In this document: piece by piece, positions 1 through 64,000 of the stretch | How positions within the stretch are numbered: position 1 is the first letter of the stretch | How the letters are laid out: each line of letters starts with the position of its first letter | Assembly: GCF_000427685.1 (NCBI RefSeq) | Contig: NZ_KE386573.1 | Location: forward strand, 2,340,938 to 2,404,937 | DNA: 64,000 nt | Source of the DNA: Haloplanus natans DSM 17983 | Lineage (GTDB): Archaea > Halobacteriota > Halobacteria > Halobacteriales > Haloferacaceae | Direction of reading: 5' to 3' | Position numbers and translations under genes: made by a program | The notes under the pieces: generated by a model | Databases searched by the model: none | Told to the model about the DNA's origin: nothing | The model's input: the letters and a program-made list of their open reading frames with translations, nothing else

Positions 1-1262
1 GGGGGCGAGCGCGCGCGCCGCCGTCGAAGAGCTACACGCACCGGGCGATCCTCGCCGCGGGCTACAGCGACGGCGCGGTGGTCGCCGATCCGCTCGTGAG
101 CGCGGACACGCGGGCGACGATGCGGGCGGTCGAGGCCTTCGGCGGGCGGATCGAACGGAGCGACGGCGACCTCGACGTGACGGGCTTTGCCGGCCGGCCG
201 GGCGTCCCGGACGACGTGATCGACTGTGCGAACAGCGGGACGACCACCCGGATCGTCACGGCGTGTGCGGCGCTCGCGGACGGGCTGACGGTATTGACCG
301 GCGACGACTCGCTCCGCTCGCGGCCACAGGGGGCGTTGCTCGACGCCATCGCCCAACTCGACGGGCGGGCGGAGAGCACGCGCGGCAACGGGCAGGCACC
401 GCTGGTCGTGGGCGGGGACGTGGGAGGCGGCACGGTGTCGATTCCCGGCGACGTGTCCTCGCAGTACGTCACGGCGCTGTTGATGGCGGGGGCGGTGACG
501 GCGGACGGGATCGACATCGACCTGCGGACCGAACTCAAGTCGGCGCCGTACGTCGACATCACGCTCGAAGTGCTCGACGCGTTCGGCGTCGAGGCGACGG
601 AGACGGACGCGGGCTATCGGGTGCCCGGCGGACAGCGGTACGGCCGGGACGGCCCGTATCCGGTCCCCGGCGACTTCTCGTCGATGTCGTACCTGCTCGC
701 GGCGGGCGCGGTGGCCAGCGGCGACGACGGTGTCGTCGTCGAGGGGGCGTATCCGAGCGCGCAGGGCGACAGCGCCATCGTCGACGTACTGGAGCGCATG
801 GGCGCCGATATCTCGTGGGATCGCGAGGCCGGGGAGATCACCGTTCGCCGGAGCGACCTGACGGGCGTCGAGGTGGACGTGGGCGATACGCCCGACCTCC
901 TCCCGACGGTCGCGGTCCTCGGCGCCGTCGCGGACGGGGAGACGCGGGTCATCAACTGCGAACACGTCCGGTACAAGGAGACCGACCGGGTGCGGGCGAT
1001 GGCGACGGAGTTGGAGACGCTTGGCGCCGCGGTCACGGAGGAAGCGGACGCCCTGACGATCCACGGCGGCGAGAGCGACCTCCGGGGGGCGGCGGTGGCG
1101 GGCCACGACGACCACCGGATCGTCATGTCGCTCGCGGTCGCGGGCCTCGTCGCCGGGGGGACGACCACCGTCGAGGGCGCCGATCACGTCGATGTCTCCT
1201 TCCCGGGGTTCTTCGATGTGCTTTATGACCTCGGAGCCGAAGTGGACGAACATGAACGGTAA
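1..1262 (+). CDS. aroA: 3-phosphoshikimate 1-carboxyvinyltransferase (EPSP synthase), 5' partial
   Basis: Joins phosphoenolpyruvate to shikimate 3-phosphate, the penultimate step to chorismate, in the cytoplasm. The frame is open from base 3 and already shows the N-terminal substrate-binding motif [10 protein letters not shown] at bases 18-47, so only roughly ten residues are lost off the left edge; the GTG at 78 is internal. Other family signatures follow: NSGTTTR (about base 230), KETDRVRAM near base 975, DDHRIVMS near 1108 and the C-terminal FPGFFDVL. The stop lies 11 bp inside aroC, so the two are very likely one transcript with coupled translation. Identity is secure; only the start is unseen. 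Confidence 0.96.
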
Positions 1263-2460
1263 CCGATTCGGTCGTCTGTTTCAGGTGACGACCTACGGCG
1301 AGAGCCACGGCGACGCGATGGGCGTCGTCGTCTCGGGCTGTCCCGCCGGCCTCGAACTCGCCGAGGAGGACATCCAGCGCGACCTCGACCGGCGCAAGCC
1401 GGGCCAGTCGATGATCACGACCAGCCGCGGCGAACCCGACGAGGTGCGCATCCACAGCGGCCTGCAGGACGGCTACACGACCGGCACGCCGCTCGGGATG
1501 GTCATCCAGAACAAGGACGCCCGCTCTGGCAAGTACGAACCCTTCGTCACCGCACCGCGGCCCTCCCACGGCGACTTCACCTACTCCGCGAAGTTCGGCA
1601 CGCGCAACTGGGGCGGGGGCGGGCGCTCCTCGGCCCGCGAGACGGTGAACTGGGTCGCGGCCGGCGCGGTGGCGAAGAAGGTTCTGAGCGACCACGGCGT
1701 CGAACTCAAGGCCCACGTCAACCAGATCGGCGACATCGAGGCGCCCGAGGTGAGCTTCGAGGAGATGCTGGAACACAGCGAGGACAACGAGGTGCGGTGT
1801 GCCCACCCCGAGACGGCCGAGCGGATGCGCGAGCGGATCGAACAGTATCAAAAAGAGGGCGACTCCATCGGCGGTTCCGTCGAGTTCGAGGCGCGTGGCG
1901 TCCCCCGCGGCCTGGGCGCGCCGCGATTCGACTCGATGACCGCCCGCCTCGGGCAGGCGATGATGTCGGTGCCGGCGGCGACGGCGTTCGAGTTCGGCCT
2001 GGGACGCGAGGCGCGCCGCTACACGGGGTCGGAGCGCAACGAGGACTGGGAGTTCGACGAGAGCGAGGCACAGAGTGCCTCGAAAGACGCGAGCGGCGAC
2101 GAGCCGCGAGCGCGAGGCGACCCGGTGCCCGTCGGCAACGACCACGGCGGCATTCAGGGCGGCATCACGACCGGCCAGCCGATCCGTGGTGAAGTGACGA
2201 TTCACGCCCCCACCTCCATTCCCAAAACGCAGACGACGGTCGACTGGGAGACGGGCGAAAAGAAGGAGATTCAGGTCGTCGGCCGCCACGATCCGGTGCT
2301 CCCGCCGCGGGGGGTGCCCGTCGTGGAGTCGATGCTCGCGCTGACGCTCGTCGACTTCATGCTCCTCGGTGGCCGCATCAACCCCGACCGGATGGACGAC
2401 CGGCCGGGCGCGTACGAAACCGACTACCATCCGCGCAGTCCGGACAACGTCGACTCGTAG
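1252..2460 (+). CDS. aroC: Chorismate synthase
   Basis: Converts EPSP to chorismate with reduced FMN, the last common step of aromatic amino-acid synthesis. The start is ATG 1252 (402 residues, beginning [10 protein letters not shown]), because the canonical TTYGESHG motif follows at once; upstream codons in this frame belong to aro[15 protein letters not shown] (around residue 125) and [10 protein letters not shown] are visible. Between the conserved DWEF and [10 protein letters not shown] stretches sits an extra hydrophilic segment of about 18 residues (roughly residues 270-288) coded by inverted-repeat-rich DNA, discussed in the findings. It forms an overlapping pair with aroA. Confidence 0.97.
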
Positions 2461-2492
2461 GAGGGTTTCACTGCTGATAACCCGGGGCAAGG

Positions 2493-2500
2493 GTATATCA
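2493..2500 (+). promoter_or_regulatory. TATA box (BoxA) of the DICT-domain gene
   Basis: GTATATCA is centred about 29 bases ahead of ATG 2526, the usual archaeal TATA-to-start spacing, implying a transcript with a leader of only a few bases. Inferred from sequence and spacing only. Confidence 0.5.
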
Positions 2501-2525
2501 CACAGTAGTACTCCCCTCGAATCAG

Positions 2526-3293
2526 ATGGCCGTCGACGCCAATCCGTCCGGAATCAGGGACTTCTTCGACGAGGTGAGCCGCGACGACATCTCGCTCGTA
2601 ACGATCAACCGGACCCATCCGAAGCCAGTCCAGGAGTTGCTCGCCGATGTGTTCAGCACGCAGACCGTCGATCTGGTGGAGCGGTCGTTACCGGACGACG
2701 TCGACGACGACATCGTCGCGCTACGCAGGGACGGCGAGGTCAGCGCCGTCTCCTCGTTGCGGGAACTGATGCAGTCGTTCCTGCTCGTGAACGCCGATCG
2801 GTTCAAGACGGGGACCAAGGGGTTCGACGACGGTGTGCCCGACGTGCTCAGGGGGATGGACGAGACGCTCTTCGACCTGCGTGGCTATCCGGCGTCGAAC
2901 AAGGAGAAACTCCTTCTCATCCTGATTTCACGGCATATCGAGCGGCTGGCGTACGAAGCGGGGACGGGAACGCTCCGCTCGACGTTCCAGCAGCTCTCGC
3001 GGCTCGAAGACGAACTCGGCACGAAGACGGTGTACGAACGGCTCGCGGGGCGGACCGTCGACGTCCACGTCTACGGGGTTCCGGACGGGATGCCGGAGCA
3101 ACTCGACGCGACGGTCCACGCCGGAACGACCGACGAGTACCGAAACTCGTGGTGTGTCGTCTTCCGACCGCCGGAGGGGGCGGGGGCGGCGCTGATCGCC
3201 CATCAGCAGGAGACGAACCGCTGGAAGGGGTTCTGGACCTACGACCGCGACACCGTCGAACGGGCCGACCGTTATTTCGCGGACTCGTTTTGA
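2526..3293 (+). CDS. DICT sensory domain-containing protein
   Basis: A 255-residue soluble protein of the haloarchaeal DICT-domain type. DICT is a predicted sensory/ligand domain often attached to kinases or GGDEF proteins; here it stands alone. The N-terminus has the family-like run DISLVTINRTHPKPVQELL (residues 18-36). The middle is helical, and the C-terminus (DEYRNSWCVVFRPPEG, then a conserved WKGFWTYD) resembles the DICT core. No membrane segment, kinase or DNA-binding motif is visible. It has its own TATA box and is separated from korA by a palindromic repeat that begins at its stop codon, so it is probably a single-gene transcript. The domain call is from memory of the family; its ligand and partner are unknown. 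Confidence 0.75.
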   Translation: MAVDANPSGIRDFFDEVSRDDISLVTINRTHPKPVQELLADVFSTQTVDLVERSLPDDVDDDIVALRRDGEVSAVSSLRELMQSFLLVNADRFKTGTKGFDDGVPDVLRGMDETLFDLRGYPASNKEKLLLILISRHIERLAYEAGTGTLRSTFQQLSRLEDELGTKTVYERLAGRTVDVHVYGVPDGMPEQLDATVHAGTTDEYRNSWCVVFRPPEGAGAALIAHQQETNRWKGFWTYDRDTVERADRYFADSF

Positions 3294-3370
3294 TACTGTC
3301 GGCTGTAAGTCAATCATGACATTCGCCACCCCGGGTGGCGAATGTCTTGAAACAGTTACAGCCGATGGTA
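3294..3370 (+). repeat. Dispersed palindromic element, copy P1
   Basis: A 77-bp imperfect palindrome that begins right after the stop of the DICT gene. The outer arms are TCGGCTGTAA and TTACAGCCGA; the inner stem is GACATTCGCCACC with GGTGGCGAATGTC. Left and right shoulders differ in the way typical of the family (GTAAGTCAATCATG on the left, the CAGTTAC type on the right). Unlike other copies it lacks the GACGG-type loop. Confidence 0.8.
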
Positions 3371-3513
3371 TGAGCACGGCCGGACACGAACGGCGCCAAA
3401 CCTCCGAAATCGGGAGTCTTACATCATTTTTGCTTGGTAACGTATAGCAAAGGCTTTAGTCGAACCGTGGACAACCGTCTCGGTAGTGGCCCCCCGAGGG
3501 CCGTGATATAAAT

Positions 3514-5400
3514 ATGACTGACCACGAGCTCATGTGGCGAATTGCTGGTGGCTCCGGCGACGGTATCGCGTCGACCAGCCAGAACTTCGCCAAGGCCCTG
3601 ATGCGCGCGGGCCTCCACGTCTTTACGCATCGACATTATCCGTCGCGGATTCGCGGCGGCCACACCTACACCGAGGTACGGGCGGATTCGGAGCCGGTAC
3701 GGTCCCGCGGCGACGGGTTCAACTGCCTGCTCGCGCTCGGTGACTCCTTCGCCCGGAACCCGAAAGAAGGCGCCTACTACGGCGACGAGGAGGTCAAGCC
3801 GCTGGCGGAGAACCTCGACGAACTGAACGACGGAGGTGTCATCGTCTACGACACCGGCCTGCTCGACGCCGAGGACATCCCGAACTTCGAGGAGCGGATC
3901 GAGGAGAACGACTGGCACGTCTACCCGATCAACCTCCGCGAGATCGCCCGCGACCACGGGCGCGAAGTGATGCGAAACACCGCGGGCGTCGGGGCGACGG
4001 CCGCACTTCTCGGGATCGACCTCCAGTATTTCGAAGACCTGATGGCCGAGTCGATGCCCGAGGAGATCCTCGAGCCCAACAAGGAGATCCTTCACTACAC
4101 CCACGACATGGTGCAAGAGGAGTTCGAGTTCACCCACGACCTCCGCGTGCCAGAGGGAAGCCACGACGAGGAGCAGGTGCTCCTGTCGGGCAGCGACACC
4201 ATCGCCTACGGCGCCATCGACGAAGGCTGTCGGTTCATCGCCGGCTACCCCATGACGCCGTGGACCGAGGTGTTCACCATCATGTCCCAGGCGCTGCCCG
4301 AGGTGGGCGGCATCTCCGAACAGGTCGAGGACGAAATCGCGGCCGCGGCACTGGCACTCGGCGCCTCCCACGCCGGCGTCAAGGCGATGTCCGGCTCCTC
4401 GGGCGGCGGGTTCGCGCTCATGTCCGAACCGCTCGGGCTGGCGGAGATGTCGGAGACACCCGTCGTGCTCGTCGAGGCGATGCGCGCCGGCCCGTCGACG
4501 GGCCTGCCGACCAAGCCCGAACAGGCCGACCTCGAACACGTCCTCTATACGAGTCAGGGTGACTCGAACCGCGTCGTGCTGGCGCCGGGGACGGTCGCCG
4601 AAGCGTACGAACAGTCGCGGCTCGCCTTCCAGCTCGCCTACGGCTACAACATCCCGGCCATCCTGCTGTACGATCAGAAGATCGGCGGCGAACTGATGAA
4701 CGTGCCCGCGAGCCACTTCGACCGCGAACCCAACCCAGACCTCGGCGCCGTCACGACCGAAGCCGAGCTGCAGGACGCCCCCCACGGCCCCGGCGGGAAG
4801 TTCCACCGCTACCGCTACGACGCCGAGGACGGCGTCAGCCCGCGGTCGATCCCCGGGCAGAAGGACGGCCACTTCCTCGTGACCGGCAACGAACACAACC
4901 CGGCCGGCCACATCGACGAGGACCCGACCAACCGCGTCACGCAGGTCGAGCGGCGGGCGTCGAAACTCGACGCCATCCGCGAGTTCCTCGACGACCAGGG
5001 CACCCAGACCCACATGGGCCCCGACGAGGCCGACTACGGCCTCATCACCTTCGGGAGCCAGCAGGGCACCGTCGCGGAGGCGGTCGACCGTCTCAACGAT
5101 GCCGGTCACTCGGTGAAGGGAATCGGCGTCAGCGACATGATGCCGTACCCGGTCGAGGAGATGACCGAATTCTTGGAGAGCGTCGACGAGGCGCTGGTGG
5201 TGGAGATGAACTCGTCGGGCCAGTTCCGCGGCCTCACGCAGAAGGAACTCGGCCGCTTCGGCGGAAAGCTGTCCAGCCTCCTGAAGTACAACGGCGAACC
5301 GTTCGAACCCGCCGAAATCGTCGCGGGCTTCGAAGCCAGTATCGAGGGCCAGGACGTGCCCGAACAGCAGACGACCTACGTCCCAGCGGCAGGTGACTAA
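3514..5400 (+). CDS. korA: 2-oxoacid:ferredoxin oxidoreductase, alpha (gamma-alpha fused) subunit
   Basis: Together with KorB it oxidatively decarboxylates a 2-oxoacid (probably 2-oxoglutarate) to the CoA thioester while reducing ferredoxin; haloarchaea use such enzymes instead of NAD-linked dehydrogenase complexes. The protein has 628 residues. The N-terminal gamma-like domain (residues 1 to about 190) carries GGSGDGIAST and HYPSRIRGGHTYTEVR; the alpha domain (pyrimidine-binding fold) follows, with GYPMTPWTE and KAMSGSSGGGFALM, then a C-terminal domain II. The start ATG 3514 fits the conserved N-terminus. It precedes korB by one base. The kor versus por assignment rests on overall similarity and is less certain than the enzyme class. 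Confidence 0.92.
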   Translation: MTDHELMWRIAGGSGDGIASTSQNFAKALMRAGLHVFTHRHYPSRIRGGHTYTEVRADSEPVRSRGDGFNCLLALGDSFARNPKEGAYYGDEEVKPLAENLDELNDGGVIVYDTGLLDAEDIPNFEERIEENDWHVYPINLREIARDHGREVMRNTAGVGATAALLGIDLQYFEDLMAESMPEEILEPNKEILHYTHDMVQEEFEFTHDLRVPEGSHDEEQVLLSGSDTIAYGAIDEGCRFIAGYPMTPWTEVFTIMSQALPEVGGISEQVEDEIAAAALALGASHAGVKAMSGSSGGGFALMSEPLGLAEMSETPVVLVEAMRAGPSTGLPTKPEQADLEHVLYTSQGDSNRVVLAPGTVAEAYEQSRLAFQLAYGYNIPAILLYDQKIGGELMNVPASHFDREPNPDLGAVTTEAELQDAPHGPGGKFHRYRYDAEDGVSPRSIPGQKDGHFLVTGNEHNPAGHIDEDPTNRVTQVERRASKLDAIREFLDDQGTQTHMGPDEADYGLITFGSQQGTVAEAVDRLNDAGHSVKGIGVSDMMPYPVEEMTEFLESVDEALVVEMNSSGQFRGLTQKELGRFGGKLSSLLKYNGEPFEPAEIVAGFEASIEGQDVPEQQTTYVPAAGD

Positions 5401-5401
5401 C

Positions 5402-6340
5402 ATGAGTGCATTCTCAGCCATCGGCGAGGAGCGAGAGATCGACCGCGAAGAGTTCACGCCCACCCTGGAGCCACAGGCGACGTGGTGTCCGGGGTGTGGG
5501 GACTTCGGCGTTTTGAAGGCGCTGAAACAGGCGATGCCCGAGATTGGCCGCAACCCAGACGAGGTGCTGCTGGTCACCGGTATCGGCTGTTCCGGCAAGC
5601 TGAACAGCTACTTCGAGTGTTACGGCTACCACTCGATCCACGGCCGGTCACTGCCCATCGCCCGCGCGGCCAAACTCGCGAACCCCGAACTCGAGGTCAT
5701 CGCGGCCGGCGGCGACGGCGACGGCTACGGCATCGGCGGGAACCACTTCATGCACACCGCCCGCGAGAACCACGACATGACCTACATCGTCTTCGACAAC
5801 GAAATCTTCGGCCTGACGAAGGGTCAGACATCGCCCACGTCGCCGAAAGGTCACAAGTCGAAGACCCAGCCCCACGGGAGCGCCAAGGACCCGATCCGGC
5901 CGCTCTCGCTGGCGCTCACCTCCGGCGCCTCCTACGTCGCCCGGACGGCGGCGGTCAACCCCAACCAGGCCAAGGAGATTCTCGTCGAGGCGATGCAACA
6001 CGACGGCTTCGCCCACGTCGACTTCCTGACCCAGTGTCCGACCTGGAACAAGGACGCCCGGCAGTACGTCCCCTACACGGACATCAACGACTCCGACGAC
6101 TACGACTTCGACCCGACGAACAAGACGGAGGCCCAGGCGATGGCGAGCGAGGCCGAACAGTCGCTCTACGAGGGTGAAGTCCTGACGGGGCGGTTCTACG
6201 TCGACGCCGACCGCCCGTCCTACCAGGAGGAGAAACAGGCCATCGGCGAGATGCCCGAGGAACCGCTCGCGGAGCGGTACTTCGACGACGACTACGAGTG
6301 GGAACGGACCCACGACATGCTGCTCGACCGACACAAGTAG
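5402..6340 (+). CDS. korB: 2-oxoacid:ferredoxin oxidoreductase, beta subunit (thiamine diphosphate-binding)
   Basis: Beta subunit of the KorAB complex; binds thiamine diphosphate and an iron-sulfur cluster. The protein has 312 residues from ATG 5402, two bases past the korA stop; the ATG at 5393 lies inside korA and is unlikely. Visible are WCPGCGDFG (Cys29, Cys32), GIGCSGK (third Cys), and the thiamine-diphosphate motif beginning GDGDGYGIGG and ending some 25 residues later at the Asn of VFDN. KGQTSPTSPKGHKSKT is the loop that contacts CoA or substrate in relatives. One operon with korA. Confidence 0.94.
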   Translation: MSAFSAIGEEREIDREEFTPTLEPQATWCPGCGDFGVLKALKQAMPEIGRNPDEVLLVTGIGCSGKLNSYFECYGYHSIHGRSLPIARAAKLANPELEVIAAGGDGDGYGIGGNHFMHTARENHDMTYIVFDNEIFGLTKGQTSPTSPKGHKSKTQPHGSAKDPIRPLSLALTSGASYVARTAAVNPNQAKEILVEAMQHDGFAHVDFLTQCPTWNKDARQYVPYTDINDSDDYDFDPTNKTEAQAMASEAEQSLYEGEVLTGRFYVDADRPSYQEEKQAIGEMPEEPLAERYFDDDYEWERTHDMLLDRHK

Positions 6341-6367
6341 CCGCCACGGCCGACTTTCCGCTTCGCA

Positions 6368-6377
6368 ACATATTTTT
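6368..6377 (+). promoter_or_regulatory. TATA box of the Lrp-family gene
   Basis: ACATATTTTT is centred about 28 bases before ATG 6401, so the message should be leaderless or nearly so. A GGAG sequence also sits just upstream of the start. Confidence 0.45.
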
Positions 6378-6400
6378 TCCGTGGACCGAAACGAGGAGAT

Positions 6401-6829
6401 ATGGGTACGCTCGATACGGAACGTCGGATTCTCTCCGTCCTCGAGGAGGACGCACAGGCGTCCTACGGGGAGATTGCCGACCGAGCCGGGGTTTCGAAGC
6501 CGACGGTCCGGAAGTACATTCAGCAGATGGAAGACGAAGGCGTCATCGTCGGCTACTCCGCGGAGGTGGACCCGAAGAAACTCTCCGGGCAGTCCATCGC
6601 CATCGTCGGCATCGAAGTCGAGAGCGAGCGCTACGTCGAGGTCACCCGCGCGCTGAAGGGGATGGGGGCGGTCGAAACCCTCTACACCTCCTCGGGCGAC
6701 CACATGCTGATGGCGGAGGTGCGGGCACCCGACGGCGACGCCCTCGGCGACGTGATCAACGACGACATCCTCGACATCGACGGCGTAACCGCCACCCACC
6801 CTTCCTTCCTGCAGGAACGGCTGAAGTAG
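6401..6829 (+). CDS. Lrp/AsnC family transcriptional regulator
   Basis: A 142-residue feast/famine-type regulator. The N-terminal winged helix-turn-helix covers about residues 5-50 (ERRILSVLEEDAQASYGEIA, then the recognition helix VSKPTVRKYIQQM). The C-terminal RAM/AsnC ligand-binding domain covers about residues 65-140, with the glycine-rich LYTSSGDHMLM segment expected at the effector pocket. The length is normal for the family. It has its own TATA box. Its position directly after korAB suggests, but does not show, that it senses an amino acid or 2-oxoacid linked to that enzyme. Confidence 0.92.
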   Translation: MGTLDTERRILSVLEEDAQASYGEIADRAGVSKPTVRKYIQQMEDEGVIVGYSAEVDPKKLSGQSIAIVGIEVESERYVEVTRALKGMGAVETLYTSSGDHMLMAEVRAPDGDALGDVINDDILDIDGVTATHPSFLQERLK

Positions 6830-6871
6830 TCGGAACGGAATCTTGAGGACCGTCGGCGATCACACTCCCCT

Positions 6872-8116
6872 ATGGCCGGCGAGGGCGGTACGCTCCCCGG
6901 GGCGGACGACGACGGCGCCGACCGCATCGTCTGTCACGTCGACATGGACTGTTTCTACGCCTCCTGTGAGCGGTTGCGAGAGCCCGAACTGCGGGGCGAC
7001 CCCGTCGTCGTCGGGATGGGCTACGAGTCGGGCGAGCCCCACGGCGCCGTCGCCACTGCGAGCTACGAGGCCCGGGCGCGCGGCGTCGAGAGCGCCCAGC
7101 CCATCTCGCAGGCGCTGGAGTCGCTGCCGCGGAAAGCACGGGGCCGCGAGGACCCCGACCTCGACCCCGCCGAGGCGGGCTACTACCGCCCGGTCGACCT
7201 CGACTACTACCGCGAGATAGCGGGGGAGATCAAGGCGATCATCCACGAGTGTGCGGACCGCGTGCGCGAGGTGAGTGTCGACGAGGCGTATCTCGACGTG
7301 ACCGAGCGGACGGCGTGGACGGTGGTGAACGGCCGACCGCTCGCGGAGGGGTACGCTCGATACATCAAAGAACGGATCGCCCGCGAGGTGGGCGTGCCAG
7401 CGAGCATCGGCGTCGCGCCCACGATGAGCGCCGCGAAGGTGGCGAGCGATCACGACAAACCGGACGGCCTCGTCGTCGTCGAACCCGGCGAGGTGCGTGC
7501 CTTCTTCGACCCCCTCCCGGTCGAGGCGGTCCACGGCGTCGGCCCGGTGACCGCGCGGACGCTGGGCGAGATGGGCATCGAGACGGCGGGCGACCTCGCG
7601 GCCGCGAATCCGACGACGATCCGCGAGCGGTTCGGCGAACGGGGCCGGACGCTCTACGACCGGGCGCGCGGGGACGACGACCGGGAGGTGACGCCGACGG
7701 GCCGGCCAAAGAGCCTGTCGCGGGAGTCGGCGTTCACCGAGGCGACGGCCGACGCCGGGAGACAGCGCGAGACGGTCGCGGGGCTGGCGGCGGACGTGGC
7801 CGAGCGTGCCGAGGGGAAGGGGGCGCTCTACCGCACCATCGGTATCAAGATCGTAACGCCGCCGTACGACGTGAACACGCGCGAGCGGTCACTCCCCGGC
7901 CCCGTCGCGGACGCCGACCTGGTCGGGGAGGTTGCGCTCGACCTCCTCGCGGAGTTCGCGGGCGAGGAGATTCGAAAGATCGGCGTCCGGGTGTCGAACC
8001 TGCAGTTCGACGCCGCGGAGCAGGCGCGACTGGACGGGTGGGGCGATGGGGGTGGCGGGTCGGCAGCCGACTCGGGGGCGAACGGCCAGTCGTCGCTGGC
8101 GGATTTCGACCCGTAG
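6872..8116 (+). CDS. dinB: DNA polymerase IV (Y-family)
   Basis: Translesion polymerase of the DinB/Dpo4 type, 414 residues. The metal-binding motifs are intact: HVDMDCFYAS (Asp24, Asp26) and SVDEAYLDV (Asp137, Glu138). PASIGVAPTMSAAKVASDHDKPDG, split across the palm and fingers, is typical, and VHGVGPVTARTLGEMGI is the thumb helix-hairpin-helix. The C-terminal little-finger domain is followed by a disordered Gly/Ser linker and QSSLADF (residues 406-412), a PCNA-interacting (PIP) box at the extreme end, so recruitment by the sliding clamp is expected. The acidic N-terminal extension of about 17 residues is common in haloarchaea. Nearest neighbour downstream is a HerA-type ATPase. Confidence 0.96.
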   Translation: MAGEGGTLPGADDDGADRIVCHVDMDCFYASCERLREPELRGDPVVVGMGYESGEPHGAVATASYEARARGVESAQPISQALESLPRKARGREDPDLDPAEAGYYRPVDLDYYREIAGEIKAIIHECADRVREVSVDEAYLDVTERTAWTVVNGRPLAEGYARYIKERIAREVGVPASIGVAPTMSAAKVASDHDKPDGLVVVEPGEVRAFFDPLPVEAVHGVGPVTARTLGEMGIETAGDLAAANPTTIRERFGERGRTLYDRARGDDDREVTPTGRPKSLSRESAFTEATADAGRQRETVAGLAADVAERAEGKGALYRTIGIKIVTPPYDVNTRERSLPGPVADADLVGEVALDLLAEFAGEEIRKIGVRVSNLQFDAAEQARLDGWGDGGGGSAADSGANGQSSLADFDP

Positions 8117-8166
8117 GACGCCCGTCTGACGCGGAACTATGGGGGACGGGACACTCTCACAGATCG

Positions 8167-10155
8167 ATGACGGAGACGGATACGGAAACCATCACGGTCG
8201 CGGACGTGAGCGACGGCCCCGGCGGCGACGCCGACGCCGATCCGGGGACGCCGGTCTCGCTCCCGGTCGTCGAACTGCTCACCGGCCGGGGGTTCGTCAC
8301 GGGGAAGTCGGGGTCGGGGAAGTCCAACACCGCGTCGGTGCTGGTCGAAAACCTGCTTGCGAACAACTTCCCGGTCCTCGTCGTGGATACTGACGGCGAG
8401 TACTACGGCCTGAAAGAGGAGTTCGAACTCCTGCACGCGGGCGCGGACGACGAGTGTGACATCCAGGTCAGCCCGGAGCACGCCGAAAAGATAGCGTCGC
8501 TGGCGCTGGAAGGGAACGTCCCCATCATCCTCGACGTGTCGGGCTACCTCGACGAGGACGAGGGCAAGGAACTCTTACTGGCGGTCGCCCGGAACCTGTT
8601 CGCCAAACAGAAGAAGCTAAAAAAACCCTTCCTGATGCTCGTCGAGGAGGTTCACGAGTACATCCCCGAAGGCGGTGGCCTCGACGAGACGGGGAAGATG
8701 CTGATCAAAATCGGGAAGCGCGGCCGAAAACACGGTCTCGGCATCGTCGGCATCAGTCAGCGACCGGCCGACGTAAAGAAAGATTTCATCACCCAGTGTG
8801 ACTGGCTGGTGTGGCACCGGCTGACGTGGAACAACGACACGAACGTCGTGAGCCGGATCATCGACGCCGAACACGCGAGCGCCGTCGAGGATCTGGGCGA
8901 CGGCGAGGCGTTCCTGATGACGGACTGGAGCGAGTCGGTGCGTCGGGTGCAGTTCCACCGCAAGCGCACCTTCGACGCGGGGGCGACGCCCGGCCTCGAC
9001 GACTTCGAGCGTCCGGAACTCAAATCGATCAGCGACGACCTCGTATCGGACCTCCGGGAGATCAGCGACGAACAGGAGCGTCGGGAGAGCGAACTCGCGG
9101 ATCTGCGCCAGGAGGTAGAGAAGAAAGAACAGCGCATCCGTGACCTCGAATCGGAACTGGAGGAGGCCCGCGACCTGTCGCGGATGGCCGACCGGTTCGC
9201 GCAAGCGATGCTGCAGAAAGCCGAGGCGCCGTACCGCGGCGGCGAGGGCCGTAACCTCGCCCACACGGGAACGGTGGCGGCCGACCAGGCGGAACTCCGG
9301 GAGTACGAGGCGGGCAACGACGCCGAAGCGGACGCGGAAGCCGGCACGGCCCCCGACGCGGAAACGGACTCGGAAGCCGGCACGGCCCCCCGTCCGGACA
9401 TCGAACCGAACGAGTGGCCGACGCCGGGCGTGATGGCCGGGTCCGGGGACGGTGGCGAAGGCGCCGGCTCGGCGAGCGAGCAGACCGACGTGACCTTCGG
9501 GGACGCCGACCCGATGGCTGCGGACGGGACGAGCGAGGCGCCGGCGGACACGAACACGGACGCCGAGAGCGAGTCAGGCGTCTCGACCGGCCCCGAACCC
9601 GGCACGCGGGAGGCGGTCGTCGCTGGGCTCCGCGAGGAAATCGAGGCGCTGTCGGGCCTCTCGCGGCGGATGCTGGCTCACTACCGCACGGAGGGACCGT
9701 CCGCACCGGTCGACGCCCACGTCGCTGCGGGCGGGACGCCGGCGGAGCCGATGGCGTACGGACGGAATCGCCCGCTCCGGACGGCCGGCTTCGTCGAACA
9801 CGTCGAAGAGGACAGATACCGCTACGTCCTCCCGGAGCGGGTCGCGGACGCGTTCGACGGCGGCCTCGCCGGCGACGCCCTCGACGAGGCGGTTCGGGAT
9901 GTCGAACGGGCGTTCGTCGACGAGGAGACGCTGGCGGCCGAGGCAGCAGACGTGCGCGCCGACGACGAACGCGACGAGGTGGAAGTCGTCCACGACGACG
10001 TGGCCGGCGACGACGGCTTCGTCGACGAGGACGCCGTCCTCGTCGAGGAGAGCGGGGGGACGCCGGCGTCGGCGGACGACGCCACGCGCCAGCAGATGGC
10101 GTCGGGAAGCGGGGACGACGATCCGGCCTCGCGGACCGACGCGGAGATTCTGTAG
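8167..10155 (+). CDS. HerA-like / DUF87 ATPase with C-terminal coiled coil
   Basis: A 662-residue P-loop ATPase of the HerA/FtsK class (DNA translocase-like). Start ATG 8167 gives a short acidic head before Walker A GKSGSGKS (residues 46-53). Walker B is FLMLVEEVHEY (about 155-165), followed by GKRGRKHGLG and GISQRPADV, family hallmarks. Residues about 299-345 form a charged coiled coil. Residues about 380-470 are low complexity and contain a near-exact 12-residue tandem repeat (ending AEAGTAP and SEAGTAP). A small winged-helix-like domain and an acidic tail end the protein. No nurA nuclease gene is adjacent, so this may be a paralogue rather than the end-resection HerA. A palindromic repeat lies just after the stop. 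Confidence 0.85.
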   Translation: MTETDTETITVADVSDGPGGDADADPGTPVSLPVVELLTGRGFVTGKSGSGKSNTASVLVENLLANNFPVLVVDTDGEYYGLKEEFELLHAGADDECDIQVSPEHAEKIASLALEGNVPIILDVSGYLDEDEGKELLLAVARNLFAKQKKLKKPFLMLVEEVHEYIPEGGGLDETGKMLIKIGKRGRKHGLGIVGISQRPADVKKDFITQCDWLVWHRLTWNNDTNVVSRIIDAEHASAVEDLGDGEAFLMTDWSESVRRVQFHRKRTFDAGATPGLDDFERPELKSISDDLVSDLREISDEQERRESELADLRQEVEKKEQRIRDLESELEEARDLSRMADRFAQAMLQKAEAPYRGGEGRNLAHTGTVAADQAELREYEAGNDAEADAEAGTAPDAETDSEAGTAPRPDIEPNEWPTPGVMAGSGDGGEGAGSASEQTDVTFGDADPMAADGTSEAPADTNTDAESESGVSTGPEPGTREAVVAGLREEIEALSGLSRRMLAHYRTEGPSAPVDAHVAAGGTPAEPMAYGRNRPLRTAGFVEHVEEDRYRYVLPERVADAFDGGLAGDALDEAVRDVERAFVDEETLAAEAADVRADDERDEVEVVHDDVAGDDGFVDEDAVLVEESGGTPASADDATRQQMASGSGDDDPASRTDAEIL

Positions 10156-10180
10156 CCGCCCGAGATCGATGTTTTGTTTC

Positions 10181-10261
10181 ATACCCATTAGTGTAACTGT
10201 TTACCAGTGGTTCGCCATGACGGGTCGGCGAACCACCGGTGATGACTTACACTAAACCGTA
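10181..10261 (+). repeat. Dispersed palindromic element, copy P2
   Basis: An 81-bp palindrome filling the gap between two convergent genes, ending at the tpiA stop codon. Left: TTAGTGTAACTGTTTACCAG, then GTGGTTCGCC. Right: GGCGAACCAC, then CGGTGATGACTTACACTAA. The loop is ATGACGGGTC. Stem changes are matched on both sides compared with other copies. Confidence 0.85.
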
Positions 10262-10906
10262 TCAGACGCCCGAGACGAGGTCGGACAGCGCCGCCCGTGG
10301 ATCGTCGGCCTTGGCGACGCCGCTCGCGAGGAGGACGCCGTCGGCCCCGAGATCGGCGGCCGCGGTCAGATCCTCGCCCGTGGAGACCCCGGCGCCACAG
10401 TAGACGGACACGTCGGGGTCGACGGCGGCCGCAGCGGCGACGGCCCCTTCGACGATATCGGGGTCGGCGGTCCCCACCGACACGTCGCCGCCGATGAGTT
10501 CGGGGGGTTCGACCGCGACGGCGTCGGGGCCGAGGGCCGCCGCCGCCGCGACCTGGTCGGGGTTGTTCGCGCAGACCACGGTGTCGAGTCCGGCGCGGTC
10601 GGCGGCGTCGAGGGCGCCGTCGATGTCGGCGAGTGTCAGGCGGTGCTCGGAGTGATTGAGAAGGGTGCCGGTGGCGCCCGCGTCGGCGACGGCCTCCGCG
10701 AGCGTGTGGCCGGTGTGGCTGCCGTGGGCAACGGGTGCGACGTGTTGGGCCCACGTCTCGACGCCGGTGGCGGCGACGCGTTCGAGGTGGGCGGCCTGTG
10801 GGGCAACGGCGATGCGGACGCCGCTCGCGTCCGCGACCGCGTGGGCCGCCTCGGCGACATCGACCGGATCACAGGGGTACGCCTTCAGGTTGACGAGGAC
10901 GAACAT
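10262..10906 (-). CDS. tpiA: Triose-phosphate isomerase (archaeal type)
   Basis: Interconverts glyceraldehyde 3-phosphate and dihydroxyacetone phosphate. The 214 residues are the short archaeal length. Start is the ATG at 10906, giving [10 protein letters not shown] with the active-site Asn and Lys; nine extra codons upstream lack conservation. Also visible are the LNHSEHRL segment with the catalytic-loop His, AVEPPELIG with the catalytic Glu, and the C-terminal phosphate-binding [10 protein letters not shown] and DGVLLASGV. It lies 36 bp past the start-proximal side of the nitrilase gene on the same strand; co-transcription with it is possible. Confidence 0.95.
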
Positions 10907-10942
10907 GGTGTGAGGAGGGGCGGGGGCGGTCAAAAAACGTGG

Positions 10943-12052
10943 TTATCCCTCGTCGGCGATGGCGTCCGCGACGGCCTCGACCGTCTCCACGTTCACCTCG
11001 TACTCCTCGGCGAGCGACTGGGCGGCGGCGGGCGAGAGGGCGGGACGGTCGGGGTCGCCGTGGTGGTCGTGGATCGGATCGAGACGCCCGTCGGACACCT
11101 CCAGGTTCACCGCGTCCCAGCGGGCGTAGTGGCCCATCGCGTCGAAGTAGGCCTTGGTGGCGCGACGCTCGGAGCGGTCGAACTCGGCGGTCAGCAGGGT
11201 CTCCTCCCCGATGGCGGGGCCGGCCTTCACGATGCCGGCGGGGTTGACGAGCATGCTCCCGCCGTTGCCCACGCCGAAGCCGAGTTCGCCCTCGTCGAAC
11301 CCCTCGGGGACGCCCTCGCTCATGTAGGCGGAACACGAGACGACGAACGACTGCGTCTCGAAGGCGTACTCGCGGACGGCGGGGTAGATGTCGCAGGTGT
11401 CGCGGGCCTCCGCGGAGGCGGCGCGGGTCTTGTCGCCGGGGTGGCCGTGCTGTTCCCAAAACCCCGGCCAGACGGCGGCGTGAATCTCCTCACCCTGCGC
11501 ACAGAGTGCGGCCTTCGAGAGCGTCATGTGGTTCTCGTAGCAGACGAGGCCGCCGAGTCGACCCACGTCGGTGTCGTGGGTAGTCAGGTGTTCGGGGTCG
11601 CCCCGGCCCCAGATGGCGCGTTCGTCGTGGGTGGGCATGAGTTTCCGGTGGCGCCGAACCAGGTCGCCCGAGCGATCGAAAAAGAACAGCGAGTTGTAGA
11701 GCGTGCCGCTGCCCGGACGGTCGTCCACCTCGTTCGTGCCGAGGACGAGATGCAGGTCGGCGTCGGCGACGGCCTCACCGATTATCGAGACGGCGTCGTC
11801 GTCGACGTGGAGGCTGTTTTCGGCGAGGTCGACCATCAGGTCGGTCCAGCGGGCGATGGAGGTGCTGCGTCGCCAGTAGGGGTAGCCGGGGAAGTACGTC
11901 TCGGGGAAGACCAGTACGTCGACGCCGCGGTCACCGGCGCGTTCGATCCACCGGCAGGTCTTATCGAGGGTCACCTCGGCGTCGTGATAGGCCGGTTCGA
12001 TCTGTGCGGCGCCGAGGGTGAACGATTCGGCGGCGTCGTGGTCGCGTGACAT
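10943..12052 (-). CDS. Nitrilase-family carbon-nitrogen hydrolase
   Basis: A 369-residue nitrilase-superfamily enzyme. The catalytic triad is complete: Glu51 in FPETYFPGYPYW, Lys137 in RKLMPTHDE and Cys171 in GGLVCYENHM. The PGYPYW signature and the ENHM sequence after the Cys place it nearer true nitrilases (nitrile to acid plus ammonia) than amidases or ureidopropionases, but the substrate cannot be read from sequence. Start ATG 12052 was chosen because the ordered fold begins there (FTLGAAQIEPAYHD); upstream codons read into the neighbouring gene. It has no signal peptide, so it is cytoplasmic. It is upstream of tpiA on the same strand. Confidence 0.88.
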   Translation of the reverse strand: MSRDHDAAESFTLGAAQIEPAYHDAEVTLDKTCRWIERAGDRGVDVLVFPETYFPGYPYWRRSTSIARWTDLMVDLAENSLHVDDDAVSIIGEAVADADLHLVLGTNEVDDRPGSGTLYNSLFFFDRSGDLVRRHRKLMPTHDERAIWGRGDPEHLTTHDTDVGRLGGLVCYENHMTLSKAALCAQGEEIHAAVWPGFWEQHGHPGDKTRAASAEARDTCDIYPAVREYAFETQSFVVSCSAYMSEGVPEGFDEGELGFGVGNGGSMLVNPAGIVKAGPAIGEETLLTAEFDRSERRATKAYFDAMGHYARWDAVNLEVSDGRLDPIHDHHGDPDRPALSPAAAQSLAEEYEVNVETVEAVADAIADEG

Positions 12053-12093
12053 GGTCGAGCGATTCGACGGCGGGACGTATAATCGTACGCCCG

Positions 12094-12615
12094 CTAGTCC
12101 TTCCGCTTCACCACGTCGCCGAGCGTTGTCGTCGTCGACGACCCGCCGGACCACTCGGCGTCCTCGTCGCTCGCCCCCTCTGACAGGGAGATGTCGAGTT
12201 TCCGTTCGAGTTTCGTCTGGACCTCGTCGCTCGGCAGGATGTCGCCGCGTTCGAGTTTGCGGATCAGACTCGCCTTCTCGTTGAGTTCATTCGCGAGGTC
12301 CTCCTGGCTCAGGCCGCGGTCCTCGCGAGCCGTACGGATACGGTCGTCGTAGTCGGCCGCGAGTTCCTCCATGTCGTCGAACATATCGCGGCGGCGGCGG
12401 GAGCCACCGGACGACGACCCGCCGGAGGTGGACGAGGACGAGGACGAGGAGGACGAAGACGACGTGGAGTACTTCGTCGAGGACGAGCTGCTCGACTCCG
12501 TCCGGACCTCGGTGCCGAAGTCGGTACAGCTGTCACAGAGTTCGAGTTCGGCCCCCTCGACTTTCGTCGTCGTGAGCGACGAACTCTCCGCACCGCACAT
12601 TTCACACTGGGGCAT
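12094..12615 (-). CDS. mbf1: Archaeal multiprotein bridging factor 1 (aMBF1)
   Basis: A homologue of eukaryotic MBF1, proposed to act in transcription or on ribosomes. The 173 residues divide into an N-terminal zinc ribbon (Cys4, Cys7, Cys27, Cys30), a linker almost wholly of serine (about residues 40-71), and a Cro-type helix-turn-helix (about 92-145) with the conserved LSQEDLANELNEK and IRKLERG. The C-terminal tail is acidic then Ser/Thr-rich and ends VVKRKD as in family members. The poly-Ser linker is long for the family. It has its own TATA box and is probably transcribed alone. Confidence 0.93.
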   Translation of the reverse strand: MPQCEMCGAESSSLTTTKVEGAELELCDSCTDFGTEVRTESSSSSSTKYSTSSSSSSSSSSSTSGGSSSGGSRRRRDMFDDMEELAADYDDRIRTAREDRGLSQEDLANELNEKASLIRKLERGDILPSDEVQTKLERKLDISLSEGASDEDAEWSGGSSTTTTLGDVVKRKD

Positions 12616-12638
12616 GCTCGTCCGTAGCGGACGACCGG

Positions 12639-12647
12639 GGATAAAAG
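12639..12647 (-). promoter_or_regulatory. TATA box of aMBF1 gene
   Basis: On the minus strand CTTTTATCC is centred 28 bases before ATG 12615, giving a leaderless transcript. Its position at the 3' end of the pgsA-like gene implies independent expression of mbf1. Confidence 0.5.
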
Positions 12648-12657
12648 ATGCGCCCCA

Positions 12658-13266
12658 TCAGGAGAGGTCGCTCCACGCGCCCCAGAACCGCTGGAGCGCG
12701 GTGACGTGACCGACGACGGCGAAGAACACGAGGAGGTAGCCGACGACCGAAAGCGAGAGCGGACCGACAGGGCCGCTCACGACGGCGGCGACGAGGGCAC
12801 CGATGCCGATGAGCGCGAGGCGGTCCGCGCGGCCGACGAGGCCGCCGTACTCCCGGCCCAGCCCCACGGCCTGTATCTGCGTCCCGAGATAGGAAGTCAT
12901 CAGGACGCCGGTGACCGCGAGGAGGCCGAGGTCGTAGCGGGAGACGCCGGCCGCGAGGCCGACGACGAGGACGATGTCGGCGTAGCGATCCAGCACGTGA
13001 TCCAGCAGGTCGCCGCCGCGTGAGTCGACGTTCTGGGTGCGCGCGAGGGCGCCGTCCAGCAGATCCAACCACCCGTTCGCGAGCACACAGACCGCGCCGA
13101 GGCCGTAGCCGAGCGGCGTCGCGAGGGAGAACCCGCCCGCGGCGGCGACGGCGAACGCGAAGGCGAGGACGCTGATCCCGTCGGGCGTGAGGCCGCCCCG
13201 ATCGGCCGCCGCGACCATCGGATCGAGGACGAGTTCGGCCACGGGCCGGAGGCGATCCAGCGTCAT
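12658..13266 (-). CDS. CDP-alcohol phosphatidyltransferase family protein
   Basis: An integral membrane enzyme that transfers a phospho-alcohol from a CDP-linked lipid or alcohol, 202 residues with five or six hydrophobic segments. The catalytic signature is complete at about residues 68-93: DLLDGALAR, then RGGDLLDHVLD, carrying all four metal-binding Asp residues. In haloarchaea such enzymes make archaetidyl phospholipids, but the acceptor (glycerol phosphate, serine or inositol phosphate) cannot be told here. Start ATG 13266 is the first that keeps only the membrane protein; the longer frame runs into a repeat-like leader. It lies downstream of the AK6-type gene on the same strand. Confidence 0.85.
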   Translation of the reverse strand: MTLDRLRPVAELVLDPMVAAADRGGLTPDGISVLAFAFAVAAAGGFSLATPLGYGLGAVCVLANGWLDLLDGALARTQNVDSRGGDLLDHVLDRYADIVLVVGLAAGVSRYDLGLLAVTGVLMTSYLGTQIQAVGLGREYGGLVGRADRLALIGIGALVAAVVSGPVGPLSLSVVGYLLVFFAVVGHVTALQRFWGAWSDLS

Positions 13267-13269
13267 CGT

Positions 13270-13340
13270 CGTCGTAACTCGGTACCGGTGGGTCGCCGGC
13301 ACGGGACGGCGAACCGCCGGAATCGGCGTCCGTTCGACGG
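13270..13340 (-). repeat. Diverged copy of the palindromic element (P9)
   Basis: Reads GTCGTAACTCGGTACCGG, TGGGTCGCC, a loop like GGCACGGGAC, then GGCGAACCGCCGG on the plus strand. It matches the left half of the family consensus well, while the right shoulder has decayed. It lies in the leader between the AK6-type gene and the CDP-alcohol transferase gene, unlike the 3'-end copies. Confidence 0.5.
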
Positions 13341-13342
13341 AC

Positions 13343-13852
13343 TCATATGTAGTCCGTGAACTCCACGTCGCCGGCGCTCGGGGCTCGATCACCGTCGACG
13401 ACGGCCTCGATGTCGGCGGCCACGTCGGCGGGTGTCCGGTCGGTCGTGTCGATTTCGTAGACGTTATCGAGGCCGTGGCGGTCGACCGCTTCGGAGAGGA
13501 TCACGTCGAGCGCCTCGCTCTCGGCGTTCTCGGTCGCTTTCGCCTCGTCGGCGCCGCGCTCTCGGAGGCGGTCGGCGAGGGCGTCGGGCCGACACCGAAG
13601 GACGACAACCCGGTCCGCGTCGAAGTGGTGAGCGAGGTGGGACTCCGCGACGCCCGACCAGTCGCCGATAGCTTCCCGGACGGCGTCGAGGTCGGCGACC
13701 AGGGAGTCGCGGTCGTCGTCGCGTTCGGACCACAGGCCGGCCTCGCGGATCAGGTCGTTGAGGTGGATCACCTCGGCGTCGAGCAGGGTCGTCGCCGTCG
13801 TCTTCCCGGTGCCGGGAGTGCCGGTGACGGCGACCCGAAGGTCGTCGGTCAC
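13343..13852 (-). CDS. Adenylate kinase family protein (AK6/Fap7 type)
   Basis: A small P-loop nucleotide kinase of the AK6/Fap7 family, linked in eukaryotes and archaea to 40S/30S subunit maturation as well as adenylate kinase activity. It has 169 residues. Walker A is GTPGTGKTT (residues 11-19); VVVLRCRPDALADRL and NAESEALDVI are typical of this family's base-binding and lid region. The start is GTG 13852, which overlaps the hisC stop as GTGA, so the two are translationally coupled. The neighbour pairing with hisC looks organisational rather than functional. Confidence 0.9.
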   Translation of the reverse strand: MTDDLRVAVTGTPGTGKTTATTLLDAEVIHLNDLIREAGLWSERDDDRDSLVADLDAVREAIGDWSGVAESHLAHHFDADRVVVLRCRPDALADRLRERGADEAKATENAESEALDVILSEAVDRHGLDNVYEIDTTDRTPADVAADIEAVVDGDRAPSAGDVEFTDYI

Positions 13853-14931
13853 ACCCGGACCTCCGCGAGGGCGTCGTTGAGTACCTCGACGGCGTGGGGC
13901 GTGGTCTCGCGGGTGCCACAGGAGACGCGGATGCAGTCCGGGAGGCCGAAACTGGTACAGTCCCGGACGATGACGCCCAGGCGCTTGGTCGTCTCGGCGA
14001 CGGCGGCGGCGTCACCGACTTCGGCGAGGACGAAGTTACCGCCGCTCTCCCACGTCGGCGCGTCGAGATGCTCGCGGAGGTAGTCGCGGGCCCAGCGCGC
14101 CGTTTCGACCGTCCGTTCGAGGTGGTCGTCGTCGTCGAGGGCCGCGAGGGCGGCCCGACACCCGACTTCGCTGGCGGCGAAGGGCGTGTTGACGCGGGCG
14201 TAGGCGTCCGCCCACGCATCGGGGACGACGCCGTAGCCGACGCGCAGGCCCGCGAGGCCGTAGGCCTTCGAGAACGTCCGCAAAACGGCGAGATTGTCGT
14301 GGTCGTCGAGGAGACCGATCGAGGAGGGGGCGTCGGTGTACTCCCCGTACGCCTCGTCGACGACGACGAGGGTGTCCTCGGCAACGGCGTCGGCCAACTC
14401 GACGACCGCCTCGCGGGAGAACTCGGCGCCGGTCGGGTTGTGCGGCGACGTGAGATAGACCATCCGTTCGCCGTCGTAGGCGTCGAGGACGGTGTCGGCT
14501 GTCTGTGCGAAGTCCTCGGCCTTCCGGAGCGGATAGGACGCCACGTCGCCGTGGTGGTACCGGGCGCTCATGCGGTAGTACGAGAAGCCCGGTTCGGGCA
14601 CGAGGACACTGTCACCGGGATCGAGGAAGGCCCGCGAGAGGTAGTCGATGGCGCCATCGGCGCCGGGAGTCACCCACACCTGCTCGGGCGTCACGCCCCA
14701 GCGGTCGGCGACGGCCTCGCCGAGGTCGGTGTGTGAGGCCTTGGGGTAGACGCCGACGGTCGGCGCAGTCTCCCGGATCGCGTCGATGGCGGCCGGACTC
14801 GGTCCGTGTGGGTTCTCGTTCGACGAGAGTTTCGTGAGGTCGTCGGGGTCGATTCCCAGTTCGCGGGCGACCTCCTCGGCGCCGCGGCCGGGGACGTACG
14901 GCGAGAGGTCCGAAAGATCCCGTGGTTGCAT
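13849..14931 (-). CDS. hisC: Histidinol-phosphate aminotransferase
   Basis: PLP enzyme of histidine synthesis, converting imidazole-acetol phosphate to histidinol phosphate. It has 360 residues from ATG 14931 (MQPRDLSDLSPY). The lysine that binds PLP is Lys222 in TFSKAYGLAGLRVGY; SSNENPHGPS, TSPHNPTG and VVDEAYGEY are the other fold-type I motifs. A TATA-like box lies 27 bases before the ATG, so hisC can be expressed independently of the tube-like genes upstream. It overlaps the AK6 gene by 4 bp. Confidence 0.95.
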   Translation of the reverse strand: MQPRDLSDLSPYVPGRGAEEVARELGIDPDDLTKLSSNENPHGPSPAAIDAIRETAPTVGVYPKASHTDLGEAVADRWGVTPEQVWVTPGADGAIDYLSRAFLDPGDSVLVPEPGFSYYRMSARYHHGDVASYPLRKAEDFAQTADTVLDAYDGERMVYLTSPHNPTGAEFSREAVVELADAVAEDTLVVVDEAYGEYTDAPSSIGLLDDHDNLAVLRTFSKAYGLAGLRVGYGVVPDAWADAYARVNTPFAASEVGCRAALAALDDDDHLERTVETARWARDYLREHLDAPTWESGGNFVLAEVGDAAAVAETTKRLGVIVRDCTSFGLPDCIRVSCGTRETTPHAVEVLNDALAEVRV

Positions 14932-14953
14932 GGTCGGACGATGCGGACGCCGA

Positions 14954-14963
14954 CGCTTAAGCG
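14954..14963 (-). promoter_or_regulatory. Probable TATA box of hisC
   Basis: The palindrome CGCTTAAGCG is centred 27 bases before ATG 14931, at the extreme 3' end of the first tube-like gene. It suggests a leaderless hisC transcript separate from the tube-like pair. Inferred from spacing. Confidence 0.45.
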
Positions 14964-15463
14964 TGATTGTCGTCACCGACGATGGCCTCGATACCGTCGT
15001 GAGCCAACTCCAGCGTCTCCGTCGCGGCGGCCGGCCGGTCGGCGACGAGCTCCGGGCCCGACCACCGGGTCGGCGTCGCATCGCGACAGCGCCACCCTCG
15101 CGCCCGCTCGCCCGCGTCGTCGAGGAGGAACACCCGCACGTCCCGCGTCTCGACGCGTCCGGTCACCCAGCCCTGGAGCCAGTCCCAGAGCCGTCTGTCG
15201 TCGGTGACGCCGCGACGGAGCGTGAGCGGTGGCGAGGCGGTTCGGCGGCGCTGTACGGACGGCACGGGGCCGATGGCGTGCCCGAGGCGGTCGCCCCAGT
15301 CCACGTCCACCTCGGACGCCGCATCCGCGTCTTCCTCGGCGGGACGGGCCTGCACGCGCACCGAGAGGCCCGTGACCTCGGTGAACCCCAGCGGGGGGCG
15401 GTCGTCACCGAGGTCCACGTCGAACCGGTGGCGCACGTAAGGGTCGACGGGCCGGTCGCTCAT
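14957..15463 (-). CDS. Phage tail tube-like protein (T4 gp19 / TIGR02241 type), second of pair
   Basis: A 168-residue protein resembling inner-tube subunits of contractile injection systems. Recognisable features are an opening beta strand RHRFDVDL, GFTEVTGLSVRV (the GF.EVSGL-like motif), PLTLRRGVTDDRRLWDWLQGW near residue 80, VFLLDDAGERARGWRC, and the closing ETLELAHDGIEAI. An acidic insertion follows GLSV. It overlaps its upstream partner by ATGA, so they should be made together, perhaps as a hetero-tube. No sheath, baseplate, spike or AAA+ terminator gene is present in the 64 kb. Family call is confident; biological role unknown. Confidence 0.82.
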   Translation of the reverse strand: MSDRPVDPYVRHRFDVDLGDDRPPLGFTEVTGLSVRVQARPAEEDADAASEVDVDWGDRLGHAIGPVPSVQRRRTASPPLTLRRGVTDDRRLWDWLQGWVTGRVETRDVRVFLLDDAGERARGWRCRDATPTRWSGPELVADRPAAATETLELAHDGIEAIVGDDNHA

Positions 15464-16014
15464 TTCTTCGATTTCGACGGCTTCTCGTGTCTCGTCGGGC
15501 GCGTCTCGGGCTTACCCGCGGACGTCTCGGTGGTCTCCGTCCCACGGCGCGATCCGCCGTCGGTCTCGCCCCCACCGTTGGCCCGTTCGAACCCTTCGGA
15601 GACGATTTCGAGCGTCTCGATGGCGACGGCGGATCGGTCGGCGGCGAGGGTCGGGGCCTCGTACGTGGCGGGCCAGGCGTTCCGGAACTCCCAGCGCGCC
15701 GCCGGCGTGCCCTCCTCGTCGAGGAGGACAACGGCGATCGATCGCCGCGCCTCGTCCACTTTTCCCTGCTCGACCAGCCGGCGCCACTCGGCGAGCGCGA
15801 TGGAGTCGGTCGTGACGCCGGAGCGCAGTTCGAGTGGGCCGTATCCGTTCAGTCCGGCGAGCTTTCGTGGCGTCGGCGGCTCGTTGCCCTCGCGGTACTC
15901 GACGACATCGGTCGTCGTCTCGGGGAGTCGACAGTAGCTGAACCCGGCCTTCGCTACCCCGTCTATTTCGAGGAGGAAGCGTGCGACACGGAGGGGGCCG
16001 TGCCTGTCAGGCAT
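15460..16014 (-). CDS. Phage tail tube-like protein (T4 gp19 / TIGR02241 type), first of pair
   Basis: A 184-residue paralogue of the next gene and the better match to the injection-system tube family: ARFLLEIDGVAKAGFSYC, VVEYREGNEPPTPRKLAGL, LRSGVTTDSIALAEW, AVVLLDEEGTPAARWEFRNAWP and ETLEIVSEGFERA follow in the expected order. Residues about 150-184 are a low-complexity tail ending in a lysine-rich run (KPSKSKK), unusual for haloarchaeal proteins, which are generally acidic. Start ATG 16014. The gene follows the GMC dehydrogenase gene by 106 bp on the same strand, so co-transcription with the dehydrogenase operon is possible. Confidence 0.87.
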   Translation of the reverse strand: MPDRHGPLRVARFLLEIDGVAKAGFSYCRLPETTTDVVEYREGNEPPTPRKLAGLNGYGPLELRSGVTTDSIALAEWRRLVEQGKVDEARRSIAVVLLDEEGTPAARWEFRNAWPATYEAPTLAADRSAVAIETLEIVSEGFERANGGGETDGGSRRGTETTETSAGKPETRPTRHEKPSKSKK

Positions 16015-16120
16015 CGTCCCGGCCCGGTCGGACGGCGGTCGGTGTCGGTCCTCGTGAACTGATATCGTGTCTCATTTCGGGTGAGGGGACACCTTCCACT
16101 CTCTTGAAACTTTCCGCACC

Positions 16121-17788
16121 CTACAGCCAGTCGTCGAGGCGGTCGGCGAGCCGACAGCTCAGGGCGGCGATGGTGAGGGTGGGGTTCATCGCACCGCCGG
16201 TGGGGAAGACGCTGCTGCCGGCGATCCAGAGGTTGTCGCAGTCGTGGGCGCGGCAGTCGGGGCCGACGACGCTCTCGGCGGGGTCGGTCCCCATTCGGGT
16301 CGTGCCCATATGGTGGTAGGCGGGGCCGGTCTCGTCGGGGCCGACAACCCAGTCTATCTCCGCGCCGAGTTCCTCCAGAACCGCACGCTGGACCTCGTTG
16401 GCCCGCTCGATGGCCGCGCGGGTCTCCGGGCCGACCGACCAGCGCACGTCGGGGACGGGGTTGCCGTGGTCGTCAGTCGTCGAGCGATCGAGAGTGATGC
16501 GGTTCTCAGCGCGGGGGAACTGCTCGACGAGGCCGCCGACGGCGAGGTGGGTGCCGTAGGAGTCCCGGAGGGAGTCGAGGAGGGAGTCTCCCCAGTCGTC
16601 GGCGTGGAGCGCCTCGATGACGGGGGAGGGACCTGCGTAGTTGAGAAACTCCAGTTTGACGCCCGGCAAGGGGTCAGTGCCGTCGTAGAGGGCGTGACAC
16701 TCGGTCGTGTTGAAGCCGACGTGGTTCTGTCGTGTCGGGCGGTCGATCCGGCCGCCGACGCCCGCGAAGCAGTGATCCATGAAGTATCGACCCACCGCCC
16801 CGGAGGAGTTGGCGAGGCCGTCCGGGTGGGCGTCGGAGGCGGAGAGCAGGAGGAGGCGGACGTTCTCGACGCCGCCACAGGCGAGGACGACGGCGCGGGC
16901 CTCCTGTCGGTGCTCCGCGCCGTCGGGGGTGGCGTAGACGGCGGCTTCGATCCGCTCGCCACCGTCGGCCGCGGGGCGGCTAGGCGTAGACCGTCGGTCC
17001 CCGCCGTCGTGTTCGAGTCGCTGGACGGGCGCGCGGTCGATGACCCGTGCACCCGCCGCCTCCGCGCGGGCGACGTGGCGCTCGGCGGTGTATTTGGCGC
17101 CCGACGGACAGACGGGTTTGCAGGTGCCGTAGCCGACACAGGCCGACGCGTCGTCGTACGGCTCGGAGTTGCGGGCGTTGGGCACGGAGTGGGTGGGGAG
17201 GCCGAGCGACTCGCAGGCTTCGGCGAAGATGGCGTCGCTGTGAGAGGGCGGGAACGCGGGGAGCGGAAAGGGCTCCTCGCGGGGCGGGGCGAAGGGGTTG
17301 TCGTCGGCGCCGGCCACGCCCAACTCCCGTTCGGCCTCGGCGTAGTACGGGCGGAGGTCGGCGTAGTCGAGGGGCCAGTCGACGCCGACGCCGTGGCGGG
17401 AGCGGAGTTCGAAATCGCGTTCGTGCAGCCGCATCACCATCCCCTGCCAGTGGAGGGTCGAGCCGCCGACGCCCTTGACGCGGGCCGCGTTCAGCGGGTA
17501 GCCCCTCGGTCCGCTGGAAGTGTATTCGTCGCGCTCGCCCCCCATGCCCCAGAGGCCGTCGGCGGCCTCACCGTCTTCCCCGGGGGTCGCCGACACTCCC
17601 CCGTCGACGCCGGGGCGGACGTGCGCGTCGAGTTGCTCGGTCCGGTCGTCGAGGTCGAACCGGGGGCCGGCGTCGAGGACGACGACATCGTGACCGGCCT
17701 CGGCGAGGCGGGCGGCGACGATGGCGCCCGCGGGGCCGGCGCCGACGATGCACACGTCGGCGCGGGGCGACGGCGACCGATCAGCCAT
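16121..17788 (-). CDS. GMC-family oxidoreductase (gluconate/glucose-type dehydrogenase large subunit)
   Basis: FAD-dependent alcohol or sugar dehydrogenase, 555 residues. The N-terminal FAD fold shows DVCIVGAGPAGAIVAARLAEAG (split here: DVCIVGAGPAG then AIVAARLAEAG) and GVGGSTLHWQGM; the C-terminus has AYHHMGTTRMG with the catalytic His and the closing GGAMNPTLTIAAL. The segment ACVGYGTCKPVCPSG (Cys-X5-Cys-X3-Cys) could hold an iron-sulfur cluster as in membrane-linked FAD sugar dehydrogenases. Start ATG 17788 overlaps the upstream subunit-3 gene by 8 bp. It has no signal of its own, so export by riding on the Tat-signal-bearing partner is expected. Confidence 0.88.
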   Translation of the reverse strand: MADRSPSPRADVCIVGAGPAGAIVAARLAEAGHDVVVLDAGPRFDLDDRTEQLDAHVRPGVDGGVSATPGEDGEAADGLWGMGGERDEYTSSGPRGYPLNAARVKGVGGSTLHWQGMVMRLHERDFELRSRHGVGVDWPLDYADLRPYYAEAERELGVAGADDNPFAPPREEPFPLPAFPPSHSDAIFAEACESLGLPTHSVPNARNSEPYDDASACVGYGTCKPVCPSGAKYTAERHVARAEAAGARVIDRAPVQRLEHDGGDRRSTPSRPAADGGERIEAAVYATPDGAEHRQEARAVVLACGGVENVRLLLLSASDAHPDGLANSSGAVGRYFMDHCFAGVGGRIDRPTRQNHVGFNTTECHALYDGTDPLPGVKLEFLNYAGPSPVIEALHADDWGDSLLDSLRDSYGTHLAVGGLVEQFPRAENRITLDRSTTDDHGNPVPDVRWSVGPETRAAIERANEVQRAVLEELGAEIDWVVGPDETGPAYHHMGTTRMGTDPAESVVGPDCRAHDCDNLWIAGSSVFPTGGAMNPTLTIAALSCRLADRLDDWL

Positions 17789-18329
17789 CCCCGCCCTCCG
17801 CGTCCATCGAGGCGCGTCGGTAACTCTCGGTGCCGCCGGGGTAGGCGATGGGGTTCTCGATGCCGACCAGCCGGCCGCCGGCCGGCGACGCGTAGAAGGC
17901 ATAGAGGAGTTCGTTCACGAGGTGGAACCGAATCCGCTCGGAGAGGTAGCCCTCGGGTTCGGGAGCAGCCACGTCGACCCCGAGGTCCCGGAGGAGGCCG
18001 TCGCGGGTCGATCGGTCGAGGTCGGCGAGGGGTGCATCGTGCCAGTCCCGCGCCGTCGCGTCGAGGTCGGCGGCGACGGCGAGGACATCGTCCCGCCGGC
18101 CGTCCGGAAGGCCGTCGACGTACGTCCCGACGAAGGCGTCGACACCCGTCGCCGCGGAGGGGTAGACCGTCTCCGCGACGGCGACGAGGATGTCGAGACC
18201 GTCGACAGCGTCGTTTTCGGGCGAATCGACGGGCGCACCGTCGGCGTCGTCGGGGGTCGCCACGGCGGCGACTCCGGCGACGCCGGTGGCGGCCAGCGCA
18301 ACCAGCGCGTCCCGTCGGCTCAGGTCCAT
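17781..18329 (-). CDS. Gluconate 2-dehydrogenase subunit 3 family protein, Tat-exported
   Basis: A 182-residue small subunit that partners GMC dehydrogenases. The N-terminus MDLSRRDALVALAATGVAG is a twin-arginine signal followed by a hydrophobic stretch, so the folded complex is likely delivered outside the membrane. The mature part matches the family in the VAETVYPSA and GLPDGRRDD stretches and in a helical body that wraps the large subunit. Its gene leads the operon with a leaderless TATA box and overlaps the GMC gene by 8 bp. The electron acceptor is not encoded nearby; a halocyanin-type carrier is a guess. Confidence 0.82.
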   Translation of the reverse strand: MDLSRRDALVALAATGVAGVAAVATPDDADGAPVDSPENDAVDGLDILVAVAETVYPSAATGVDAFVGTYVDGLPDGRRDDVLAVAADLDATARDWHDAPLADLDRSTRDGLLRDLGVDVAAPEPEGYLSERIRFHLVNELLYAFYASPAGGRLVGIENPIAYPGGTESYRRASMDAEGGDG

Positions 18330-18350
18330 CGACAGTGGATTAGGTGGGCC

Positions 18351-18359
18351 TAAATTTAT
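18351..18359 (-). promoter_or_regulatory. TATA box of the exported dehydrogenase operon
   Basis: Minus-strand ATAAATTTA is centred 26 bases before ATG 18329, the leaderless spacing. It would drive the subunit-3 and GMC genes and possibly the tube-like pair. Confidence 0.5.
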
Positions 18360-18406
18360 GACTTGTCCTCTCGGGCGGCAGGCGGCGAAAGAACGAGAGC
18401 CGAAGT

Positions 18407-19138
18407 TTAGTCGCGGCGGGCGGTGAATTCGAGGGTTTCGACGCCCTCGACGTGCACTTCGACCTCGTCGCCGTCTTCGAGGCCGCCGACGCCGGCGGGC
18501 GTGCCCGTCGAGATGACGTCACCGGGTTCGAGGGTCATGTACGTGGAGATTTCCTCGATCAGTTCCGGCACCGAGAAGATCAGTTGCGTGATGTCGGAGG
18601 ACTGCTTTTCCTCGCCGTCGACGCGGAGGCTGATTGCGGCGTCGTCGGGGAGGTGGTCGGGATCGGCCACGACCGGTCCCATCGGGGCGCCGCCGTCGAA
18701 GGCCTTGCCGCGGACCCAGTTTTGCTCCTCGCGCTGGTCGTCGCGGTTCGAGATGTCACAGACGACGGTGTAGCCGGCGATCACGGCGTCGGCGTCGGCG
18801 GCGTCGACGTTGCGACACTGTTCGCCGATGACGACGCCGAGTTCGGCCTCCCAGTCGACCTGTTCTTTCCCCTCGGGGAGGGTGATCGTGTCGCCGTGGG
18901 CGGCGACGGTGTTCGGCGTCTTCAGGAAGAGCATGGGGCGGTCGGGGACATCCATGCCCGTCTCCTCGGCGTGGTCGGCGTAGTTGAGGCCGATACAGAC
19001 GATCTTCGACGGCTCACACGGTGCGAGGATATCGACCTCGTCGAGGTCGTACGTCGAGTCGGCAAAGACCACGGTGTCGCCGTGCCATTCGCCCGTCCGT
19101 ACCATCCCTGCGGGATCGCGGAATCTAACGCGTCGCAT
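18407..19138 (-). CDS. Fumarylacetoacetate hydrolase family protein
   Basis: A 243-residue FAH-fold enzyme. The metal-binding sequence DWEAELGVVIG, the opening KIVCIGLNYADHAEETG, and ISTGTPAGVGG near the C-terminus are diagnostic. Members hydrolyse, decarboxylate or hydrate 2-oxo-dioic acids, such as acylpyruvases, oxaloacetate decarboxylases and 2-hydroxyhepta-2,4-diene-1,7-dioate isomerases; the exact reaction cannot be chosen. It has its own TATA box and is about 75 bp upstream of the dehydrogenase operon. Confidence 0.9.
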   Translation of the reverse strand: MRRVRFRDPAGMVRTGEWHGDTVVFADSTYDLDEVDILAPCEPSKIVCIGLNYADHAEETGMDVPDRPMLFLKTPNTVAAHGDTITLPEGKEQVDWEAELGVVIGEQCRNVDAADADAVIAGYTVVCDISNRDDQREEQNWVRGKAFDGGAPMGPVVADPDHLPDDAAISLRVDGEEKQSSDITQLIFSVPELIEEISTYMTLEPGDVISTGTPAGVGGLEDGDEVEVHVEGVETLEFTARRD

Positions 19139-19160
19139 AGGCGTGCCGTCAGCCGCGGGC

Positions 19161-19169
19161 GAAATAAGC
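19161..19169 (-). promoter_or_regulatory. TATA box of the FAH-family gene
   Basis: Minus-strand GCTTATTTC is centred 27 bases ahead of ATG 19138. Spacing fits a leaderless message. Confidence 0.45.
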
Positions 19170-19251
19170 CTTCCTCGTTGCGATGGGAGTGACGGCTATC
19201 GACCGACGGCGACCCTAAAGATTGATGTTTGCAGACAGACAACTACGGAAC

Positions 19252-19983
19252 ATGGAGCTAACTTGGCACGGCCACTCCACGTGGCACGTCTCCGTCGACG
19301 ATACGAGTCTGTTGATCGATCCGTTCTTTGGGAATCCTTTCACCGACGTCGATCCCGCGGCCCTCTCGCCGGACTATGTCCTCCTGACTCACGGCCACGC
19401 CGACCACATCGGCGACGTGGGCGCGTTCACCGACGCGACCATCGTGGGCACGCCGGAACTGGTCGGCTGGGTCGCGGACGAACACGGCGCCGACGACACG
19501 GTCGGGATGAACATGGGTGGCACCGTCGAGTGTGGGTCGGCGTACGTGACGATGCACCGCGCGGATCACACGAACGGCATCGGGACGGACTACGAGTACA
19601 GCGCCGGGCCGCCAGCGGGCTACATCATCGGCGACACGGTGCCCACACAGGAGAACGACGAGGACGCCTTCGCGTTCTACCACGCCGGCGACACGGGCCT
19701 GATGAGCGAGATGCGCGACGTGATCGGGCCGTTCCTCGAACCCGACGCGGCGGCGCTGCCCGTCGGCGACCACTACACGATGGGGCCGGCCCAGGCCGCC
19801 ATCGCGGCCGACTGGCTCGACGTGGATCACGTCTTTCCGATGCATTACGATACGTTCCCGGCCATCGAAATCGACGTTACAGACCTCGAACGCGAGGTGG
19901 CAGCGGCGGGCTCCGACGCCGAGGTACACGTTCTCGACGGCGACGGGAGTTTCCGGTTCGAGCGCCCGTACGCCGACGGGTAG
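19252..19983 (+). CDS. Metal-dependent hydrolase, UPF0173 (metallo-beta-lactamase fold)
   Basis: A 243-residue metallo-beta-lactamase-fold protein of the UPF0173 group. The zinc motif [10 protein letters not shown] (about residue 46) and the later [10 protein letters not shown] and FPMHYDTFP segments give the other metal ligands. Start ATG 19252 ([10 protein letters not shown]) is chosen over the upstream ATG at 19222 because family members begin here. Substrate unknown. It is divergent from the FAH-family gene and followed by the OsmC-type gene. Confidence 0.9.
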
Positions 19984-19994
19984 GGAGAAGGACA

Positions 19995-20003
19995 GTATTT
20001 AGA
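19995..20003 (+). promoter_or_regulatory. TATA box of the OsmC-family gene
   Basis: GTATTTAGA lies 31 bases before ATG 20030 and just after the preceding stop, suggesting separate transcription of the OsmC gene. Confidence 0.4.
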
Positions 20004-20029
20004 CGCCGCGGCACCATCGAACAAGTGGT

Positions 20030-20428
20030 ATGAGCGATATCGAGACCATCACCGTCAGCGACGAGGGCTTCGCGTGTGTCAACCAGGTCGGCGACTTCGA
20101 GTTCACGATCGACGCCACGGACGAGGAGGGACCGAACCCGAACGCGGCACTCGTGGCGACGTACGCCTCCTGTTTCTTGCCGGCGTTCCGCGTCGGCGGC
20201 CAACAGCGTGGTCACGACGACCTCGGGGAGATCCAGATCGACGCGAGCGCCGACCTCGACGACGACGACGACCTCGAATCGATCCACTTCGCGATCCACG
20301 TCGGCGCCGACCTCGACGACGAGACGCTCGCCGAAATAGTCGAGCGTGCGGAGGGCATCTGCCACGTACACACGGCGCTCCGCGAGGGCCTGCACGCCGA
20401 CATCGATGTCTACGGCGACGCGTTCTGA
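20030..20428 (+). CDS. OsmC/Ohr-family protein
   Basis: A 132-residue thiol peroxidase-like protein. The two redox cysteines are in the expected contexts: YASCFLPAF (about residue 45) and EGICHVHTAL (about residue 114). The length is typical. Probable role: detoxifying organic hydroperoxides in the cytoplasm. A very acidic stretch of Asp residues lies near residue 78. Monocistronic by context. Confidence 0.88.
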   Translation: MSDIETITVSDEGFACVNQVGDFEFTIDATDEEGPNPNAALVATYASCFLPAFRVGGQQRGHDDLGEIQIDASADLDDDDDLESIHFAIHVGADLDDETLAEIVERAEGICHVHTALREGLHADIDVYGDAF

Positions 20429-20540
20429 AACGGATCACCGCTGTCGAGTGGGGCACCGCTCGCGGGGGCTCTCCTCGACTACCGGTACTCCCGTGAGCAA
20501 CTGCTCTTCGACGGGATGCGGCGCCGGCCACGAAGGAGAC

Positions 20541-20681
20541 TCAGCGACGGTACCAGCGGTAGCTCATCGCACGGCCGTCGACGATGACGACCTCCTGTCC
20601 TTCGGTCGTCGGTCGCTCGTCGGCGTCGTCCACGTCCCCGGCTTCGTCCCGAAAGACGTAGGGGCTGTCACTCGATGACAT
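20541..20681 (-). CDS. Small haloarchaeal protein of unknown function
   Basis: A 46-residue frame starting at ATG 20681 (MSSSDSPYVF) and ending SYRWYRR. The short acidic middle (DEAGDVDDADERPTTEG) and a strand-like EVVIVDGRAM followed by a basic aromatic tail look like a folded small protein rather than noise. The longer open frame upstream runs through a palindromic repeat and is not believed. I recall similar tiny proteins in haloarchaea but can name no function. Convergent with the OsmC gene. Confidence 0.55.
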   Translation of the reverse strand: MSSSDSPYVFRDEAGDVDDADERPTTEGQEVVIVDGRAMSYRWYRR

Positions 20682-20781
20682 ACACCGTGATAGGAACCCA
20701 CACGTAAATAAAGTTGCGTCAGACGCGTCAGCGCGGCCGTCCGGCTTGATTCGCATCGGTGCGCGCGTTCGATCCTTTCTC

Positions 20782-20861
20782 ATAGGGGTTATCGTAACTG
20801 TCCAGAGATTCTCGCCGGACCGTCCCGGCGAGAATCTCTGATGACTTCCGATAATCCCTAT
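20782..20861 (+). repeat. Dispersed palindromic element, copy P3
   Basis: An 80-bp palindrome: left ATAGGGGTTATCGTAACTGT then AGAGATTCTCGCCGG; right CCGGCGAGAATCTCT then GATGACTTCCGATAATCCC. The inner stem sequence is quite unlike the other copies yet still pairs perfectly. It is the only clear structure in the 308-bp gap 20682-20989; a possible 28-codon leader ORF also lies near the end of the gap. Confidence 0.85.
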
Positions 20862-20918
20862 CAGTGGGAACGACACCGTGCTTTCTTGTGTCCAGTTTTC
20901 ATCGATGTTCGTAGCTGG

Positions 20919-21005
20919 ATGGACCGGAAAACCACGAACGCCGACCGCGAGAGGGACGCCGGGGCGGAGCGAGGGGCACAGGCACGAGGGTGGTGGGTGA
21001 CGTGA
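20919..21005 (+). CDS. Possible 28-residue leader ORF upstream of the permease
   Basis: ATG 20919 opens a 28-codon frame (MDRKTTNADRERDAGAERG...) whose TGA overlaps the permease GTG start as GTGA. It is polar and shows no known domain. The same arrangement, a short ORF ending on the start of a membrane-protein gene, occurs at 30658-30741. It may be chance; low confidence. Confidence 0.25.
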   Translation: MDRKTTNADRERDAGAERGAQARGWWVT

Positions 21006-22456
21006 GCGGCCACGGCGAGCGCGCGCCCGAGGCGGACCTGGGGTTGCTTGACGCGACGATGATCGGCATGGGCGCGATGATCGGTGCGGGAATCTTCGTC
21101 CTGACGGGATTGGCAGCGGAGATTGCGGGGCCGGCGGCCATTCTCGTCTTCCTGCTCAACGGGGTCGTGACGGCCTTTACCGGGCTGTCGTACGCCGAAC
21201 TCGCCGCGTCCATTCCGAAAAGCGGCGGCGGGTACGCGTTCGTCCGGGAGGTGTTCGCCGACCTCCCCTCGTTCGTGATGGGCTGGATGTTGTGGTTCGC
21301 GTACATGATCGCGGGCGGCCTGTACGCGCTGGGGTTCGCACCGAACTTCCTCGAACTCCTGCACGTCTACGACCTGACGCCGCCACCGGATCAGGTGGGC
21401 GCCGTTGCGCTCCCGGTCGTCGACGCCGCCGTCCCCGCGGCCGTTGGCCTAGCCTTCGTCGCCGTGCTCGGACTGGTAGCGCTGAACGCGGTTTCGACGG
21501 CCGCCAGCGGGAGCGTCGAGACGATTTTCACGCTGATCAAGGTGAGCATCCTGGTCGTCTTCGTCGCGTTCGGCGCCACGTCGCCGATGTTCTCCAGCGC
21601 CGAGTTCCAGCCGCTCTTCCCCGGGGACGCCGGGGCGCTCAGCATTCTCCCCGCTATGGGCCTGACCTTCATCGCCTTCGAGGGGTACGACCTCATCACG
21701 ACGGTGACCGAGGAGGTGAAAAATCCGCGCGAGAACATCCCGAAGGCCATCTTCGTGAGCCTCGCGGTGACGGTGCTCGTCTACCTCGCGGTGGTGGGCG
21801 TCGCAATCGCGACGCTCGGCGCCGAGGGGCTGGCAAGGGCGGGCGAGGCGGGCATCGCACAGGCGGCGACGGAGTTCATGCCGACCGGACTGCCGGTCAT
21901 TCAGAACGGCGGCGCGATCATCGTCTTCGGCGCCGTCTTCTCTACGCTGACGGCGCTGAACGCCGTGGTCATCGCCTCCTCGCGGGTGGCGTTCTCGATG
22001 GGGCGGGAGGAACAGCTCCTCCCCTCCTTTGGGCAGCTACACCACCGCTACGGTACGCCTCTGGTCGCCATCCTCGCGAGCGGCGTGGTGATGCTCGGGT
22101 CCGTCGCCCTCCCCACCCAGAGCGCGGGCAACATGTCCAGCCTCTTTTTCCTGCTCTCGTTTATCGTCGTCAACGGCTCGGTCATCAAACTCCGGCGGGA
22201 ACGGCCGGATATGAACCGACCGTACGAGATGCCGTACTATCCGCTCCCGCCGATTCTCGGCATCGTCCTCAACCTGATCCTGACGGGCGTGCTGATCGAA
22301 TACCTGCTCCGAACCGACGTGCTGGCGCTCGTCCTCAGTGGGAGTTGGATACTGCTCGGGATCGCGGCGTACGCCGTCTACACCCGGCTTGGATCGAGCG
22401 ACGAACCGTCCGAGGCGGCCGAACCCGACGAACCGATACCACAGACGGACGACTGA
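21002..22456 (+). CDS. APC-family amino acid permease
   Basis: A 484-residue cation- or proton-coupled amino acid transporter with about twelve membrane helices. TM1 carries the substrate-binding GMGAMIGAGIFVLTG, and TM6 follows in MGLTFIAFEGYDLITT, both hallmarks of the superfamily. GTG 21002 is preferred because the family N-terminus (SGHGERAPEADLGLLDATM) begins there; GTG 20990 is an alternative. The stop is four bases before a TrkA-type nucleotide-binding gene, so the two form an operon and the second product probably gates or regulates this carrier. Confidence 0.9.
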   Translation: MSGHGERAPEADLGLLDATMIGMGAMIGAGIFVLTGLAAEIAGPAAILVFLLNGVVTAFTGLSYAELAASIPKSGGGYAFVREVFADLPSFVMGWMLWFAYMIAGGLYALGFAPNFLELLHVYDLTPPPDQVGAVALPVVDAAVPAAVGLAFVAVLGLVALNAVSTAASGSVETIFTLIKVSILVVFVAFGATSPMFSSAEFQPLFPGDAGALSILPAMGLTFIAFEGYDLITTVTEEVKNPRENIPKAIFVSLAVTVLVYLAVVGVAIATLGAEGLARAGEAGIAQAATEFMPTGLPVIQNGGAIIVFGAVFSTLTALNAVVIASSRVAFSMGREEQLLPSFGQLHHRYGTPLVAILASGVVMLGSVALPTQSAGNMSSLFFLLSFIVVNGSVIKLRRERPDMNRPYEMPYYPLPPILGIVLNLILTGVLIEYLLRTDVLALVLSGSWILLGIAAYAVYTRLGSSDEPSEAAEPDEPIPQTDD

Positions 22457-22460
22457 TACA

Positions 22461-23108
22461 ATGACTCTCGACATCATCATCGCTGGCGGTGGACGTGTCG
22501 GCTTCGAGACAGCGGTGCTCCTCGACACTCGGGGCCACGACATCACGGTCGTCGAATCCGACGACGATCGCTGTGACGAAATGGCCGACGAGTACGTGGC
22601 GACGATCATCAACGGCGACGCCTCCAACCCCGACATCCTCCGACAGGCCGACGTCGACGGTAGCGACGTGATCGCCGGCCTGACCGGGCTCCCGGGGCAG
22701 AATCTCGCGATCTGTATGGAGGCGACGGAGATGAACCCCGAGATTCGGACGGTCGCGCGCATCGCCGACCGCGATCAGGAGGGGTACGGGCAGTTCGTCG
22801 ACGAGACGGTCTTCCCCGAGGGTGCCGGGGCGCGCGTGGCCGCGAACGAAATCGAGGGGAGCGACGTGCGGACGCTCGCAGACGTGACCGGGACGCTCGA
22901 TATCATGGAGATCAAAGTCGAGGAGGGCGCGCCGGCCGCAGAGAAGGCGCTCCGCGAGATTCGGTTCCCCGCGGGGACACTGGTCATCTCCGACGACGAC
23001 GGGGAGCGTGTCGCCCGGCCGGAGACGACGCTCGCGCCCGGGAAACGCTACGTCATCGCGGTCGAACCGGACGTGGCCGACGAAGTGATGAATCTCCTGC
23101 GGGGCTAG
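22461..23108 (+). CDS. TrkA-type NAD-binding (RCK) regulatory protein
   Basis: A 215-residue protein with a TrkA-N Rossmann domain (DIIIAGGGRVGFETAVLLD; acidic end VVESDDDRC) at residues 1 to about 130 and a TrkA-C-like domain after it. Such proteins bind NAD(H) or adenine nucleotides and gate K+ channels or carriers. Here it directly follows an APC-family permease rather than a TrkH subunit, so it probably regulates that permease. Start ATG 22461. It ends in a 4-bp convergent overlap with the HAD gene. Confidence 0.88.
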   Translation: MTLDIIIAGGGRVGFETAVLLDTRGHDITVVESDDDRCDEMADEYVATIINGDASNPDILRQADVDGSDVIAGLTGLPGQNLAICMEATEMNPEIRTVARIADRDQEGYGQFVDETVFPEGAGARVAANEIEGSDVRTLADVTGTLDIMEIKVEEGAPAAEKALREIRFPAGTLVISDDDGERVARPETTLAPGKRYVIAVEPDVADEVMNLLRG

Positions 23109-23884
23109 AGGATCGTCTCCACGTCGGCCAGCGAGTCGAGGACGTAGTCGGGCGATATATCGCTCCGCTCCAAGTCGCGGTCGTCGGTGACGCCGGTGCG
23201 GACGAGAGCGGTCGTCATCCCCGCCTGCTCGCCGAGGGCGATGTCGGTGTCGAGGCGGTCGCCGACCACCAGACAGTCCGCGGGCGGGAGGCCGAGGCGT
23301 TCGCGGACGATCCGCTGGGCGGGGTCGGAGGGTTTGCCGAGCACCACGTCCGGGTCGCGTCCGACCACGCCCGCGACGGCGTTGATGATGGCGCCCGAGC
23401 CGGGCAGGTCGCCCTCGGCGGCGGGGATCACCATATCGGGGTCGGTGCCGACGAGGGTCACCTCCTCGTCGTCACAGACGCGAAGCGCCGCCGAGAGCCG
23501 GTCGTAGTCGAACGTGCGGTCGATAGAGAGGACGGCGGTGTCGGCACGGTTCTCGTCGGTCACGACGGTCAGGCCGGCGTCGGTCAACTGCTCGACGAGG
23601 GCGCCCTCGCCGACGACGAACAGGGCGTCGTCGGCGTGGTTGCTGGCGAGGTAGTCGGTGGTGATCGTCCCCGCGGTGACGATTTCGTCGGGATGGGCGT
23701 CGAAGCCGGCCCGACGGAGTCGCTCGGCGTAGGCCGGCGGCCGCTTGGTCGGGTTGTTCGAGACGAACAGGCGCCGGAGGCCCGCCCGCTCCAGTCGGTC
23801 GAGGCCCTCGGCGGCGCCGGGGATCGGCTCGTCGCCACGGACGACCGTTCCATCCACGTCGAGGACGACTCCGCGGTGGGTCAT
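23105..23884 (-). CDS. HAD-superfamily IIA hydrolase (NagD-like phosphatase)
   Basis: A 259-residue HAD phosphatase of subclass IIA. Motif I is DVDGTVVRGD (about residue 9), motif II is FVSNNPTKRP, motif III Lys is in VVLGKPSDPA, and motif IV is VVGDRLDTDIALGEQAGM, so all catalytic residues are present. A cap domain sits between II and III. Substrates of relatives include nucleoside monophosphates and phosphoglycolate; not decidable here. Start ATG 23884. Confidence 0.9.
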   Translation of the reverse strand: MTHRGVVLDVDGTVVRGDEPIPGAAEGLDRLERAGLRRLFVSNNPTKRPPAYAERLRRAGFDAHPDEIVTAGTITTDYLASNHADDALFVVGEGALVEQLTDAGLTVVTDENRADTAVLSIDRTFDYDRLSAALRVCDDEEVTLVGTDPDMVIPAAEGDLPGSGAIINAVAGVVGRDPDVVLGKPSDPAQRIVRERLGLPPADCLVVGDRLDTDIALGEQAGMTTALVRTGVTDDRDLERSDISPDYVLDSLADVETIL

Positions 23885-24049
23885 TGCACCCGGTAAGCAC
23901 GGGGGACAGTTGAACTTCGCGCTCGGCCAGAAGCCGGTTAATCGCCCGTTAGTCAGCACAAGGCGTCATTAGCTAACTGGGGAGGTACTAACGATACGGC
24001 CAACCCGAATCGGACGGCGCCGTCGGTGACCGTCCGGCAGGGAGCAACC

Positions 24050-25594
24050 ATGACCGACGATTTCGAACTCACGAGACGGAAGGCCCTCGCTGCCCTCGGC
24101 ACCGTCGGCGTCGCCTCCGCGGGCGCGGGGCTGGGAACGAGCGCCTACTTCAGCGATCAGGAAACCTTCGAGAACAACTCGCTCACCGCGGGGACGCTGG
24201 ACATGAAAGTCGCGGCGACCGAATACTACTCCGACTGGTCGGCGGACGAGGCCCAGCACGCGGGGATGGCGTCCGACGAGGAGTCGGCCGACATCCTCCT
24301 GCCGCCGGGGCCGGCCCAGACCGACGCGCGGCCCATCGCCATCGACGTCGACGACGACGAGTATCTGAGCTTCTCGGCCGCCATCGCGTCCGACGAGAAC
24401 GGGACGCCGTACAACCGAATCAACGGCGGCGTCTTCGCGGCGGCCGACAGCCTCTGTGGTACGGGAAGCGACGCCGACGGGCCAGCAGTTATCGAGATTG
24501 CGGACGTAAAGCCCGGCGACTTCGGCGGCACGCAGTTCGCGTTCGAACTGTGTGACAACCCCGGCTACGTCTGGCTCACGGGCGGGCTAGACGCGGCCAG
24601 CGAGGGCGTCACGACCGAACCCGAACGTGACGACCCCGACGAGGAGAGCGGGACGGTCGAACTCTTAGACGAGATTCAGGTCGGCTACGGCGTGCTCTCG
24701 CTCGACGGCGACTCCCCGGACGCCGGGGGAGCCAATCCGGTGTTTTACTCCAGCGAGCAGTACACGCTCCGGGAGTTCCTCGCGAGACTGGACGGCGACG
24801 GCATCGCACTGGATGGGAACATCAACGCGGAAATCGGGGGTGGCACGGGCGATCAGGGCTGTTTCTCGGGTGGCAATCCCGACGATCCGAGCGTCCACCT
24901 CGTGAGCATCGCCTGGTGGCTCCCCATCGACCACGGCAACCAGGTGCAGTCCGACTCCGTGCAGTTCGACCTCGGCTTCTACACCGAGCAGTGCCGCCAC
25001 AACGCGGGCGAGACGGATCTGGTCGCGTACTACCCGTTCGAGGGGAGCGCGGCCGACCTGAGCGGGAACGGGTACGACGGGACGCTGAACGGTGACGTGT
25101 CGTTCGCGAGCGGGCAGATTGGACGGGCGGCGTCGTTCGACGGGGACGACGACTACGTTCAGACGCCGTACAGCCCTTCGCTATCGGATCCACTCACGCT
25201 GTCCGCGTGGGTATCCGTCCCGACGGCGCTGTCGGGGCGTCGTCAGATAGTCTCGCCCGACGACGCCGGCTACGACTGGAGTATTCTCTACGACGAGTTC
25301 GACCAATGGGCGCTCTTCACGGGGGAAGGAGTCCTCCGGGGCCCGTCGATCACGACCGGCCAGCCGACGCTCGTCACCGGGGTCTGGGATCCCGAGGCAT
25401 CCGAGACGCGACTGTACGTGAACGGCTCGCTCGTTGCGACGGGGCCGCTGGCGACCGGAACGACGACGAACGCGTTCCGAATCGGGGACAATCCCGATTT
25501 CGACGAGAACTTCAACGGGTGGATCGACGACGTCCGCATCTACACCCGCGCCCTCTCCGCGAGCGAGGTCCAGGCGCTGTACGACTCGGCGTAG
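24050..25594 (+). CDS. Exported SipW-type signal protein with LamG/concanavalin-like domain
   Basis: A 514-residue surface or secreted protein. The start is ATG 24050, giving LTRRKALAALGTVGVAS then AGLGTSAYFSDQETF, which joins a twin-arginine motif to the AYFSD.E sequence of SipW-dependent (TasA/camelysin-like) proteins. Residues about 30-320 match that beta-rich class, including SLTAGTLDMKV. Residues about 335-514 form a LamG-like jelly roll: YYPFEGSAADLSGNGYDG, RAASFDGDDDYV, WVSVP, LYVNGSL and GWIDDVRIYTRALS. It probably binds glycans or forms surface fibres. No SipW-type peptidase gene is next to it. Confidence 0.85.
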   Translation: MTDDFELTRRKALAALGTVGVASAGAGLGTSAYFSDQETFENNSLTAGTLDMKVAATEYYSDWSADEAQHAGMASDEESADILLPPGPAQTDARPIAIDVDDDEYLSFSAAIASDENGTPYNRINGGVFAAADSLCGTGSDADGPAVIEIADVKPGDFGGTQFAFELCDNPGYVWLTGGLDAASEGVTTEPERDDPDEESGTVELLDEIQVGYGVLSLDGDSPDAGGANPVFYSSEQYTLREFLARLDGDGIALDGNINAEIGGGTGDQGCFSGGNPDDPSVHLVSIAWWLPIDHGNQVQSDSVQFDLGFYTEQCRHNAGETDLVAYYPFEGSAADLSGNGYDGTLNGDVSFASGQIGRAASFDGDDDYVQTPYSPSLSDPLTLSAWVSVPTALSGRRQIVSPDDAGYDWSILYDEFDQWALFTGEGVLRGPSITTGQPTLVTGVWDPEASETRLYVNGSLVATGPLATGTTTNAFRIGDNPDFDENFNGWIDDVRIYTRALSASEVQALYDSA

Positions 25595-25668
25595 CGACCC
25601 CACCTCCCCGTCCTCCGTCCACCACAGAACCAAAGAGCCATTTGAACGCCGCCCTAGCCTCCGGTACC

Positions 25669-26448
25669 GTGACGAACACGCAGTTGACGCTCATTCAGAT
25701 CGACAACTACGGGCCGTGGACGGTGACGCCGGAACCGCGCCGCGAGATGGACCTGCAGACGCTCCAGTCGCGGCTGTTCGCCGACATCGCGCAGTTCGTC
25801 GGCCAGCGCGGTGGCTACGCCTTCTTCACCCGATTCGACAACATGGTCGCGGTGACCAACGGGCTCGACGCCGACGATCACCGTCTCCTACAGGAGTCGA
25901 CGGGCAACCGGTATCCGGTCACGCTCAGCCTCGGCATCGGCGTCGACGCGAACCCGGCGGTCGCGCTCGAAGAGGCGACCGCGGGGCTCCAGCGCGCCGG
26001 CAGCGCCCAGGACGGCGACCGGCGGGAGGTGTTGGCCGGGACGCCGGTCGCGACGCCGTCGAATGGGGACGTGTCCATCGCCCACTTCGACGTGAACGAC
26101 GCGACCGAGAAGTACACCGATCAGCTCAACGAGTTCGACTCGTTCATCCAGATCGAACAGGGGTACGCGACGCTGATGCGCTACCTCCGGGAAGAACACG
26201 GCGCCCTCTCGTTTTTCGTCGGCGGCGACAACATCATCGCCGTCACGCCCGAGATGCGTGTCGACGACTACCACGGCGCCATCGACCACGTCGAGGAGGC
26301 GGTCGGGGTCGACCTCAAAGTCGGCGTCGGCCGAGGGGAACACGCCCACAGGGCGGGGATGGCCGCAAAGCACGCGCTGGAGGAGTGTCGACACCGTGGG
26401 ACGGCAGTCGAACTGGGAGAGACGGCAGGAGAAGTCGAGAGCGAGTGA
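25669..26448 (+). CDS. gch3: GTP cyclohydrolase III
   Basis: Archaeal enzyme that opens GTP to the formylamino-pyrimidine (FAPy) nucleotide, an early step toward riboflavin and deazaflavin (F420) cofactors. It has 259 residues starting at GTG 25669 (TNTQLTLIQIDNYGPWT). Two tandem nucleotide-cyclase-like halves are visible: GGYAFFTRFDNMVAVTNGL near residue 47 and ALSFFVGGDNIIAVTPEM near 180, each with the metal-binding Asp-Asn. KVGVGRGEHAHRAGMAAKHAL closes the second half. Its stop codon touches palindrome P4. Confidence 0.93.
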   Translation: MTNTQLTLIQIDNYGPWTVTPEPRREMDLQTLQSRLFADIAQFVGQRGGYAFFTRFDNMVAVTNGLDADDHRLLQESTGNRYPVTLSLGIGVDANPAVALEEATAGLQRAGSAQDGDRREVLAGTPVATPSNGDVSIAHFDVNDATEKYTDQLNEFDSFIQIEQGYATLMRYLREEHGALSFFVGGDNIIAVTPEMRVDDYHGAIDHVEEAVGVDLKVGVGRGEHAHRAGMAAKHALEECRHRGTAVELGETAGEVESE

Positions 26449-26529
26449 TAGTGATTATTGTGAGTCATCACCGGTGGGTCGCCAGGACGGGTCGGCGATC
26501 AACCGGTAAACAGTTACAATAATCACTAT
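26448..26529 (+). repeat. Dispersed palindromic element, copy P4
   Basis: An 82-bp palindrome between the convergent gch3 and aminotransferase genes, starting on the gch3 stop. Left: ATAGTGATTATTGTGAGTCA then CCGGTGGGTCGCC. Right: GGCGATCAACCGG then AAACAGTTACAATAATCACT. The loop is AGGACGGGTC. Orientation is opposite to P2, P3, P5 and P6. Confidence 0.85.
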
Positions 26530-26537
26530 GAGAGGAG

Positions 26538-27701
26538 TTACGCCTCGATAGCCGGTTCGTCCACGTCGAAGTTCTGTGCTTCGAGGGCCTCCTCCATCGC
26601 GGTCAGGAGGCAGGCGACGTTCTGTCGGCGGGCGGAGTAACCCATGCACCCGATCCGCCAGACGTCGCCTTCGAGGGCGCCGAGGCCGCTCGCGATTTCG
26701 ATGTCGTACTCGTTCAGCAGGAACTCGATGACGGCCGTGTCGTCGACGCAATCGGGCACTTCGATGGTGTTCAGGCTGGGGAGCCAGTACTCCCGCTCGG
26801 CGGCGGGCGTGAGACCGAGATTCCGGAGTCCGTCACGGAGTTCGCCCGCGATGTCGAGGTGGCGTTCCCAGCGGTTTTCGAGCCCTTCCTCGGCGACGAG
26901 GCGAAGCGCCTCACGGAGCCCGTAGAAGTTGGTCGTCGGCGCGGTGTGGTGGTAGTTGCGCTCGTCGCCCCAGTACTCCATGACGAGGTCGAGGTCGAGA
27001 TACCAGGAGCCGGTGTCGTCGTCGCGGTTCAGGATCTTCTCGCGGGCACGCTCGCCGACGGTGAGCGGTGTCGCCCCCGGCGTACAGGAGAGACACTTCT
27101 GCGGGCTGCCGTAGGCGGCATCGATGCCCCAGTCGTCGATGCGGAGTTCGACGCCGGACAGGGAGGTAACGCAGTCGGCGATGACGATGGCGTCGTGGTC
27201 GTGTGCGATGTCGGTCAGGTCGGGGACGTTCGGCTGCCGGACGCCGGTACTCGTCTCGGCGTGGATAAACCCGAACACGTCGGGCTGGTGTTCGTCGAAG
27301 GCGTTGGCCACGTCGGCGGGCTGGAGCGGTTCCCCCCACGGTGCGTCGACGGTCACCACGTCGCCGCCGGCGCGGCGGGCGATCTTTCCCATCCGCTCGC
27401 CGAAGTACCCGTTGGTGGGAACCAGCATCGTGTCGCCGGGTTCGACGATGTTGCCGATGGCCGTCTCCATCGCCGCGGTGCCCGTGCCGCTCGTCGCGAG
27501 CGTCCACTCGTTGTCCGTCTGGAACGTATAGCGCAGGAGCTCCTGGATGTCGTCCATGATCTCCAGGAATTTCGGGTCCATGTAGCCAAGCGCCTGCGTC
27601 GACATCGCGCGGAGGACGCGCGGTGCGATCATGCTGGGACCGGGACCCATCAGGATGCGTGACGGTGTATCGAGTTCGCTCGTCTCGGGTGGACTCCTCA
27701 T
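26538..27701 (-). CDS. Class V aminotransferase (alanine/serine-glyoxylate type)
   Basis: A 387-residue PLP enzyme. The PLP lysine is in YGSPQKCLSCTPG, with ATSGTGTAAMETAI binding the phosphate, VIADCVTSLSGVEL pairing the pyridine nitrogen, and GYMDPKFLEIM near the N-terminus. The closest families are serine-glyoxylate, alanine-glyoxylate and serine-pyruvate aminotransferases. Start ATG 27701 with a TATA box 26 bases ahead. Apparently monocistronic. Confidence 0.9.
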   Translation of the reverse strand: MRSPPETSELDTPSRILMGPGPSMIAPRVLRAMSTQALGYMDPKFLEIMDDIQELLRYTFQTDNEWTLATSGTGTAAMETAIGNIVEPGDTMLVPTNGYFGERMGKIARRAGGDVVTVDAPWGEPLQPADVANAFDEHQPDVFGFIHAETSTGVRQPNVPDLTDIAHDHDAIVIADCVTSLSGVELRIDDWGIDAAYGSPQKCLSCTPGATPLTVGERAREKILNRDDDTGSWYLDLDLVMEYWGDERNYHHTAPTTNFYGLREALRLVAEEGLENRWERHLDIAGELRDGLRNLGLTPAAEREYWLPSLNTIEVPDCVDDTAVIEFLLNEYDIEIASGLGALEGDVWRIGCMGYSARRQNVACLLTAMEEALEAQNFDVDEPAIEA

Positions 27702-27721
27702 ACGTTCGATGAAGGTAGAAC

Positions 27722-27732
27722 GGGATAAAAAC
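27722..27732 (-). promoter_or_regulatory. TATA box of the class V aminotransferase gene
   Basis: Minus-strand GTTTTTATCCC is centred 26 bases ahead of ATG 27701, so a leaderless transcript is expected. Confidence 0.5.
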
Positions 27733-27802
27733 GTGCGTGTTCGTGGCAATATATTGTCGAAGTTTGGGTTCGACGATTGCGGTATGTGCGCACGTTACAC
27801 GG

Positions 27803-28051
27803 TCACAGCAGTCGTGGAACGAGTCGGCGCCAGAGCACGGTCAGAACGATTACGACCACGTAGGCGCCGACGAGCGAGCCGCCGAAATACAGCGCCAACT
27901 GACCGAGGGGCATCGATCCGGCGGAGACGGCGGCGCTGGCGCTGTAGGTAACGGCGAGCGCGTGATGATACCAGCTCAGAAACGGGCGTGAGCCACGAGC
28001 CGTCGCGGACGGCTGCCCGGCGGGGTCGGCCGCATCGGGTGACGGCACCAT
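27803..28051 (-). CDS. Small membrane protein of unknown function
   Basis: An 82-residue protein from ATG 28051. The first 27 residues are polar (Ala, Pro, Ser, Asp). Residues about 28-50 are moderately hydrophobic, with SWYHHALAVTYSAS. Residues about 55-76 form a clear membrane helix, LALYFGGSLVGAYVVVIVL, ended by WRRLVPRLL. It is divergent from the pilin gene next door. No family recognised; the acidic/polar head and basic C-terminus suggest a defined topology. Confidence 0.6.
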   Translation of the reverse strand: MVPSPDAADPAGQPSATARGSRPFLSWYHHALAVTYSASAAVSAGSMPLGQLALYFGGSLVGAYVVVIVLTVLWRRLVPRLL

Positions 28052-28171
28052 ACGTCGCGTCGAACCCCCACGGGCAAAAGCGCCGGGGGGCAGGCAGTCG
28101 CTCCGGTGGGTGCTTATCTGCCGTGATAGGCGGGGGCATCGTTTTTTACGTTTCGTCGTGAACATCCGCAC

Positions 28172-28705
28172 GTGCACGGAGCGGGGTCCAACGGCCAGCG
28201 GGGGGTCGCGCCGGTCATCGCGGTGACGTTACTCGTCGCCCTCGCCGTCGTCCTCGTCACGACGGTGTCGGCGTTCGTTCTCACTGACGAGTCCGACATC
28301 CCGCCGCCCGCGCCGCAGATCAGCGTCTCCGAGACGACGGTTCCGGACGGCGGCGAGCGAACGATTGCGGTGACACTCGAAGTCGGCGACGCCGTCGCCA
28401 CCGATCGGCTCTACGTCATCGGGTCGAAGCCGCTGGATATCGGTGGCCCACCCGATAGCGATACGCCTGCGAACGAGGCGTACGCCAGCGACAGGGAGAA
28501 CTTCGTCGAGGCATCGGATGACAACCCGCCACAGGTCGGGATCGGCGATCGGTGGGAGTCCGGCGAGACGATCTACCTCGATTCCGAAGGGTCGGCCCGA
28601 GGGGTGACAGTCGAGATCTACTGGAACACCAAGCCGATTCAGGGGGTCAATCCCGGCACCGTGGAGGGTGACGACGCCTACCTGATCGCGGAGTTCAGAG
28701 TCTGA
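28172..28705 (+). CDS. Archaeal type IV pilin (Pilin_N domain)
   Basis: A 177-residue pilin starting at GTG 28172. The N-terminus QRGVAPVIAVTLLVALAVVL is a class III signal: a charged head, a prepilin-peptidase site after Gly, then the hydrophobic helix for filament assembly. The globular part (residues about 50-177) is beta-rich and acidic with no cysteines. No assembly genes adjoin it, but the type IV pilus-like operon at 34-42 kb could assemble it. Divergent from the small membrane-protein gene. Confidence 0.88.
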   Translation: MHGAGSNGQRGVAPVIAVTLLVALAVVLVTTVSAFVLTDESDIPPPAPQISVSETTVPDGGERTIAVTLEVGDAVATDRLYVIGSKPLDIGGPPDSDTPANEAYASDRENFVEASDDNPPQVGIGDRWESGETIYLDSEGSARGVTVEIYWNTKPIQGVNPGTVEGDDAYLIAEFRV

Positions 28706-29158
28706 AATCGGATCGGATTGGGTCCGGCGTTCGTCGGGAGAACGGAGGCGTCCGGTTTCGCGTCGATGTCCCGATTTGCATCTGCTCGGCCAGGAGCGGT
28801 ACTGCTCTCGGGGAGAAACAGCCCCTCGATAGGCAACTCAGTCTCTCTTCTGTGGAGTGCTACGGCTACAGGGTCAGGAAGCGGACCCCGATAAGGTGTC
28901 GGGCCCGCATGTGCTTCCGTATCCTAGGCGGAAGCCGTGATGAGAGACGAGTTCAGCGGTCTTCAATCCTCCGTATGGGAGATCGACAGTATGACAGGCG
29001 AGTTGCGACTCTTTTTTCAGCTCCTCGGTTGGGAGGTCGCCGACGAGCCACGCTCGACGAAAAGAACAGCTACGCTCAGGGAACAGCCGCCACTCGCGTT
29101 TCGTTAGTGGACTGCCGATTAGGAGTCATAAAACCCGCCGTAGGAGTTTATTTTAGAG
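28706..29158. other. 453-bp stretch without a supported gene
   Basis: This gap is visibly poorer in G+C than its flanks. It holds short inverted repeats (GCTTCCG at 28913-28919 with CGGAAGC at 28929-28935; an imperfect GGACCCCGA / TCGGGCCC pair at about 28882-28905). A plus-strand open frame at 28852-29193 is rich in Arg and Cys, lacks haloarchaeal acidity and runs into the tRNA, so I do not accept it. It may be a non-coding RNA or a decayed mobile element; nothing decisive is visible. Confidence 0.4.
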
Positions 29159-29335
29159 TGGGGTCGGAGGGATTTGAACCCCCGATCGACTGATATCTCC
29201 GGTTACGCCTCGGTACTCCAGAGGGTCGTCGTCGCGCGGCGATGATCAGTCGCGCGCTCGGTATATCAGTCTGGAGTGTCGTCACCGGGCGTTGCCTCTG
29301 GAGTCAGTCGCCATGCCGGGCTTGGCCACGACCCC
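29159..29335 (-). tRNA. tRNA-Trp (CCA) with intron
   Basis: Minus-strand tRNA. Acceptor GGGGTCG (29335-29329) pairs with CGACCCC (29166-29160); the discriminator is A and no CCA is encoded. D-arm, anticodon stem (ACTGA/TCAGT), and T-arm CGGGGG-TTCAAAT-CCCTCCG type sequence are present. The anticodon CCA lies in the loop CTCCAGA. Exon 1 is 29335-29298 (38 nt), the intron is 29297-29195 (103 nt), exon 2 is 29194-29159 (36 nt). The splice sites form a bulge-helix-bulge: CTCC pairs GGAG, with 3-nt bulges AGA and ATA cut after their second base. Confidence 0.95.
29195..29297 (-). ncRNA. Box C/D guide RNA within the tRNA-Trp intron
   Basis: A 103-nt intron with box C GUGACGA (29285-29279) and D/D' boxes CCGA (29213-29210 and 29261-29258). 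The sequence before box D, CUCUGGAG, pairs with exon 1 so that the fifth base from D faces C34. The sequence before D', GACUGAUAU, pairs with exon 2 so that the fifth base faces U39. These are the two 2'-O-methylation sites known for the Haloferax volcanii tRNA-Trp intron, so the guide function appears conserved. Confidence 0.85.
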
Positions 29336-29375
29336 TCGATACGCACTTATCCGAAAGACGGTAAAGGGATTTCGG

Positions 29376-29597
29376 TTATCGGTCGGTAGCGGACCAGTCG
29401 CACTCCTGGCATTTGTACCCAGTGATCAGTTCGGTGACGGAAGGCATGTACGCGACAGCGAGGACGTCGCCGTCGCAGTCGGGACACTGGCGGTCGGCGT
29501 CCTCGATGGCGTCGGCCTCCATCGGCGGTTCACCCTCGATAAGTTCGGCCAGGCGTTCGGCGGTCACCATTCGACCCTGCACGACGCGATTCGTCAT
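29376..29597 (-). CDS. Small zinc-ribbon protein (DUF5795-like)
   Basis: A 73-residue protein from ATG 29597 (MTNRVVQGRMVTAERL). Two cysteine pairs, CPDC at about 39-42 and CQEC near 63-66, make a zinc ribbon, and the segment between them (LAVAYMPSVTELITGYK) is beta-strand-like. The N-terminal helix VTAERLAELIEGE is conserved in haloarchaeal relatives I recall as DUF5795. Function unknown; nucleic-acid binding is possible. Longer frames upstream are not believed. Confidence 0.75.
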   Translation of the reverse strand: MTNRVVQGRMVTAERLAELIEGEPPMEADAIEDADRQCPDCDGDVLAVAYMPSVTELITGYKCQECDWSATDR

Positions 29598-29756
29598 GAA
29601 TCGACGGTGGATACGGAGACAGGTAAGCCCTGTGTACGCCGCCCCACCGGAGGAGTGGCGACCGGTAGTTTTTGATACTATGGACTGGTATGGACCCATA
29701 CGGATAGATACCATGTACGGTGGCGTACGCGGCCGATACGGCGAGGTGGGAACCCT

Positions 29757-29918
29757 GTGACCGCGCCATACAGCTACGACGGGATGTTGCCACTGGGACC
29801 GGAACGCGGGACCGAATATGTCTGTTCGGAGTGTGAGTCGACGTTCGACGACGACCACTACCTCTGTCCCGTCTGTGGGACGCTCACGATCGAACGGCGC
29901 TCGGCGGCGGAACCGTAG
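29757..29918 (+). CDS. 53-residue zinc-ribbon protein
   Basis: A short gene from GTG 29757 to TAG 29918. The product TAPYSYDGMLPLGPERG then EYVCSECESTFDDDHYLCPVCGTLTIERR has two CxxC knuckles 17 residues apart, typical of tiny haloarchaeal zinc-finger proteins. An ATG at 29784 would remove the first nine residues but keep the ribbon. Its coding bias (G or C at third positions) supports a real gene. Function unknown. It is divergent from the DUF5795-like gene. Confidence 0.7.
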   Translation: MTAPYSYDGMLPLGPERGTEYVCSECESTFDDDHYLCPVCGTLTIERRSAAEP

Positions 29919-29994
29919 AGACGCGGCGAAGCCGGCAGAACTATGATTCTTCCTGTCATCGTACCCCATTGTAGCCGGGCAACTCGGCGTCGTC

Positions 29995-30570
29995 ATGACT
30001 TCGTCACAACCACGCGTCCTCGTCGTCGAGGACGAAACCGAACTGGCCGAACTGTTCGCCGAGTGGCTCTCCGAGAAGTACGACGTCGAAGTCGCGACGA
30101 AAGGCGAGGAAGCGCTCGAACTCGTCGACGAGGACACCGACGTGGTGTTGCTCGACCGTCTGATGCCCGGGCTCTCCGGGGACGAGGTGCTCGAGACGAT
30201 CCGTGACCGCGGCCTCGACTGCCGGGTCGCGATGGTCACCGCGGTCGAACCCGACTTCGACGTCCTCGATATGGGCTTCGACGACTACGTCGTCAAGCCG
30301 CTCTTCCGGAAGGACATCCAGCGTCTCGTCCGCGGACTGCTCGAACGCGACGCGTACGACCGCCACCTCTCGAAGCTGTTCTCGACCGCCTCGAAACTCG
30401 CCGCTCTCGAATCGCACAAAGAGCGGGAAGAACTGGACGGAAACGAGGAGTACCTGCGGTTGAAGGCCGAACTGGAGCGAACGCGCGAGCGCGTCGAACG
30501 ACTCGAAGCCGAGATGAGCGAAGGGGATTTCGAGGCCGTCTTCTACGACTTCGACCGCGTCGATCTGTGA
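29995..30570 (+). CDS. Response regulator with HalX domain
   Basis: A 191-residue two-component receiver. The REC domain (residues about 7-115) has the acidic pair ED at 12-13, phospho-acceptor Asp54 in VVLLDRLMPG, Thr82 in AMVTAVEP and Lys101 in VVKPLF. The HalX domain (about 125-185) is a charged helical domain confined largely to haloarchaea. No DNA-binding domain or histidine kinase is adjacent, so the partner kinase is elsewhere. Output mechanism of HalX is unknown. Confidence 0.93.
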   Translation: MTSSQPRVLVVEDETELAELFAEWLSEKYDVEVATKGEEALELVDEDTDVVLLDRLMPGLSGDEVLETIRDRGLDCRVAMVTAVEPDFDVLDMGFDDYVVKPLFRKDIQRLVRGLLERDAYDRHLSKLFSTASKLAALESHKEREELDGNEEYLRLKAELERTRERVERLEAEMSEGDFEAVFYDFDRVDL

Positions 30571-30626
30571 GGAGATCGCCGCAATCGTTCGATTCGAATC
30601 GGTGTTTCGAAGATCGTACCAATCGA

Positions 30627-30634
30627 TCTTTATC
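30627..30634 (+). promoter_or_regulatory. TATA box ahead of a micro-ORF and the 134-residue membrane protein
   Basis: TCTTTATC is centred 27 bases before ATG 30658, so transcription should start at the micro-ORF rather than at the larger gene. Confidence 0.45.
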
Positions 30635-30657
30635 TCGCGCGATTGACAGTCGGGTGT

Positions 30658-30741
30658 ATGACGCGATCCGACAGCAGTTCGACCGCCGTCCCGTCACGAT
30701 CGGTCCCCGAATCGTCGCCCGAACGGAGGGATGATCGATGA
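30658..30741 (+). CDS. Possible 27-residue leader ORF
   Basis: ATG 30658 opens a 27-codon frame (MTRSDSSSTAVPSRSVPESS...RRDDR) whose TGA overlaps the next ATG as ATGA. With the TATA box 27 bases upstream it would be the first, leaderless-translated cistron. The peptide is Ser/Arg-rich and matches no domain. Real translation is plausible but unproven. Confidence 0.35.
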   Translation: MTRSDSSSTAVPSRSVPESSPERRDDR

Positions 30742-31142
30742 GCGTGAGCAACACCCAGGCGAGCGACTCCTTCCTGAGTCTTCCGGGAAACCCACTCGGC
30801 TACGTAGCGATTCTGCTGGCGTTAGTGACGGGCGTGATCCACTTACTGCTGGGGCCGCAAGTCATGGGCTTCAGTCAGACACTCGGGATCCTGTTCATCC
30901 TCAACGGCCTCGGCTTCGTGGGCGGCATCGTGGTCTACCTGACCCGCTACTGGCGGCGCGAACTCTACCTCGTCGCCGCCCTCTACGGCCTCGTGACGGT
31001 GCTTGCCTTCTTCGTGTTCCAGGGCTTCGGCGTCGACGCCTTCTACCGCCAGGGGAGTCTGAACGGGATGGCCGCCGTTTCGAAGGCAGTGGAAGTGCTG
31101 TTCGCCGTCGTCACCGGGTATCTGTACACGAGTACGGAGTAG
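30738..31142 (+). CDS. Four-helix integral membrane protein, unknown function
   Basis: A 134-residue hydrophobic protein with four predicted membrane helices: about residues 20-40 (LGYVAILLALVTGVIHLLLG), 45-68, 78-98 and 110-130. Conserved-looking loops contain RYWRREL and a closing YTSTE. It resembles haloarchaeal DUF7475-type proteins in size and layout, but that name is from memory. It overlaps the micro-ORF by 4 bp. It faces the D-lactate dehydrogenase-type gene; the two are convergent. Confidence 0.75.
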   Translation: MSVSNTQASDSFLSLPGNPLGYVAILLALVTGVIHLLLGPQVMGFSQTLGILFILNGLGFVGGIVVYLTRYWRRELYLVAALYGLVTVLAFFVFQGFGVDAFYRQGSLNGMAAVSKAVEVLFAVVTGYLYTSTE

Positions 31143-31145
31143 CGC

Positions 31146-32540
31146 CTACGCGTCGGGTCCGTCGAACACCTTCCCGGGATTCATGATGCCCGCCGGGTCG
31201 AGCGCCGCCTTGATCGACCGCATCGCATCCACCGCCGCTTCGCCGTGTTCGGCGACGAGGTAGTCCTGCTTGCCGAGGCCGATGCCGTGTTCGCCGGTCG
31301 ATGTGCCGCCGAGTTCGATGGCGCGTTCGACGATTTTTCGCGAGACTTCCTTGCCGTGAGCCACGTCCTCTGGGTCGTCGGGGTCGACCATGACCGCGTA
31401 GTGGAGGTTGCCGTCGCCGGCGTGGCCGAAGCAGGGGATGAGAAAGTCCTCCGCGTCGGCCAACTCCTTCGCGTAGCGGATGATGCCCGGATATTCGCTG
31501 ATCGGGACGGTCACGTCGCCGGGCGTGAGCGGCGAGAGGTGGTCCTCGTACGGTTCGAGCGCCTCGGCGAGTTCCCGCCGCGCCGCCCACAACTCGTCCA
31601 TATCTCGGTCGTTCTCGGCCACCTCGAAACTCGTCACGTTGTGGGCCTCGAACACCGACCGGCAGAAGTCGATCTCCTCCTCGATGCCGTGGTTGGCGTG
31701 GAATTCGACGAACACCATCGGCACGTCGGGGAGGTCGGTGTCGAGGTGGGCGTTCGACATCGAGGCGCTCAGGCGGTCGATGAGTTCGATCTTCGCCACG
31801 TCGACGCCGGAGCGGACGGCGTCGAAGACGGCCTCCGCGGCGTCGTCGAGCGTCTCGAAGTGGGCGCGGCCGCCACGAACCTGCGCGGGTCGTCCAGCCA
31901 GCTTGATCGTGACGCGGGTGATGACGCCCAGCGTGCCCTCGCTCCCGACGATGATGTCGCCGAGGTCGTAGCCACTGGAGGTTTTGACTGCCCGGCTCCC
32001 CGTCGTTATCACCTCGCCCGTGGGGAGGACGACCTCCATCCCCAGCACCCAGTCGCTTACCTCGCCGTATTTCACGGTCTTCATCCCGCTGGCATCGTTG
32101 GCGAGCATACCGCCGATGGTCGAGATGGCGCCGGAGGACGGGAGCGCGGGAAGAAAGAGCCCGTGTTTCGCCACCGCCTCGTTCACGTCGTCGCCGAGGA
32201 TACCCGGCTGTACGTCCACCTGCAGATCGTCGGGCCGAACGTCCAGCACGGCGTCCATCCGGCTCATATCGAGGGTGATCCCGCCCTCGATGGGGACGGC
32301 GTTGCCCTCTAAGCTCGTGCCCGCCGCGTAGGGCGTGACGGGGACGCCGTGTTCGGTCGCCGCACGCATGATCGACGCCACGTCGGCGGTCGACTCGGGC
32401 CAGACGACGGCGTCGGGACGGACGCCCTCCTCGCGGGGCGTCCCCCAGTCGTGGGAGCGCTGGTCGCGGTCCGCGTCGGCGACCGAAATCTGATCCGGGT
32501 CGAGGCCCAGACCGTCGACGAACGTGGTATCGTGGTGCAT
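31146..32540 (-). CDS. FAD-linked D-lactate/glycolate dehydrogenase (GlcD/Dld family)
   Basis: A 464-residue flavoprotein of the vanillyl-alcohol oxidase fold. The N-terminal FAD domain shows VTPYAAGTSLEGNAVP and LPSSGAISTIGGMLANDASG; the middle has SSGYDLGDIIVGSEGTLGVIT; the C-terminal FAD-oxidase domain has CFGHAGDGNLHY and the closing STGEHGIGLGK with MNPGKVF. It oxidises a 2-hydroxyacid (D-lactate, glycolate or 2-hydroxyglutarate) and passes electrons to a quinone or flavoprotein. No iron-sulfur partner (GlcF) is adjacent. Start ATG 32540 (MHHDTTFVDGLG). Confidence 0.9.
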   Translation of the reverse strand: MHHDTTFVDGLGLDPDQISVADADRDQRSHDWGTPREEGVRPDAVVWPESTADVASIMRAATEHGVPVTPYAAGTSLEGNAVPIEGGITLDMSRMDAVLDVRPDDLQVDVQPGILGDDVNEAVAKHGLFLPALPSSGAISTIGGMLANDASGMKTVKYGEVSDWVLGMEVVLPTGEVITTGSRAVKTSSGYDLGDIIVGSEGTLGVITRVTIKLAGRPAQVRGGRAHFETLDDAAEAVFDAVRSGVDVAKIELIDRLSASMSNAHLDTDLPDVPMVFVEFHANHGIEEEIDFCRSVFEAHNVTSFEVAENDRDMDELWAARRELAEALEPYEDHLSPLTPGDVTVPISEYPGIIRYAKELADAEDFLIPCFGHAGDGNLHYAVMVDPDDPEDVAHGKEVSRKIVERAIELGGTSTGEHGIGLGKQDYLVAEHGEAAVDAMRSIKAALDPAGIMNPGKVFDGPDA

Positions 32541-32687
32541 ACCCCGATCCAGCGCGGGCGTGAGTATAGACCTGTTGCTCGACGGTCGGCGGGGGCGACC
32601 GTCGAACCGCCGATCGACAGCGTGCCCGAATATCAACGCGTAGAATCGGCCGATCGAACTTTGTACGTCGGACGGTTGTGTACGCGC

Positions 32688-34100
32688 ATGTCGTGGTCCG
32701 ATCCGGAGGCCGGCGGCCGCCGGGCGCAGTCCGAGGTACTCGCAGTCGTCCTGCTGGTCGGACTCACCGTTGTCGGAACGGGTGCAGTCGTGGTATTCGG
32801 CGCGGACGCGGTCCGGGACACCACGCAGTCGGCGGACGTGGGGCGGGCGGAACACGCGATGACGCAACTGGACTCGAAGACGAGCCTCGTCGCACACGGC
32901 TCCTCCGAAATCCAGCGGGTCGACGTCGCCGGTTCCGGACGGGGGAGCGTTCGAGTCGACGAGGACGCGGGCTGGATGCGCATCAGGATCATCAACGAGT
33001 CGACCGGGAACGTGGAGAGACAGGTGATGAACGAGACGATGGGTGCCATCGTCTACGAGCGCGGCGAGACGACCCTCGCATACCAGGGCGGCGGTGTCTG
33101 GCGGCGTGATACGTCCGGGAGCACCCTAGTGTCGCCGCCAGCCTTTCACTACCGCGGGCAGACGCTAACCCTCCCGCTGATCCTCGTCGGCGGCACGGCG
33201 GCGTCGACGAACGCGATAACCATGGCACAGCAGGCACCGCCGGCCGGCCGATATCCGAACGCGACGGCGGGGCTCCGGAATCCGCTTCTCAGCGGGAAGG
33301 TCAACGTCACCGTCGGGAGCAGCCACTACCGGGCGTGGGGCCGATTCTTCGAGGACCGGACGCAGGGAAGCGTCGCGTACGACCACGCCAACGAGAGCGT
33401 CACGGTCCAGCTAGTGACCCCGTTCAACGAGAAGTTCGACAACGTCATAGCGGCGACCGATCCGGGCGGGATCAACCCGAACCCCGGCCCGCCACCGTCA
33501 CCGTCGGAGACCGGCGTCTACTACCCGAGCGTCGACTCGAAGATCGAATCCAAGATCACCGAGTGCGAGACCACGTCGAACTGTACCAGCGGCACGTCCA
33601 CGATCACCACCGACGGGACCTACTACTACCCCTCGGGCATCAGCAGCGGTATGTCCATCGACACCGGGGACGGCGATGTCCAACTCGTGGTGAACGGGGA
33701 TTTCGATCCGGGGACGGTCACCGTCTCGGGAAGTAACAACGTCACCGTCTTCACCCGACAGGATGTGGTGGTCGGCGACGACGTCAACGCCGGCGGCGAC
33801 GCGGCGGCGTTCCGCGTGCTCGTCCACTCCGACGGCGTGGTGGATATGAACGGGAACTACAAGTTCGTCGGCATCGTCTACGCGCCGGAGTCCGAGGTCG
33901 ACCTGAACGGCGGCGGCCCACCGTGGCAGACGAACGTCGAAGGGGCGATCATCAGCGAGACCATCGACATCAACGGCAACCCCAACAAGTTCCAGTACGA
34001 CCCGTCGGTCGAGAACGCCACCCTCGACCTCGGCACCACGTCCCCGAAGATCACCTACCTCCACGTCTCCGTCACGCGGGTCAACGCGACGGCGACCTGA
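32688..34100 (+). CDS. Pilin-like surface protein with long beta-rich C-terminus
   Basis: A 470-residue protein from ATG 32688. The N-terminus GRRAQSEVLAVVLLVGLTVVG is a class III (pilin-type) signal plus helix like those in the operon it faces. The C-terminal half is Gly/Asn/Asp-rich and repetitive (VQLVVNGDFDPGTVTVSGSN, DVVVGDDVNAGGDAAAF, VDMNGNYKFVGIVYAPE, VDLNGGG), suggestive of a right-handed beta helix or adhesin stalk. Two cysteines lie near residues 297-304. Many N-glycosylation sequons (NES, NCT, NVT, NAT) fit an external location. It is convergent with the pseudopilin operon, 4 bp apart, and is likely a filament tip or surface adhesin. DUF7289/DUF7305 are the families I would expect to match. 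Confidence 0.78.
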   Translation: MSWSDPEAGGRRAQSEVLAVVLLVGLTVVGTGAVVVFGADAVRDTTQSADVGRAEHAMTQLDSKTSLVAHGSSEIQRVDVAGSGRGSVRVDEDAGWMRIRIINESTGNVERQVMNETMGAIVYERGETTLAYQGGGVWRRDTSGSTLVSPPAFHYRGQTLTLPLILVGGTAASTNAITMAQQAPPAGRYPNATAGLRNPLLSGKVNVTVGSSHYRAWGRFFEDRTQGSVAYDHANESVTVQLVTPFNEKFDNVIAATDPGGINPNPGPPPSPSETGVYYPSVDSKIESKITECETTSNCTSGTSTITTDGTYYYPSGISSGMSIDTGDGDVQLVVNGDFDPGTVTVSGSNNVTVFTRQDVVVGDDVNAGGDAAAFRVLVHSDGVVDMNGNYKFVGIVYAPESEVDLNGGGPPWQTNVEGAIISETIDINGNPNKFQYDPSVENATLDLGTTSPKITYLHVSVTRVNATAT

Positions 34101-34104
34101 CTCG

Positions 34105-34863
34105 TTATCGCGTGAGCGTGACGCTCACCGTCGTCTGCTGGACGTACAGCGCGTCGGTCTCGAACTCGTAGGCGATCACGCCGTCGGTCGGGTCGGCACC
34201 GGCCGGATCGACGGCGGTGAACCCGCGCCCTTCGAGGAACCGTTTCCACGCGTCCGCACGCGACGAGGTGATGGTGACGGTGACGTTCACCCGCGACCCG
34301 GACGCGGGGGCGAACCGGACCGGAATGCTGCGGCTGTCCCGCTGTGTCCGCACCAGAATCGTCGTATCGCCGCTCAGACTCCCGGTGTCGCCGCCCTGTG
34401 AGACCCCAAGCAGCGGGACGACCGTCCGTTCGTCGGAGACGGTCCACCGCGGCTCGGACAGCATCACCGCGTCGCTCCGGTCGCGGCGGATCGTCGCCCC
34501 CGACGTGTACGCGATGCTCGTGTCGTCGAGTCGGTAGACGATGGGCCGGGTTTCGATCGTGATCGTCCGGTTGTCGAGCGGATCGCTCGTGTTCGTCGCC
34601 CGAACGGTGATGTTCGTCGTGTCGCCGAGCTCGATACCGCCGTTACCGAGGCTCAGTTCGGTCGCTCGGCTCGGCGCCGCACGTCGAGACACGTCCAGCA
34701 TGTTGTCATCGAGCACGTCGAACGCCCGCTCGACGTTGTTGAGTTCCTCGGCGGTGCGGACGTTCTCCAGCGAGGAGAACCCCGCGACGTAGACGACGCC
34801 GGTCGTGGAGACGATCAACGCGAAGATCAGGACGAACCCGATGATCTCGCTCTGGGCTCTCAC
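34105..34863 (-). CDS. Pilin-like protein (DUF7289-like), last gene of pilus-like operon
   Basis: A 252-residue protein. Start GTG 34863 overlaps the preceding stop as GTGA. The N-terminus RAQSEIIGFVLIFALIVSTT has the pilin-type charge/hydrophobic arrangement, followed by a beta-rich domain of about 200 residues with sequons NIT, NTS, NRT and NVT. A segment near residue 215 (SRADAWKRFLEGRGF) resembles one in the convergent 470-residue protein (SHYRAWGRFFEDRTQ), so the two are paralogous. Probably a pseudopilin. Confidence 0.75.
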   Translation of the reverse strand: MRAQSEIIGFVLIFALIVSTTGVVYVAGFSSLENVRTAEELNNVERAFDVLDDNMLDVSRRAAPSRATELSLGNGGIELGDTTNITVRATNTSDPLDNRTITIETRPIVYRLDDTSIAYTSGATIRRDRSDAVMLSEPRWTVSDERTVVPLLGVSQGGDTGSLSGDTTILVRTQRDSRSIPVRFAPASGSRVNVTVTITSSRADAWKRFLEGRGFTAVDPAGADPTDGVIAYEFETDALYVQQTTVSVTLTR

Positions 34864-35297
34864 GCCGCCCGCACCTCCAGTTCGCCCGCGGGTGTCAGGA
34901 CGATCCGCAGTTGCCCGCCACGGACCGTCGTCGAGGCGACCGGCGTCGAGGTGACAAATGAGACGCGACGGGTGGCGTCGACGGTCTCCGCTTCCAACAC
35001 GAGCGTCGAACTCGATCCGTTCACGCGAACGGTGTACCCGCTCCCGGCGACGCGTGCCGGCAGGTCGACGCCGAGCGAGACGGTCCGGGCGTCGGGTGTC
35101 CCGGCCAGACGATCCGCCGACATCAGGTTCGCGGCGAGGCGCTGGCCGACGACTTCGAGTGTGGTCCGCGTGGTCGATTCCCGGCGGTCGTCGACCGCGC
35201 CGCCGGCGGCGAGGAGGAGGCCGCTGACGAGGATGGTCGTGATGCCGAGAGTGAGGACGTAGTTGACGGCCGTCGAGACGCCGCGGTCGTGGGTCAT
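34860..35297 (-). CDS. Pilin-like protein (DUF7266-like)
   Basis: A 145-residue protein from ATG 35297 (MTHDRGVSTAVNYVLTLGIT). A single N-terminal membrane helix (residues about 9-33) follows a short charged head; the rest is beta-rich with one sequon (NGS). It overlaps both neighbours by 4 bp. Resembles the haloarchaeal family I know as DUF7266. Likely a minor pilin of the system encoded by this operon. Confidence 0.75.
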   Translation of the reverse strand: MTHDRGVSTAVNYVLTLGITTILVSGLLLAAGGAVDDRRESTTRTTLEVVGQRLAANLMSADRLAGTPDARTVSLGVDLPARVAGSGYTVRVNGSSSTLVLEAETVDATRRVSFVTSTPVASTTVRGGQLRIVLTPAGELEVRAA

Positions 35298-36259
35298 TCG
35301 TCGGCCTCCGGTCCCGCGTAGATCCGGGCACGATAGGTCAGTTCGGCCGACTCGTACACGACGTCGGCGTGCAGGCTGTAGACGACCGGAACCTGATACG
35401 GTGCGATCGTGGTCGGCGAGTCGTCGAAATTCGCGTCGGTGGCCGGCGAGAGGGTCGTGTTCACCGTGAGGGTGTACTCGGCCGTCGTCCGGTTCCCGTA
35501 CTGAATCAGCACGTCGTCGTACGGCTCGCTGATCCCCGATCCGAACGCGAGGGCGCCGCAGTCGGTTCCGTTGACCGTCCCAGCGGTCAGATTCAGTCGC
35601 GGCGGTCCGGCGAACTGCCCGGCACAGACGCCGTCGTCGACCGGTGCCGTTCCGTTCTTGACCGCGAGCGTCACGTTCCCCGTTCCCGCGTCCTCGTAGA
35701 CGTAGACGCGCCACTCGTCACCGCCGTCACCGACGACGGCGATGCTGAACGCTTCGTCGGTGTCGGTCGTCGATTCGAGCCCGCCCGTGACGTTCAGTTC
35801 GGCCGCGTACACGTCGTCGGCGTCCGTTGCCATCGTCCAGTTCGCAGTCGTCGGCGCCCCCGTGGGTGTCGCCGTCCGACTCGCGTTCGTCTGGGCGAGC
35901 CGCGTCCCGTTGTGGTACGTCCGGTTCGTGACGGTTGCAGCCGTACCTCCGAGGAGGTGCCTGCGGGCGTTCAGTTCGGCGACACGGTCGACCCGGGCGC
36001 TGGCGTTTCGGACGCGCTCCGTCCGGGTTGCGTCTCCATCGTTCACTCCCGAGACGGCGGGCCAGAGGTTCTCCTCGACGGCGTCGCGGTACGCGAGCGC
36101 GTCGCTCTCGCCAGTGTCGACGCTCCGGGTTGCGAGGTTCTCCGTGTAGATGGCGGTGTTCAACAACAACACCAAGGCGACGATGGCGACGGCGATGGCA
36201 AACCCCGTAACGAGTAAGAGCTGTCCCCGTCCCGCGTCGCGGCCGGTCAGATCCGCCAT
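35294..36259 (-). CDS. Pilin-like membrane-anchored protein (DUF7261-like)
   Basis: A 321-residue protein with an N-terminal helix after GRGQLLLVTGFAIAVAIVAL (residues about 11-36) and then AIYTENLATR, a sequence typical of the family I recall as DUF7261. The large outside domain has at least eight sequons and four cysteines (two near residue 225-243). ATGA overlap with the next gene, 12-bp overlap with the preceding one. Probably a pseudopilin or anchor. Confidence 0.77.
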   Translation of the reverse strand: MADLTGRDAGRGQLLLVTGFAIAVAIVALVLLLNTAIYTENLATRSVDTGESDALAYRDAVEENLWPAVSGVNDGDATRTERVRNASARVDRVAELNARRHLLGGTAATVTNRTYHNGTRLAQTNASRTATPTGAPTTANWTMATDADDVYAAELNVTGGLESTTDTDEAFSIAVVGDGGDEWRVYVYEDAGTGNVTLAVKNGTAPVDDGVCAGQFAGPPRLNLTAGTVNGTDCGALAFGSGISEPYDDVLIQYGNRTTAEYTLTVNTTLSPATDANFDDSPTTIAPYQVPVVYSLHADVVYESAELTYRARIYAGPEADE

Positions 36260-36837
36260 ACGGTGATGCGCACCTCCACGACGTTGAACAGGCGTTGGCC
36301 GACCGCCGCGTCGGGCGCGTAAAACGTCGTCGAGGCGTTCGCCCGCGCTTCGGCGACCGTCGTGTTGGGCGACCCGGCGAGCCGCGTGTCGTCATACAGG
36401 ACGACGTTCCGGCTCGCGACCGTCGCGTCGTCGCTGGGCGTGCCCATGTCGACCAGCGGTTTCGGGCCGGCGTTGCTGTCGTTGACGTCGGTCCAGTAGA
36501 GGTCGACATTGAACGCGGTGCGTTGCTCGCGGAACGTCCGATTGAGTGCGTGGCCGAACGCGTTCGGTGGACCCCCGTTTCGGTAGCCGCCGCCGCTCGC
36601 GTTCGTGAACGTCCCCTCGCTCGCGTTCCAGTCCACGAGGGCGTCCCGGAGCGTGCCGTTGGCCTCGGCGGCGTCCAACACGCCGAGTGCGGCGGTCCGC
36701 TGTTGGTTACCGACGTGCTGGTTCGACGTACTCGCCGACAGCGGGGTCACGGCAGTCGTCTGCAGGGCGAAGACGATACCGCTCAACACGAGGAGGCCAG
36801 CGACGAACGCCTCGAGGGTGTGTGCCTGTGCGCGCAT
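36247..36837 (-). CDS. Pilin-like protein (DUF7288-like)
   Basis: A 196-residue protein from ATG 36837 (MRAQAHTLEAFVAGLLVLSG); a GTG six bases upstream would give a GTGA overlap and is an alternative. The helix at residues about 8-30 is followed by a Asn/Thr-rich external domain with many sequons and a C-terminal VVEVRITVWRI strand. It overlaps the next gene by 13 bp. The RAQ motif before the hydrophobic helix is shared with two other products of this operon. Confidence 0.75.
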   Translation of the reverse strand: MRAQAHTLEAFVAGLLVLSGIVFALQTTAVTPLSASTSNQHVGNQQRTAALGVLDAAEANGTLRDALVDWNASEGTFTNASGGGYRNGGPPNAFGHALNRTFREQRTAFNVDLYWTDVNDSNAGPKPLVDMGTPSDDATVASRNVVLYDDTRLAGSPNTTVAEARANASTTFYAPDAAVGQRLFNVVEVRITVWRI

Positions 36838-36839
36838 CG

Positions 36840-37322
36840 TCACCACACCCTCACGTAGAGTCGGTTCTGTTGGTCGTCCAAGAGGACGACCCGGGTCGCG
36901 ACGACCGTGTCGTCGACCGTCGTCGGTGACGGACCGGCCGCCAGCCGCGTCCCGTCCAGCGTCCGGATGCCGGCGTCGTCCCGCACGGTGACGTTCACCC
37001 GGACGTTGCCATCGAGGCCGAGCGCCGGACGCAGAGCGGCCGCGTCGTCGTCGTACCGGCAGGTCGGGGGGGCGGTCCCGTCGGCGTCGAAGAAGTCCGC
37101 CGTGCAGTCGGCGTCGAGCACCGACGGATCGGCCGGGGACTCGACCAGCGCGTCCGCGCTCAGTCGGTCGGCCGCCCGGTCCGCGACGACGAACTCCGCG
37201 CCCGTGTCCGTCTCGAACGGGGCGAACATCGAGGGCATGAACGCGAACGCGAGGACGACCACGCCGAGAAAGAGGCTCACCCCGACGGCGAAATCGAGGG
37301 TCGTCTGGGCGCGGTCGGTCAT
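36840..37322 (-). CDS. Pilin-like protein (DUF7287-like)
   Basis: A 160-residue protein from ATG 37322 (MTDRAQTTLDFAVGVSLFLG). RAQTTLDFAVG precedes a membrane helix (residues about 12-33), a pilin-type arrangement. The external part has two cysteines (about residues 74 and 88), likely disulphide-bonded, and ends QNRLYVRVW. ATGA overlap with the TadC-like gene upstream. Confidence 0.75.
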   Translation of the reverse strand: MTDRAQTTLDFAVGVSLFLGVVVLAFAFMPSMFAPFETDTGAEFVVADRAADRLSADALVESPADPSVLDADCTADFFDADGTAPPTCRYDDDAAALRPALGLDGNVRVNVTVRDDAGIRTLDGTRLAAGPSPTTVDDTVVATRVVLLDDQQNRLYVRVW

Positions 37323-39352
37323 CCAACCACCAGCCACACGGCCAGCGCGATGGTCTGGAGGATCACGACGAACTTGACGCCGGCCATCAGCTTCGCCGTC
37401 CGGATGTAGCCGCTGATGATTCCCGAGAGGATCGCCTGCAAGGTGACGGCGTGGAAAAAGAGCAAGGAGAGTAGTTGGGTGTCGATGCCGCCGCCGAACT
37501 GCGAGGCGCCGCTGGCGCTCCCGCCGCCGCTACTGCCCGCCTGCTGGGTCAACCCCGCCATCACGTCGAGGAACTGCGTTTTCAGAATCGCCATCACGCC
37601 CAGCAGGGTGAGATAAGTCATCAGGATGATCGCCACCTGCATCCGGGTTCGGGACCGCCGCTCGCGTTCGATGTCGTCCTGATTCTCGCTGGCCTGGGCC
37701 GCCGTCGTCAGCACCTCGGTGATCTGGCTGGAGGCCTCCTGGGCCTTGCTGATGAGCTTGACCGTCCGCGCCAGCCGGGGGATGTGGTACTTGTTGTTGA
37801 ACTCGATCAACGCCGTCCGCAGGCTCATCCCGTAGTTCACCTTGGCGTAGAGCACGTCGAACTCGTCGGCCAGCTTTCCGGAGGAGGTTTCCGCGACGGT
37901 GTTTACGGATTCGAGAAGCGTCTGTCCGGTGTCGTTCGCGCTCGACAGTTTGCGGAGGTTGTCCGACAGTTTCCCGGTGATCGCCGCCCGCGACCGGACG
38001 TTCCACTCGTGGAAGACACCGAGGGGGACCAGCGTCAGGTAGAGCGGGACGTACACCCAGACGAACGTTCCCCAGACGGGCGCTTGCACCATCCCGTCCC
38101 ACGTCGTCGGCGCCGCGCCGCTGACCCCCGCGAAGGCGACCAGCACCAGCGCCGTGGGGGCGGTCAGCGCCAGCGTGAAGAGCGGGTGATCCCGGAAGAA
38201 GTGATGTGGGTTCCGGAGGAGCTGTTTCGTCCGGAACGTGCCTTCCCGAGTTCTGATGCGGTCGAAGACGCCGAACTCGCCGACGTAGTTCTCGATTAGA
38301 CCGAGGCTGAACAGCCCCCCGTTGGCGGTCCGCTCACTCCGCCCACCGTTGCTGGGGTCGAGGTAGCCGTCGCCCGGTTCGTCCTGTTTCACCGTCGACA
38401 CCAACACCAGAAACATCACGCCGGTGATCGGGATGAGGCCGTACACCGTCGCGTACAGCATGAACGACTGCGCCTCGCCGAGCATGCTCATGATGACGAG
38501 GATGATGATGAGCAACAGGGGAAACAGCGAGAGGGTCATGTACATCTCGCCGAACAGCTCCAAGGTGTCGAGCGTGACCTCCTGTTGCTGTTTGGCGGTC
38601 CGCATGTGTTTGTCTTTCTTATCTGAGAGGAACGCCTGCATGTTCCCGCCGGAGTTGACGATAGAGAGCATGTCTGTCAGGAACTGCGAGAGGTCGTCAC
38701 TCGGCGTCTCGATAGCCTGTTGCTGGATGGCGTTGCGGTAGTCGGTGCCGAAATACTCCGTCTCCTGGACGATGCTCTGGAACTCGCGGGCCACCTCACC
38801 GTAGGTGTCCTCGGCCCGCGCCATCGCCTCCAGAATCTCCAACTGGTTCAGACCCCCGACCGACAGGGCGTACATAAAGGAGATGGAGTCCGAGAGCAGC
38901 ATGTTGATCTCGCGTTCCCGCGAGGAGGCCCGAGAGTAGGGGATGGCGACCAGCGTGCCGAAGCCGGTGGTGAAGCCGACCGATCCCGCGACGATGCCGA
39001 GGATGCCGATGGCGGCGGGGACCTTGATCGCCTCGATGATGCCGACGACCGTCTCGTTCGGTATCCGCGCCCCGGTCGAGAACAGATCGGGTGAGACAAT
39101 GCCGAACGCGAAGAGGCTGTAGCCGACGAGCGTCCCCAGAACCCAGAGGACGAGTCCGAGGAGAACGCCAACCGCGAGCGCCCGCGAGAGGTAGAGTTCG
39201 ACGGTCGTCGCCATCCGAGCCTGGACCAGTTTCGTCTCCACGTCGCCGACGAAGTCGCCGTCGTCGTCGAACAGCCGGCGGTAGAGCGGGTAGAACAGGT
39301 CGCCGAGAACGTCGACGCCGCGGTTCAGTCCGCCACCAGTGTCGAGACTCAC
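37319..39352 (-). CDS. Type II/IV secretion system F-family membrane protein (TadC/PilC-like)
   Basis: Membrane platform of a type IV pilus-like machine, 677 residues. Start GTG 39352 lies one base past the ATPase stop. There are two T2SF domains: residues about 130-300 (with GGLNQLEILEAMARAEDTYG and QFLTDMLSIVNSGGN) and about 480-610 (with RLARTVKLISKAQEASSQI), and around nine membrane helices. A duplicated T2SF is usual for archaeal pilus and archaellum platforms (FlaJ/PilC). Works with the ATPase encoded upstream. Confidence 0.9.
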   Translation of the reverse strand: MSLDTGGGLNRGVDVLGDLFYPLYRRLFDDDGDFVGDVETKLVQARMATTVELYLSRALAVGVLLGLVLWVLGTLVGYSLFAFGIVSPDLFSTGARIPNETVVGIIEAIKVPAAIGILGIVAGSVGFTTGFGTLVAIPYSRASSREREINMLLSDSISFMYALSVGGLNQLEILEAMARAEDTYGEVAREFQSIVQETEYFGTDYRNAIQQQAIETPSDDLSQFLTDMLSIVNSGGNMQAFLSDKKDKHMRTAKQQQEVTLDTLELFGEMYMTLSLFPLLLIIILVIMSMLGEAQSFMLYATVYGLIPITGVMFLVLVSTVKQDEPGDGYLDPSNGGRSERTANGGLFSLGLIENYVGEFGVFDRIRTREGTFRTKQLLRNPHHFFRDHPLFTLALTAPTALVLVAFAGVSGAAPTTWDGMVQAPVWGTFVWVYVPLYLTLVPLGVFHEWNVRSRAAITGKLSDNLRKLSSANDTGQTLLESVNTVAETSSGKLADEFDVLYAKVNYGMSLRTALIEFNNKYHIPRLARTVKLISKAQEASSQITEVLTTAAQASENQDDIERERRSRTRMQVAIILMTYLTLLGVMAILKTQFLDVMAGLTQQAGSSGGGSASGASQFGGGIDTQLLSLLFFHAVTLQAILSGIISGYIRTAKLMAGVKFVVILQTIALAVWLVVG

Positions 39353-39353
39353 G

Positions 39354-42065
39354 TCACACCTCCTCGTCCGCGTCCGCATCGGTCACGTCGCCGAAGCCCC
39401 ACTCGTCCATGTCCGTGGACGAGTCGTCGTCCGTGTCGTCCGGTTCGGTGCCGGCAGTCACGTCGTCCGGTTCGGCTGCCTCGGACTCGCCCCAGTCCAA
39501 GTCGATATCGGCGCTCGACTCGTCGGTCGGCCCGTCGTCGAAGGAGATGTCGAACCCCTCGTCTGGCTCGGCCGCTCCGGCGTCTCGACCCGCATCCGCG
39601 TCGACCGGCGAGCCGTCGTCCAGGTCGACCTCACCCTCGTCGTCGGAGTCGGGGGTCTCGTCACCGCCGTCGGCCGAAGCCGAGGTCGTCACGTCCGGCG
39701 CGGCGTCCATCCCCGTGAGCGCCGTGTCGATGCCCGGAACCGAGTCGCCGCGATACTCCGCCAGCAACTCCGTCTGGGCCCGGTCGAGGATGTCCGCACA
39801 CCGCTCGAGTTCCGCCTCGGTCGGGTCGGGTCGGGGAACCATCGCCTCCTTCTCCGGATCGATATCGATGAGAACGGACTCCATCTCGCGGAGGTCCTCC
39901 AGACTGCGTTCGAGTCCGTCGTTCGCCATCAGCGCGAGGATGGTGTCCTCGTCGTTGATGAACGCCTGGACGGTTGCGGCGACCTGCGTGTAGGTGTTGA
40001 GCCCGTTCTCGATGAGGTAGGCGAGGACGGCCTCGCGTTTGAACAACTCCTCTTCCAGCCGACCGCGAGTCCACCCGCGGTCGAACCGAATCTCGTCCAA
40101 CGTGTTCGAGTTGCTCATCCGGAGGAATTCGTCCGTCTCGGCCTGCCACTGATACACGTCCTGAACGTTGATCTCGTCGTTTTCGGCGTCGTAGAAGTTG
40201 ATCTCGGTGAGGTTCTTGTTTCGCCGGACCTTCCGGCCGCCCACCCTGGTCTGGGTCTGGATCGACACCAGATCGAGCGCGGAGAACATCGTCTTCGAGA
40301 CGTTGATCGGGTCCGTGGTGAACCGCTTGAGCACCTCGCCCACGCTGTCGGCGTGGAACGTGGTCAGCGTGGTGTGCCCGGTCGACATGACCTGAAAGAG
40401 GGTTCGACCCTCCTCGCCACGGATCTCGCCCATGACGATGTACTCCGGACGCTGGCGGAGCGCGGCCTCCAGCAGGTCGAACTCGTCCACGTCGCCCTGT
40501 TCGTCGTCGGAAAAGGAGGGCCGGGTGACGGAGGCGACCCAGTTTCGCTGGGGGAGCTCCACCTCACGGGTGTCCTCGATGGAGACGATCTTCGAGTTCG
40601 AGGGGATAAAGAGGGAGACGGCGTTCAGGCTCGTGGTCTTCCCCGAGGCCGTGCCGCCGGCGAAGATGAGCGATTTGTTGTTCTCGATGGCGAGCCAGAG
40701 ATACGCCATCTCCTCCAGCGAGAAGGTCTTCCAGTTGATGAGGTCGATCGGGGTGAACGGAACGTCCTTGAACTGGCGGATGGTGTAGTTGGTGCCGTGA
40801 TCGGACACCTCTTTGCCGAGGGTGAGTTGAGCACGGGAGCCGTCCGGCAGGGTGGCGTCGACCTGTGGCCGGCGCTTACTAATGCCTTTCCCCGACCGCT
40901 GGGCGAGTTTCACCACGAAGTCGTCGAGTTCGTCGTCGCCGTGGTAGATGTTCGAGATGATCTGCTCGTAGTCGCTGTGGTAGACGAAGACGGGCGAGTG
41001 GTAGCCGTCACACGAGATGTCCTCGACGTTGATGTCGTGTTTGATGCCGTCGATACGCTCGTAGCCGATGAAGTCGCGTTTGAGATAGTAGAGGAGTTTC
41101 TCGACCTGGTACTCCGAGAGGTGGTCGGCGTCTTCCTCGATCAGGGCGGGTTCGGGGCGGACGCTGAGCCCGGAGAGCTCTTGATCGATATCCGGCGACG
41201 GCCGCCAGCCGAGTTTCGAGAGGAGACCCCCAACGGCGCCGTCGGCGTCCTCGACGCCGACACTCTCCGCGATACTGTCGAGCAACCCCGCACCGGACGT
41301 CTTCGAGTAGAGGTCGTACCGTTCGAGGAGGGCGTAAGTCTCGTCTTTGATAACGCGCTCGCGCTCGTCGAGACCGCCCGCTACCTTCACGTCGGCGTAT
41401 TTGATCGCGTTCTGGAGTTTGGCCTGCAGGAAATCGAGCAGGTCGTCCTCGATGGGCGTGGTGTGGGGTTGGACCACGTAGTATTTCTTCTCGTTTTCCT
41501 TCCGGGACTGGAAGATGACGACGTAGGCGTAGGGTTTGTTCACCCAGTAGCGGTCGATCTCCTCGAAATGCGTCTTCTTCTCTATCGGGACCGTCTTCTC
41601 CATGTCGTATCGGTTGGTGACCGCCGTGGAACCGAACTCCGTCTCGAAGAAGGCGTCCTCGTCGATGTCCTCGTCGACGTCGACCGTCCGTTCGTCGACG
41701 ACGGTGTCGAGGTCCGTAGCGAGGTCGTCGGCACGGGAGAGGACGTTCTCGGTCTTCTCGGGGTCGAACCCGAGCGTGTCGCTGGGGTCGAACGGAACCG
41801 CGTTCCCGTCCCCGTCGGTCGGGGGGTCGCCGTTCCCGTCGTAGTAGAACTCCCGTTTGTAATCCTCCCAGGTCCAGAGGTCCTTGACGACCGGCGTCCC
41901 GTCGGCCTGCACCCGCGTGAGCGCCGCATCGAGTCGGCTCGCTGCCGTTGCGCCGGCGACGAGTGACGCGTGAAGCTCCGCGTCGACCGCGTCGTGTCCC
42001 CGTCCGACGGCGGTCGCGCCGTCGAACCCCTCCGAATCGGAGCTCTCGGCGTCGTCGATAGCCAT
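39354..42065 (-). CDS. Type IV pilus/secretion ATPase (PilB/TadA/VirB11-like)
   Basis: Hexameric ATPase that would power assembly of the pilus-like filament; 903 residues. Residues 1 to about 400 are an N-terminal domain; the motor domain has Walker A GGTASGKTTS (about 465-474) and Walker B YIVMGEIRGEE (about 540-550), an Asp box SIEDTREVELPQ and a His box GHTTLTTFHADS. Residues about 790-903 form a highly acidic, disordered tail. ATG 42065 is chosen over GTG 42086 because the TATA box is only a few bases from the latter and 27 bases from the former. First gene of a seven-gene operon. Confidence 0.92.
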   Translation of the reverse strand: MAIDDAESSDSEGFDGATAVGRGHDAVDAELHASLVAGATAASRLDAALTRVQADGTPVVKDLWTWEDYKREFYYDGNGDPPTDGDGNAVPFDPSDTLGFDPEKTENVLSRADDLATDLDTVVDERTVDVDEDIDEDAFFETEFGSTAVTNRYDMEKTVPIEKKTHFEEIDRYWVNKPYAYVVIFQSRKENEKKYYVVQPHTTPIEDDLLDFLQAKLQNAIKYADVKVAGGLDERERVIKDETYALLERYDLYSKTSGAGLLDSIAESVGVEDADGAVGGLLSKLGWRPSPDIDQELSGLSVRPEPALIEEDADHLSEYQVEKLLYYLKRDFIGYERIDGIKHDINVEDISCDGYHSPVFVYHSDYEQIISNIYHGDDELDDFVVKLAQRSGKGISKRRPQVDATLPDGSRAQLTLGKEVSDHGTNYTIRQFKDVPFTPIDLINWKTFSLEEMAYLWLAIENNKSLIFAGGTASGKTTSLNAVSLFIPSNSKIVSIEDTREVELPQRNWVASVTRPSFSDDEQGDVDEFDLLEAALRQRPEYIVMGEIRGEEGRTLFQVMSTGHTTLTTFHADSVGEVLKRFTTDPINVSKTMFSALDLVSIQTQTRVGGRKVRRNKNLTEINFYDAENDEINVQDVYQWQAETDEFLRMSNSNTLDEIRFDRGWTRGRLEEELFKREAVLAYLIENGLNTYTQVAATVQAFINDEDTILALMANDGLERSLEDLREMESVLIDIDPEKEAMVPRPDPTEAELERCADILDRAQTELLAEYRGDSVPGIDTALTGMDAAPDVTTSASADGGDETPDSDDEGEVDLDDGSPVDADAGRDAGAAEPDEGFDISFDDGPTDESSADIDLDWGESEAAEPDDVTAGTEPDDTDDDSSTDMDEWGFGDVTDADADEEV

Positions 42066-42086
42066 TGCCCGATCCAAGTTAGTCAC

Positions 42087-42096
42087 AGATATAAAC
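42087..42096 (-). promoter_or_regulatory. TATA box of the pilus-like operon
   Basis: Minus-strand GTTTATATCT is centred 27 bases before ATG 42065, giving a leaderless transcript and deciding the start codon of the ATPase gene. Confidence 0.6.
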
Positions 42097-42197
42097 TCTG
42101 TTGGCCGATCTAGACGGATGATAATTGGACGCGGGAGGGGATCGACGTCTCGAACGTTTTTTCAGGGGGTGCCACATACCGAATCGCACAACTGACC

Positions 42198-42743
42198 ATG
42201 ACAGTTAGTCGCAGGAAAGTCGTCGCGGCCGCTGCCGGACTCGTTGGCTCACTCGCGGGGTGTGCGGGTGGTTCCGGTGGTGGCAGCGATGGCGGTGATG
42301 GTGGCGGCGAGGCGACCGAGACGAACACTCCCGAACCGACGGCGACGGCAACCGAGACGCCGACGCCGACCCCGTCCGGTCCGCCGGAGGACGCACCGAC
42401 CACGACCATCACCGTCGAGAACAAGACGTTCGTCCCGATGGTCGCGGAAGTCGAACCGGGGACCGTCGTCGAGTGGGTCTACGATGGGATCGGCTCACAC
42501 AGCGTCACGTCGATGTCGCCGTCCAGTTCGGAGAGCGGCCGAACGGCCTGGAACCCGGAGATCGCCTCGGACTGGGAGATGGACGCGGACATCACGAGCG
42601 ACCCGGTCAGCCACTACTTCCCCGAACCGGGCGTCTACGAGTACAAGTGTTCGTACGACTTCGGACACATCGGCGGGTGTGCCGCCGTCGTCGTCGGCGA
42701 CCAGGACTACGACCAGGAGATGCTCCCCTGCGAACCGCAGTGA
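42198..42743 (+). CDS. Exported halocyanin-like cupredoxin lipoprotein
   Basis: A 181-residue blue-copper-type protein. MTVSRRKVVAAAAGLVGSLAGC is Tat signal plus lipobox (Cys at 22), then a Gly/Ser and Thr/Pro/Glu-rich linker (to about residue 68), then one plastocyanin domain. Ligand candidates are the His in GSHSVTS, and Cys and His in KCSYDFGHIGGC. The usual axial Met after the His is replaced by Gly-Gly-Cys, and the Cys-to-His spacing is longer than in halocyanin. It may bind copper differently. Faces outward, membrane-anchored by lipid. Confidence 0.85.
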   Translation: MTVSRRKVVAAAAGLVGSLAGCAGGSGGGSDGGDGGGEATETNTPEPTATATETPTPTPSGPPEDAPTTTITVENKTFVPMVAEVEPGTVVEWVYDGIGSHSVTSMSPSSSESGRTAWNPEIASDWEMDADITSDPVSHYFPEPGVYEYKCSYDFGHIGGCAAVVVGDQDYDQEMLPCEPQ

Positions 42744-42747
42744 ACCG

Positions 42748-42829
42748 ATACGGATTAGTGTAACTGTTCACCGGGGGTTCGCCAGGACGGGTCGGCGAAC
42801 CCCCGGTGATGACTCACACTAAACCGCAT
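42748..42829 (+). repeat. Dispersed palindromic element, copy P5
   Basis: An 82-bp palindrome five bases after the cupredoxin stop, between convergent genes. Left: TTAGTGTAACTGTTCACC then GGGGGTTCGCC; right: GGCGAACCCCC then GGTGATGACTCACACTAA. Loop AGGACGGGTC. Confidence 0.85.
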
Positions 42830-42880
42830 GAGGCCCCGTTTTTCCTCGCTCGCCGTGGGACATCGCCCCACCGGCGACAG

Positions 42881-43246
42881 TCACCACGCTCCGGTCAGGA
42901 GGGCGGCCGCGCCGATACCGAAGAGCGCACCCAGAAGGTTCGCGAGGGCGTACCACGCCGCGAGCGTGCGGTCGCCGGCCTCCCAGAGACGAACGGTGTC
43001 GACCGAAAACGAGGAGAACGTCGTGTACGAGCCACACGCCCCGGTGCCCGCGAGGAGGAGAAGGTCCTCGCCGGCACCGAGAAAGGTGAGCGACGCGAGG
43101 ACGAAGGAGCCGACGACGTTGACCGTGAACGTGGCGTACGGGAACGACCGCTTGCCCGCCACGCCGCCGACGTACTGTCCCGTGGCGTACCGGAGGACCG
43201 CACCGACGGACGCACCGGCCCCGATCAGGTAGGCAGGATCGACCAT
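42881..43246 (-). CDS. crcB: Fluoride ion channel CrcB/Fluc, second of pair
   Basis: A 121-residue four-helix membrane protein. Family signs: GAVLRYATGQ, FTVNVVGSFVLA (the N in TM2) and GSYTTFSSFSVDT (the TTFSSF pore motif). Fluc channels are antiparallel dimers; archaea and many bacteria encode two different subunits side by side, as here. The ATG overlaps the upstream stop by one base (TGATG). Exports toxic fluoride. Confidence 0.93.
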   Translation of the reverse strand: MVDPAYLIGAGASVGAVLRYATGQYVGGVAGKRSFPYATFTVNVVGSFVLASLTFLGAGEDLLLLAGTGACGSYTTFSSFSVDTVRLWEAGDRTLAAWYALANLLGALFGIGAAALLTGAW

Positions 43247-43632
43247 CAGATCCCCTCCGCGAGCCGTCGGGCGACGGACCGACCGATCAGGACGGCGGTG
43301 AACCCGACGGCGTAGCTCGCCGCGACGTATCCGAGGCCCACCAGCGGCGCCGACTGCACCGTCTCCAGCGCGAACGTACTGTAAGTCGTAAACGAGGAGA
43401 GGAAGCCGGTCCCCGCGACGTAGCTCGTCTCCCGGGCGACGACGCCGACGAGTTCGGCCTCGTACACCAGAAATCCGAGCGCGAAACAGCCGAGGACGTT
43501 CGCGGCGAACGTCCCGCCGAGTCCGGGGATCAAAAACGACAGAACGTGACGGAGGTTGGCGCCGACGAACCCGCCGATGGCGATCAGAAAGACGATTTCG
43601 GCCGTCCGCAGATGCGTCGGAATCCGGCTCAT
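43246..43632 (-). CDS. crcB: Fluoride ion channel CrcB/Fluc, first of pair
   Basis: A 128-residue partner of the next gene: GGFVGANLRHVLSF, FAANVLGCFALGF and SSFTTYSTFALET hold the conserved Arg, Asn and FTTYSTF pore motifs. The two genes overlap by one base and presumably form a heterodimer. The region upstream (43633-43839, 207 bp) shows an AT-rich box near 43674 but no sequence I could recognise as a fluoride riboswitch. Confidence 0.93.
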   Translation of the reverse strand: MSRIPTHLRTAEIVFLIAIGGFVGANLRHVLSFLIPGLGGTFAANVLGCFALGFLVYEAELVGVVARETSYVAGTGFLSSFTTYSTFALETVQSAPLVGLGYVAASYAVGFTAVLIGRSVARRLAEGI

Positions 43633-43839
43633 GGTGTGGCGTCCACGACAGCCCGGTTCGGGGCGACCGATATTAATCTCGGGGACGGAACCCCGACTAC
43701 CGGGCTAGCCGGCGGCCACGGCCGCAGGTATCGATCGGGTGCCCGGCCCGGTGGGCCGTCGACACCGTCCCGTTCGGGTGGCTGTTCGCACGGCACGAGG
43801 GGGAGAGAGACGGGGAGTCGGGTCCGGAGACCCCGGCGT

Positions 43840-44103
43840 TCAGCTAGTTTTCTCGGTTTCGGTCGTCTCCGTGGTCTCCGTAGTCGGCGTCTCGGAGCCG
43901 GAAGCGGACTCCTCGGCACCTTCCTGCAGTTCTTCCTCGATCTCCTCGCGCCCGCGCTTGAACTCACCCATGGCCTGCCCGGTCGAACGGGCCAGTTTCG
44001 GGATCTTGTTCGCCCCGAACAGCAAAACGAGGACGAAGAGGACGATGAGCAACTCCGGCCCGCCGGGCAACCCGGGGAACAGTGGAACGATTGGGTCGTA
44101 CAT
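43840..44103 (-). CDS. tatA: Twin-arginine translocase subunit TatA
   Basis: An 87-residue TatA-type protein from ATG 44103. One membrane helix (residues about 15-32, PELLIVLFVLVLLFGANKI), the FG hinge, then an amphipathic helix PKLARSTGQAMGEFKRGREE and an acidic Thr/Glu-rich tail. It forms the pore for folded substrates. Several Tat substrates are coded in this window (the dehydrogenase small subunit, cupredoxin and LamG protein), though TatC is not. Confidence 0.92.
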   Translation of the reverse strand: MYDPIVPLFPGLPGGPELLIVLFVLVLLFGANKIPKLARSTGQAMGEFKRGREEIEEELQEGAEESASGSETPTTETTETTETEKTS

Positions 44104-44226
44104 CACTACCTCCTGCTAGCCTGTTCGCAATTATAGGCTTTTTGCTGTTCACGACCCGTCGACGCGCCGTCAGCCATACCCGCCGGTATCAACAAGCGTA
44201 AAGCCGTTCTCCGCCGAATGGCGATC

Positions 44227-44703
44227 ATGGTCGACATCGGCGACGAGGCTCCGGATTTCACTGCCCCGCTCGCGAACGGCGATGTCGAGAGCTTCAGGCT
44301 CTCGGAGCGTCTCGACGAGGCACCGATCGTCCTCGCTTTCTTCCCCGCGGCGTTTACCAACACCTGCACGACCGAGATGTGTACGTTCCGCGACCAGTTG
44401 GCGAACTTCGAGGACATCGGATCGACGGTGTACGGCGTCAGCGTCGACTTGCCGTACACGCTCAACGAGTTCCGCCGGCGGAACGACCTGAACTTCGGCC
44501 TCCTCAGCGACGAACGCCGCGAACTGATCGAGGCCTACGGGGTGGTCGACCGGTGGGAGCCACGCGACATCCGGGTCGCCAAGCGGGCCGTCTTCGTCGT
44601 CGACGGCGACGGCCGGATCACGTATACGTGGGTGGGTGACAACCCGAAACAGGAACCGGACTACGAGTCGGTGCGCGAGGCGGCGGCCGAAGCGTCCGCC
44701 TGA
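44227..44703 (+). CDS. Peroxiredoxin (AhpC/TSA family)
   Basis: A 158-residue thioredoxin-fold peroxidase from ATG 44227. The peroxidatic Cys47 is in FFPAAFTNTCTTEMC, with Cys52 five residues on; TTEMC lets the active site fit the AhpE/BCP-like group. The active-site Arg is probably in AKRAVFVVD. A short relic of the palindromic element follows the stop. Confidence 0.88.
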   Translation: MVDIGDEAPDFTAPLANGDVESFRLSERLDEAPIVLAFFPAAFTNTCTTEMCTFRDQLANFEDIGSTVYGVSVDLPYTLNEFRRRNDLNFGLLSDERRELIEAYGVVDRWEPRDIRVAKRAVFVVDGDGRITYTWVGDNPKQEPDYESVREAAAEASA

Positions 44704-44736
44704 TCGTGTGTATTGTGAGTTACAATACCGCGCACG
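44704..44736 (+). repeat. Solo core of the palindromic element (P8)
   Basis: GTATTGT (44710-44716) and ACAATAC (44722-44728) flank only GAGTT. The sequence ATTGTGAGT plus TTACAAT equals the two outer shoulders of copy P4 joined with the hairpin missing, right after a stop codon. It looks like an internally deleted copy, though so short a palindrome could be chance. Confidence 0.45.
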
Positions 44737-44791
44737 GCCCGGACGACGGGAGCCGGCGGGCTTTTTTTCCACGGCCGGCGAAGGCCGCCGT

Positions 44792-45595
44792 ATGGACAGT
44801 GACGACGCGGACGGCCGCACGTACGACCCCGACGCCCCCCACGCGTTCCCCGACCGGAAGCTGAACGAAGTCCTGTCGGTACTCCTTGATGACGTGGAGG
44901 TGACGACGTATCTCGAAGCCCAGAACGTCAACGCCGTCACGCGGAAGGGGTACAACGATCACGGCCCGAAACACATCAGCATCGTCCGGAACCGGGCGCT
45001 CCGCCTCTACGAGCTGCTGAAACGCGCCGACGTGGCGTTCAACGGCGCGAGCGATCAGGAACTCACGGAGGCCGACGAAGCGGTGATTATCGCGCTCGCG
45101 GCCACCCTCCACGACGTGGGCCACGTCGTCCACCGCGACCAACACGCCTACTACTCCATCCCGCTCGCCTCGGACATCCTCGACCGGCTCCTCCCGAAGT
45201 GGTACGACACGGGCGACGCGGTGCGGGTGAAAGCCGAGACGCTCCACGCCATCCTCTGTCACCACACGGAGGAAGACCCCCTGACCCGCGAGGCGGGCGT
45301 CATCCGCGTCGCCGACGCCCTCGACATGGAGCGGGGACGCTCGCGAATCCCCTACGAGAAAGGCGGGCGGGGCATCAACACGCTGTCGAGTCGGGCGATC
45401 CGTGACGTGACGCTCGAAGCAGGCGACGACAGGCCGGTTCTCGTCGAAATCGAGATGGTGAACGCCGCGGGGGTCTACCAGGTCGACAACCTGCTGAAGG
45501 CGAAGCTGCGGGATTCGACGCTGGAGGAGTACGTCCGCATCGTCGCCATCAACACGAAAGAGGAGAGCGGGCTGGTCGAACGGATCGAACTTTAG
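44792..45595 (+). CDS. HD-domain metal-dependent phosphohydrolase
   Basis: A 267-residue HD-superfamily protein. Metal ligands: His57 in NDHGPKH, the His107-Asp108 pair in ATLHDVGHVVH, and Asp in IRVADALDMERGR. The family acts on phosphodiesters or nucleotides (for example cyclic dinucleotides or dNTPs); the substrate is not evident. Start ATG 44792. Its stop overlaps the convergent mscS stop by 4 bp. Confidence 0.88.
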   Translation: MDSDDADGRTYDPDAPHAFPDRKLNEVLSVLLDDVEVTTYLEAQNVNAVTRKGYNDHGPKHISIVRNRALRLYELLKRADVAFNGASDQELTEADEAVIIALAATLHDVGHVVHRDQHAYYSIPLASDILDRLLPKWYDTGDAVRVKAETLHAILCHHTEEDPLTREAGVIRVADALDMERGRSRIPYEKGGRGINTLSSRAIRDVTLEAGDDRPVLVEIEMVNAAGVYQVDNLLKAKLRDSTLEEYVRIVAINTKEESGLVERIEL

Positions 45596-46488
45596 TCCAC
45601 GACGGTTTCGGCCGTGACGCCACTGATCTCCAGTGAGCCTTCGAGGGTGCGGTTCGGGTAGGGGATATCGATACCCGCCTCGTCGAAGCGTTCCTTGACC
45701 GCAGCGACGTACTCGCCGCGGGTTTTGACGAAGTCCGAACGACTCGGGTCGTCGATCCAGACGCGAGATTTGAGCACGACGGAGGAGTCACCGAGGTCGG
45801 TCAGGCGAACGGAGGGCGCGGGGTCGTCGAGGATATCCGGGTGAGCGTTGGCCTCCTCGAGAATGATCTCGTTTGCCAGTTCGATGTCGTCGTCGTAGCC
45901 GATGCCGAAGGGCACCTGCAGGCGGAGTTGTCCCTTGGCGACCGGGTTCTTGATGACGCCGTCGGTGAGAGCGGAGTTGGGCACCGTCAGGAGTTCGTTG
46001 TCGAAGGTTCGCACCCGCGTCACGCGGAAGCTGATGTCCTCGACGATACCCGAGTTGCCGTCCCACTCGATCCAGTCGCCGATGCGGAACGGCTTGTCGG
46101 TGAAGATGAAGATGCCGGCGACGAAGTTGGCGATGACGTTCTGCATGGCGAAGCCGATGGCGAGCGTCGCCGCCGCGGCGACGGTGGCGAGAGACTGCAA
46201 GAAACTGCCGTAGCCCGCGAAACCGAAGGCGACGGCGATGCCGACGAAGACGACGAGCGCCAGCGTCAGCTTTCGGAGCGGTTTGCGGGCGTGGACCTCC
46301 AACCCCTGCGCGTCCATCACGCGGTCCACGAGCGGGATGACGACGGCTCGCCCGACGACGTAGACGACCAGCAGGGCGGCGACGAAGGCGATGGCCGAGC
46401 CGATAGCCGCCGCGTACGGCACGCCGTTCTCGGTGAGGATGCGGGCGATGGCCCCACCCCCGCCGTTCTGCAGGGCGACCGGCGTCAT
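45592..46488 (-). CDS. mscS: Small-conductance mechanosensitive channel (MscS family)
   Basis: A 298-residue osmotic safety valve in the membrane. There are three hydrophobic helices; the pore helix is LATVAAAATLAIGFAMQNVIANFVAGIFIF with alternating Gly/Ala (shown as LATVAAAATLAIGFAMQNVI then ANFVAGIFIF), then the beta domain with DWIEWDGNSGIVEDI and TVPNSALTDGVIKN. Start ATG 46488 overlaps the yhbY stop as ATGA. Third gene of an rnp4-yhbY-mscS cluster. Confidence 0.92.
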   Translation of the reverse strand: MTPVALQNGGGGAIARILTENGVPYAAAIGSAIAFVAALLVVYVVGRAVVIPLVDRVMDAQGLEVHARKPLRKLTLALVVFVGIAVAFGFAGYGSFLQSLATVAAAATLAIGFAMQNVIANFVAGIFIFTDKPFRIGDWIEWDGNSGIVEDISFRVTRVRTFDNELLTVPNSALTDGVIKNPVAKGQLRLQVPFGIGYDDDIELANEIILEEANAHPDILDDPAPSVRLTDLGDSSVVLKSRVWIDDPSRSDFVKTRGEYVAAVKERFDEAGIDIPYPNRTLEGSLEISGVTAETVVD

Positions 46489-46733
46489 CGATAGAGGACT
46501 GCGGTGTTGCCCCGCATCTCGACGACCTCTGCATCGACCCGTTCGGCCAGATCGGCCGAAAGCGTCTCCACGTCCGTGCCGCCACGGGCCGCTCGCAGGA
46601 ACTTCACTTTCACGAGCTCCCGATCCCCCAACTGGTCGTCGAGTTCGTCGACGACGGCCCCGAGTCCGCTCTTGCCGACCCACACCGTCACGTCGAGGTC
46701 GTGGGCCCGCTTGCGCAGCGCTTGCGTATCCAT
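46485..46733 (-). CDS. yhbY: YhbY family CRM-domain RNA-binding protein
   Basis: An 82-residue protein consisting of one CRM domain: VWVGKSGLGAVVDELDDQL has the family's GK.G motif, and LVKVKFLRAARG and EMRGNTAVLYR complete it. CRM domains bind rRNA precursors or tRNA. An AT-rich box (minus-strand CTTATTATAAAC near 46769) lies 36 bases upstream. ATGA overlap with mscS and proximity to the RNase P protein gene suggest an RNA-processing cluster. Confidence 0.92.
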   Translation of the reverse strand: MDTQALRKRAHDLDVTVWVGKSGLGAVVDELDDQLGDRELVKVKFLRAARGGTDVETLSADLAERVDAEVVEMRGNTAVLYR

Positions 46734-46809
46734 ACACCGCTACTGGACCCGAACCGGTTTGAAAGTTTATAATAAGGACGGCGAGCGTCGTCGCCGTCGG
46801 CGATACCGC

Positions 46810-47085
46810 TTAACGGTACGGATACCGCGCCGTTGCCCCACAGTCACAGCGGACGACGACGTGGCCGTCCCCCAGACGGACGCGGGCGTTCCGACCCGGT
46901 ACGAGGTAGGCGTCACAGGCGTCGCAGGTGAACCGCCGGAACGCCCGGGGAAGGGTGAGGCGGTTGCGCTCGGCGATACGGCGGGCCAGACGGACGTACT
47001 CCCGGGCGCGTTCCGCCTCGCCCTCCTTGACGGCGGCGCGGGCGAGCGCCGCCAGTCGGTCGACGCGCTCCTCGGGAATGCCCAT
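46810..47085 (-). CDS. rnp4: Ribonuclease P protein component 4 (Rpp21/Rpr2)
   Basis: A 91-residue protein of archaeal RNase P, which processes the 5' ends of tRNAs. The N-terminal helices (EERVDRLAALARAA, AREYVRLARRIAERN) and the zinc knuckle with Cys54, Cys57, Cys80 and Cys82 (CDAC ... CDC) are typical. Start ATG 47085. Upstream of yhbY by 76 bp on the same strand. Confidence 0.94.
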   Translation of the reverse strand: MGIPEERVDRLAALARAAVKEGEAERAREYVRLARRIAERNRLTLPRAFRRFTCDACDAYLVPGRNARVRLGDGHVVVRCDCGATARYPYR

Positions 47086-47196
47086 GGTCGAAGCGGACCG
47101 CGGGGCGCCAAAGGCCTTCCGACACCGCGTCGGGGCGCGTGCCGTGGAACGGAAACTATCGGTAGCGTCAAGGGAACCACCGATCAATCGCCGGCC

Positions 47197-48249
47197 GTGC
47201 GGGTGTTGAACTACCTCGAACTGGAGGACCGACTCGACCGAAGCGGCATCGGCACCGCCGCCGACCAGCAACGCGCCGCGCTGGCGACGACCGACGTGTC
47301 GGTCGTCACGTCGCCGTGGATCGGCGGGTCGCCGGCCGGCGCCGCTGCCGGCTTCCTCCGGGGCCACGGTGCGTTCCGTAGGTACGACGTGGCCCACTGC
47401 AACGTGATCGGCCCCGGTTCGGTCGCCGTTGCCCGTCACGCCAAACGGACGGGGACGCCACTCGTCCTCCACGCCCACGTCACCGCTGAGGACTTCGCCG
47501 AGAGCTTCCGTGGCTCCACCTACCTCGCCGGCCCGCTCCGTCGCTACCTCCGCTGGTTCTACTCACAGGCCGACCTCGTCCTCTGTCCCAGCGCGTACAC
47601 GAAGCGGACCCTCGAATCCTACCCCGTCGACGCTCCGATCCGACCGATCACCAACGGCGTCGACACCGCGTCGCTGGCGGGCTTTGCGGACCTCCGCGAG
47701 GCGTACCGCGAGCGGTTCGGCCTCGACGGACTGGTGGTTTTCTCCGTCGGCAACGTCTTCGAGCGCAAGGGCCTGACCACCTTCTGTCGACTCGCCCAGG
47801 ACACCGACTACGAGTTCGCGTGGTTCGGCCCCTACGACACCGGGCCACAGGCTTCCGAGGCGGTGCGTCGGTGGACGACGAACCCGCCCGACAACGTCAC
47901 CTTCACCGGGTGGGTGGACGACAAGCGCGGGGCCTTCGCCGCCGGCGACATCTACTGTTTCCCCACCAAGGCGGAGAACCAGGGTATCGCCGTACTGGAG
48001 GCGATGGCCTGCGGAAAGCCGGTCGTCCTCCGGGACATCCCCGTCTTCGAGGAGTTCTACACCGACGGCCACGACTGCCTGAAATGCGAGACGCGGGCGG
48101 AGTTCCGCGAGGCACTGGACCGACTGGCGGCCGATCCGGAGTTGCGCCAGCGACTCGGCGAGAACGCCGAGGAGACGGCGAGCGAGCACTCCCTGTCGCG
48201 GGTGGGCGAGAAACTGGCCGACGCCTACGCCGAAGTCACAAGCGATTAA
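47197..48249 (+). CDS. Glycosyltransferase family 4
   Basis: A 350-residue GT-B fold glycosyltransferase. Start GTG 47197 (RVLNYLELEDRLDRSGIGTA). Sequence marks: HAHVTAEDFAES, SQADLVLCPSAYTKR, PITNGVD, VFSVGNVFERKGLTTF and the sugar-nucleotide binding KAENQGIAVLEAMACGKPVV with the E-X7-E motif. It has no membrane segment. Its stop is 22 bp before a second glycosyltransferase, so the two likely act on the same glycan or glycolipid. Confidence 0.92.
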   Translation: MRVLNYLELEDRLDRSGIGTAADQQRAALATTDVSVVTSPWIGGSPAGAAAGFLRGHGAFRRYDVAHCNVIGPGSVAVARHAKRTGTPLVLHAHVTAEDFAESFRGSTYLAGPLRRYLRWFYSQADLVLCPSAYTKRTLESYPVDAPIRPITNGVDTASLAGFADLREAYRERFGLDGLVVFSVGNVFERKGLTTFCRLAQDTDYEFAWFGPYDTGPQASEAVRRWTTNPPDNVTFTGWVDDKRGAFAAGDIYCFPTKAENQGIAVLEAMACGKPVVLRDIPVFEEFYTDGHDCLKCETRAEFREALDRLAADPELRQRLGENAEETASEHSLSRVGEKLADAYAEVTSD

Positions 48250-48273
48250 CCCCTCCTCGTCGAATCGCCGGTG

Positions 48274-49377
48274 ATGCATTCGGTCGCCGTCTTCACGGAC
48301 ACCTATCTGCCGACGGTCAACGGCGTCACCTACACCGTCAAGGCGTGGCGCGACTGCTGGGCCGGCCGCGGCGGCCGGATGGACGTGGTCTACCCCCGAA
48401 CCGACGGCTACGCCGCCCGCGCCGGCGAGTATCCGGTTCGGAGCGTCCCCTTTCCGTTCTACCCCGGCTTCCGTCTCGGCGCGCCCTGGATTCCGCGGCG
48501 CGTCCGCGACGTCGAGGTGGTCCACGCCCACACGCCCTTCGCCGTTGGCCTCGCGGGTCTCCGACTGGCCCGGCGCCACGACCGACCCTTCGTCGCCTCG
48601 TACCACACGCCCACGTCGGAGTACGCCGACTACGTGGCGCCGAGTGCCCGGATCGAACGCCTCGTCGAACGCGTAAGCGAGCGCTACGAGCGGTGGTTTC
48701 TGGACCACGCCGACGCAGTACTCGCACCGAGCGAGGCGACGGCCACCCACCTCACCGACGCGGTGGGTGTCTCGACGCCCGTAACCGTCGTCCCGAACGG
48801 CATCGATACCGAGCGGTTCCGCCCCGTCGACGCCGACGCCTTCCGGTCGCGGTACGGCCTCGACGACGCCGCGACGCTGATCGGCTACACCGGCCGTCAC
48901 GGCTACGAGAAACGCCTGGGGGATATCGTCGACGCCGCGGCGACCCTCGACGCGACGGTCGTCTTCGGCGGCGACGGGCCGGCCCGACCGGATCTGGAGC
49001 GGCGGGCGGCCGAATGCGGCGTCGACGCCCGCTTTCTCGGCTTTCTCGACCGCGAGGAGCTTCCCGCCTTCTACAGCGCGCTCGACGCCTTCGTCTTCCC
49101 CAGCCCGATCGAAACGCAAGGGCTCGTCGCGCTGGAGGCGAACGCCTGCGGGACGCCGGTCGTCGGCGCAGACGACGGCGCCCTCGCCGACACCGTCGAG
49201 GACGGCGTCACGGGGTATCACTTCGAAACGGGCGACATCGAGTCCTTCCGGTCGTCGATCCGGCGGACGCTGGAGGACGGCGACGCGCTCCGCGAGTCGT
49301 GTCTCGAAGCGCGAGAACGACACGGGGTCGGCCGCGCAGTCGACCGTCTCGCGGACGTCTACGAACGAGTGAGGTGA
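48274..49377 (+). CDS. Glycosyltransferase family 4 (GPI/diacylglycerol-mannosyl type)
   Basis: A 367-residue GT-B enzyme. FTDTYLPTVNGVTYTVKAW at the N-terminus, HAHTPFAVGLAG, SYHTPTSEYADYV, VPNGIDTERF and SPIETQGLVALEANACGTPVV with the E-X7-E motif are typical of enzymes that glucosylate or mannosylate lipids. GTG 48271 precedes ATG 48274 directly; I use the ATG. Probably cotranscribed with the preceding GT4 gene. Glycolipid synthesis is the best guess. Confidence 0.92.
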   Translation: MHSVAVFTDTYLPTVNGVTYTVKAWRDCWAGRGGRMDVVYPRTDGYAARAGEYPVRSVPFPFYPGFRLGAPWIPRRVRDVEVVHAHTPFAVGLAGLRLARRHDRPFVASYHTPTSEYADYVAPSARIERLVERVSERYERWFLDHADAVLAPSEATATHLTDAVGVSTPVTVVPNGIDTERFRPVDADAFRSRYGLDDAATLIGYTGRHGYEKRLGDIVDAAATLDATVVFGGDGPARPDLERRAAECGVDARFLGFLDREELPAFYSALDAFVFPSPIETQGLVALEANACGTPVVGADDGALADTVEDGVTGYHFETGDIESFRSSIRRTLEDGDALRESCLEARERHGVGRAVDRLADVYERVR

Positions 49378-49401
49378 AAACGCGGGTCGACTGACGGGCT
49401 T

Positions 49402-49482
49402 ATACTGTTTATCGTAACTGGTTACGGTGGGTCGTCAAGACGGTCCGACGACCCTCCGGTAATGACTTACGATGAACAGTAT
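49402..49482 (+). repeat. Dispersed palindromic element, copy P6
   Basis: An 81-bp palindrome between convergent genes, ending on the stop of the Gly/Met-rich protein. Left: ATACTGTTTATCGTAACTGG then GGTGGGTCGTC; right: GACGACCCTCC then GGTAATGACTTACGATGAAC. Loop AAGACGGTCC. Confidence 0.85.
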
Positions 49483-49913
49483 TAGTCGTCCTCGATAGCC
49501 TGAGCGATCCGCTGGAGCTGGCGCGTCACGTCACGTACCTCGTCGCGGAGCTGTCGAACCTCGCGAACGAGTTCCTCGTTGCCGACGGACTCCTCCTCGC
49601 CCTGGCCGCCACCCATGCCCGGCGGGCCGCCACCGCCGCCCATGCCCGGCGGGCCGCCACCCATGCCACCGCCGCCCATGCCGCCGGGACCACCGCCACC
49701 CATCATCCCGCTCATCATCTGCGCGAAGGGGTTGCCGCCCTCGCCGCCACCCATCATCTCCTCGGGGTCGGGGCGCTCGCCCTCCTCGCGCTCCTCGGCG
49801 CGGCGCTCGCGGATCTCCTCGACGCGCTCGCGGAAGGACTTCTCCTCCTCGTCGCCCTCGGTTTCCTCGCCACCCTCTGCAGCAGCGTCGTCGCCAGTGT
49901 CGTCGTCTGCCAT
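49482..49913 (-). CDS. Gly/Met-rich low-complexity protein with terminal coiled coils
   Basis: A 143-residue protein from ATG 49913. Three parts are visible: an acidic, Glu-rich N-terminus with a charged helix (SFRERVEEIRERRAEEREEG, residues about 25-45); a central run of Gly, Met and Pro (about 52-103) with imperfect GGPPGMGGG repeats; and a C-terminal coiled coil (about 108-143, NEELVREVRQLRDEV). It has no cysteine and no signal. The Met/Gly core recalls GroEL-type tails and disordered assembly proteins, but I know no function. Confidence 0.8.
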   Translation of the reverse strand: MADDDTGDDAAAEGGEETEGDEEEKSFRERVEEIRERRAEEREEGERPDPEEMMGGGEGGNPFAQMMSGMMGGGGPGGMGGGGMGGGPPGMGGGGGPPGMGGGQGEEESVGNEELVREVRQLRDEVRDVTRQLQRIAQAIEDD

Positions 49914-50036
49914 GGCCCTCGATTCGCAATCCACGCCGAAAAGGGTTGTCGTCTCCCCGGCACCGACGGTCGGTGACGCCCGATGCACCTCCGGGAACGC
50001 GTGTGTTTTTTGAGCATCGAGCGAGTGTCGCGTGGT

Positions 50037-50366
50037 ATGGCAACCCGTGGACAGCACAGTGGTGGGGCGTCCCTCCCCGACGTGATGCCGTTCGATCCGG
50101 CCGTCCTGACGCGGCTAAGCTGGGAACTCGGCTCCCGTGTGGTCGACGACGAAACCTCGACCCGGGTCGGTCGGTGGGAACGCGTGCAGTCGTCGTGGTC
50201 GGCGTCGGTGTTTCGAGTGACGAGCGAAACCGTCGTCATGCGTATCCACACGCCGATCGGCCGAGAACGGTTCTACGGGGCAGCGTGGATGGACGTCCAG
50301 GATCTGCTCCCGGAACTCGACGGCACGCCCGCCTGGGAACGGCGCGCCCGGGACCGTCGGTCGTAA
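50037..50366 (+). CDS. Uncharacterised haloarchaeal protein
   Basis: A 109-residue protein from ATG 50037 (MATRGQHSGGASL). Its core, WELGSRVVDDETSTRVGRWE then SSWSASVFRVTSETVVMRIH, reads as a small beta-rich domain; the C-terminus is Arg-rich (WERRARDRRS). It lies divergent from the Gly/Met-rich gene and convergent with the DUF2797 gene. No family recognised. Confidence 0.6.
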   Translation: MATRGQHSGGASLPDVMPFDPAVLTRLSWELGSRVVDDETSTRVGRWERVQSSWSASVFRVTSETVVMRIHTPIGRERFYGAAWMDVQDLLPELDGTPAWERRARDRRS

Positions 50367-50398
50367 TCGGCAGTCCGAAGCGGAGAAGACGGGGTCGG

Positions 50399-51187
50399 TC
50401 ACCCGAACGCGCCGAGACTCGACTGGAGTCGCCGGTCGGTGTCGCCCTCGATCACCTCGTACCCAACCAGATCCCGCATATCGACCGCGTAGGTGCTCCC
50501 GCCGTGGTCGAGGACGAGCAGTCGCCCTTTCGTCCCCCGGACCCGGCCCGCCGCCAGCGTCTCGGCGACCGGGCGCTCGGAGAGCCCGAGGCCGTAGTCG
50601 AACGCGAACGTTTCGATGGGATCGAACTCGTCGAGCAGGGCGGCCCACGCCGCGTCGTCGACGGAGCGGCCGAGACCCGCCAGTTTCGCGGGCACCCGCA
50701 CCCGGTCGGGGATTCCGGCCGCCAACTCGGCCTCGATTTCGCGGGCGATCCGGCCGTTCTCGACGGTTCGGATGTGGGCGCCGCGGTCCGCCCCCTGTTC
50801 GCGGAGGCGGGTCTCCAGCCGGTACGCCTTGGTGACACCCACCTTGAACGTCTCCGGGGCGAACGCGGCGAGGTAGATGGCGTGGTCGTCGACACAGTCC
50901 ATCTCGTCTTTGAGGCAGGTGCCGGTACACCGGGCACAGACCCACGTCGAGGTGTGGTCGGGGCAGTGAGGTGTGTCGTCGGCGTCACAGGGGCGGTGGC
51001 CGTCGTCTGTGAGGGTGCCGGCACAGTGGCGGTCGTCGAGGCGGTAGGCGAGTTCCGTGCCGGGGTCGAGGGGGACGTACTCGACGGTCGCAGTCGGGTG
51101 GCGAGGGTCGGCGCTGGCCGCGTCGTCCCTGACCGAATCGCTCAGGAGGAGGCCGCCGTCGTCCGTGTCGTAGCCGACGATCTGCAC
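50399..51187 (-). CDS. DUF2797 family protein
   Basis: A 262-residue protein from GTG 51187 (QIVGYDTDDGGLLL). The Cys/His-rich middle (residues about 54-93) with CAGTL, RPCDAD, HCPDH, CARCTGTC and EMDC could bind one or two metals. A long domain starting AIYLAAFAPETFKVGVTKAY and GADRGAHIRTVENGRIARE resembles the DUF2797 fold, related to GIY-YIG nucleases (AFAPETFKVGVTK in place of GIY). Function unknown. Same strand as the epimerase gene upstream. Confidence 0.78.
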   Translation of the reverse strand: MQIVGYDTDDGGLLLSDSVRDDAASADPRHPTATVEYVPLDPGTELAYRLDDRHCAGTLTDDGHRPCDADDTPHCPDHTSTWVCARCTGTCLKDEMDCVDDHAIYLAAFAPETFKVGVTKAYRLETRLREQGADRGAHIRTVENGRIAREIEAELAAGIPDRVRVPAKLAGLGRSVDDAAWAALLDEFDPIETFAFDYGLGLSERPVAETLAAGRVRGTKGRLLVLDHGGSTYAVDMRDLVGYEVIEGDTDRRLQSSLGAFG

Positions 51188-51216
51188 GGGTGACGTTGGG
51201 GGCGCGGAGTAAAGGG

Positions 51217-52146
51217 CTATACGATCTCGTCGATCAACTGTCGGGCCGCGCGACGGACGGCGTCGTCGCTCGACGCCGAGGGCTCCCAGCCGAGGGCGGC
51301 TAGCTTCTCGATCGAGAGGCGCATCTTCGGCACGTCGCCCGTCCACCCGCGGTCGCCGCCCGTGTACTCGTAGGCCGGATCGAGTCCCAGCTCCTCGCTC
51401 ACGATGTCGGCGATACGGGTGACGGAGGTGGTCGTCCGCGATCCGAGGTTGTAGGTGTTGAGCGCCGCGTCCGCGTTCTCGACGACGTGGCAGATGGCGT
51501 CCACGCAGTCCTCGACGTGGAGGTAGGATTTCTCCTGTCGGCCGTCGCCGAGGATGGTGAGCCGGTCGGGGTCGTCGTCGAGTTTCTCGATGAAGTCCGG
51601 AATCACGGTGCCGCGCTGGTGTGGGCCGACGATGTTGGCGAAGCGGAACGTCCACGCCTGCAGGTCGTAGGAGTGGGCGTACGTGGAGACGAGCCCCTCG
51701 TCGGCGAGTTTGCTCGCGCCGTACTCGCTGATGGGTTCGAGGGGGCCGTAATCCTCCGGCGTCGGCCGCGGCGCCTCGCCGTAGACGGTCGAGGAGGAAG
51801 TGAAGACGAAGCCGTCGACGCCGACGTCGTCGGCGCGTTCGAGGAGGGTGTAGGTCATCTCGGTGTTCTCCTCGAACAGCCGCCGGGGGTCGGCGTAGTT
51901 CGTGTCGGTGTAGGCGGCGAGGTGAAAGACGATATCCGTGTCGTCGGTGACGACGGCGGCCACGTCGTCGGGGTGTTTCACGTCCGCGACGACGAGTTCG
52001 GCGCCGTCGGGGACGCGGTCGGCCTCGCCCTTGGACAGGTCGTCGGCGACGACCACGTCGTTGTCCGGGGCGAGCCGAGCCGCGAGATGGGTGCCGATGA
52101 GGCCCGCGCCGCCGGTGACGACCACGCGCCGGTCGGTGAGATCCAT
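51217..52146 (-). CDS. NAD-dependent epimerase/dehydratase (UDP-glucose 4-epimerase type)
   Basis: A 309-residue short-chain dehydrogenase of the extended class. The nucleotide motif TGGAGLIGTHLA (residues about 10-21), SSSTVYGE, catalytic YGASK (Tyr and Lys near residue 144) and FRFANIVGP are typical of enzymes that epimerise UDP-sugars. Start ATG 52146. It would supply sugar donors for the protein glycosylation or lipid glycosyltransferases found in the window. Confidence 0.9.
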   Translation of the reverse strand: MDLTDRRVVVTGGAGLIGTHLAARLAPDNDVVVADDLSKGEADRVPDGAELVVADVKHPDDVAAVVTDDTDIVFHLAAYTDTNYADPRRLFEENTEMTYTLLERADDVGVDGFVFTSSSTVYGEAPRPTPEDYGPLEPISEYGASKLADEGLVSTYAHSYDLQAWTFRFANIVGPHQRGTVIPDFIEKLDDDPDRLTILGDGRQEKSYLHVEDCVDAICHVVENADAALNTYNLGSRTTTSVTRIADIVSEELGLDPAYEYTGGDRGWTGDVPKMRLSIEKLAALGWEPSASSDDAVRRAARQLIDEIV

Positions 52147-52227
52147 GCCCGAGGGTCCGCCGCGCCGTCCAAGTGCCTTCCGGTCGGGTTCGAAAACCGT
52201 TACCCACTCCGCCCCCTCGGAACGCCC

Positions 52228-52767
52228 ATGCAAGACAGTCCGGAGGTCGTCGTGTTGCGTCTGGGGCACCGCCCCGGCCGCGACGACCGCATGACGACAC
52301 ACGTCGCCCTGACGGCGCGGGCGCTCGGCGCCGACCGGGCGGTCCTGGTCGGCGAGGCCACGCAGGCGGGCGAGACGGTCACCGACATCACCGACCGCTT
52401 CGGCGGCCCGTTCGAGGTGACCGTCACCGACTCGTATCGGCCGCTCCTGCGGGACTGGGAGGGAACCGTCGTCCACCTCACGATGTACGGCGAGCCGGTC
52501 GAGGACGTGACGCCGACGATCCGGGAACGCCATCGCTCGGAGCCACTCCTCCTCGTCGTCGGCGCCGGCAAGGTCGACTTCGAGGTGTACGACCGTGCGG
52601 ACTGGAACGTGGGCGTGACGAACCAGCCCCACTCCGAGGTGGCGGCGCTGGCGGTGTTTCTGGACCGGCTGTTCGATGGACGGGAACTCGACCGGGAGTG
52701 GGAAAACGCGAAGCGGCGGGTGATCCCGCAGGCGACGGGCAAGCGAGTCGAAGAGGTCGACGACTAG
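52228..52767 (+). CDS. trm56: tRNA (cytidine(56)-2'-O)-methyltransferase
   Basis: A 179-residue archaea-specific SPOUT methyltransferase that makes Cm56 in the T-loop of tRNAs. Start ATG 52228. LRLGHRPGRDDRMTTHVALT, AVLVGEA, VVHLTMYG, LLLVVGAGKVDFEVYDRADW and NQPHSEVAALAVFLDRL are characteristic, including the knot region. Divergent from the epimerase, convergent with codB by a 4-bp overlap. Confidence 0.94.
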   Translation: MQDSPEVVVLRLGHRPGRDDRMTTHVALTARALGADRAVLVGEATQAGETVTDITDRFGGPFEVTVTDSYRPLLRDWEGTVVHLTMYGEPVEDVTPTIRERHRSEPLLLVVGAGKVDFEVYDRADWNVGVTNQPHSEVAALAVFLDRLFDGRELDREWENAKRRVIPQATGKRVEEVDD

Positions 52768-54158
52768 AGTCGCTCGGCCGACGAATCCACCTCGTGACCG
52801 GGCAGCAGTCCGTTCGCCTCCAGCAGGTAGTACGCGGCCGTGTGGACGACGAAAGCGGCGACGAGGCCGTTCAGCGCGGCACCACCGGGGCCGGGAAGCA
52901 CCTGCGGCGCGGCCACGCCCGGAACGACCTGTCCGGCGGTGAGGACGGCGACGGCGGCGCCGACGGCGTAAGCGAGGATGGCGCTCCAGCGAACGTCGAC
53001 GAAGTCGACGTCGTCCATGTGGGGAACGCTCAGCCGCCAGCAGAGCAGGAAGTCGGCGATGATGACACCGCCGAGAGGGGGGACGTACTGGCCGAGCGTC
53101 GACAGCCACGGGATGAGCAGACCCTCCGCGCCCGCCAGCGCGAGCAGGATGCCGACGGTGCCGCCGGCCAGCACGAACGGCCGCTTGCGGTCGAACTCGA
53201 ACGCCTCGCTGCCGGCGACGCCGAAGGCGTAGGCGGCGTTGTCGTTCGTCGTCCAGATGTTGAGGATCAGGGCGATCAGACCGATGGCGGCGAGTCCCTG
53301 CGCGGCGAGCACCTCGTAGAGGTCGCCAGCGGGCGTCACGTCGTAGACGGCGCCGCCGACGGCGCCCGAGAGAAAGAGGAAGCCGTTACCGATCAGGAAG
53401 GCGATGAGGCCGGCCCAGAACCCGACGCGGGTCGAACTCGCGAACCGGGCCCAGTTCGGCGCCTGTGTGCCGCCGCTGATGAACGTCCCGACGACGATGG
53501 TGACGGCGGCGGCAAAGCCCATCTCCCCGCTCCCGGTGCCGGCGAACAGGCCGTCGACGCCGCCGGCGTCCCCGATGGCGATGAACACCGACAGGAGGCC
53601 GACGACGACGAGAACCGGGACGGCGATCAGCGAGAGTTTCTCCATCCCTTCGTAGCCGAAGTACGCCGTCGCGAGGTGGAGCACGCCCCAGATCACGATG
53701 AGCGCCAGCGTGAGCGTCGGGGAGTCGAGGCCGAAAAACGTCGCAGTGGGGACGGCGACCATCGGGATGGTGACCCCGAACCAGCCGACCTGCGTCCCGC
53801 CGAGTAGGAGGTCGGCGAACTTCGCGCCCAACCGGCCGAAACTGTACCTGGCGAGGAGGACGGTCGTCAACCCGGCTTTGGCCGCGATGCCACACAGCGC
53901 CGCCACGTAGATCCCGAGGATGGTGTAGCCGACGGCCGTCGCCGAGAGCATCGGCCCGAAGCCCATCGCCGCACCGACCTCGGCGCCGGACCACAGCGTG
54001 CCCGCGAAAAAGACGAACCCGAGGAGCACGGCCGAGATACTCACGAGTCCTTTCCGCTCGTCCCGAGGGACGTGGTCTATGGGATAGTCCGGATCGGGAA
54101 GGTCCTCGTCGCCGAACACGAACGTCCGCCAAGTCGATGATTCGTCTTCTGTTGCCAT
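52764..54158 (-). CDS. codB: Cytosine/purine permease (NCS1 family, CodB-like)
   Basis: A 464-residue NCS1 nucleobase transporter with about twelve helices. SGAEVGAAMGFGPML, a LLARYSFGRLGAKF loop and NIWTTNDNAAYAFGVAG are family traits, and NDN in TM8 takes part in substrate binding. Start ATG 54158, with the TATA box 28 bases upstream. Divergent from the CodA-like deaminase gene. Confidence 0.92.
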   Translation of the reverse strand: MATEDESSTWRTFVFGDEDLPDPDYPIDHVPRDERKGLVSISAVLLGFVFFAGTLWSGAEVGAAMGFGPMLSATAVGYTILGIYVAALCGIAAKAGLTTVLLARYSFGRLGAKFADLLLGGTQVGWFGVTIPMVAVPTATFFGLDSPTLTLALIVIWGVLHLATAYFGYEGMEKLSLIAVPVLVVVGLLSVFIAIGDAGGVDGLFAGTGSGEMGFAAAVTIVVGTFISGGTQAPNWARFASSTRVGFWAGLIAFLIGNGFLFLSGAVGGAVYDVTPAGDLYEVLAAQGLAAIGLIALILNIWTTNDNAAYAFGVAGSEAFEFDRKRPFVLAGGTVGILLALAGAEGLLIPWLSTLGQYVPPLGGVIIADFLLCWRLSVPHMDDVDFVDVRWSAILAYAVGAAVAVLTAGQVVPGVAAPQVLPGPGGAALNGLVAAFVVHTAAYYLLEANGLLPGHEVDSSAERL

Positions 54159-54183
54159 CGTCCGTTGTCGCACAGGTATTGTT

Positions 54184-54192
54184 GATAAAATT
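54184..54192 (-). promoter_or_regulatory. TATA box of codB
   Basis: Minus-strand AAATTTTAT is centred about 29 bases before ATG 54158. Together with the codA box it makes a compact divergent promoter in a 106-bp gap. Confidence 0.5.
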
Positions 54193-54235
54193 TGGCATTA
54201 CGTCCACGTTCGTGCGGAAATTCGGAGTGCGAAGG

Positions 54236-54243
54236 AATATGTA
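54236..54243 (+). promoter_or_regulatory. TATA box of codA
   Basis: AATATGTA is centred about 26 bases before ATG 54265. A shared regulator could act between this and the codB box. Confidence 0.45.
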
Positions 54244-54264
54244 GCGGCTGCCCATCGATCCGAT

Positions 54265-55548
54265 ATGACCGAGTACATCGTCACCGGGGGGCGGACCCTC
54301 GACGGCGACGTCGTCGACATCGAGATCAGGGACGGAACGATCCGACGAGTGGTGCCCGCGGGCGACGGCGATCCGGCGGCGTTCCCGGCGGACCGGCGCC
54401 ACGACGCCGACGGTCGGCTGGTCACGCCGCCGCTGATCGAACCGCACGTCCACCTCGACGCGACGGGGACCGCCGGCGACCCGACATGGAACGAGAGCGG
54501 GACGCTTGCCGAGGGCATCGAGGTGTGGGCGGCGTACAAGGAGGGGATCACGGTCGACGACATCGTCGACCGCGCGACACGAACCGTCGAGTGGTACGCG
54601 GCACACGGTGTGACGCGGATTCGGACCCACGCCGATACGACGGAGCCGTCGCTGACGACGGTCGAAGCCCTCCTCGAACTGCGCGACCGGGTATCGGATA
54701 TCGTCGACCTGCAGGTCGTCGCCTTCCCGCAGGACGGTATCTTCACCGATCCCGACCACGAGGACCTGCTCCACGAGGCGGTGCGGATGGGCGTCGACGT
54801 GATCGGCGCGATTCCACACAACGAACACACGCGCGAGGACGGGGTCGAGAGCGTCCGGGCGGTCTGTGACCTCGCCGAGCGCCACGACCGGCCGCTCGAC
54901 CTCCACATCGACGAGACGGACGACCCGAACTCGCGGTTCACCGAGGTGTTGGCGAGCGAGGCTCTCAAACGCGGCATCGGCGACCGAACGACGGCGAGTC
55001 ACACGACGGCGATGCATTCGTACAACAACGCCTACGCCGACAAACTGATCTCGCTGCTCGCCGAGAGCGGCGTGAGTGTCGTGACGAACCCGCCGGACAA
55101 CTCGGTCCTGCAGGGGAGTTACGACGACTACCCGCGGCGGCGTGGCCACACGCGCATCGACGAACTCCGGGCGGCGGACGTCACCGTCGGTCTCGGCCAC
55201 GACTCCGTTCTCGATCCGTGGTACCACTACGGCCAGGCCGACCCCCTGGACGCCGCCTTCGTCCTGCTTCACTACGCCCACATGGCCGGCCGGGACGACG
55301 TGGCCGACCTCTGGGAGATGCTGACCGAGGCGAACGCCGCGGTGGTCGGCGCGAGCGGGTACGGCCTCCGGGAGGACACCGAGGGGTCGCTCGTCGTCTA
55401 CGACAGCCCCGACGCGTTCAACGCGCTCCGCACCCGGGCACCGCGGACGCTCGTGCTCCGGGCAGGCGACGAGGTGGCGCGGACGGAGCCGGCGCGGACG
55501 ACGGTTCAGCGCGACGACGGCCCGAGTGCCGTCGACTTTCACCGGTGA
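54265..55548 (+). CDS. codA: Cytosine deaminase-like amidohydrolase
   Basis: A 427-residue metal-dependent deaminase of the CodA group. EPHVHLDATGTAG (metal His pair), WNESGTLAEGIE, RTHADT, DLHIDETDD (His and catalytic Glu), TASHTTAMHSYN and GHDSVLDPWY (catalytic Asp) align closely with E. coli CodA. The residue after the catalytic Asp, Asp314 in E. coli, is Ser here; that position controls substrate preference, so the true substrate may differ from cytosine. Divergent from the permease. Cytosine salvage or a related heterocycle is expected. Confidence 0.88.
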   Translation: MTEYIVTGGRTLDGDVVDIEIRDGTIRRVVPAGDGDPAAFPADRRHDADGRLVTPPLIEPHVHLDATGTAGDPTWNESGTLAEGIEVWAAYKEGITVDDIVDRATRTVEWYAAHGVTRIRTHADTTEPSLTTVEALLELRDRVSDIVDLQVVAFPQDGIFTDPDHEDLLHEAVRMGVDVIGAIPHNEHTREDGVESVRAVCDLAERHDRPLDLHIDETDDPNSRFTEVLASEALKRGIGDRTTASHTTAMHSYNNAYADKLISLLAESGVSVVTNPPDNSVLQGSYDDYPRRRGHTRIDELRAADVTVGLGHDSVLDPWYHYGQADPLDAAFVLLHYAHMAGRDDVADLWEMLTEANAAVVGASGYGLREDTEGSLVVYDSPDAFNALRTRAPRTLVLRAGDEVARTEPARTTVQRDDGPSAVDFHR

Positions 55549-55603
55549 CTGCCTCCTAGAAGGAGAGAGGGCTCCCACGGCACCGCATCACTGGGCTGAA
55601 ACG

Positions 55604-56308
55604 TCAGACGTGTGCGTTCCAGTAAGAGACCGAGGCGACGTGGTCACCGATCGGCGTCTCCCCGAGAGCGGTGTCGACGCTCCGGAACGCCCCGGCCAGC
55701 CGGTTCGGTATCTTCCGGTAGAAGCCGTACGGGAACACGAAGTCGTGGCTCGCGTCCGTGAGCGTCAGGCCCGCTCCGTCGATGAGGCGTTTCACCTCGT
55801 CGTGACCGTAGAGCCGCGAACCCATCGGGAGCAACCAGTTGTAGAGGACGCGCGTGCTTCGGTCGTTGAACGTATCGAAAAACACCTGCTCCTTGGAGAC
55901 CCGGCACATCTCCGCGAGGAACTTCGCCGGCGTGTCGGCGAGATGGAAAAACCGCATCGCAAAGACGGTGTCGAAGTGGTCGTCCGGGAACGGGAGGCGG
56001 GCAGCGTCGCCGCGGATGAACTCGATGCGGTCGGCCACACCCGCCGCACGGGCCTTCTTTCGACCCTCGGCCATCATCGCCGAGGAGATGTCGAGGCCGA
56101 CGATGTCGGCCCCGCGCTCGGCCAGCATGGCGGTAAACCGTCCCGTCCCGCAAGCGATTTCGAGCACGTTCCGGCCGTCGAGGGGATTCAACGCGTCGAG
56201 GACGGCCCGCTTTTCCCGACGGTCGATGAGTCGCCCACCACGCGAAAACCGCTTGACGTCGTACTCCTGGGCAACTTCGTCCGTCTGGTACCACTCCTCT
56301 CCTTTCAC
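55604..56308 (-). CDS. SAM-dependent methyltransferase (class I)
   Basis: A 234-residue enzyme starting GTG 56308 (KGEEWYQTDEVAQEYD). The SAM-binding glycines are in VLEIACGTGRF, followed by GLDISSAMM and DAARLPFPDDHFDTV. The C-terminal domain is not diagnostic; UbiE/COQ5-type or small-molecule methylation is possible. Its TATA box is 27 bases upstream. Monocistronic. Confidence 0.87.
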   Translation of the reverse strand: MKGEEWYQTDEVAQEYDVKRFSRGGRLIDRREKRAVLDALNPLDGRNVLEIACGTGRFTAMLAERGADIVGLDISSAMMAEGRKKARAAGVADRIEFIRGDAARLPFPDDHFDTVFAMRFFHLADTPAKFLAEMCRVSKEQVFFDTFNDRSTRVLYNWLLPMGSRLYGHDEVKRLIDGAGLTLTDASHDFVFPYGFYRKIPNRLAGAFRSVDTALGETPIGDHVASVSYWNAHV

Positions 56309-56330
56309 GCTACGCGTCTCTCTGCCCGAA

Positions 56331-56339
56331 GATTAAAAC
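56331..56339 (-). promoter_or_regulatory. TATA box of the SAM methyltransferase gene
   Basis: Minus-strand GTTTTAATC is centred 27 bases before GTG 56308, supporting the GTG as a leaderless start. Confidence 0.5.
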
Positions 56340-56495
56340 CGTACTGGATGTATCCGCCGCACGTGCCCGGCCATCGTCCCGCGGCCGACGCGTCATCGTT
56401 CTGCCTCTTTTTACAATTAATCACATATAAGGTGTTTCGTGTGTTTGCACTAATATAGAGATAACCTTTACCACTACTGACTCGGACGTGAGGGT

Positions 56496-56768
56496 ATGAG
56501 CACCACAGCGGCTGATTCCGTCGGCGACGATCGACTCACGACCACCGAATACCGGGAGCGACTGCGCGAACTGCCCCCGAGTGCGAAACTCGTCGCCAAG
56601 GTGCTCGAAGGGGAGTCGCCACTCTCGCAGGGTCAACTCGCCGAGGAGTCGTTGCTTCCGGACCGGACGGTCCGCTACGCGCTGAACCGTCTGGAGGAGT
56701 CCGACATCGTCGACTCCCGGTACAGCTTCAAGGACGCGCGAAAGCAGGTCTACTTCCTCCGCACCTGA
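56496..56768 (+). CDS. Winged-helix transcriptional regulator (MarR/TrmB-like)
   Basis: A 90-residue single-domain DNA-binding protein. SAKLVAKVLEGESPLSQGQL, the recognition helix LPDRTVRYALNRLEESDIV and the wing SRYSFKDARKQVYFLRT form a winged helix with no sensor domain. AT-rich sequence (56400-56470) upstream includes possible TATA boxes. Targets unknown. Small regulators of this kind are numerous in haloarchaea. Confidence 0.85.
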   Translation: MSTTAADSVGDDRLTTTEYRERLRELPPSAKLVAKVLEGESPLSQGQLAEESLLPDRTVRYALNRLEESDIVDSRYSFKDARKQVYFLRT

Positions 56769-56841
56769 AACGGCTCGCCGTGACCGTTGTCCGGTGATTC
56801 GTCGGACCGTCAGACACGACCGATGCCACCAGTGGCAGCCA

Positions 56842-57255
56842 TCACCGTTTCTCGTCACGCGAGCCAGCACACCACGGACAGAAGGAGAGTTCGGGGTCGT
56901 ACTCCCGGCCACACGACGGACACGCGACGGTCCGCTCGGCGTCGGGGGCCGGGCCGCCTCGGCCGACGCCACCCGTCGCCGACCGGCGGGCGACGTAGTA
57001 CGTATCGACCGTGTTCAGCGTGAGCAACAGGACGATCGGTCCAGTCACGCGGAGCGGAAGCGTCGACAGCGTCACCGTCTCGGGGTCGGCAAACGAGGCG
57101 ATCAGCACGAGTCCGGCCCCGAGCACGAGCGAGAACCACACGAACGCGCGCCCCCACTCCCGAAGGTAGGCGTGCCCCGCACCCGCGACGCCGATCACCG
57201 CGCCGACGACGCTGACGACCACGGCGACGACCACCCGTCGCTCCCTGTCACCCAT
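56842..57255 (-). CDS. Membrane protein with C-terminal zinc ribbon
   Basis: A 137-residue protein from ATG 57255 with three hydrophobic helices (about residues 8-27, 37-55 and 65-85) and a C-terminal zinc ribbon CPSCGRE ... FCPWCAG (about 112-131). The arrangement is common in haloarchaeal proteins of the DUF7575 type, as I recall. Function unknown. Convergent with the regulator gene. Confidence 0.78.
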   Translation of the reverse strand: MGDRERRVVVAVVVSVVGAVIGVAGAGHAYLREWGRAFVWFSLVLGAGLVLIASFADPETVTLSTLPLRVTGPIVLLLTLNTVDTYYVARRSATGGVGRGGPAPDAERTVACPSCGREYDPELSFCPWCAGSRDEKR

Positions 57256-57366
57256 CGTAGCACCGATGGACGCGCCACGCGCTTATACCCTCGGCCGACT
57301 CGTGCGGACGGCTGTGCCGAGGGGTCGCCGAGCCGTCTTATCCACACACCGGCACGCCGCTCCACA

Positions 57367-58053
57367 TCACCGACCGCCGAGGCGGTCGACCAGATCCGCG
57401 AGCGTCGCCAGGTCGTACTGGCCCGGCGCGGTCGCCTCGGCCGGATCGACCGGCGCGTAGCCGATTTTCGACCCGTAGAGCGGGGCGACCACCCGGGTGT
57501 GCCGGCCGGCCTCGCCCATCGCCATCGTCGCCACCCGATCCCCGCGTTCGGTCGCCGCGTGCGTCGCCGACAGCAGCCGTAGCGCGTCGCCGGCCCCCGT
57601 CGCCGTCACCGCCGCCTTCCCCACGTCGCCGTGGTCGGCGGCCGTCGCGAGGGTTTCGTCGAGTCGCGCCGTCGAGGGCGTCGACTCGAAGTCGTGGAAC
57701 GACGCGATGACGGTGGCGCCGTTCGCCCGCGCGGTCGCTGCGGCCCGCTTCCCCGGGCCGTTCCGCAGACTCGCCAGTTCGACATCCACCGCGCCGACGG
57801 CGTCGTGGGCGCTCGCCGCCTCCAGCGCCGCCAGCCGCTCCGCCTCGGGCGCGTCGGCCTCGCCGCCCTCCGTCGGATCGCGGTTCGTGGCGATGATCGG
57901 CAGCGATCCGTCGTAGTCGGCGAGCGCCGCGAGCGGGTCGGCCGCGAGATCCATCCGAAACTCGACGGCGTCGGCACTCTCACGCGCCGCCGGCTCGTCG
58001 CCGAGGTCGGCCGTCGCCGCCGCGAGGACCAGCGAGTCGAAGTCCATGCTCAT
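57367..58053 (-). CDS. aroD: 3-dehydroquinate dehydratase, type I
   Basis: A 228-residue enzyme making 3-dehydroshikimate through a Schiff base. VEFRMDLAAD near residue 30 has the substrate Arg, FHDFESTP has the catalytic His, and VGKAAVTATGAGDAL has the Schiff-base Lys. ATG 58053 overlaps the DNA methyltransferase stop as ATGA, confirming the start. It complements aroA and aroC at the left edge; the other pathway genes are outside. Confidence 0.93.
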   Translation of the reverse strand: MSMDFDSLVLAAATADLGDEPAARESADAVEFRMDLAADPLAALADYDGSLPIIATNRDPTEGGEADAPEAERLAALEAASAHDAVGAVDVELASLRNGPGKRAAATARANGATVIASFHDFESTPSTARLDETLATAADHGDVGKAAVTATGAGDALRLLSATHAATERGDRVATMAMGEAGRHTRVVAPLYGSKIGYAPVDPAEATAPGQYDLATLADLVDRLGGR

Positions 58054-59120
58054 CCCTCGGGTGGGAGCGGGTTAAGCGCGTCCCCGTCCGCCGGCCGGTG
58101 ATTCAGGACGTACCGCCGGCCGCGCTCGGCCGAGCGCTCCGACACCGACTCGACGGCGTACGGACGGATACGACGCTCGCGTTTCGTCACCACCCGGAAG
58201 TCGAAATGTTCGGCCTCGTAGCCGCCGTCACGGTCGGTCATGGCCGCGCGGTGACGGTCGAGGCGCTCGGCCACCCGGCGCTGTGACCGCGCCGGCAGAT
58301 CGTCCAGTCGGTCGTCGAGTGCGTCGAACAGGTCGCCGTCGAGGTCGTAGCCCACCGAGTTCCGGGCGGCGTGCATCGCAGCGAGGGCCGTCGTGCCCGT
58401 CCCCGCGAACGGATCGAGGACCCGATCGCCCCGAACCGAAAACATCCGAATCAGGCGCAGGGGAATCTCCAGCGGAAACGCCGCGGATCGGTCACGGCGG
58501 CCGTCCGCGCCGCCGCCGAGCGCCTGCTCCTCACCTCGAAGCTCCCAGAGGTCGGAGAACCAGCAGTTGCGCTCCTCCCAGAAGAACGCGCTCTCGTACC
58601 GGCGGTCGTCGCCCGGCGGAAGGGAGCGTGGACCGCCCTTCCGGAAGAGAAGGACGTACTCGTGTTCGAGCGTGACGTAGGCGTTCGGCGGGAGCGTGCC
58701 CGACCCCATGAACTTCGTGTGGCTGTTGGTCGGCTTCCGCCAGAGCACATCGGGCAGCGGCGTCAACCCCCGCGAGCGGAGGGCGTCGACGATCCTGGCG
58801 TGGTTGGGATACTGCTGGAACTCGCCGCCGACCGAGCGGGTGGCGTCGCCGACGTTGACACAGACGACGCCGCCGGGGGCGAGGGCGCGAACCACGTCGT
58901 CCCACACGGCGTCGAGTTGGGCGTGCATCAACTCGAAGGCTGCGTCGCCGTCGCCGGCGTCGAGGGCCGCGCGCACGTCCGGATCGCGGTCCGCAAAGAG
59001 GTCGTCCCAGAGGTCGATCATCGGGTACGGCGGCGAGGTGACGACGAGTTCGACCGACTCGTCCGCGACGGCGTCCATCGCCACCGCGTCGCCGACGTGG
59101 AGGACGTGCTCCGTCCGCAT
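58050..59120 (-). CDS. Orphan DNA methyltransferase (TSPPY type, probable CTAG N4-cytosine methylase)
   Basis: A 356-residue SAM-dependent DNA methylase from ATG 59120. Motif IV is TSPPY (residues 28-32) and motif I DPFAGTGTTAL (about 240-250), an order seen in beta-type enzymes that methylate N4-cytosine. PTNSHTKFMGSGTLPPNAY and YVLLFRKGG are also typical. The C-terminus is a small charged domain. No restriction gene is nearby. It resembles the CTAG methylase (Zim) of Haloferax volcanii, which I recall near aglD, as here; the target is therefore an inference. Coupled to aroD by ATGA. Confidence 0.85.
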   Translation of the reverse strand: MRTEHVLHVGDAVAMDAVADESVELVVTSPPYPMIDLWDDLFADRDPDVRAALDAGDGDAAFELMHAQLDAVWDDVVRALAPGGVVCVNVGDATRSVGGEFQQYPNHARIVDALRSRGLTPLPDVLWRKPTNSHTKFMGSGTLPPNAYVTLEHEYVLLFRKGGPRSLPPGDDRRYESAFFWEERNCWFSDLWELRGEEQALGGGADGRRDRSAAFPLEIPLRLIRMFSVRGDRVLDPFAGTGTTALAAMHAARNSVGYDLDGDLFDALDDRLDDLPARSQRRVAERLDRHRAAMTDRDGGYEAEHFDFRVVTKRERRIRPYAVESVSERSAERGRRYVLNHRPADGDALNPLPPEG

Positions 59121-59182
59121 TGCCCTACCCTCCCCGCCGCCGACGGGTATCGGTGTCGGTTCCGGCGACCGAGTACGGCAAT

Positions 59183-59190
59183 CCCTATTG
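59183..59190 (+). promoter_or_regulatory. TATA box of the BtuF-like gene
   Basis: CCCTATTG is centred 27 bases before ATG 59214. Spacing fits a leaderless start. Confidence 0.4.
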
Positions 59191-59213
59191 TCCGTCCGTC
59201 CCCGAGGGAGACC

Positions 59214-59945
59214 ATGGACCCACCGGATCGCATCGTCTCGCTCGCGCCGGCGGCCACCGCGACCATCCGTGAACTCGGCGTCGCGGACCGCCTGGTCGGG
59301 ATCACGACCCACTGCCGCGCCGAACTCGACGCCGGACCGACGGTCCTCGGCGGGTGGCTGAACCCGGATCTGGACGAACTCGCTGCGCTCGATCCCGATC
59401 TGGTCTGTACGAGCGACGCCCTCCAGGCGGAGGTTCGTGACGCCCTCCGTGACCGCGGCGTCCGCGTCCACCACATGGACGCCCGGACGCTCCCCAAGGT
59501 GATCGAGGGGTTCGCCGCCCTCGGCGACGCCGTCGGCCGCGAGGCCGAAGGCGAGCGGATGGCCGCCCGGAGTCGCGAGCGACTCGACCGGCTACGCGCC
59601 CGGGCGACCGACACGTGGCCGACCGTCTACTGCGAGGAGTGGGCCAACCCGCCGATGGCCGCCGGCAACTGGGTGCCCGAAGTCGTCGCCGCCGCGGGCG
59701 GGCACCACCCGTTCGTCGACCCGGGCGAGCGGTCACGGGCCGTCGCGCGCGACGCCGTCGAGGCCGCCGATCCGGACCACGTCGTCCTCCACCACTGCGG
59801 CCACGGGGAACACACCGACCCCGCGACGTTTACCGACCGCGGGTGGGCCGTCGACGCCGAGGTCCACGCCGTCGACGACGCCCTCCTGAACCAGCCGAGC
59901 CCGAACCTGATAGACGGCGCCGAGCGGCTCGCCGAGCTGTTTTAA
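59214..59945 (+). CDS. Cobalamin-binding/helical-backbone metal receptor protein (BtuF-like)
   Basis: A 243-residue class III binding protein. RIVSLAPAATATIRELG and VLGGWLNPDLDELAALDPDLV are family motifs, and the long spacer helix lies about residues 95-135. There is no signal peptide or lipobox, so it is presumably cytoplasmic, unlike transport-linked BtuF. It may bind cobalamin or another cofactor. It overlaps the convergent AglD-like gene by 4 bp. Confidence 0.83.
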   Translation: MDPPDRIVSLAPAATATIRELGVADRLVGITTHCRAELDAGPTVLGGWLNPDLDELAALDPDLVCTSDALQAEVRDALRDRGVRVHHMDARTLPKVIEGFAALGDAVGREAEGERMAARSRERLDRLRARATDTWPTVYCEEWANPPMAAGNWVPEVVAAAGGHHPFVDPGERSRAVARDAVEAADPDHVVLHHCGHGEHTDPATFTDRGWAVDAEVHAVDDALLNQPSPNLIDGAERLAELF

Positions 59946-61771
59946 TCCACGTCCGGCTCCGGATCGGGAGCGTCCGTTCCGCCCCCGGTCGTCTCCTCCA
60001 CCGCGCTCGTCAGCGAGACGTTGAGCGCGAGCATGGAGACGACGCCGCCGGCGACGGTGACGAGGTTCTTCACCGCGTGATCCAGCACCGCGGCGCCGAA
60101 GGCGGTGGCGCCGGTGACGGGTGTCAGGCCCGCGACGAGGAGGGTGAAAGCCGCCTCGTAGAGGCCGATGCCGCCGGGCGAGAGCGGGAGCACCTTCGCG
60201 AGGTTGCCGACGCTGACGGCGAAAAAGCCGACGGCGACGAGCGTCGGCGTCGCGAGCGGAACGTCGAAGGCCGCGAGAACGAGGACGGCGGTCACCACGT
60301 CGAGCGCCCAGATGGCGAGGCTGCCGACGCCGACGCGGACGAACGCGCCCCGGTCGGCCGCCACCGTCTGTACGTCGGCGACGAACCGCTCCAGAACCCC
60401 CGCCACGTAGTCGGCGTAGGAATCCGAACTCACGCCGGTGACGACCCGCCGGACCAGGTTGCCGTCGCGGCGCGCGCTCACGACGATGGCCGCGACGGCG
60501 AGAAGCGCCGCCGCGGCGACGCCGGCCGCGACGGTGAGCGCGACCTGCGCGCTCCGTGGGTCGATGCCCGGAACGCCCGACGAGACGGCGGTGACGAGCC
60601 GACCGCTCGCGCCCGTGAGGACGAATCCCAGCAGGACGGTGCCGCCGAGGACGGTGATAGTCAGCAGGTCGAAGACGCGCTCGACCGCGAGCGACGCGAA
60701 GCCGGTCGGATAGGGAATCCCGCGCCGTGCCTTCACGACGTAGGCGCGCACCCCGTCGCCGAGTCGGGCGGGGAAGACGAGGTTCCCCGTCTGACTGATG
60801 AAGACGGCGCCGGTGAGAAAACCGAGGCGCTCACGATAGCCGAGTTCGCGGAGGATGTCGCGGTAGCGGGCGCCACGGAGCGGCCACGACAGGAGGTAGA
60901 CGGCGCCCGCGAGGGCGACGAGTTGGAGGTCTGCCCCCTCCAACTCCTCGAGGACGGCCTGTGGGTCGAGATACAGCGTCATCAATGCGAGGGCGACGAG
61001 GGTCATGAGGGCGCCAGCGCCGACGCTCACCCGCCGGGTGATCCGGGGACTGACCGAGAGCTGCCACCATAGCCGGAGGATCCCACTCCCCATCCCGAAC
61101 ACGTCGCGCACGAGGTCGACTTTCGTGTCGCCTTTGGGCTCCCACTCGACGGGGAACTCGGCGACGGTCAGCCCCGCCCGCTGGGCGCGGACGAGGAGTT
61201 CGGTGTCCCAGAACCAGTGTTCGTCCGCCACGTCCGCGTGCAGACGCTCGAACGCCTCGCGGCTCAGCGCCTTGAACCCACACTGGTGATCCCGGAGCGA
61301 TGAGCGGAGAAAGAGTCGCACGAGGCCGTTGTACGCCCGCGAGGGGACGCCGCGTTTGGGCGGGCGGTCCGCGACCTGTCCGGGCATCCAGCGCGACCCG
61401 GTGGCCACGTCGGCGTCGCCGGTGCGCACCCGCTCGACCAGTTCCTCCAAGTGGCGCATATCCGTCGCGAGGTCGGTGTCGAAGTAGACGAGGGTGTCGC
61501 CCGCGGCGGCCGCGAACGCGTGTTCCAGCGCCCCACCACGGCCGAGGCGGTCGTCGCTGTGGAAGTGACGCACTCGGTCGTCCTCGGTGGCCATCCGGTC
61601 CGCAATCTCGGGCGTCCGGTCGTCACAACCGTCCTCCGCAACGAGCACCTCGAAGGAGCCCTCGGGGAGGAAGTCGGCGAGGGTGGCGAGCGTCGTCCGG
61701 ACCGTCCGTTCGATGGTGGCCTCCTCGTTGTAGGCAGGGAGGACGACGCTCACGTCGACGCCGGAATCCAT
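59942..61771 (-). CDS. aglD: Dolichol-phosphate mannosyltransferase/flippase fusion (AglD-like)
   Basis: A 609-residue fusion. Residues 1 to about 230 form a GT2 glycosyltransferase: VSVVLPAYNEEATI, VAEDGCDD and YFDTDLATDM (DXD-type), with RDHQCGFKALS. Residues about 260-580 are a membrane domain with around eight helices of the lysylphosphatidylglycerol synthetase/UPF0104 type, including VFPARLGDGVRAY and LSPGGIGLYEAAF. In Haloferax volcanii AglD puts the last mannose on dolichol phosphate for S-layer N-glycosylation. Start ATG 61771. It neighbours the CTAG-type methylase, as I recall for that species. Confidence 0.88.
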   Translation of the reverse strand: MDSGVDVSVVLPAYNEEATIERTVRTTLATLADFLPEGSFEVLVAEDGCDDRTPEIADRMATEDDRVRHFHSDDRLGRGGALEHAFAAAAGDTLVYFDTDLATDMRHLEELVERVRTGDADVATGSRWMPGQVADRPPKRGVPSRAYNGLVRLFLRSSLRDHQCGFKALSREAFERLHADVADEHWFWDTELLVRAQRAGLTVAEFPVEWEPKGDTKVDLVRDVFGMGSGILRLWWQLSVSPRITRRVSVGAGALMTLVALALMTLYLDPQAVLEELEGADLQLVALAGAVYLLSWPLRGARYRDILRELGYRERLGFLTGAVFISQTGNLVFPARLGDGVRAYVVKARRGIPYPTGFASLAVERVFDLLTITVLGGTVLLGFVLTGASGRLVTAVSSGVPGIDPRSAQVALTVAAGVAAAALLAVAAIVVSARRDGNLVRRVVTGVSSDSYADYVAGVLERFVADVQTVAADRGAFVRVGVGSLAIWALDVVTAVLVLAAFDVPLATPTLVAVGFFAVSVGNLAKVLPLSPGGIGLYEAAFTLLVAGLTPVTGATAFGAAVLDHAVKNLVTVAGGVVSMLALNVSLTSAVEETTGGGTDAPDPEPDVD

Positions 61772-61857
61772 TTGCCGAGGATGGTCGGGCCGCGTTCAAG
61801 AACTTTCTGTCTGCGGCCCTCGGTAGTGTTCAAATAGGTCTGTGACCACCTCGAAAG

Positions 61858-61879
61858 CCCCGACTCGCTGGAGTCGGGG
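61858..61879. repeat. Hairpin within the MITE-like element
   Basis: CCCCGACTC and GAGTCGGGG pair perfectly (9 bp) around GCTG. It is the first of several near-perfect hairpins here; others are at 61942-61962 (9 bp, loop AAA), 61967-61989 (9 bp, loop CTCCG), 62170-62192 (10 bp, loop GAA) and 62201-62215 (6 bp, loop GAA). Confidence 0.7.
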
Positions 61880-62052
61880 GGCTCGCTGCGGTCCTCGGCC
61901 TTCGGCCTGCGGTCCTTACGTCGCCCACCTTCCTCCAGCAGCGAGGGAGCAAAGCTCCCTCGGGCAATCGGGCGGCTCCGCCGCCCGATGACGAGTCGCC
62001 CCTTTCACTCCCACCCGGCGGCAGCCGGTTGGCCAGCCGATGCGGGCGGGAC

Positions 62053-62138
62053 TGATAGTGTTTATTGTAAGTCAGTACCGGTGAGTCACCAAGACGGTCC
62101 GGCGACCCACCGGTAACCAGTTACAATAAACACTATCA
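62053..62138 (+). repeat. Dispersed palindromic element, copy P7
   Basis: An 86-bp palindrome inside the MITE-like element: left TGATAGTGTTTATTGTAAGT, CAGTACC then GGTGAGTCACC; right GGCGACCCACC then GGTAACCAGTTACAATAAAC. Loop AAGACGGTCC. The two stem arms differ at two positions, the least perfect inner stem apart from P9. Confidence 0.85.
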
Positions 62139-62317
62139 AAAGGGCCGGCGTCTCGGCGAACCCGGACGTTCACGAGAGCGAAGCTCTCGTGAGCCAACCA
62201 GAAGCCGAAGGCTTCCGGGGACGCCGGGGGCTTTCGAGGTGTCTTCAAGAGAGACGTACTAATCGCAACAGCACAGCGGTCCCCGCCGTTTTTCCCGTCG
62301 TCGACACGAGATACCCC

Positions 62318-62881
62318 ATGACCACGTTCGACTCGACGGCCGTAAGCGTCGTCGCGCTGATCGGCCTGCTGGCGGCGAGTGCTTTCTTCTCCAGCACCGA
62401 AATCGCCGTCTTCTCGCTGTCCCGGGAGTGGCTCGACGAACGCGTCGCCGCCTCTGACCGTCGGGCTTCGATGCTGGCCGAACTCCGGGACGACCCGCAT
62501 CGACTCCTCGTGACGCTGCTCGTCGGCAACAACCTCGTCAACGTCGCCATCTCCAGCATCCTGGCCGTCCTCCTCGCGGACCGGTTCTCGGGTGGCGTCG
62601 CCGTCGCGCTGACGACCGTCGTCGCGGGAAGTGTCGTCCTCGTCTTCGGCGAAATCCTGCCGAAGGCGTACGGCCTAGGTCACGCCGAGGAGTGGGCACT
62701 CACGACGGCGCGGCCGGTGTGGGTCGTCGAACGGCTCCTCCTCCCCATCGTCGTCGTCTTCGACTTCGTGACACGCCGCGCGGGGGCGATGATGGGCGCC
62801 GACCCGGACATCGAGGAGCCGTATACGGACACGGACTCGAAGCATACGGGAGGGAGCGAGCGGGGCGAAGGAGCGAAGTGA
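62318..62881 (+). CDS. CNNM/DUF21 domain membrane protein, no CBS domains
   Basis: A 187-residue protein from ATG 62318. LLAASAFFSSTEIAVFSLS, LLVTLLVGNNLVNVAISSI and VFGEILPKAYG are DUF21 hallmarks; four hydrophobic segments end near residue 155. Full CorC/CNNM ion transporters continue with CBS domains, which are absent here. The C-terminal 14 residues (SKHTGGSERGEGAK) come from low-complexity GAGCGA-type DNA and may be an altered end. It could export Mg2+ or other divalent ions or need a partner. Confidence 0.82.
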   Translation: MTTFDSTAVSVVALIGLLAASAFFSSTEIAVFSLSREWLDERVAASDRRASMLAELRDDPHRLLVTLLVGNNLVNVAISSILAVLLADRFSGGVAVALTTVVAGSVVLVFGEILPKAYGLGHAEEWALTTARPVWVVERLLLPIVVVFDFVTRRAGAMMGADPDIEEPYTDTDSKHTGGSERGEGAK

Positions 62882-62902
62882 GCGGCCCGCCAACGGCGAG
62901 CC

Positions 62903-63346
62903 GTGAAAGAGTTCGAGCGCAAGCAACTCCTCGAACGCGTCAACCGAGAGGGGGCGACGGTGGGCGCGGACATCCCCGAGCGCATCACGGTGCAGGGCGA
63001 GGAGGTGGACCTCCAGCGGTTCGTCTTCGAGATCAAACGCCGGGAGACGGTGCCCGCCGGCGAGCGTGAGCGGGTCGATCGGGCGAAAAAGAACCTGCGA
63101 CGCGAACGCCTCCAGCGCCTCCAGCGCATCGAGGACGACGAGGTGAGCTACGAAGAAGGCAAGCAGTTGGTCGAGAGCATCATCGGCATCGACCGCGCGC
63201 TCAACGCCCTCGAGCAACTCGGCCCGGCGAACCTCGAACGCGAGGCGCAAGCGCAGGAAGCGGCCGACCGCAAGCGCTGGATGTCGTTCCTGAAGAAGGC
63301 GCTCGGACACGAGGACACCAGCCACAACACGCGAGGGCGACTGTGA
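62903..63346 (+). CDS. DUF5788 family protein
   Basis: A 147-residue hydrophilic, helical protein from GTG 62903. KEFERKQLLERVNREGATVG, IPERITVQGEEVDLQRFVFE, and EGKQLVESIIGIDRALNALE resemble a haloarchaeal family I know as DUF5788. It has no cysteines or membrane segments. Its TGA overlaps the polX start as GTGA, pointing to joint expression and possibly a DNA-repair link. Confidence 0.75.
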   Translation: MKEFERKQLLERVNREGATVGADIPERITVQGEEVDLQRFVFEIKRRETVPAGERERVDRAKKNLRRERLQRLQRIEDDEVSYEEGKQLVESIIGIDRALNALEQLGPANLEREAQAQEAADRKRWMSFLKKALGHEDTSHNTRGRL

Positions 63347-64000
63347 GCCGCAACGCCGACGTCGCCGCCCGGTTCGAGGAGATGGCCGACCTCCTCGAAG
63401 CGCAGGACACAGAGTACAAACCCCGGAGCTACCGCCGCGCCGCCGAGAACGTCCGCGACTGCCCGGTCGCGGTCGAGGAACTGGTCGAGGAGGGGAAAGA
63501 CGCCGTCATGGACATCGACGGCGTGGGCGACGCCCTCGCGGACAAGATCATCGAGTACGTCGAGACGGGCGAACTCGAGGAACTGGAGACGCTCCGCGAG
63601 GGACTGCCGGTCGACATGGCGGCGCTCACGAGCGTCGAAGGCGTGGGACCGAAGACGGTCGGAGCGCTCTACGAGGCCCTCGGGGTCACCACGCTCGACG
63701 AACTCGAAGCCGCCGCGCGCGACGGGGAGATCCGGGCGGTATCCGGCTTCGGCGAGAAGACGGAAGCGAACATCGTAGAGAACATCCCGTTCGCCCGGCA
63801 GGCACAGGAGCGGGAACTGCTGGGCGACGCCCGCCCCGTCGCCGAGGAGATACTCGACGCGCTCCGCGACGCCGATCCGATCGAGCGGGCCGAAGTCGCG
63901 GGGTCGCTCCGGCGGTGGCGCGAGACCATCGGCGACGTGGACGTCCTCGCCGCGAGCGCGGACGGGGAGGCGGCGGTCGACGCCTTCCTCGGCTGGGACC
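63343..64000 (+). CDS. polX: DNA polymerase X family (PolX-like), 3' partial
   Basis: The first 219 residues of a PolX enzyme, start GTG 63343 (SRNADVAARFEEMADLLEAQ), running off the right edge. It shows the N-terminal 8-kDa-like domain (YRRAAENVRDCP), a helix-hairpin-helix DVDIDGVGDALADKI-type segment (MDIDGVGDALADKI), a second one TSVEGVGPKTVGALYEALGV, and the palm start VAGSLRRWRETIGDVDVLAA with GS and the Asp-X-Asp of the active site. Bacterial and archaeal members usually continue with a PHP exonuclease domain, which would be outside the window. Acts in base excision or break repair. Confidence 0.92.
   Translation, partial: MSRNADVAARFEEMADLLEAQDTEYKPRSYRRAAENVRDCPVAVEELVEEGKDAVMDIDGVGDALADKIIEYVETGELEELETLREGLPVDMAALTSVEGVGPKTVGALYEALGVTTLDELEAAARDGEIRAVSGFGEKTEANIVENIPFARQAQERELLGDARPVAEEILDALRDADPIERAEVAGSLRRWRETIGDVDVLAASADGEAAVDAFLGWD

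Follow-up and report, generated by a model that had tools for sequence, protein, structure and literature searches.

An adjacent pair of Cis1-like and Cis5-like tube genes retained without an injection system in Halobacteria: a possible two-component sheath-less nanotube

The window analyzed in this study, a stretch of 64,000 nucleotides from the genome of Haloplanus natans DSM 17983, contains two adjacent genes for tube subunits of the type found in contractile injection systems (CIS), here called A and B (Table 1). To our knowledge, the tubes of injection systems are known solely as components of a contractile machine with a sheath. The locus raises the question of what two tube genes do where the rest of the machine is missing, and a preliminary description of the window had offered three options, namely a sheath-less tube or scaffold, an accessory to the dehydrogenase encoded next to the pair, or parts of a system encoded elsewhere.

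Table 1. Features of the tube-gene locus and its surroundings, in positions of the window.
Feature	Position	Strand	Remarks
hisC	13849..14934	-	downstream neighbour with its own promoter
CTTAAG box, probable hisC TATA element	14956..14961	-	overlaps the B stop codon
Tube subunit B, 168 aa, Cis5-like	14957..15463	-	gp19 3e-22; TIGR02241 1.3e-20
Tube subunit A, 184 aa, Cis1-like	15460..16014	-	gp19 3.7e-37; TIGR02241 2.6e-35
Micro-ORF MRHDISSRGPTPTAVRPGRDDA followed by a stop, 22 codons, probably leaderless	16007..16075	-	stop overlaps the A start (ATGCCTGA)
Promoter-like box GGAAAGTTTCAA	16104..16115	-	about 31 nt before the ATG of the micro-ORF
GMC oxidoreductase	16121..17902	-	neighbour, outside the module; without the pair in 4 congeners, missing beside the pair in one
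Gluconate_2-dh3 (gluconate 2-dehydrogenase subunit 3-like), Tat signal	17781..18329	-	neighbour, outside the module

Both reading frames were found where they had been described, with an overlap of 4 nt (ATGA) on the minus strand, and in profile searches the Phage_T4_gp19 and TIGR02241 matches of A and B lie far above the cut-off. The pair can be accepted as two ATGA-coupled tube genes. The NCBI equivalog models CIS1 and CIS5 also match A (7.9e-32) and B (6.9e-21) respectively, yet both matches are far below the cut-offs of these models. The solved relatives of the two proteins belong to the inner tubes of contractile injection systems, and the best Foldseek matches of the AF2 monomer models were likewise injection-system tube proteins. 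Both proteins are predicted to possess the gp19/Hcp fold of the inner tube protein of CIS, eCIS and T6SS; a different fold, which would have spoken against the initial assignment, was not found. The A model (mean pLDDT 83) consists of a tube fold with an inter-ring hairpin (residues 1-147) in which the hairpin is confidently predicted (strands 33-40 and 48-58), followed by a variable Lys/Arg-rich tail (residues 148-184). In the B model (mean pLDDT 81) most of the core exceeds 90, the pLDDT of residues 40-70 is about 53-59 and the hairpin is absent. No signal peptide was matched on either protein.

The lysine-rich tail of A had been singled out as an oddity for a halophile. It was rejected as a functional mark, being fast-evolving (dN/dS about 0.65), nearly gone in one congener and missing in several other pair lineages. 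The motif G.G.PQGID is common to the A tails of two genera (L107-L114 and L032), and the tail is otherwise variable.

A and B are the only gp19 genes in the H. natans genome (3.80 Mb, 99.8% complete), in which the other machine parts were sought by family searches. The contractile sheath (PF04984) was absent from the whole of this genome and from all 25 pair-bearing genomes of the census described below. The Pvc16 tube cap and the CIS-ATPase winged helix were absent from all 16 pair-bearing genomes tested, that of the window included, and were detected in all three control genomes that have a machine. Baseplate_J was absent from 15 of the 16, again including the window genome, and its positive controls were matched. 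A strong Baseplate_J match was observed in a pair-bearing congener (G005, C1:2321531-2321944), far from the pair of that genome and possibly within a provirus. Spike (VgrG-like) and LysM/Cis7 adaptor genes were not seen near the pairs. The lack of sheath, baseplate and AAA+ genes, at first noted over tens of kilobases, extends in this way from the window to the entire genome, and no sheath gene or tube-less cluster was found elsewhere in it, which refutes the option of a system encoded elsewhere for the components tested (sheath, Baseplate_J, Pvc16 and CIS-ATPase winged helix). An origin from a provirus or the tail of a tailed virus was also rejected, as an IMG/VR scan returned no relative of the pair, the closest entries in phage records are only 28% identical and the neighbours are cellular housekeeping genes.

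The distribution of tube genes was surveyed in a sample of 391 Halobacteria genomes. A gp19 gene was found in 80 of them, a sheath gene in 50 and both in 47; the sheath frequency is consistent with the 12% of 350 genomes given by a published sheath-first survey (PMC11566945). The 33 genomes that have gp19 without a sheath comprise 25 with an adjacent A-B pair and eight with a single gp19 gene. Six genera (g1, g2, g30, g32, g57 and g89) in two families (f1 and f4) account for the 25 pair genomes, so that 25 of the 80 tube-bearing genomes, or about a third, have an orphan pair in place of a machine. The full clusters examined have a further gene between their two tube genes. Because the published survey was queried with the sheath protein Cis2 (PMC11566945), sheath-less pairs were undetectable by it, and no report of such pairs was found in the literature searched. 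The single sheath-less gp19 genes (L099, L102, L104, L105, L115, L116, L117 and L120) fall outside the pair clades, and those of L117 and L120 have an S74-chaperone protein as neighbour, together with very large ORFs. The reverse case, a sheath without any gp19 match, was observed in L134 (G107), L135 (G258) and G396.

The neighbours of the pair in H. natans agree with the preliminary description in their families, in the 106 bp that separate the stop of GMC, in the Tat-exported dehydrogenase operon, from A, and in the promoter that hisC appears to have of its own. The CTTAAG box, its probable TATA element, is also present upstream of hisC in four congeners that lack the pair. Within the genus, seven of the eight pair-bearing congeners have GMC upstream of the pair (in one of these with an intervening gene). 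In other genera the neighbours are unrelated: threonine-synthase-like and HHH proteins in Halorubrum and Halobellus, ribonucleotide reductase in Halorientalis, a P-type ATPase or GH3 together with a TRAM protein in genus g32, and ABC permeases in G012. GMC and A are separated in one congener by a gene for a camelysin-like (Peptidase_M73) protein (L026:6884-8458). Clustering of the neighbours across lineages revealed no third gene common to the pair loci.

These comparisons bear directly on the suggestion that the pair is an accessory to the Tat-exported GMC dehydrogenase, for which the recurrence of GMC upstream of the pair in the genus is the supporting observation. In four congeners (L136-L139), subunit 3, GMC and hisC are contiguous and the tubes absent, with a GMC-hisC spacing of about 35-100 bp, whereas one congener (G007, L030) has the tubes without subunit 3 or GMC. 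Since the operon occurs intact without the tubes, the tubes occur without the operon, and the pairs of other genera have no dehydrogenase beside them, a role of the pair as accessory to the dehydrogenase is refuted. The pair also has an upstream box of its own, and we attach next to no probability to this reading. The sheath-less tube or scaffold is the sole one of the three original options left standing.

The promoter-like box upstream of A can be aligned in eight congeners, including one without GMC, and is most divergent in L026, L030 and L031. A micro-ORF precedes A in all 28 pairs tested at a limit of -170 (shuffled mean 3.8, maximum 9), under a criterion that is also passed by about a quarter of the other genes at the same loci; in the 29th pair (L121) only a looser match was found, stopping 11 nt before A. 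Micro-ORFs of 16-49 codons were observed before A at L025-L031, L032, L039-L045, L047, L097, L101, L107-L114 and L118. The distance from the ATG of the micro-ORF to that of A ranges from 43 to 67 in the genus of the window and from 73 to 139 in the Halorubrum group, and the frame is always kept; as the search criterion itself favours a conserved frame, what counts as independent evidence is that the ATG keeps a conserved position with respect to the box. The encoded peptide is not conserved between lineages and in lineage IV shows no constraint (pN/pS about 1.1), which rules out a conserved peptide there. Given a peptide that is unconstrained in one lineage, the micro-ORF is likely to be a leader for translational coupling to A.

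In a tree of 131 proteins, all 29 A proteins of the pairs fall into a single clade within haloarchaeal Cis1 (SH-aLRT 99), and the 29 B proteins are likewise all united in a single clade, near Cis5 (SH-aLRT 90). A tree of B alone, with the loop columns removed, splits pair B from Cis5 at 100/98. Several Cis1 proteins of haloarchaea share 58-68% identity with A. The identities of A and B correlate (r=0.91), as expected under co-inheritance, a correlation that by itself is no proof of contact between A and B. The dN/dS of the core within the genus is 0.27 for A and 0.23 for B, close to the whole-gene values of 0.21 for hisC and 0.19 for GMC. Purifying selection acts on both folded cores; the loop of B (0.63) is a loose region like the A tail. 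At least four changes between presence and absence of the pair were counted on the tree of the congeners, and the module is therefore dispensable in this genus. The pairs have a common origin, their two genes are co-inherited, and the module is independent of its neighbours and of any injection system.

The two subunits differ in what became of the inter-ring hairpin. A carries the Cis1-type hairpin with EYREGN...RKL, and the REGN/T motif occurs in 28 of the 29 pair A proteins and in 49 of the 54 Cis1 proteins. The EGG-N motif of the Cis5 hairpin occurs in 51 of 54 Cis5 proteins versus none of the 29 pair B proteins. Residues 39 to 73 or so of B stand in its place, and the replacement loop is variable, with a median of about 51 residues versus 33 in Cis5; Trp-containing stretches are present in several lineages, in some of them acidic and rich in Trp (for example SPWWDFGDWFDQ). 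The corresponding hairpin of the pyocin and T4 tubes passes beneath the neighbouring subunit to bind the lower disk (PMC6088184), that of phage Mu mediates the inter-ring contact (PMC11915804), and in Hcp a mutation of the equivalent loop abolishes stacking, as cited in PMC5874247. Taken with the motif counts and the models, these roles suggest that A keeps the contact toward the next ring and B has lost it. From related systems, and not from these proteins themselves, we infer that the next ring on that side of B would be the baseplate side of a normal machine.

We slightly favour the explanation that the pair is a stand-alone module, taken once from haloarchaeal Cis1 (inner tube) and Cis5 (tube adaptor) and kept without the machine as a sheath-less tube on a base of B. 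After this single domestication, A would form hexameric rings, stacked by way of the retained hairpin, and B would form a base ring of which one face takes A; the contact of B toward the baseplate would be lost, as expected once baseplate and spike are gone. This arrangement of A on B is proposed on the grounds that the hairpin is kept in A and lost in B and that no baseplate gene was found. Such an assembly would amount to a sheath-less ring or short tube, capped at one end and, as no signal peptide was matched, presumably cytoplasmic, with expression from the pair's own promoter via the leader micro-ORF. As the two genes have long been retained together without the machine, a ring or short tube with a different job is probable. 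A role as scaffold or holder of cargo in the cell is a guess, and B may fail to assemble with A altogether. The complete proposal of a two-component sheath-less nanotube of A rings on a B base, evolved once and acting as a scaffold or cargo body or as a blocker of injection-system assembly, is tentative, and we would put it clearly below an even chance.

Other explanations differ from this stand-alone module in the part that they give to B or to the pair as a whole. A alone may assemble, with B as a regulator or cargo adaptor acting through its new loop; the heavy alteration, variability and low model confidence of that loop and its Trp-containing stretches are in keeping with such a role, but the core of B is under the same constraint as that of A and the two genes are always adjacent, and we regard this explanation as unlikely. 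A decaying remnant of an injection-system cluster, functionless today, is quite improbable: the patchy distribution within the genus and the fast evolution of tail and loop would fit decay, whereas descent of the pairs in six genera from one origin instead of repeated decay, reading frames intact in every pair, the low dN/dS of both cores and a leader architecture common to the lineages argue against it.

The orphan subunits could also serve interference or immunity, by mixing into the tube of an incoming or newly acquired injection system and poisoning its assembly, in which case genomes would keep either the machine or the pair. None of the 25 pair genomes has a sheath, compared with 50 of 391 overall, where an overlap of about 3 is expected (hypergeometric P 0.029, ignoring relatedness), and genus g32 has the pair in eight genomes and the machine in two, never together. 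The patchy presence in the genus of the window resembles that of conflict genes, and the similarity of A to Cis1 points the same way. The statistics are however weak and uncorrected for phylogeny, no precedent is known to us, and it is in the attacker, not in the target, that tube and sheath operate; we consider such interference rather unlikely.

Among known systems, the pair resembles the haloarchaeal CIS, or archaeal T6SS, of Halogeometricum borinquense (cis1-16; PMC11566945), in that A falls among Cis1, B on the Cis5 side and A precedes B. It differs in that searches of the genome found neither a sheath nor a cap, baseplate-J or the winged helix of the CIS-ATPase, in the missing gene that usually separates Cis1 and Cis5, and in the missing Cis5 hairpin of B. 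Extracellular CIS tube proteins (Afp1/5, Pvc1/5, Alg1/5 of AlgoCIS and All3324/All3323 of Anabaena) share the predicted fold and are linked to A and B by the best structural matches, but they act within a sheathed machine, and the pair is far below the CIS1 and CIS5 equivalog cut-offs. The fold is also shared with Hcp, the T6SS tube, including copies with altered extended loops, and changes in this inter-ring loop of Hcp alter stacking and function (PMC5874247). Unlike Hcp, A and B are two distinct subunits that are always paired, and the rest of a T6SS is missing from the genome.

Sheath-first surveys (PMC11566945) miss this whole class of orphan pairs, which is found in 25 of the 80 tube-bearing genomes. 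The pair consists of two small, intact genes that can be directly expressed and their products imaged. If six genera maintain the pair for its own sake, it would clearly exemplify the domestication of one module of the injection machine.
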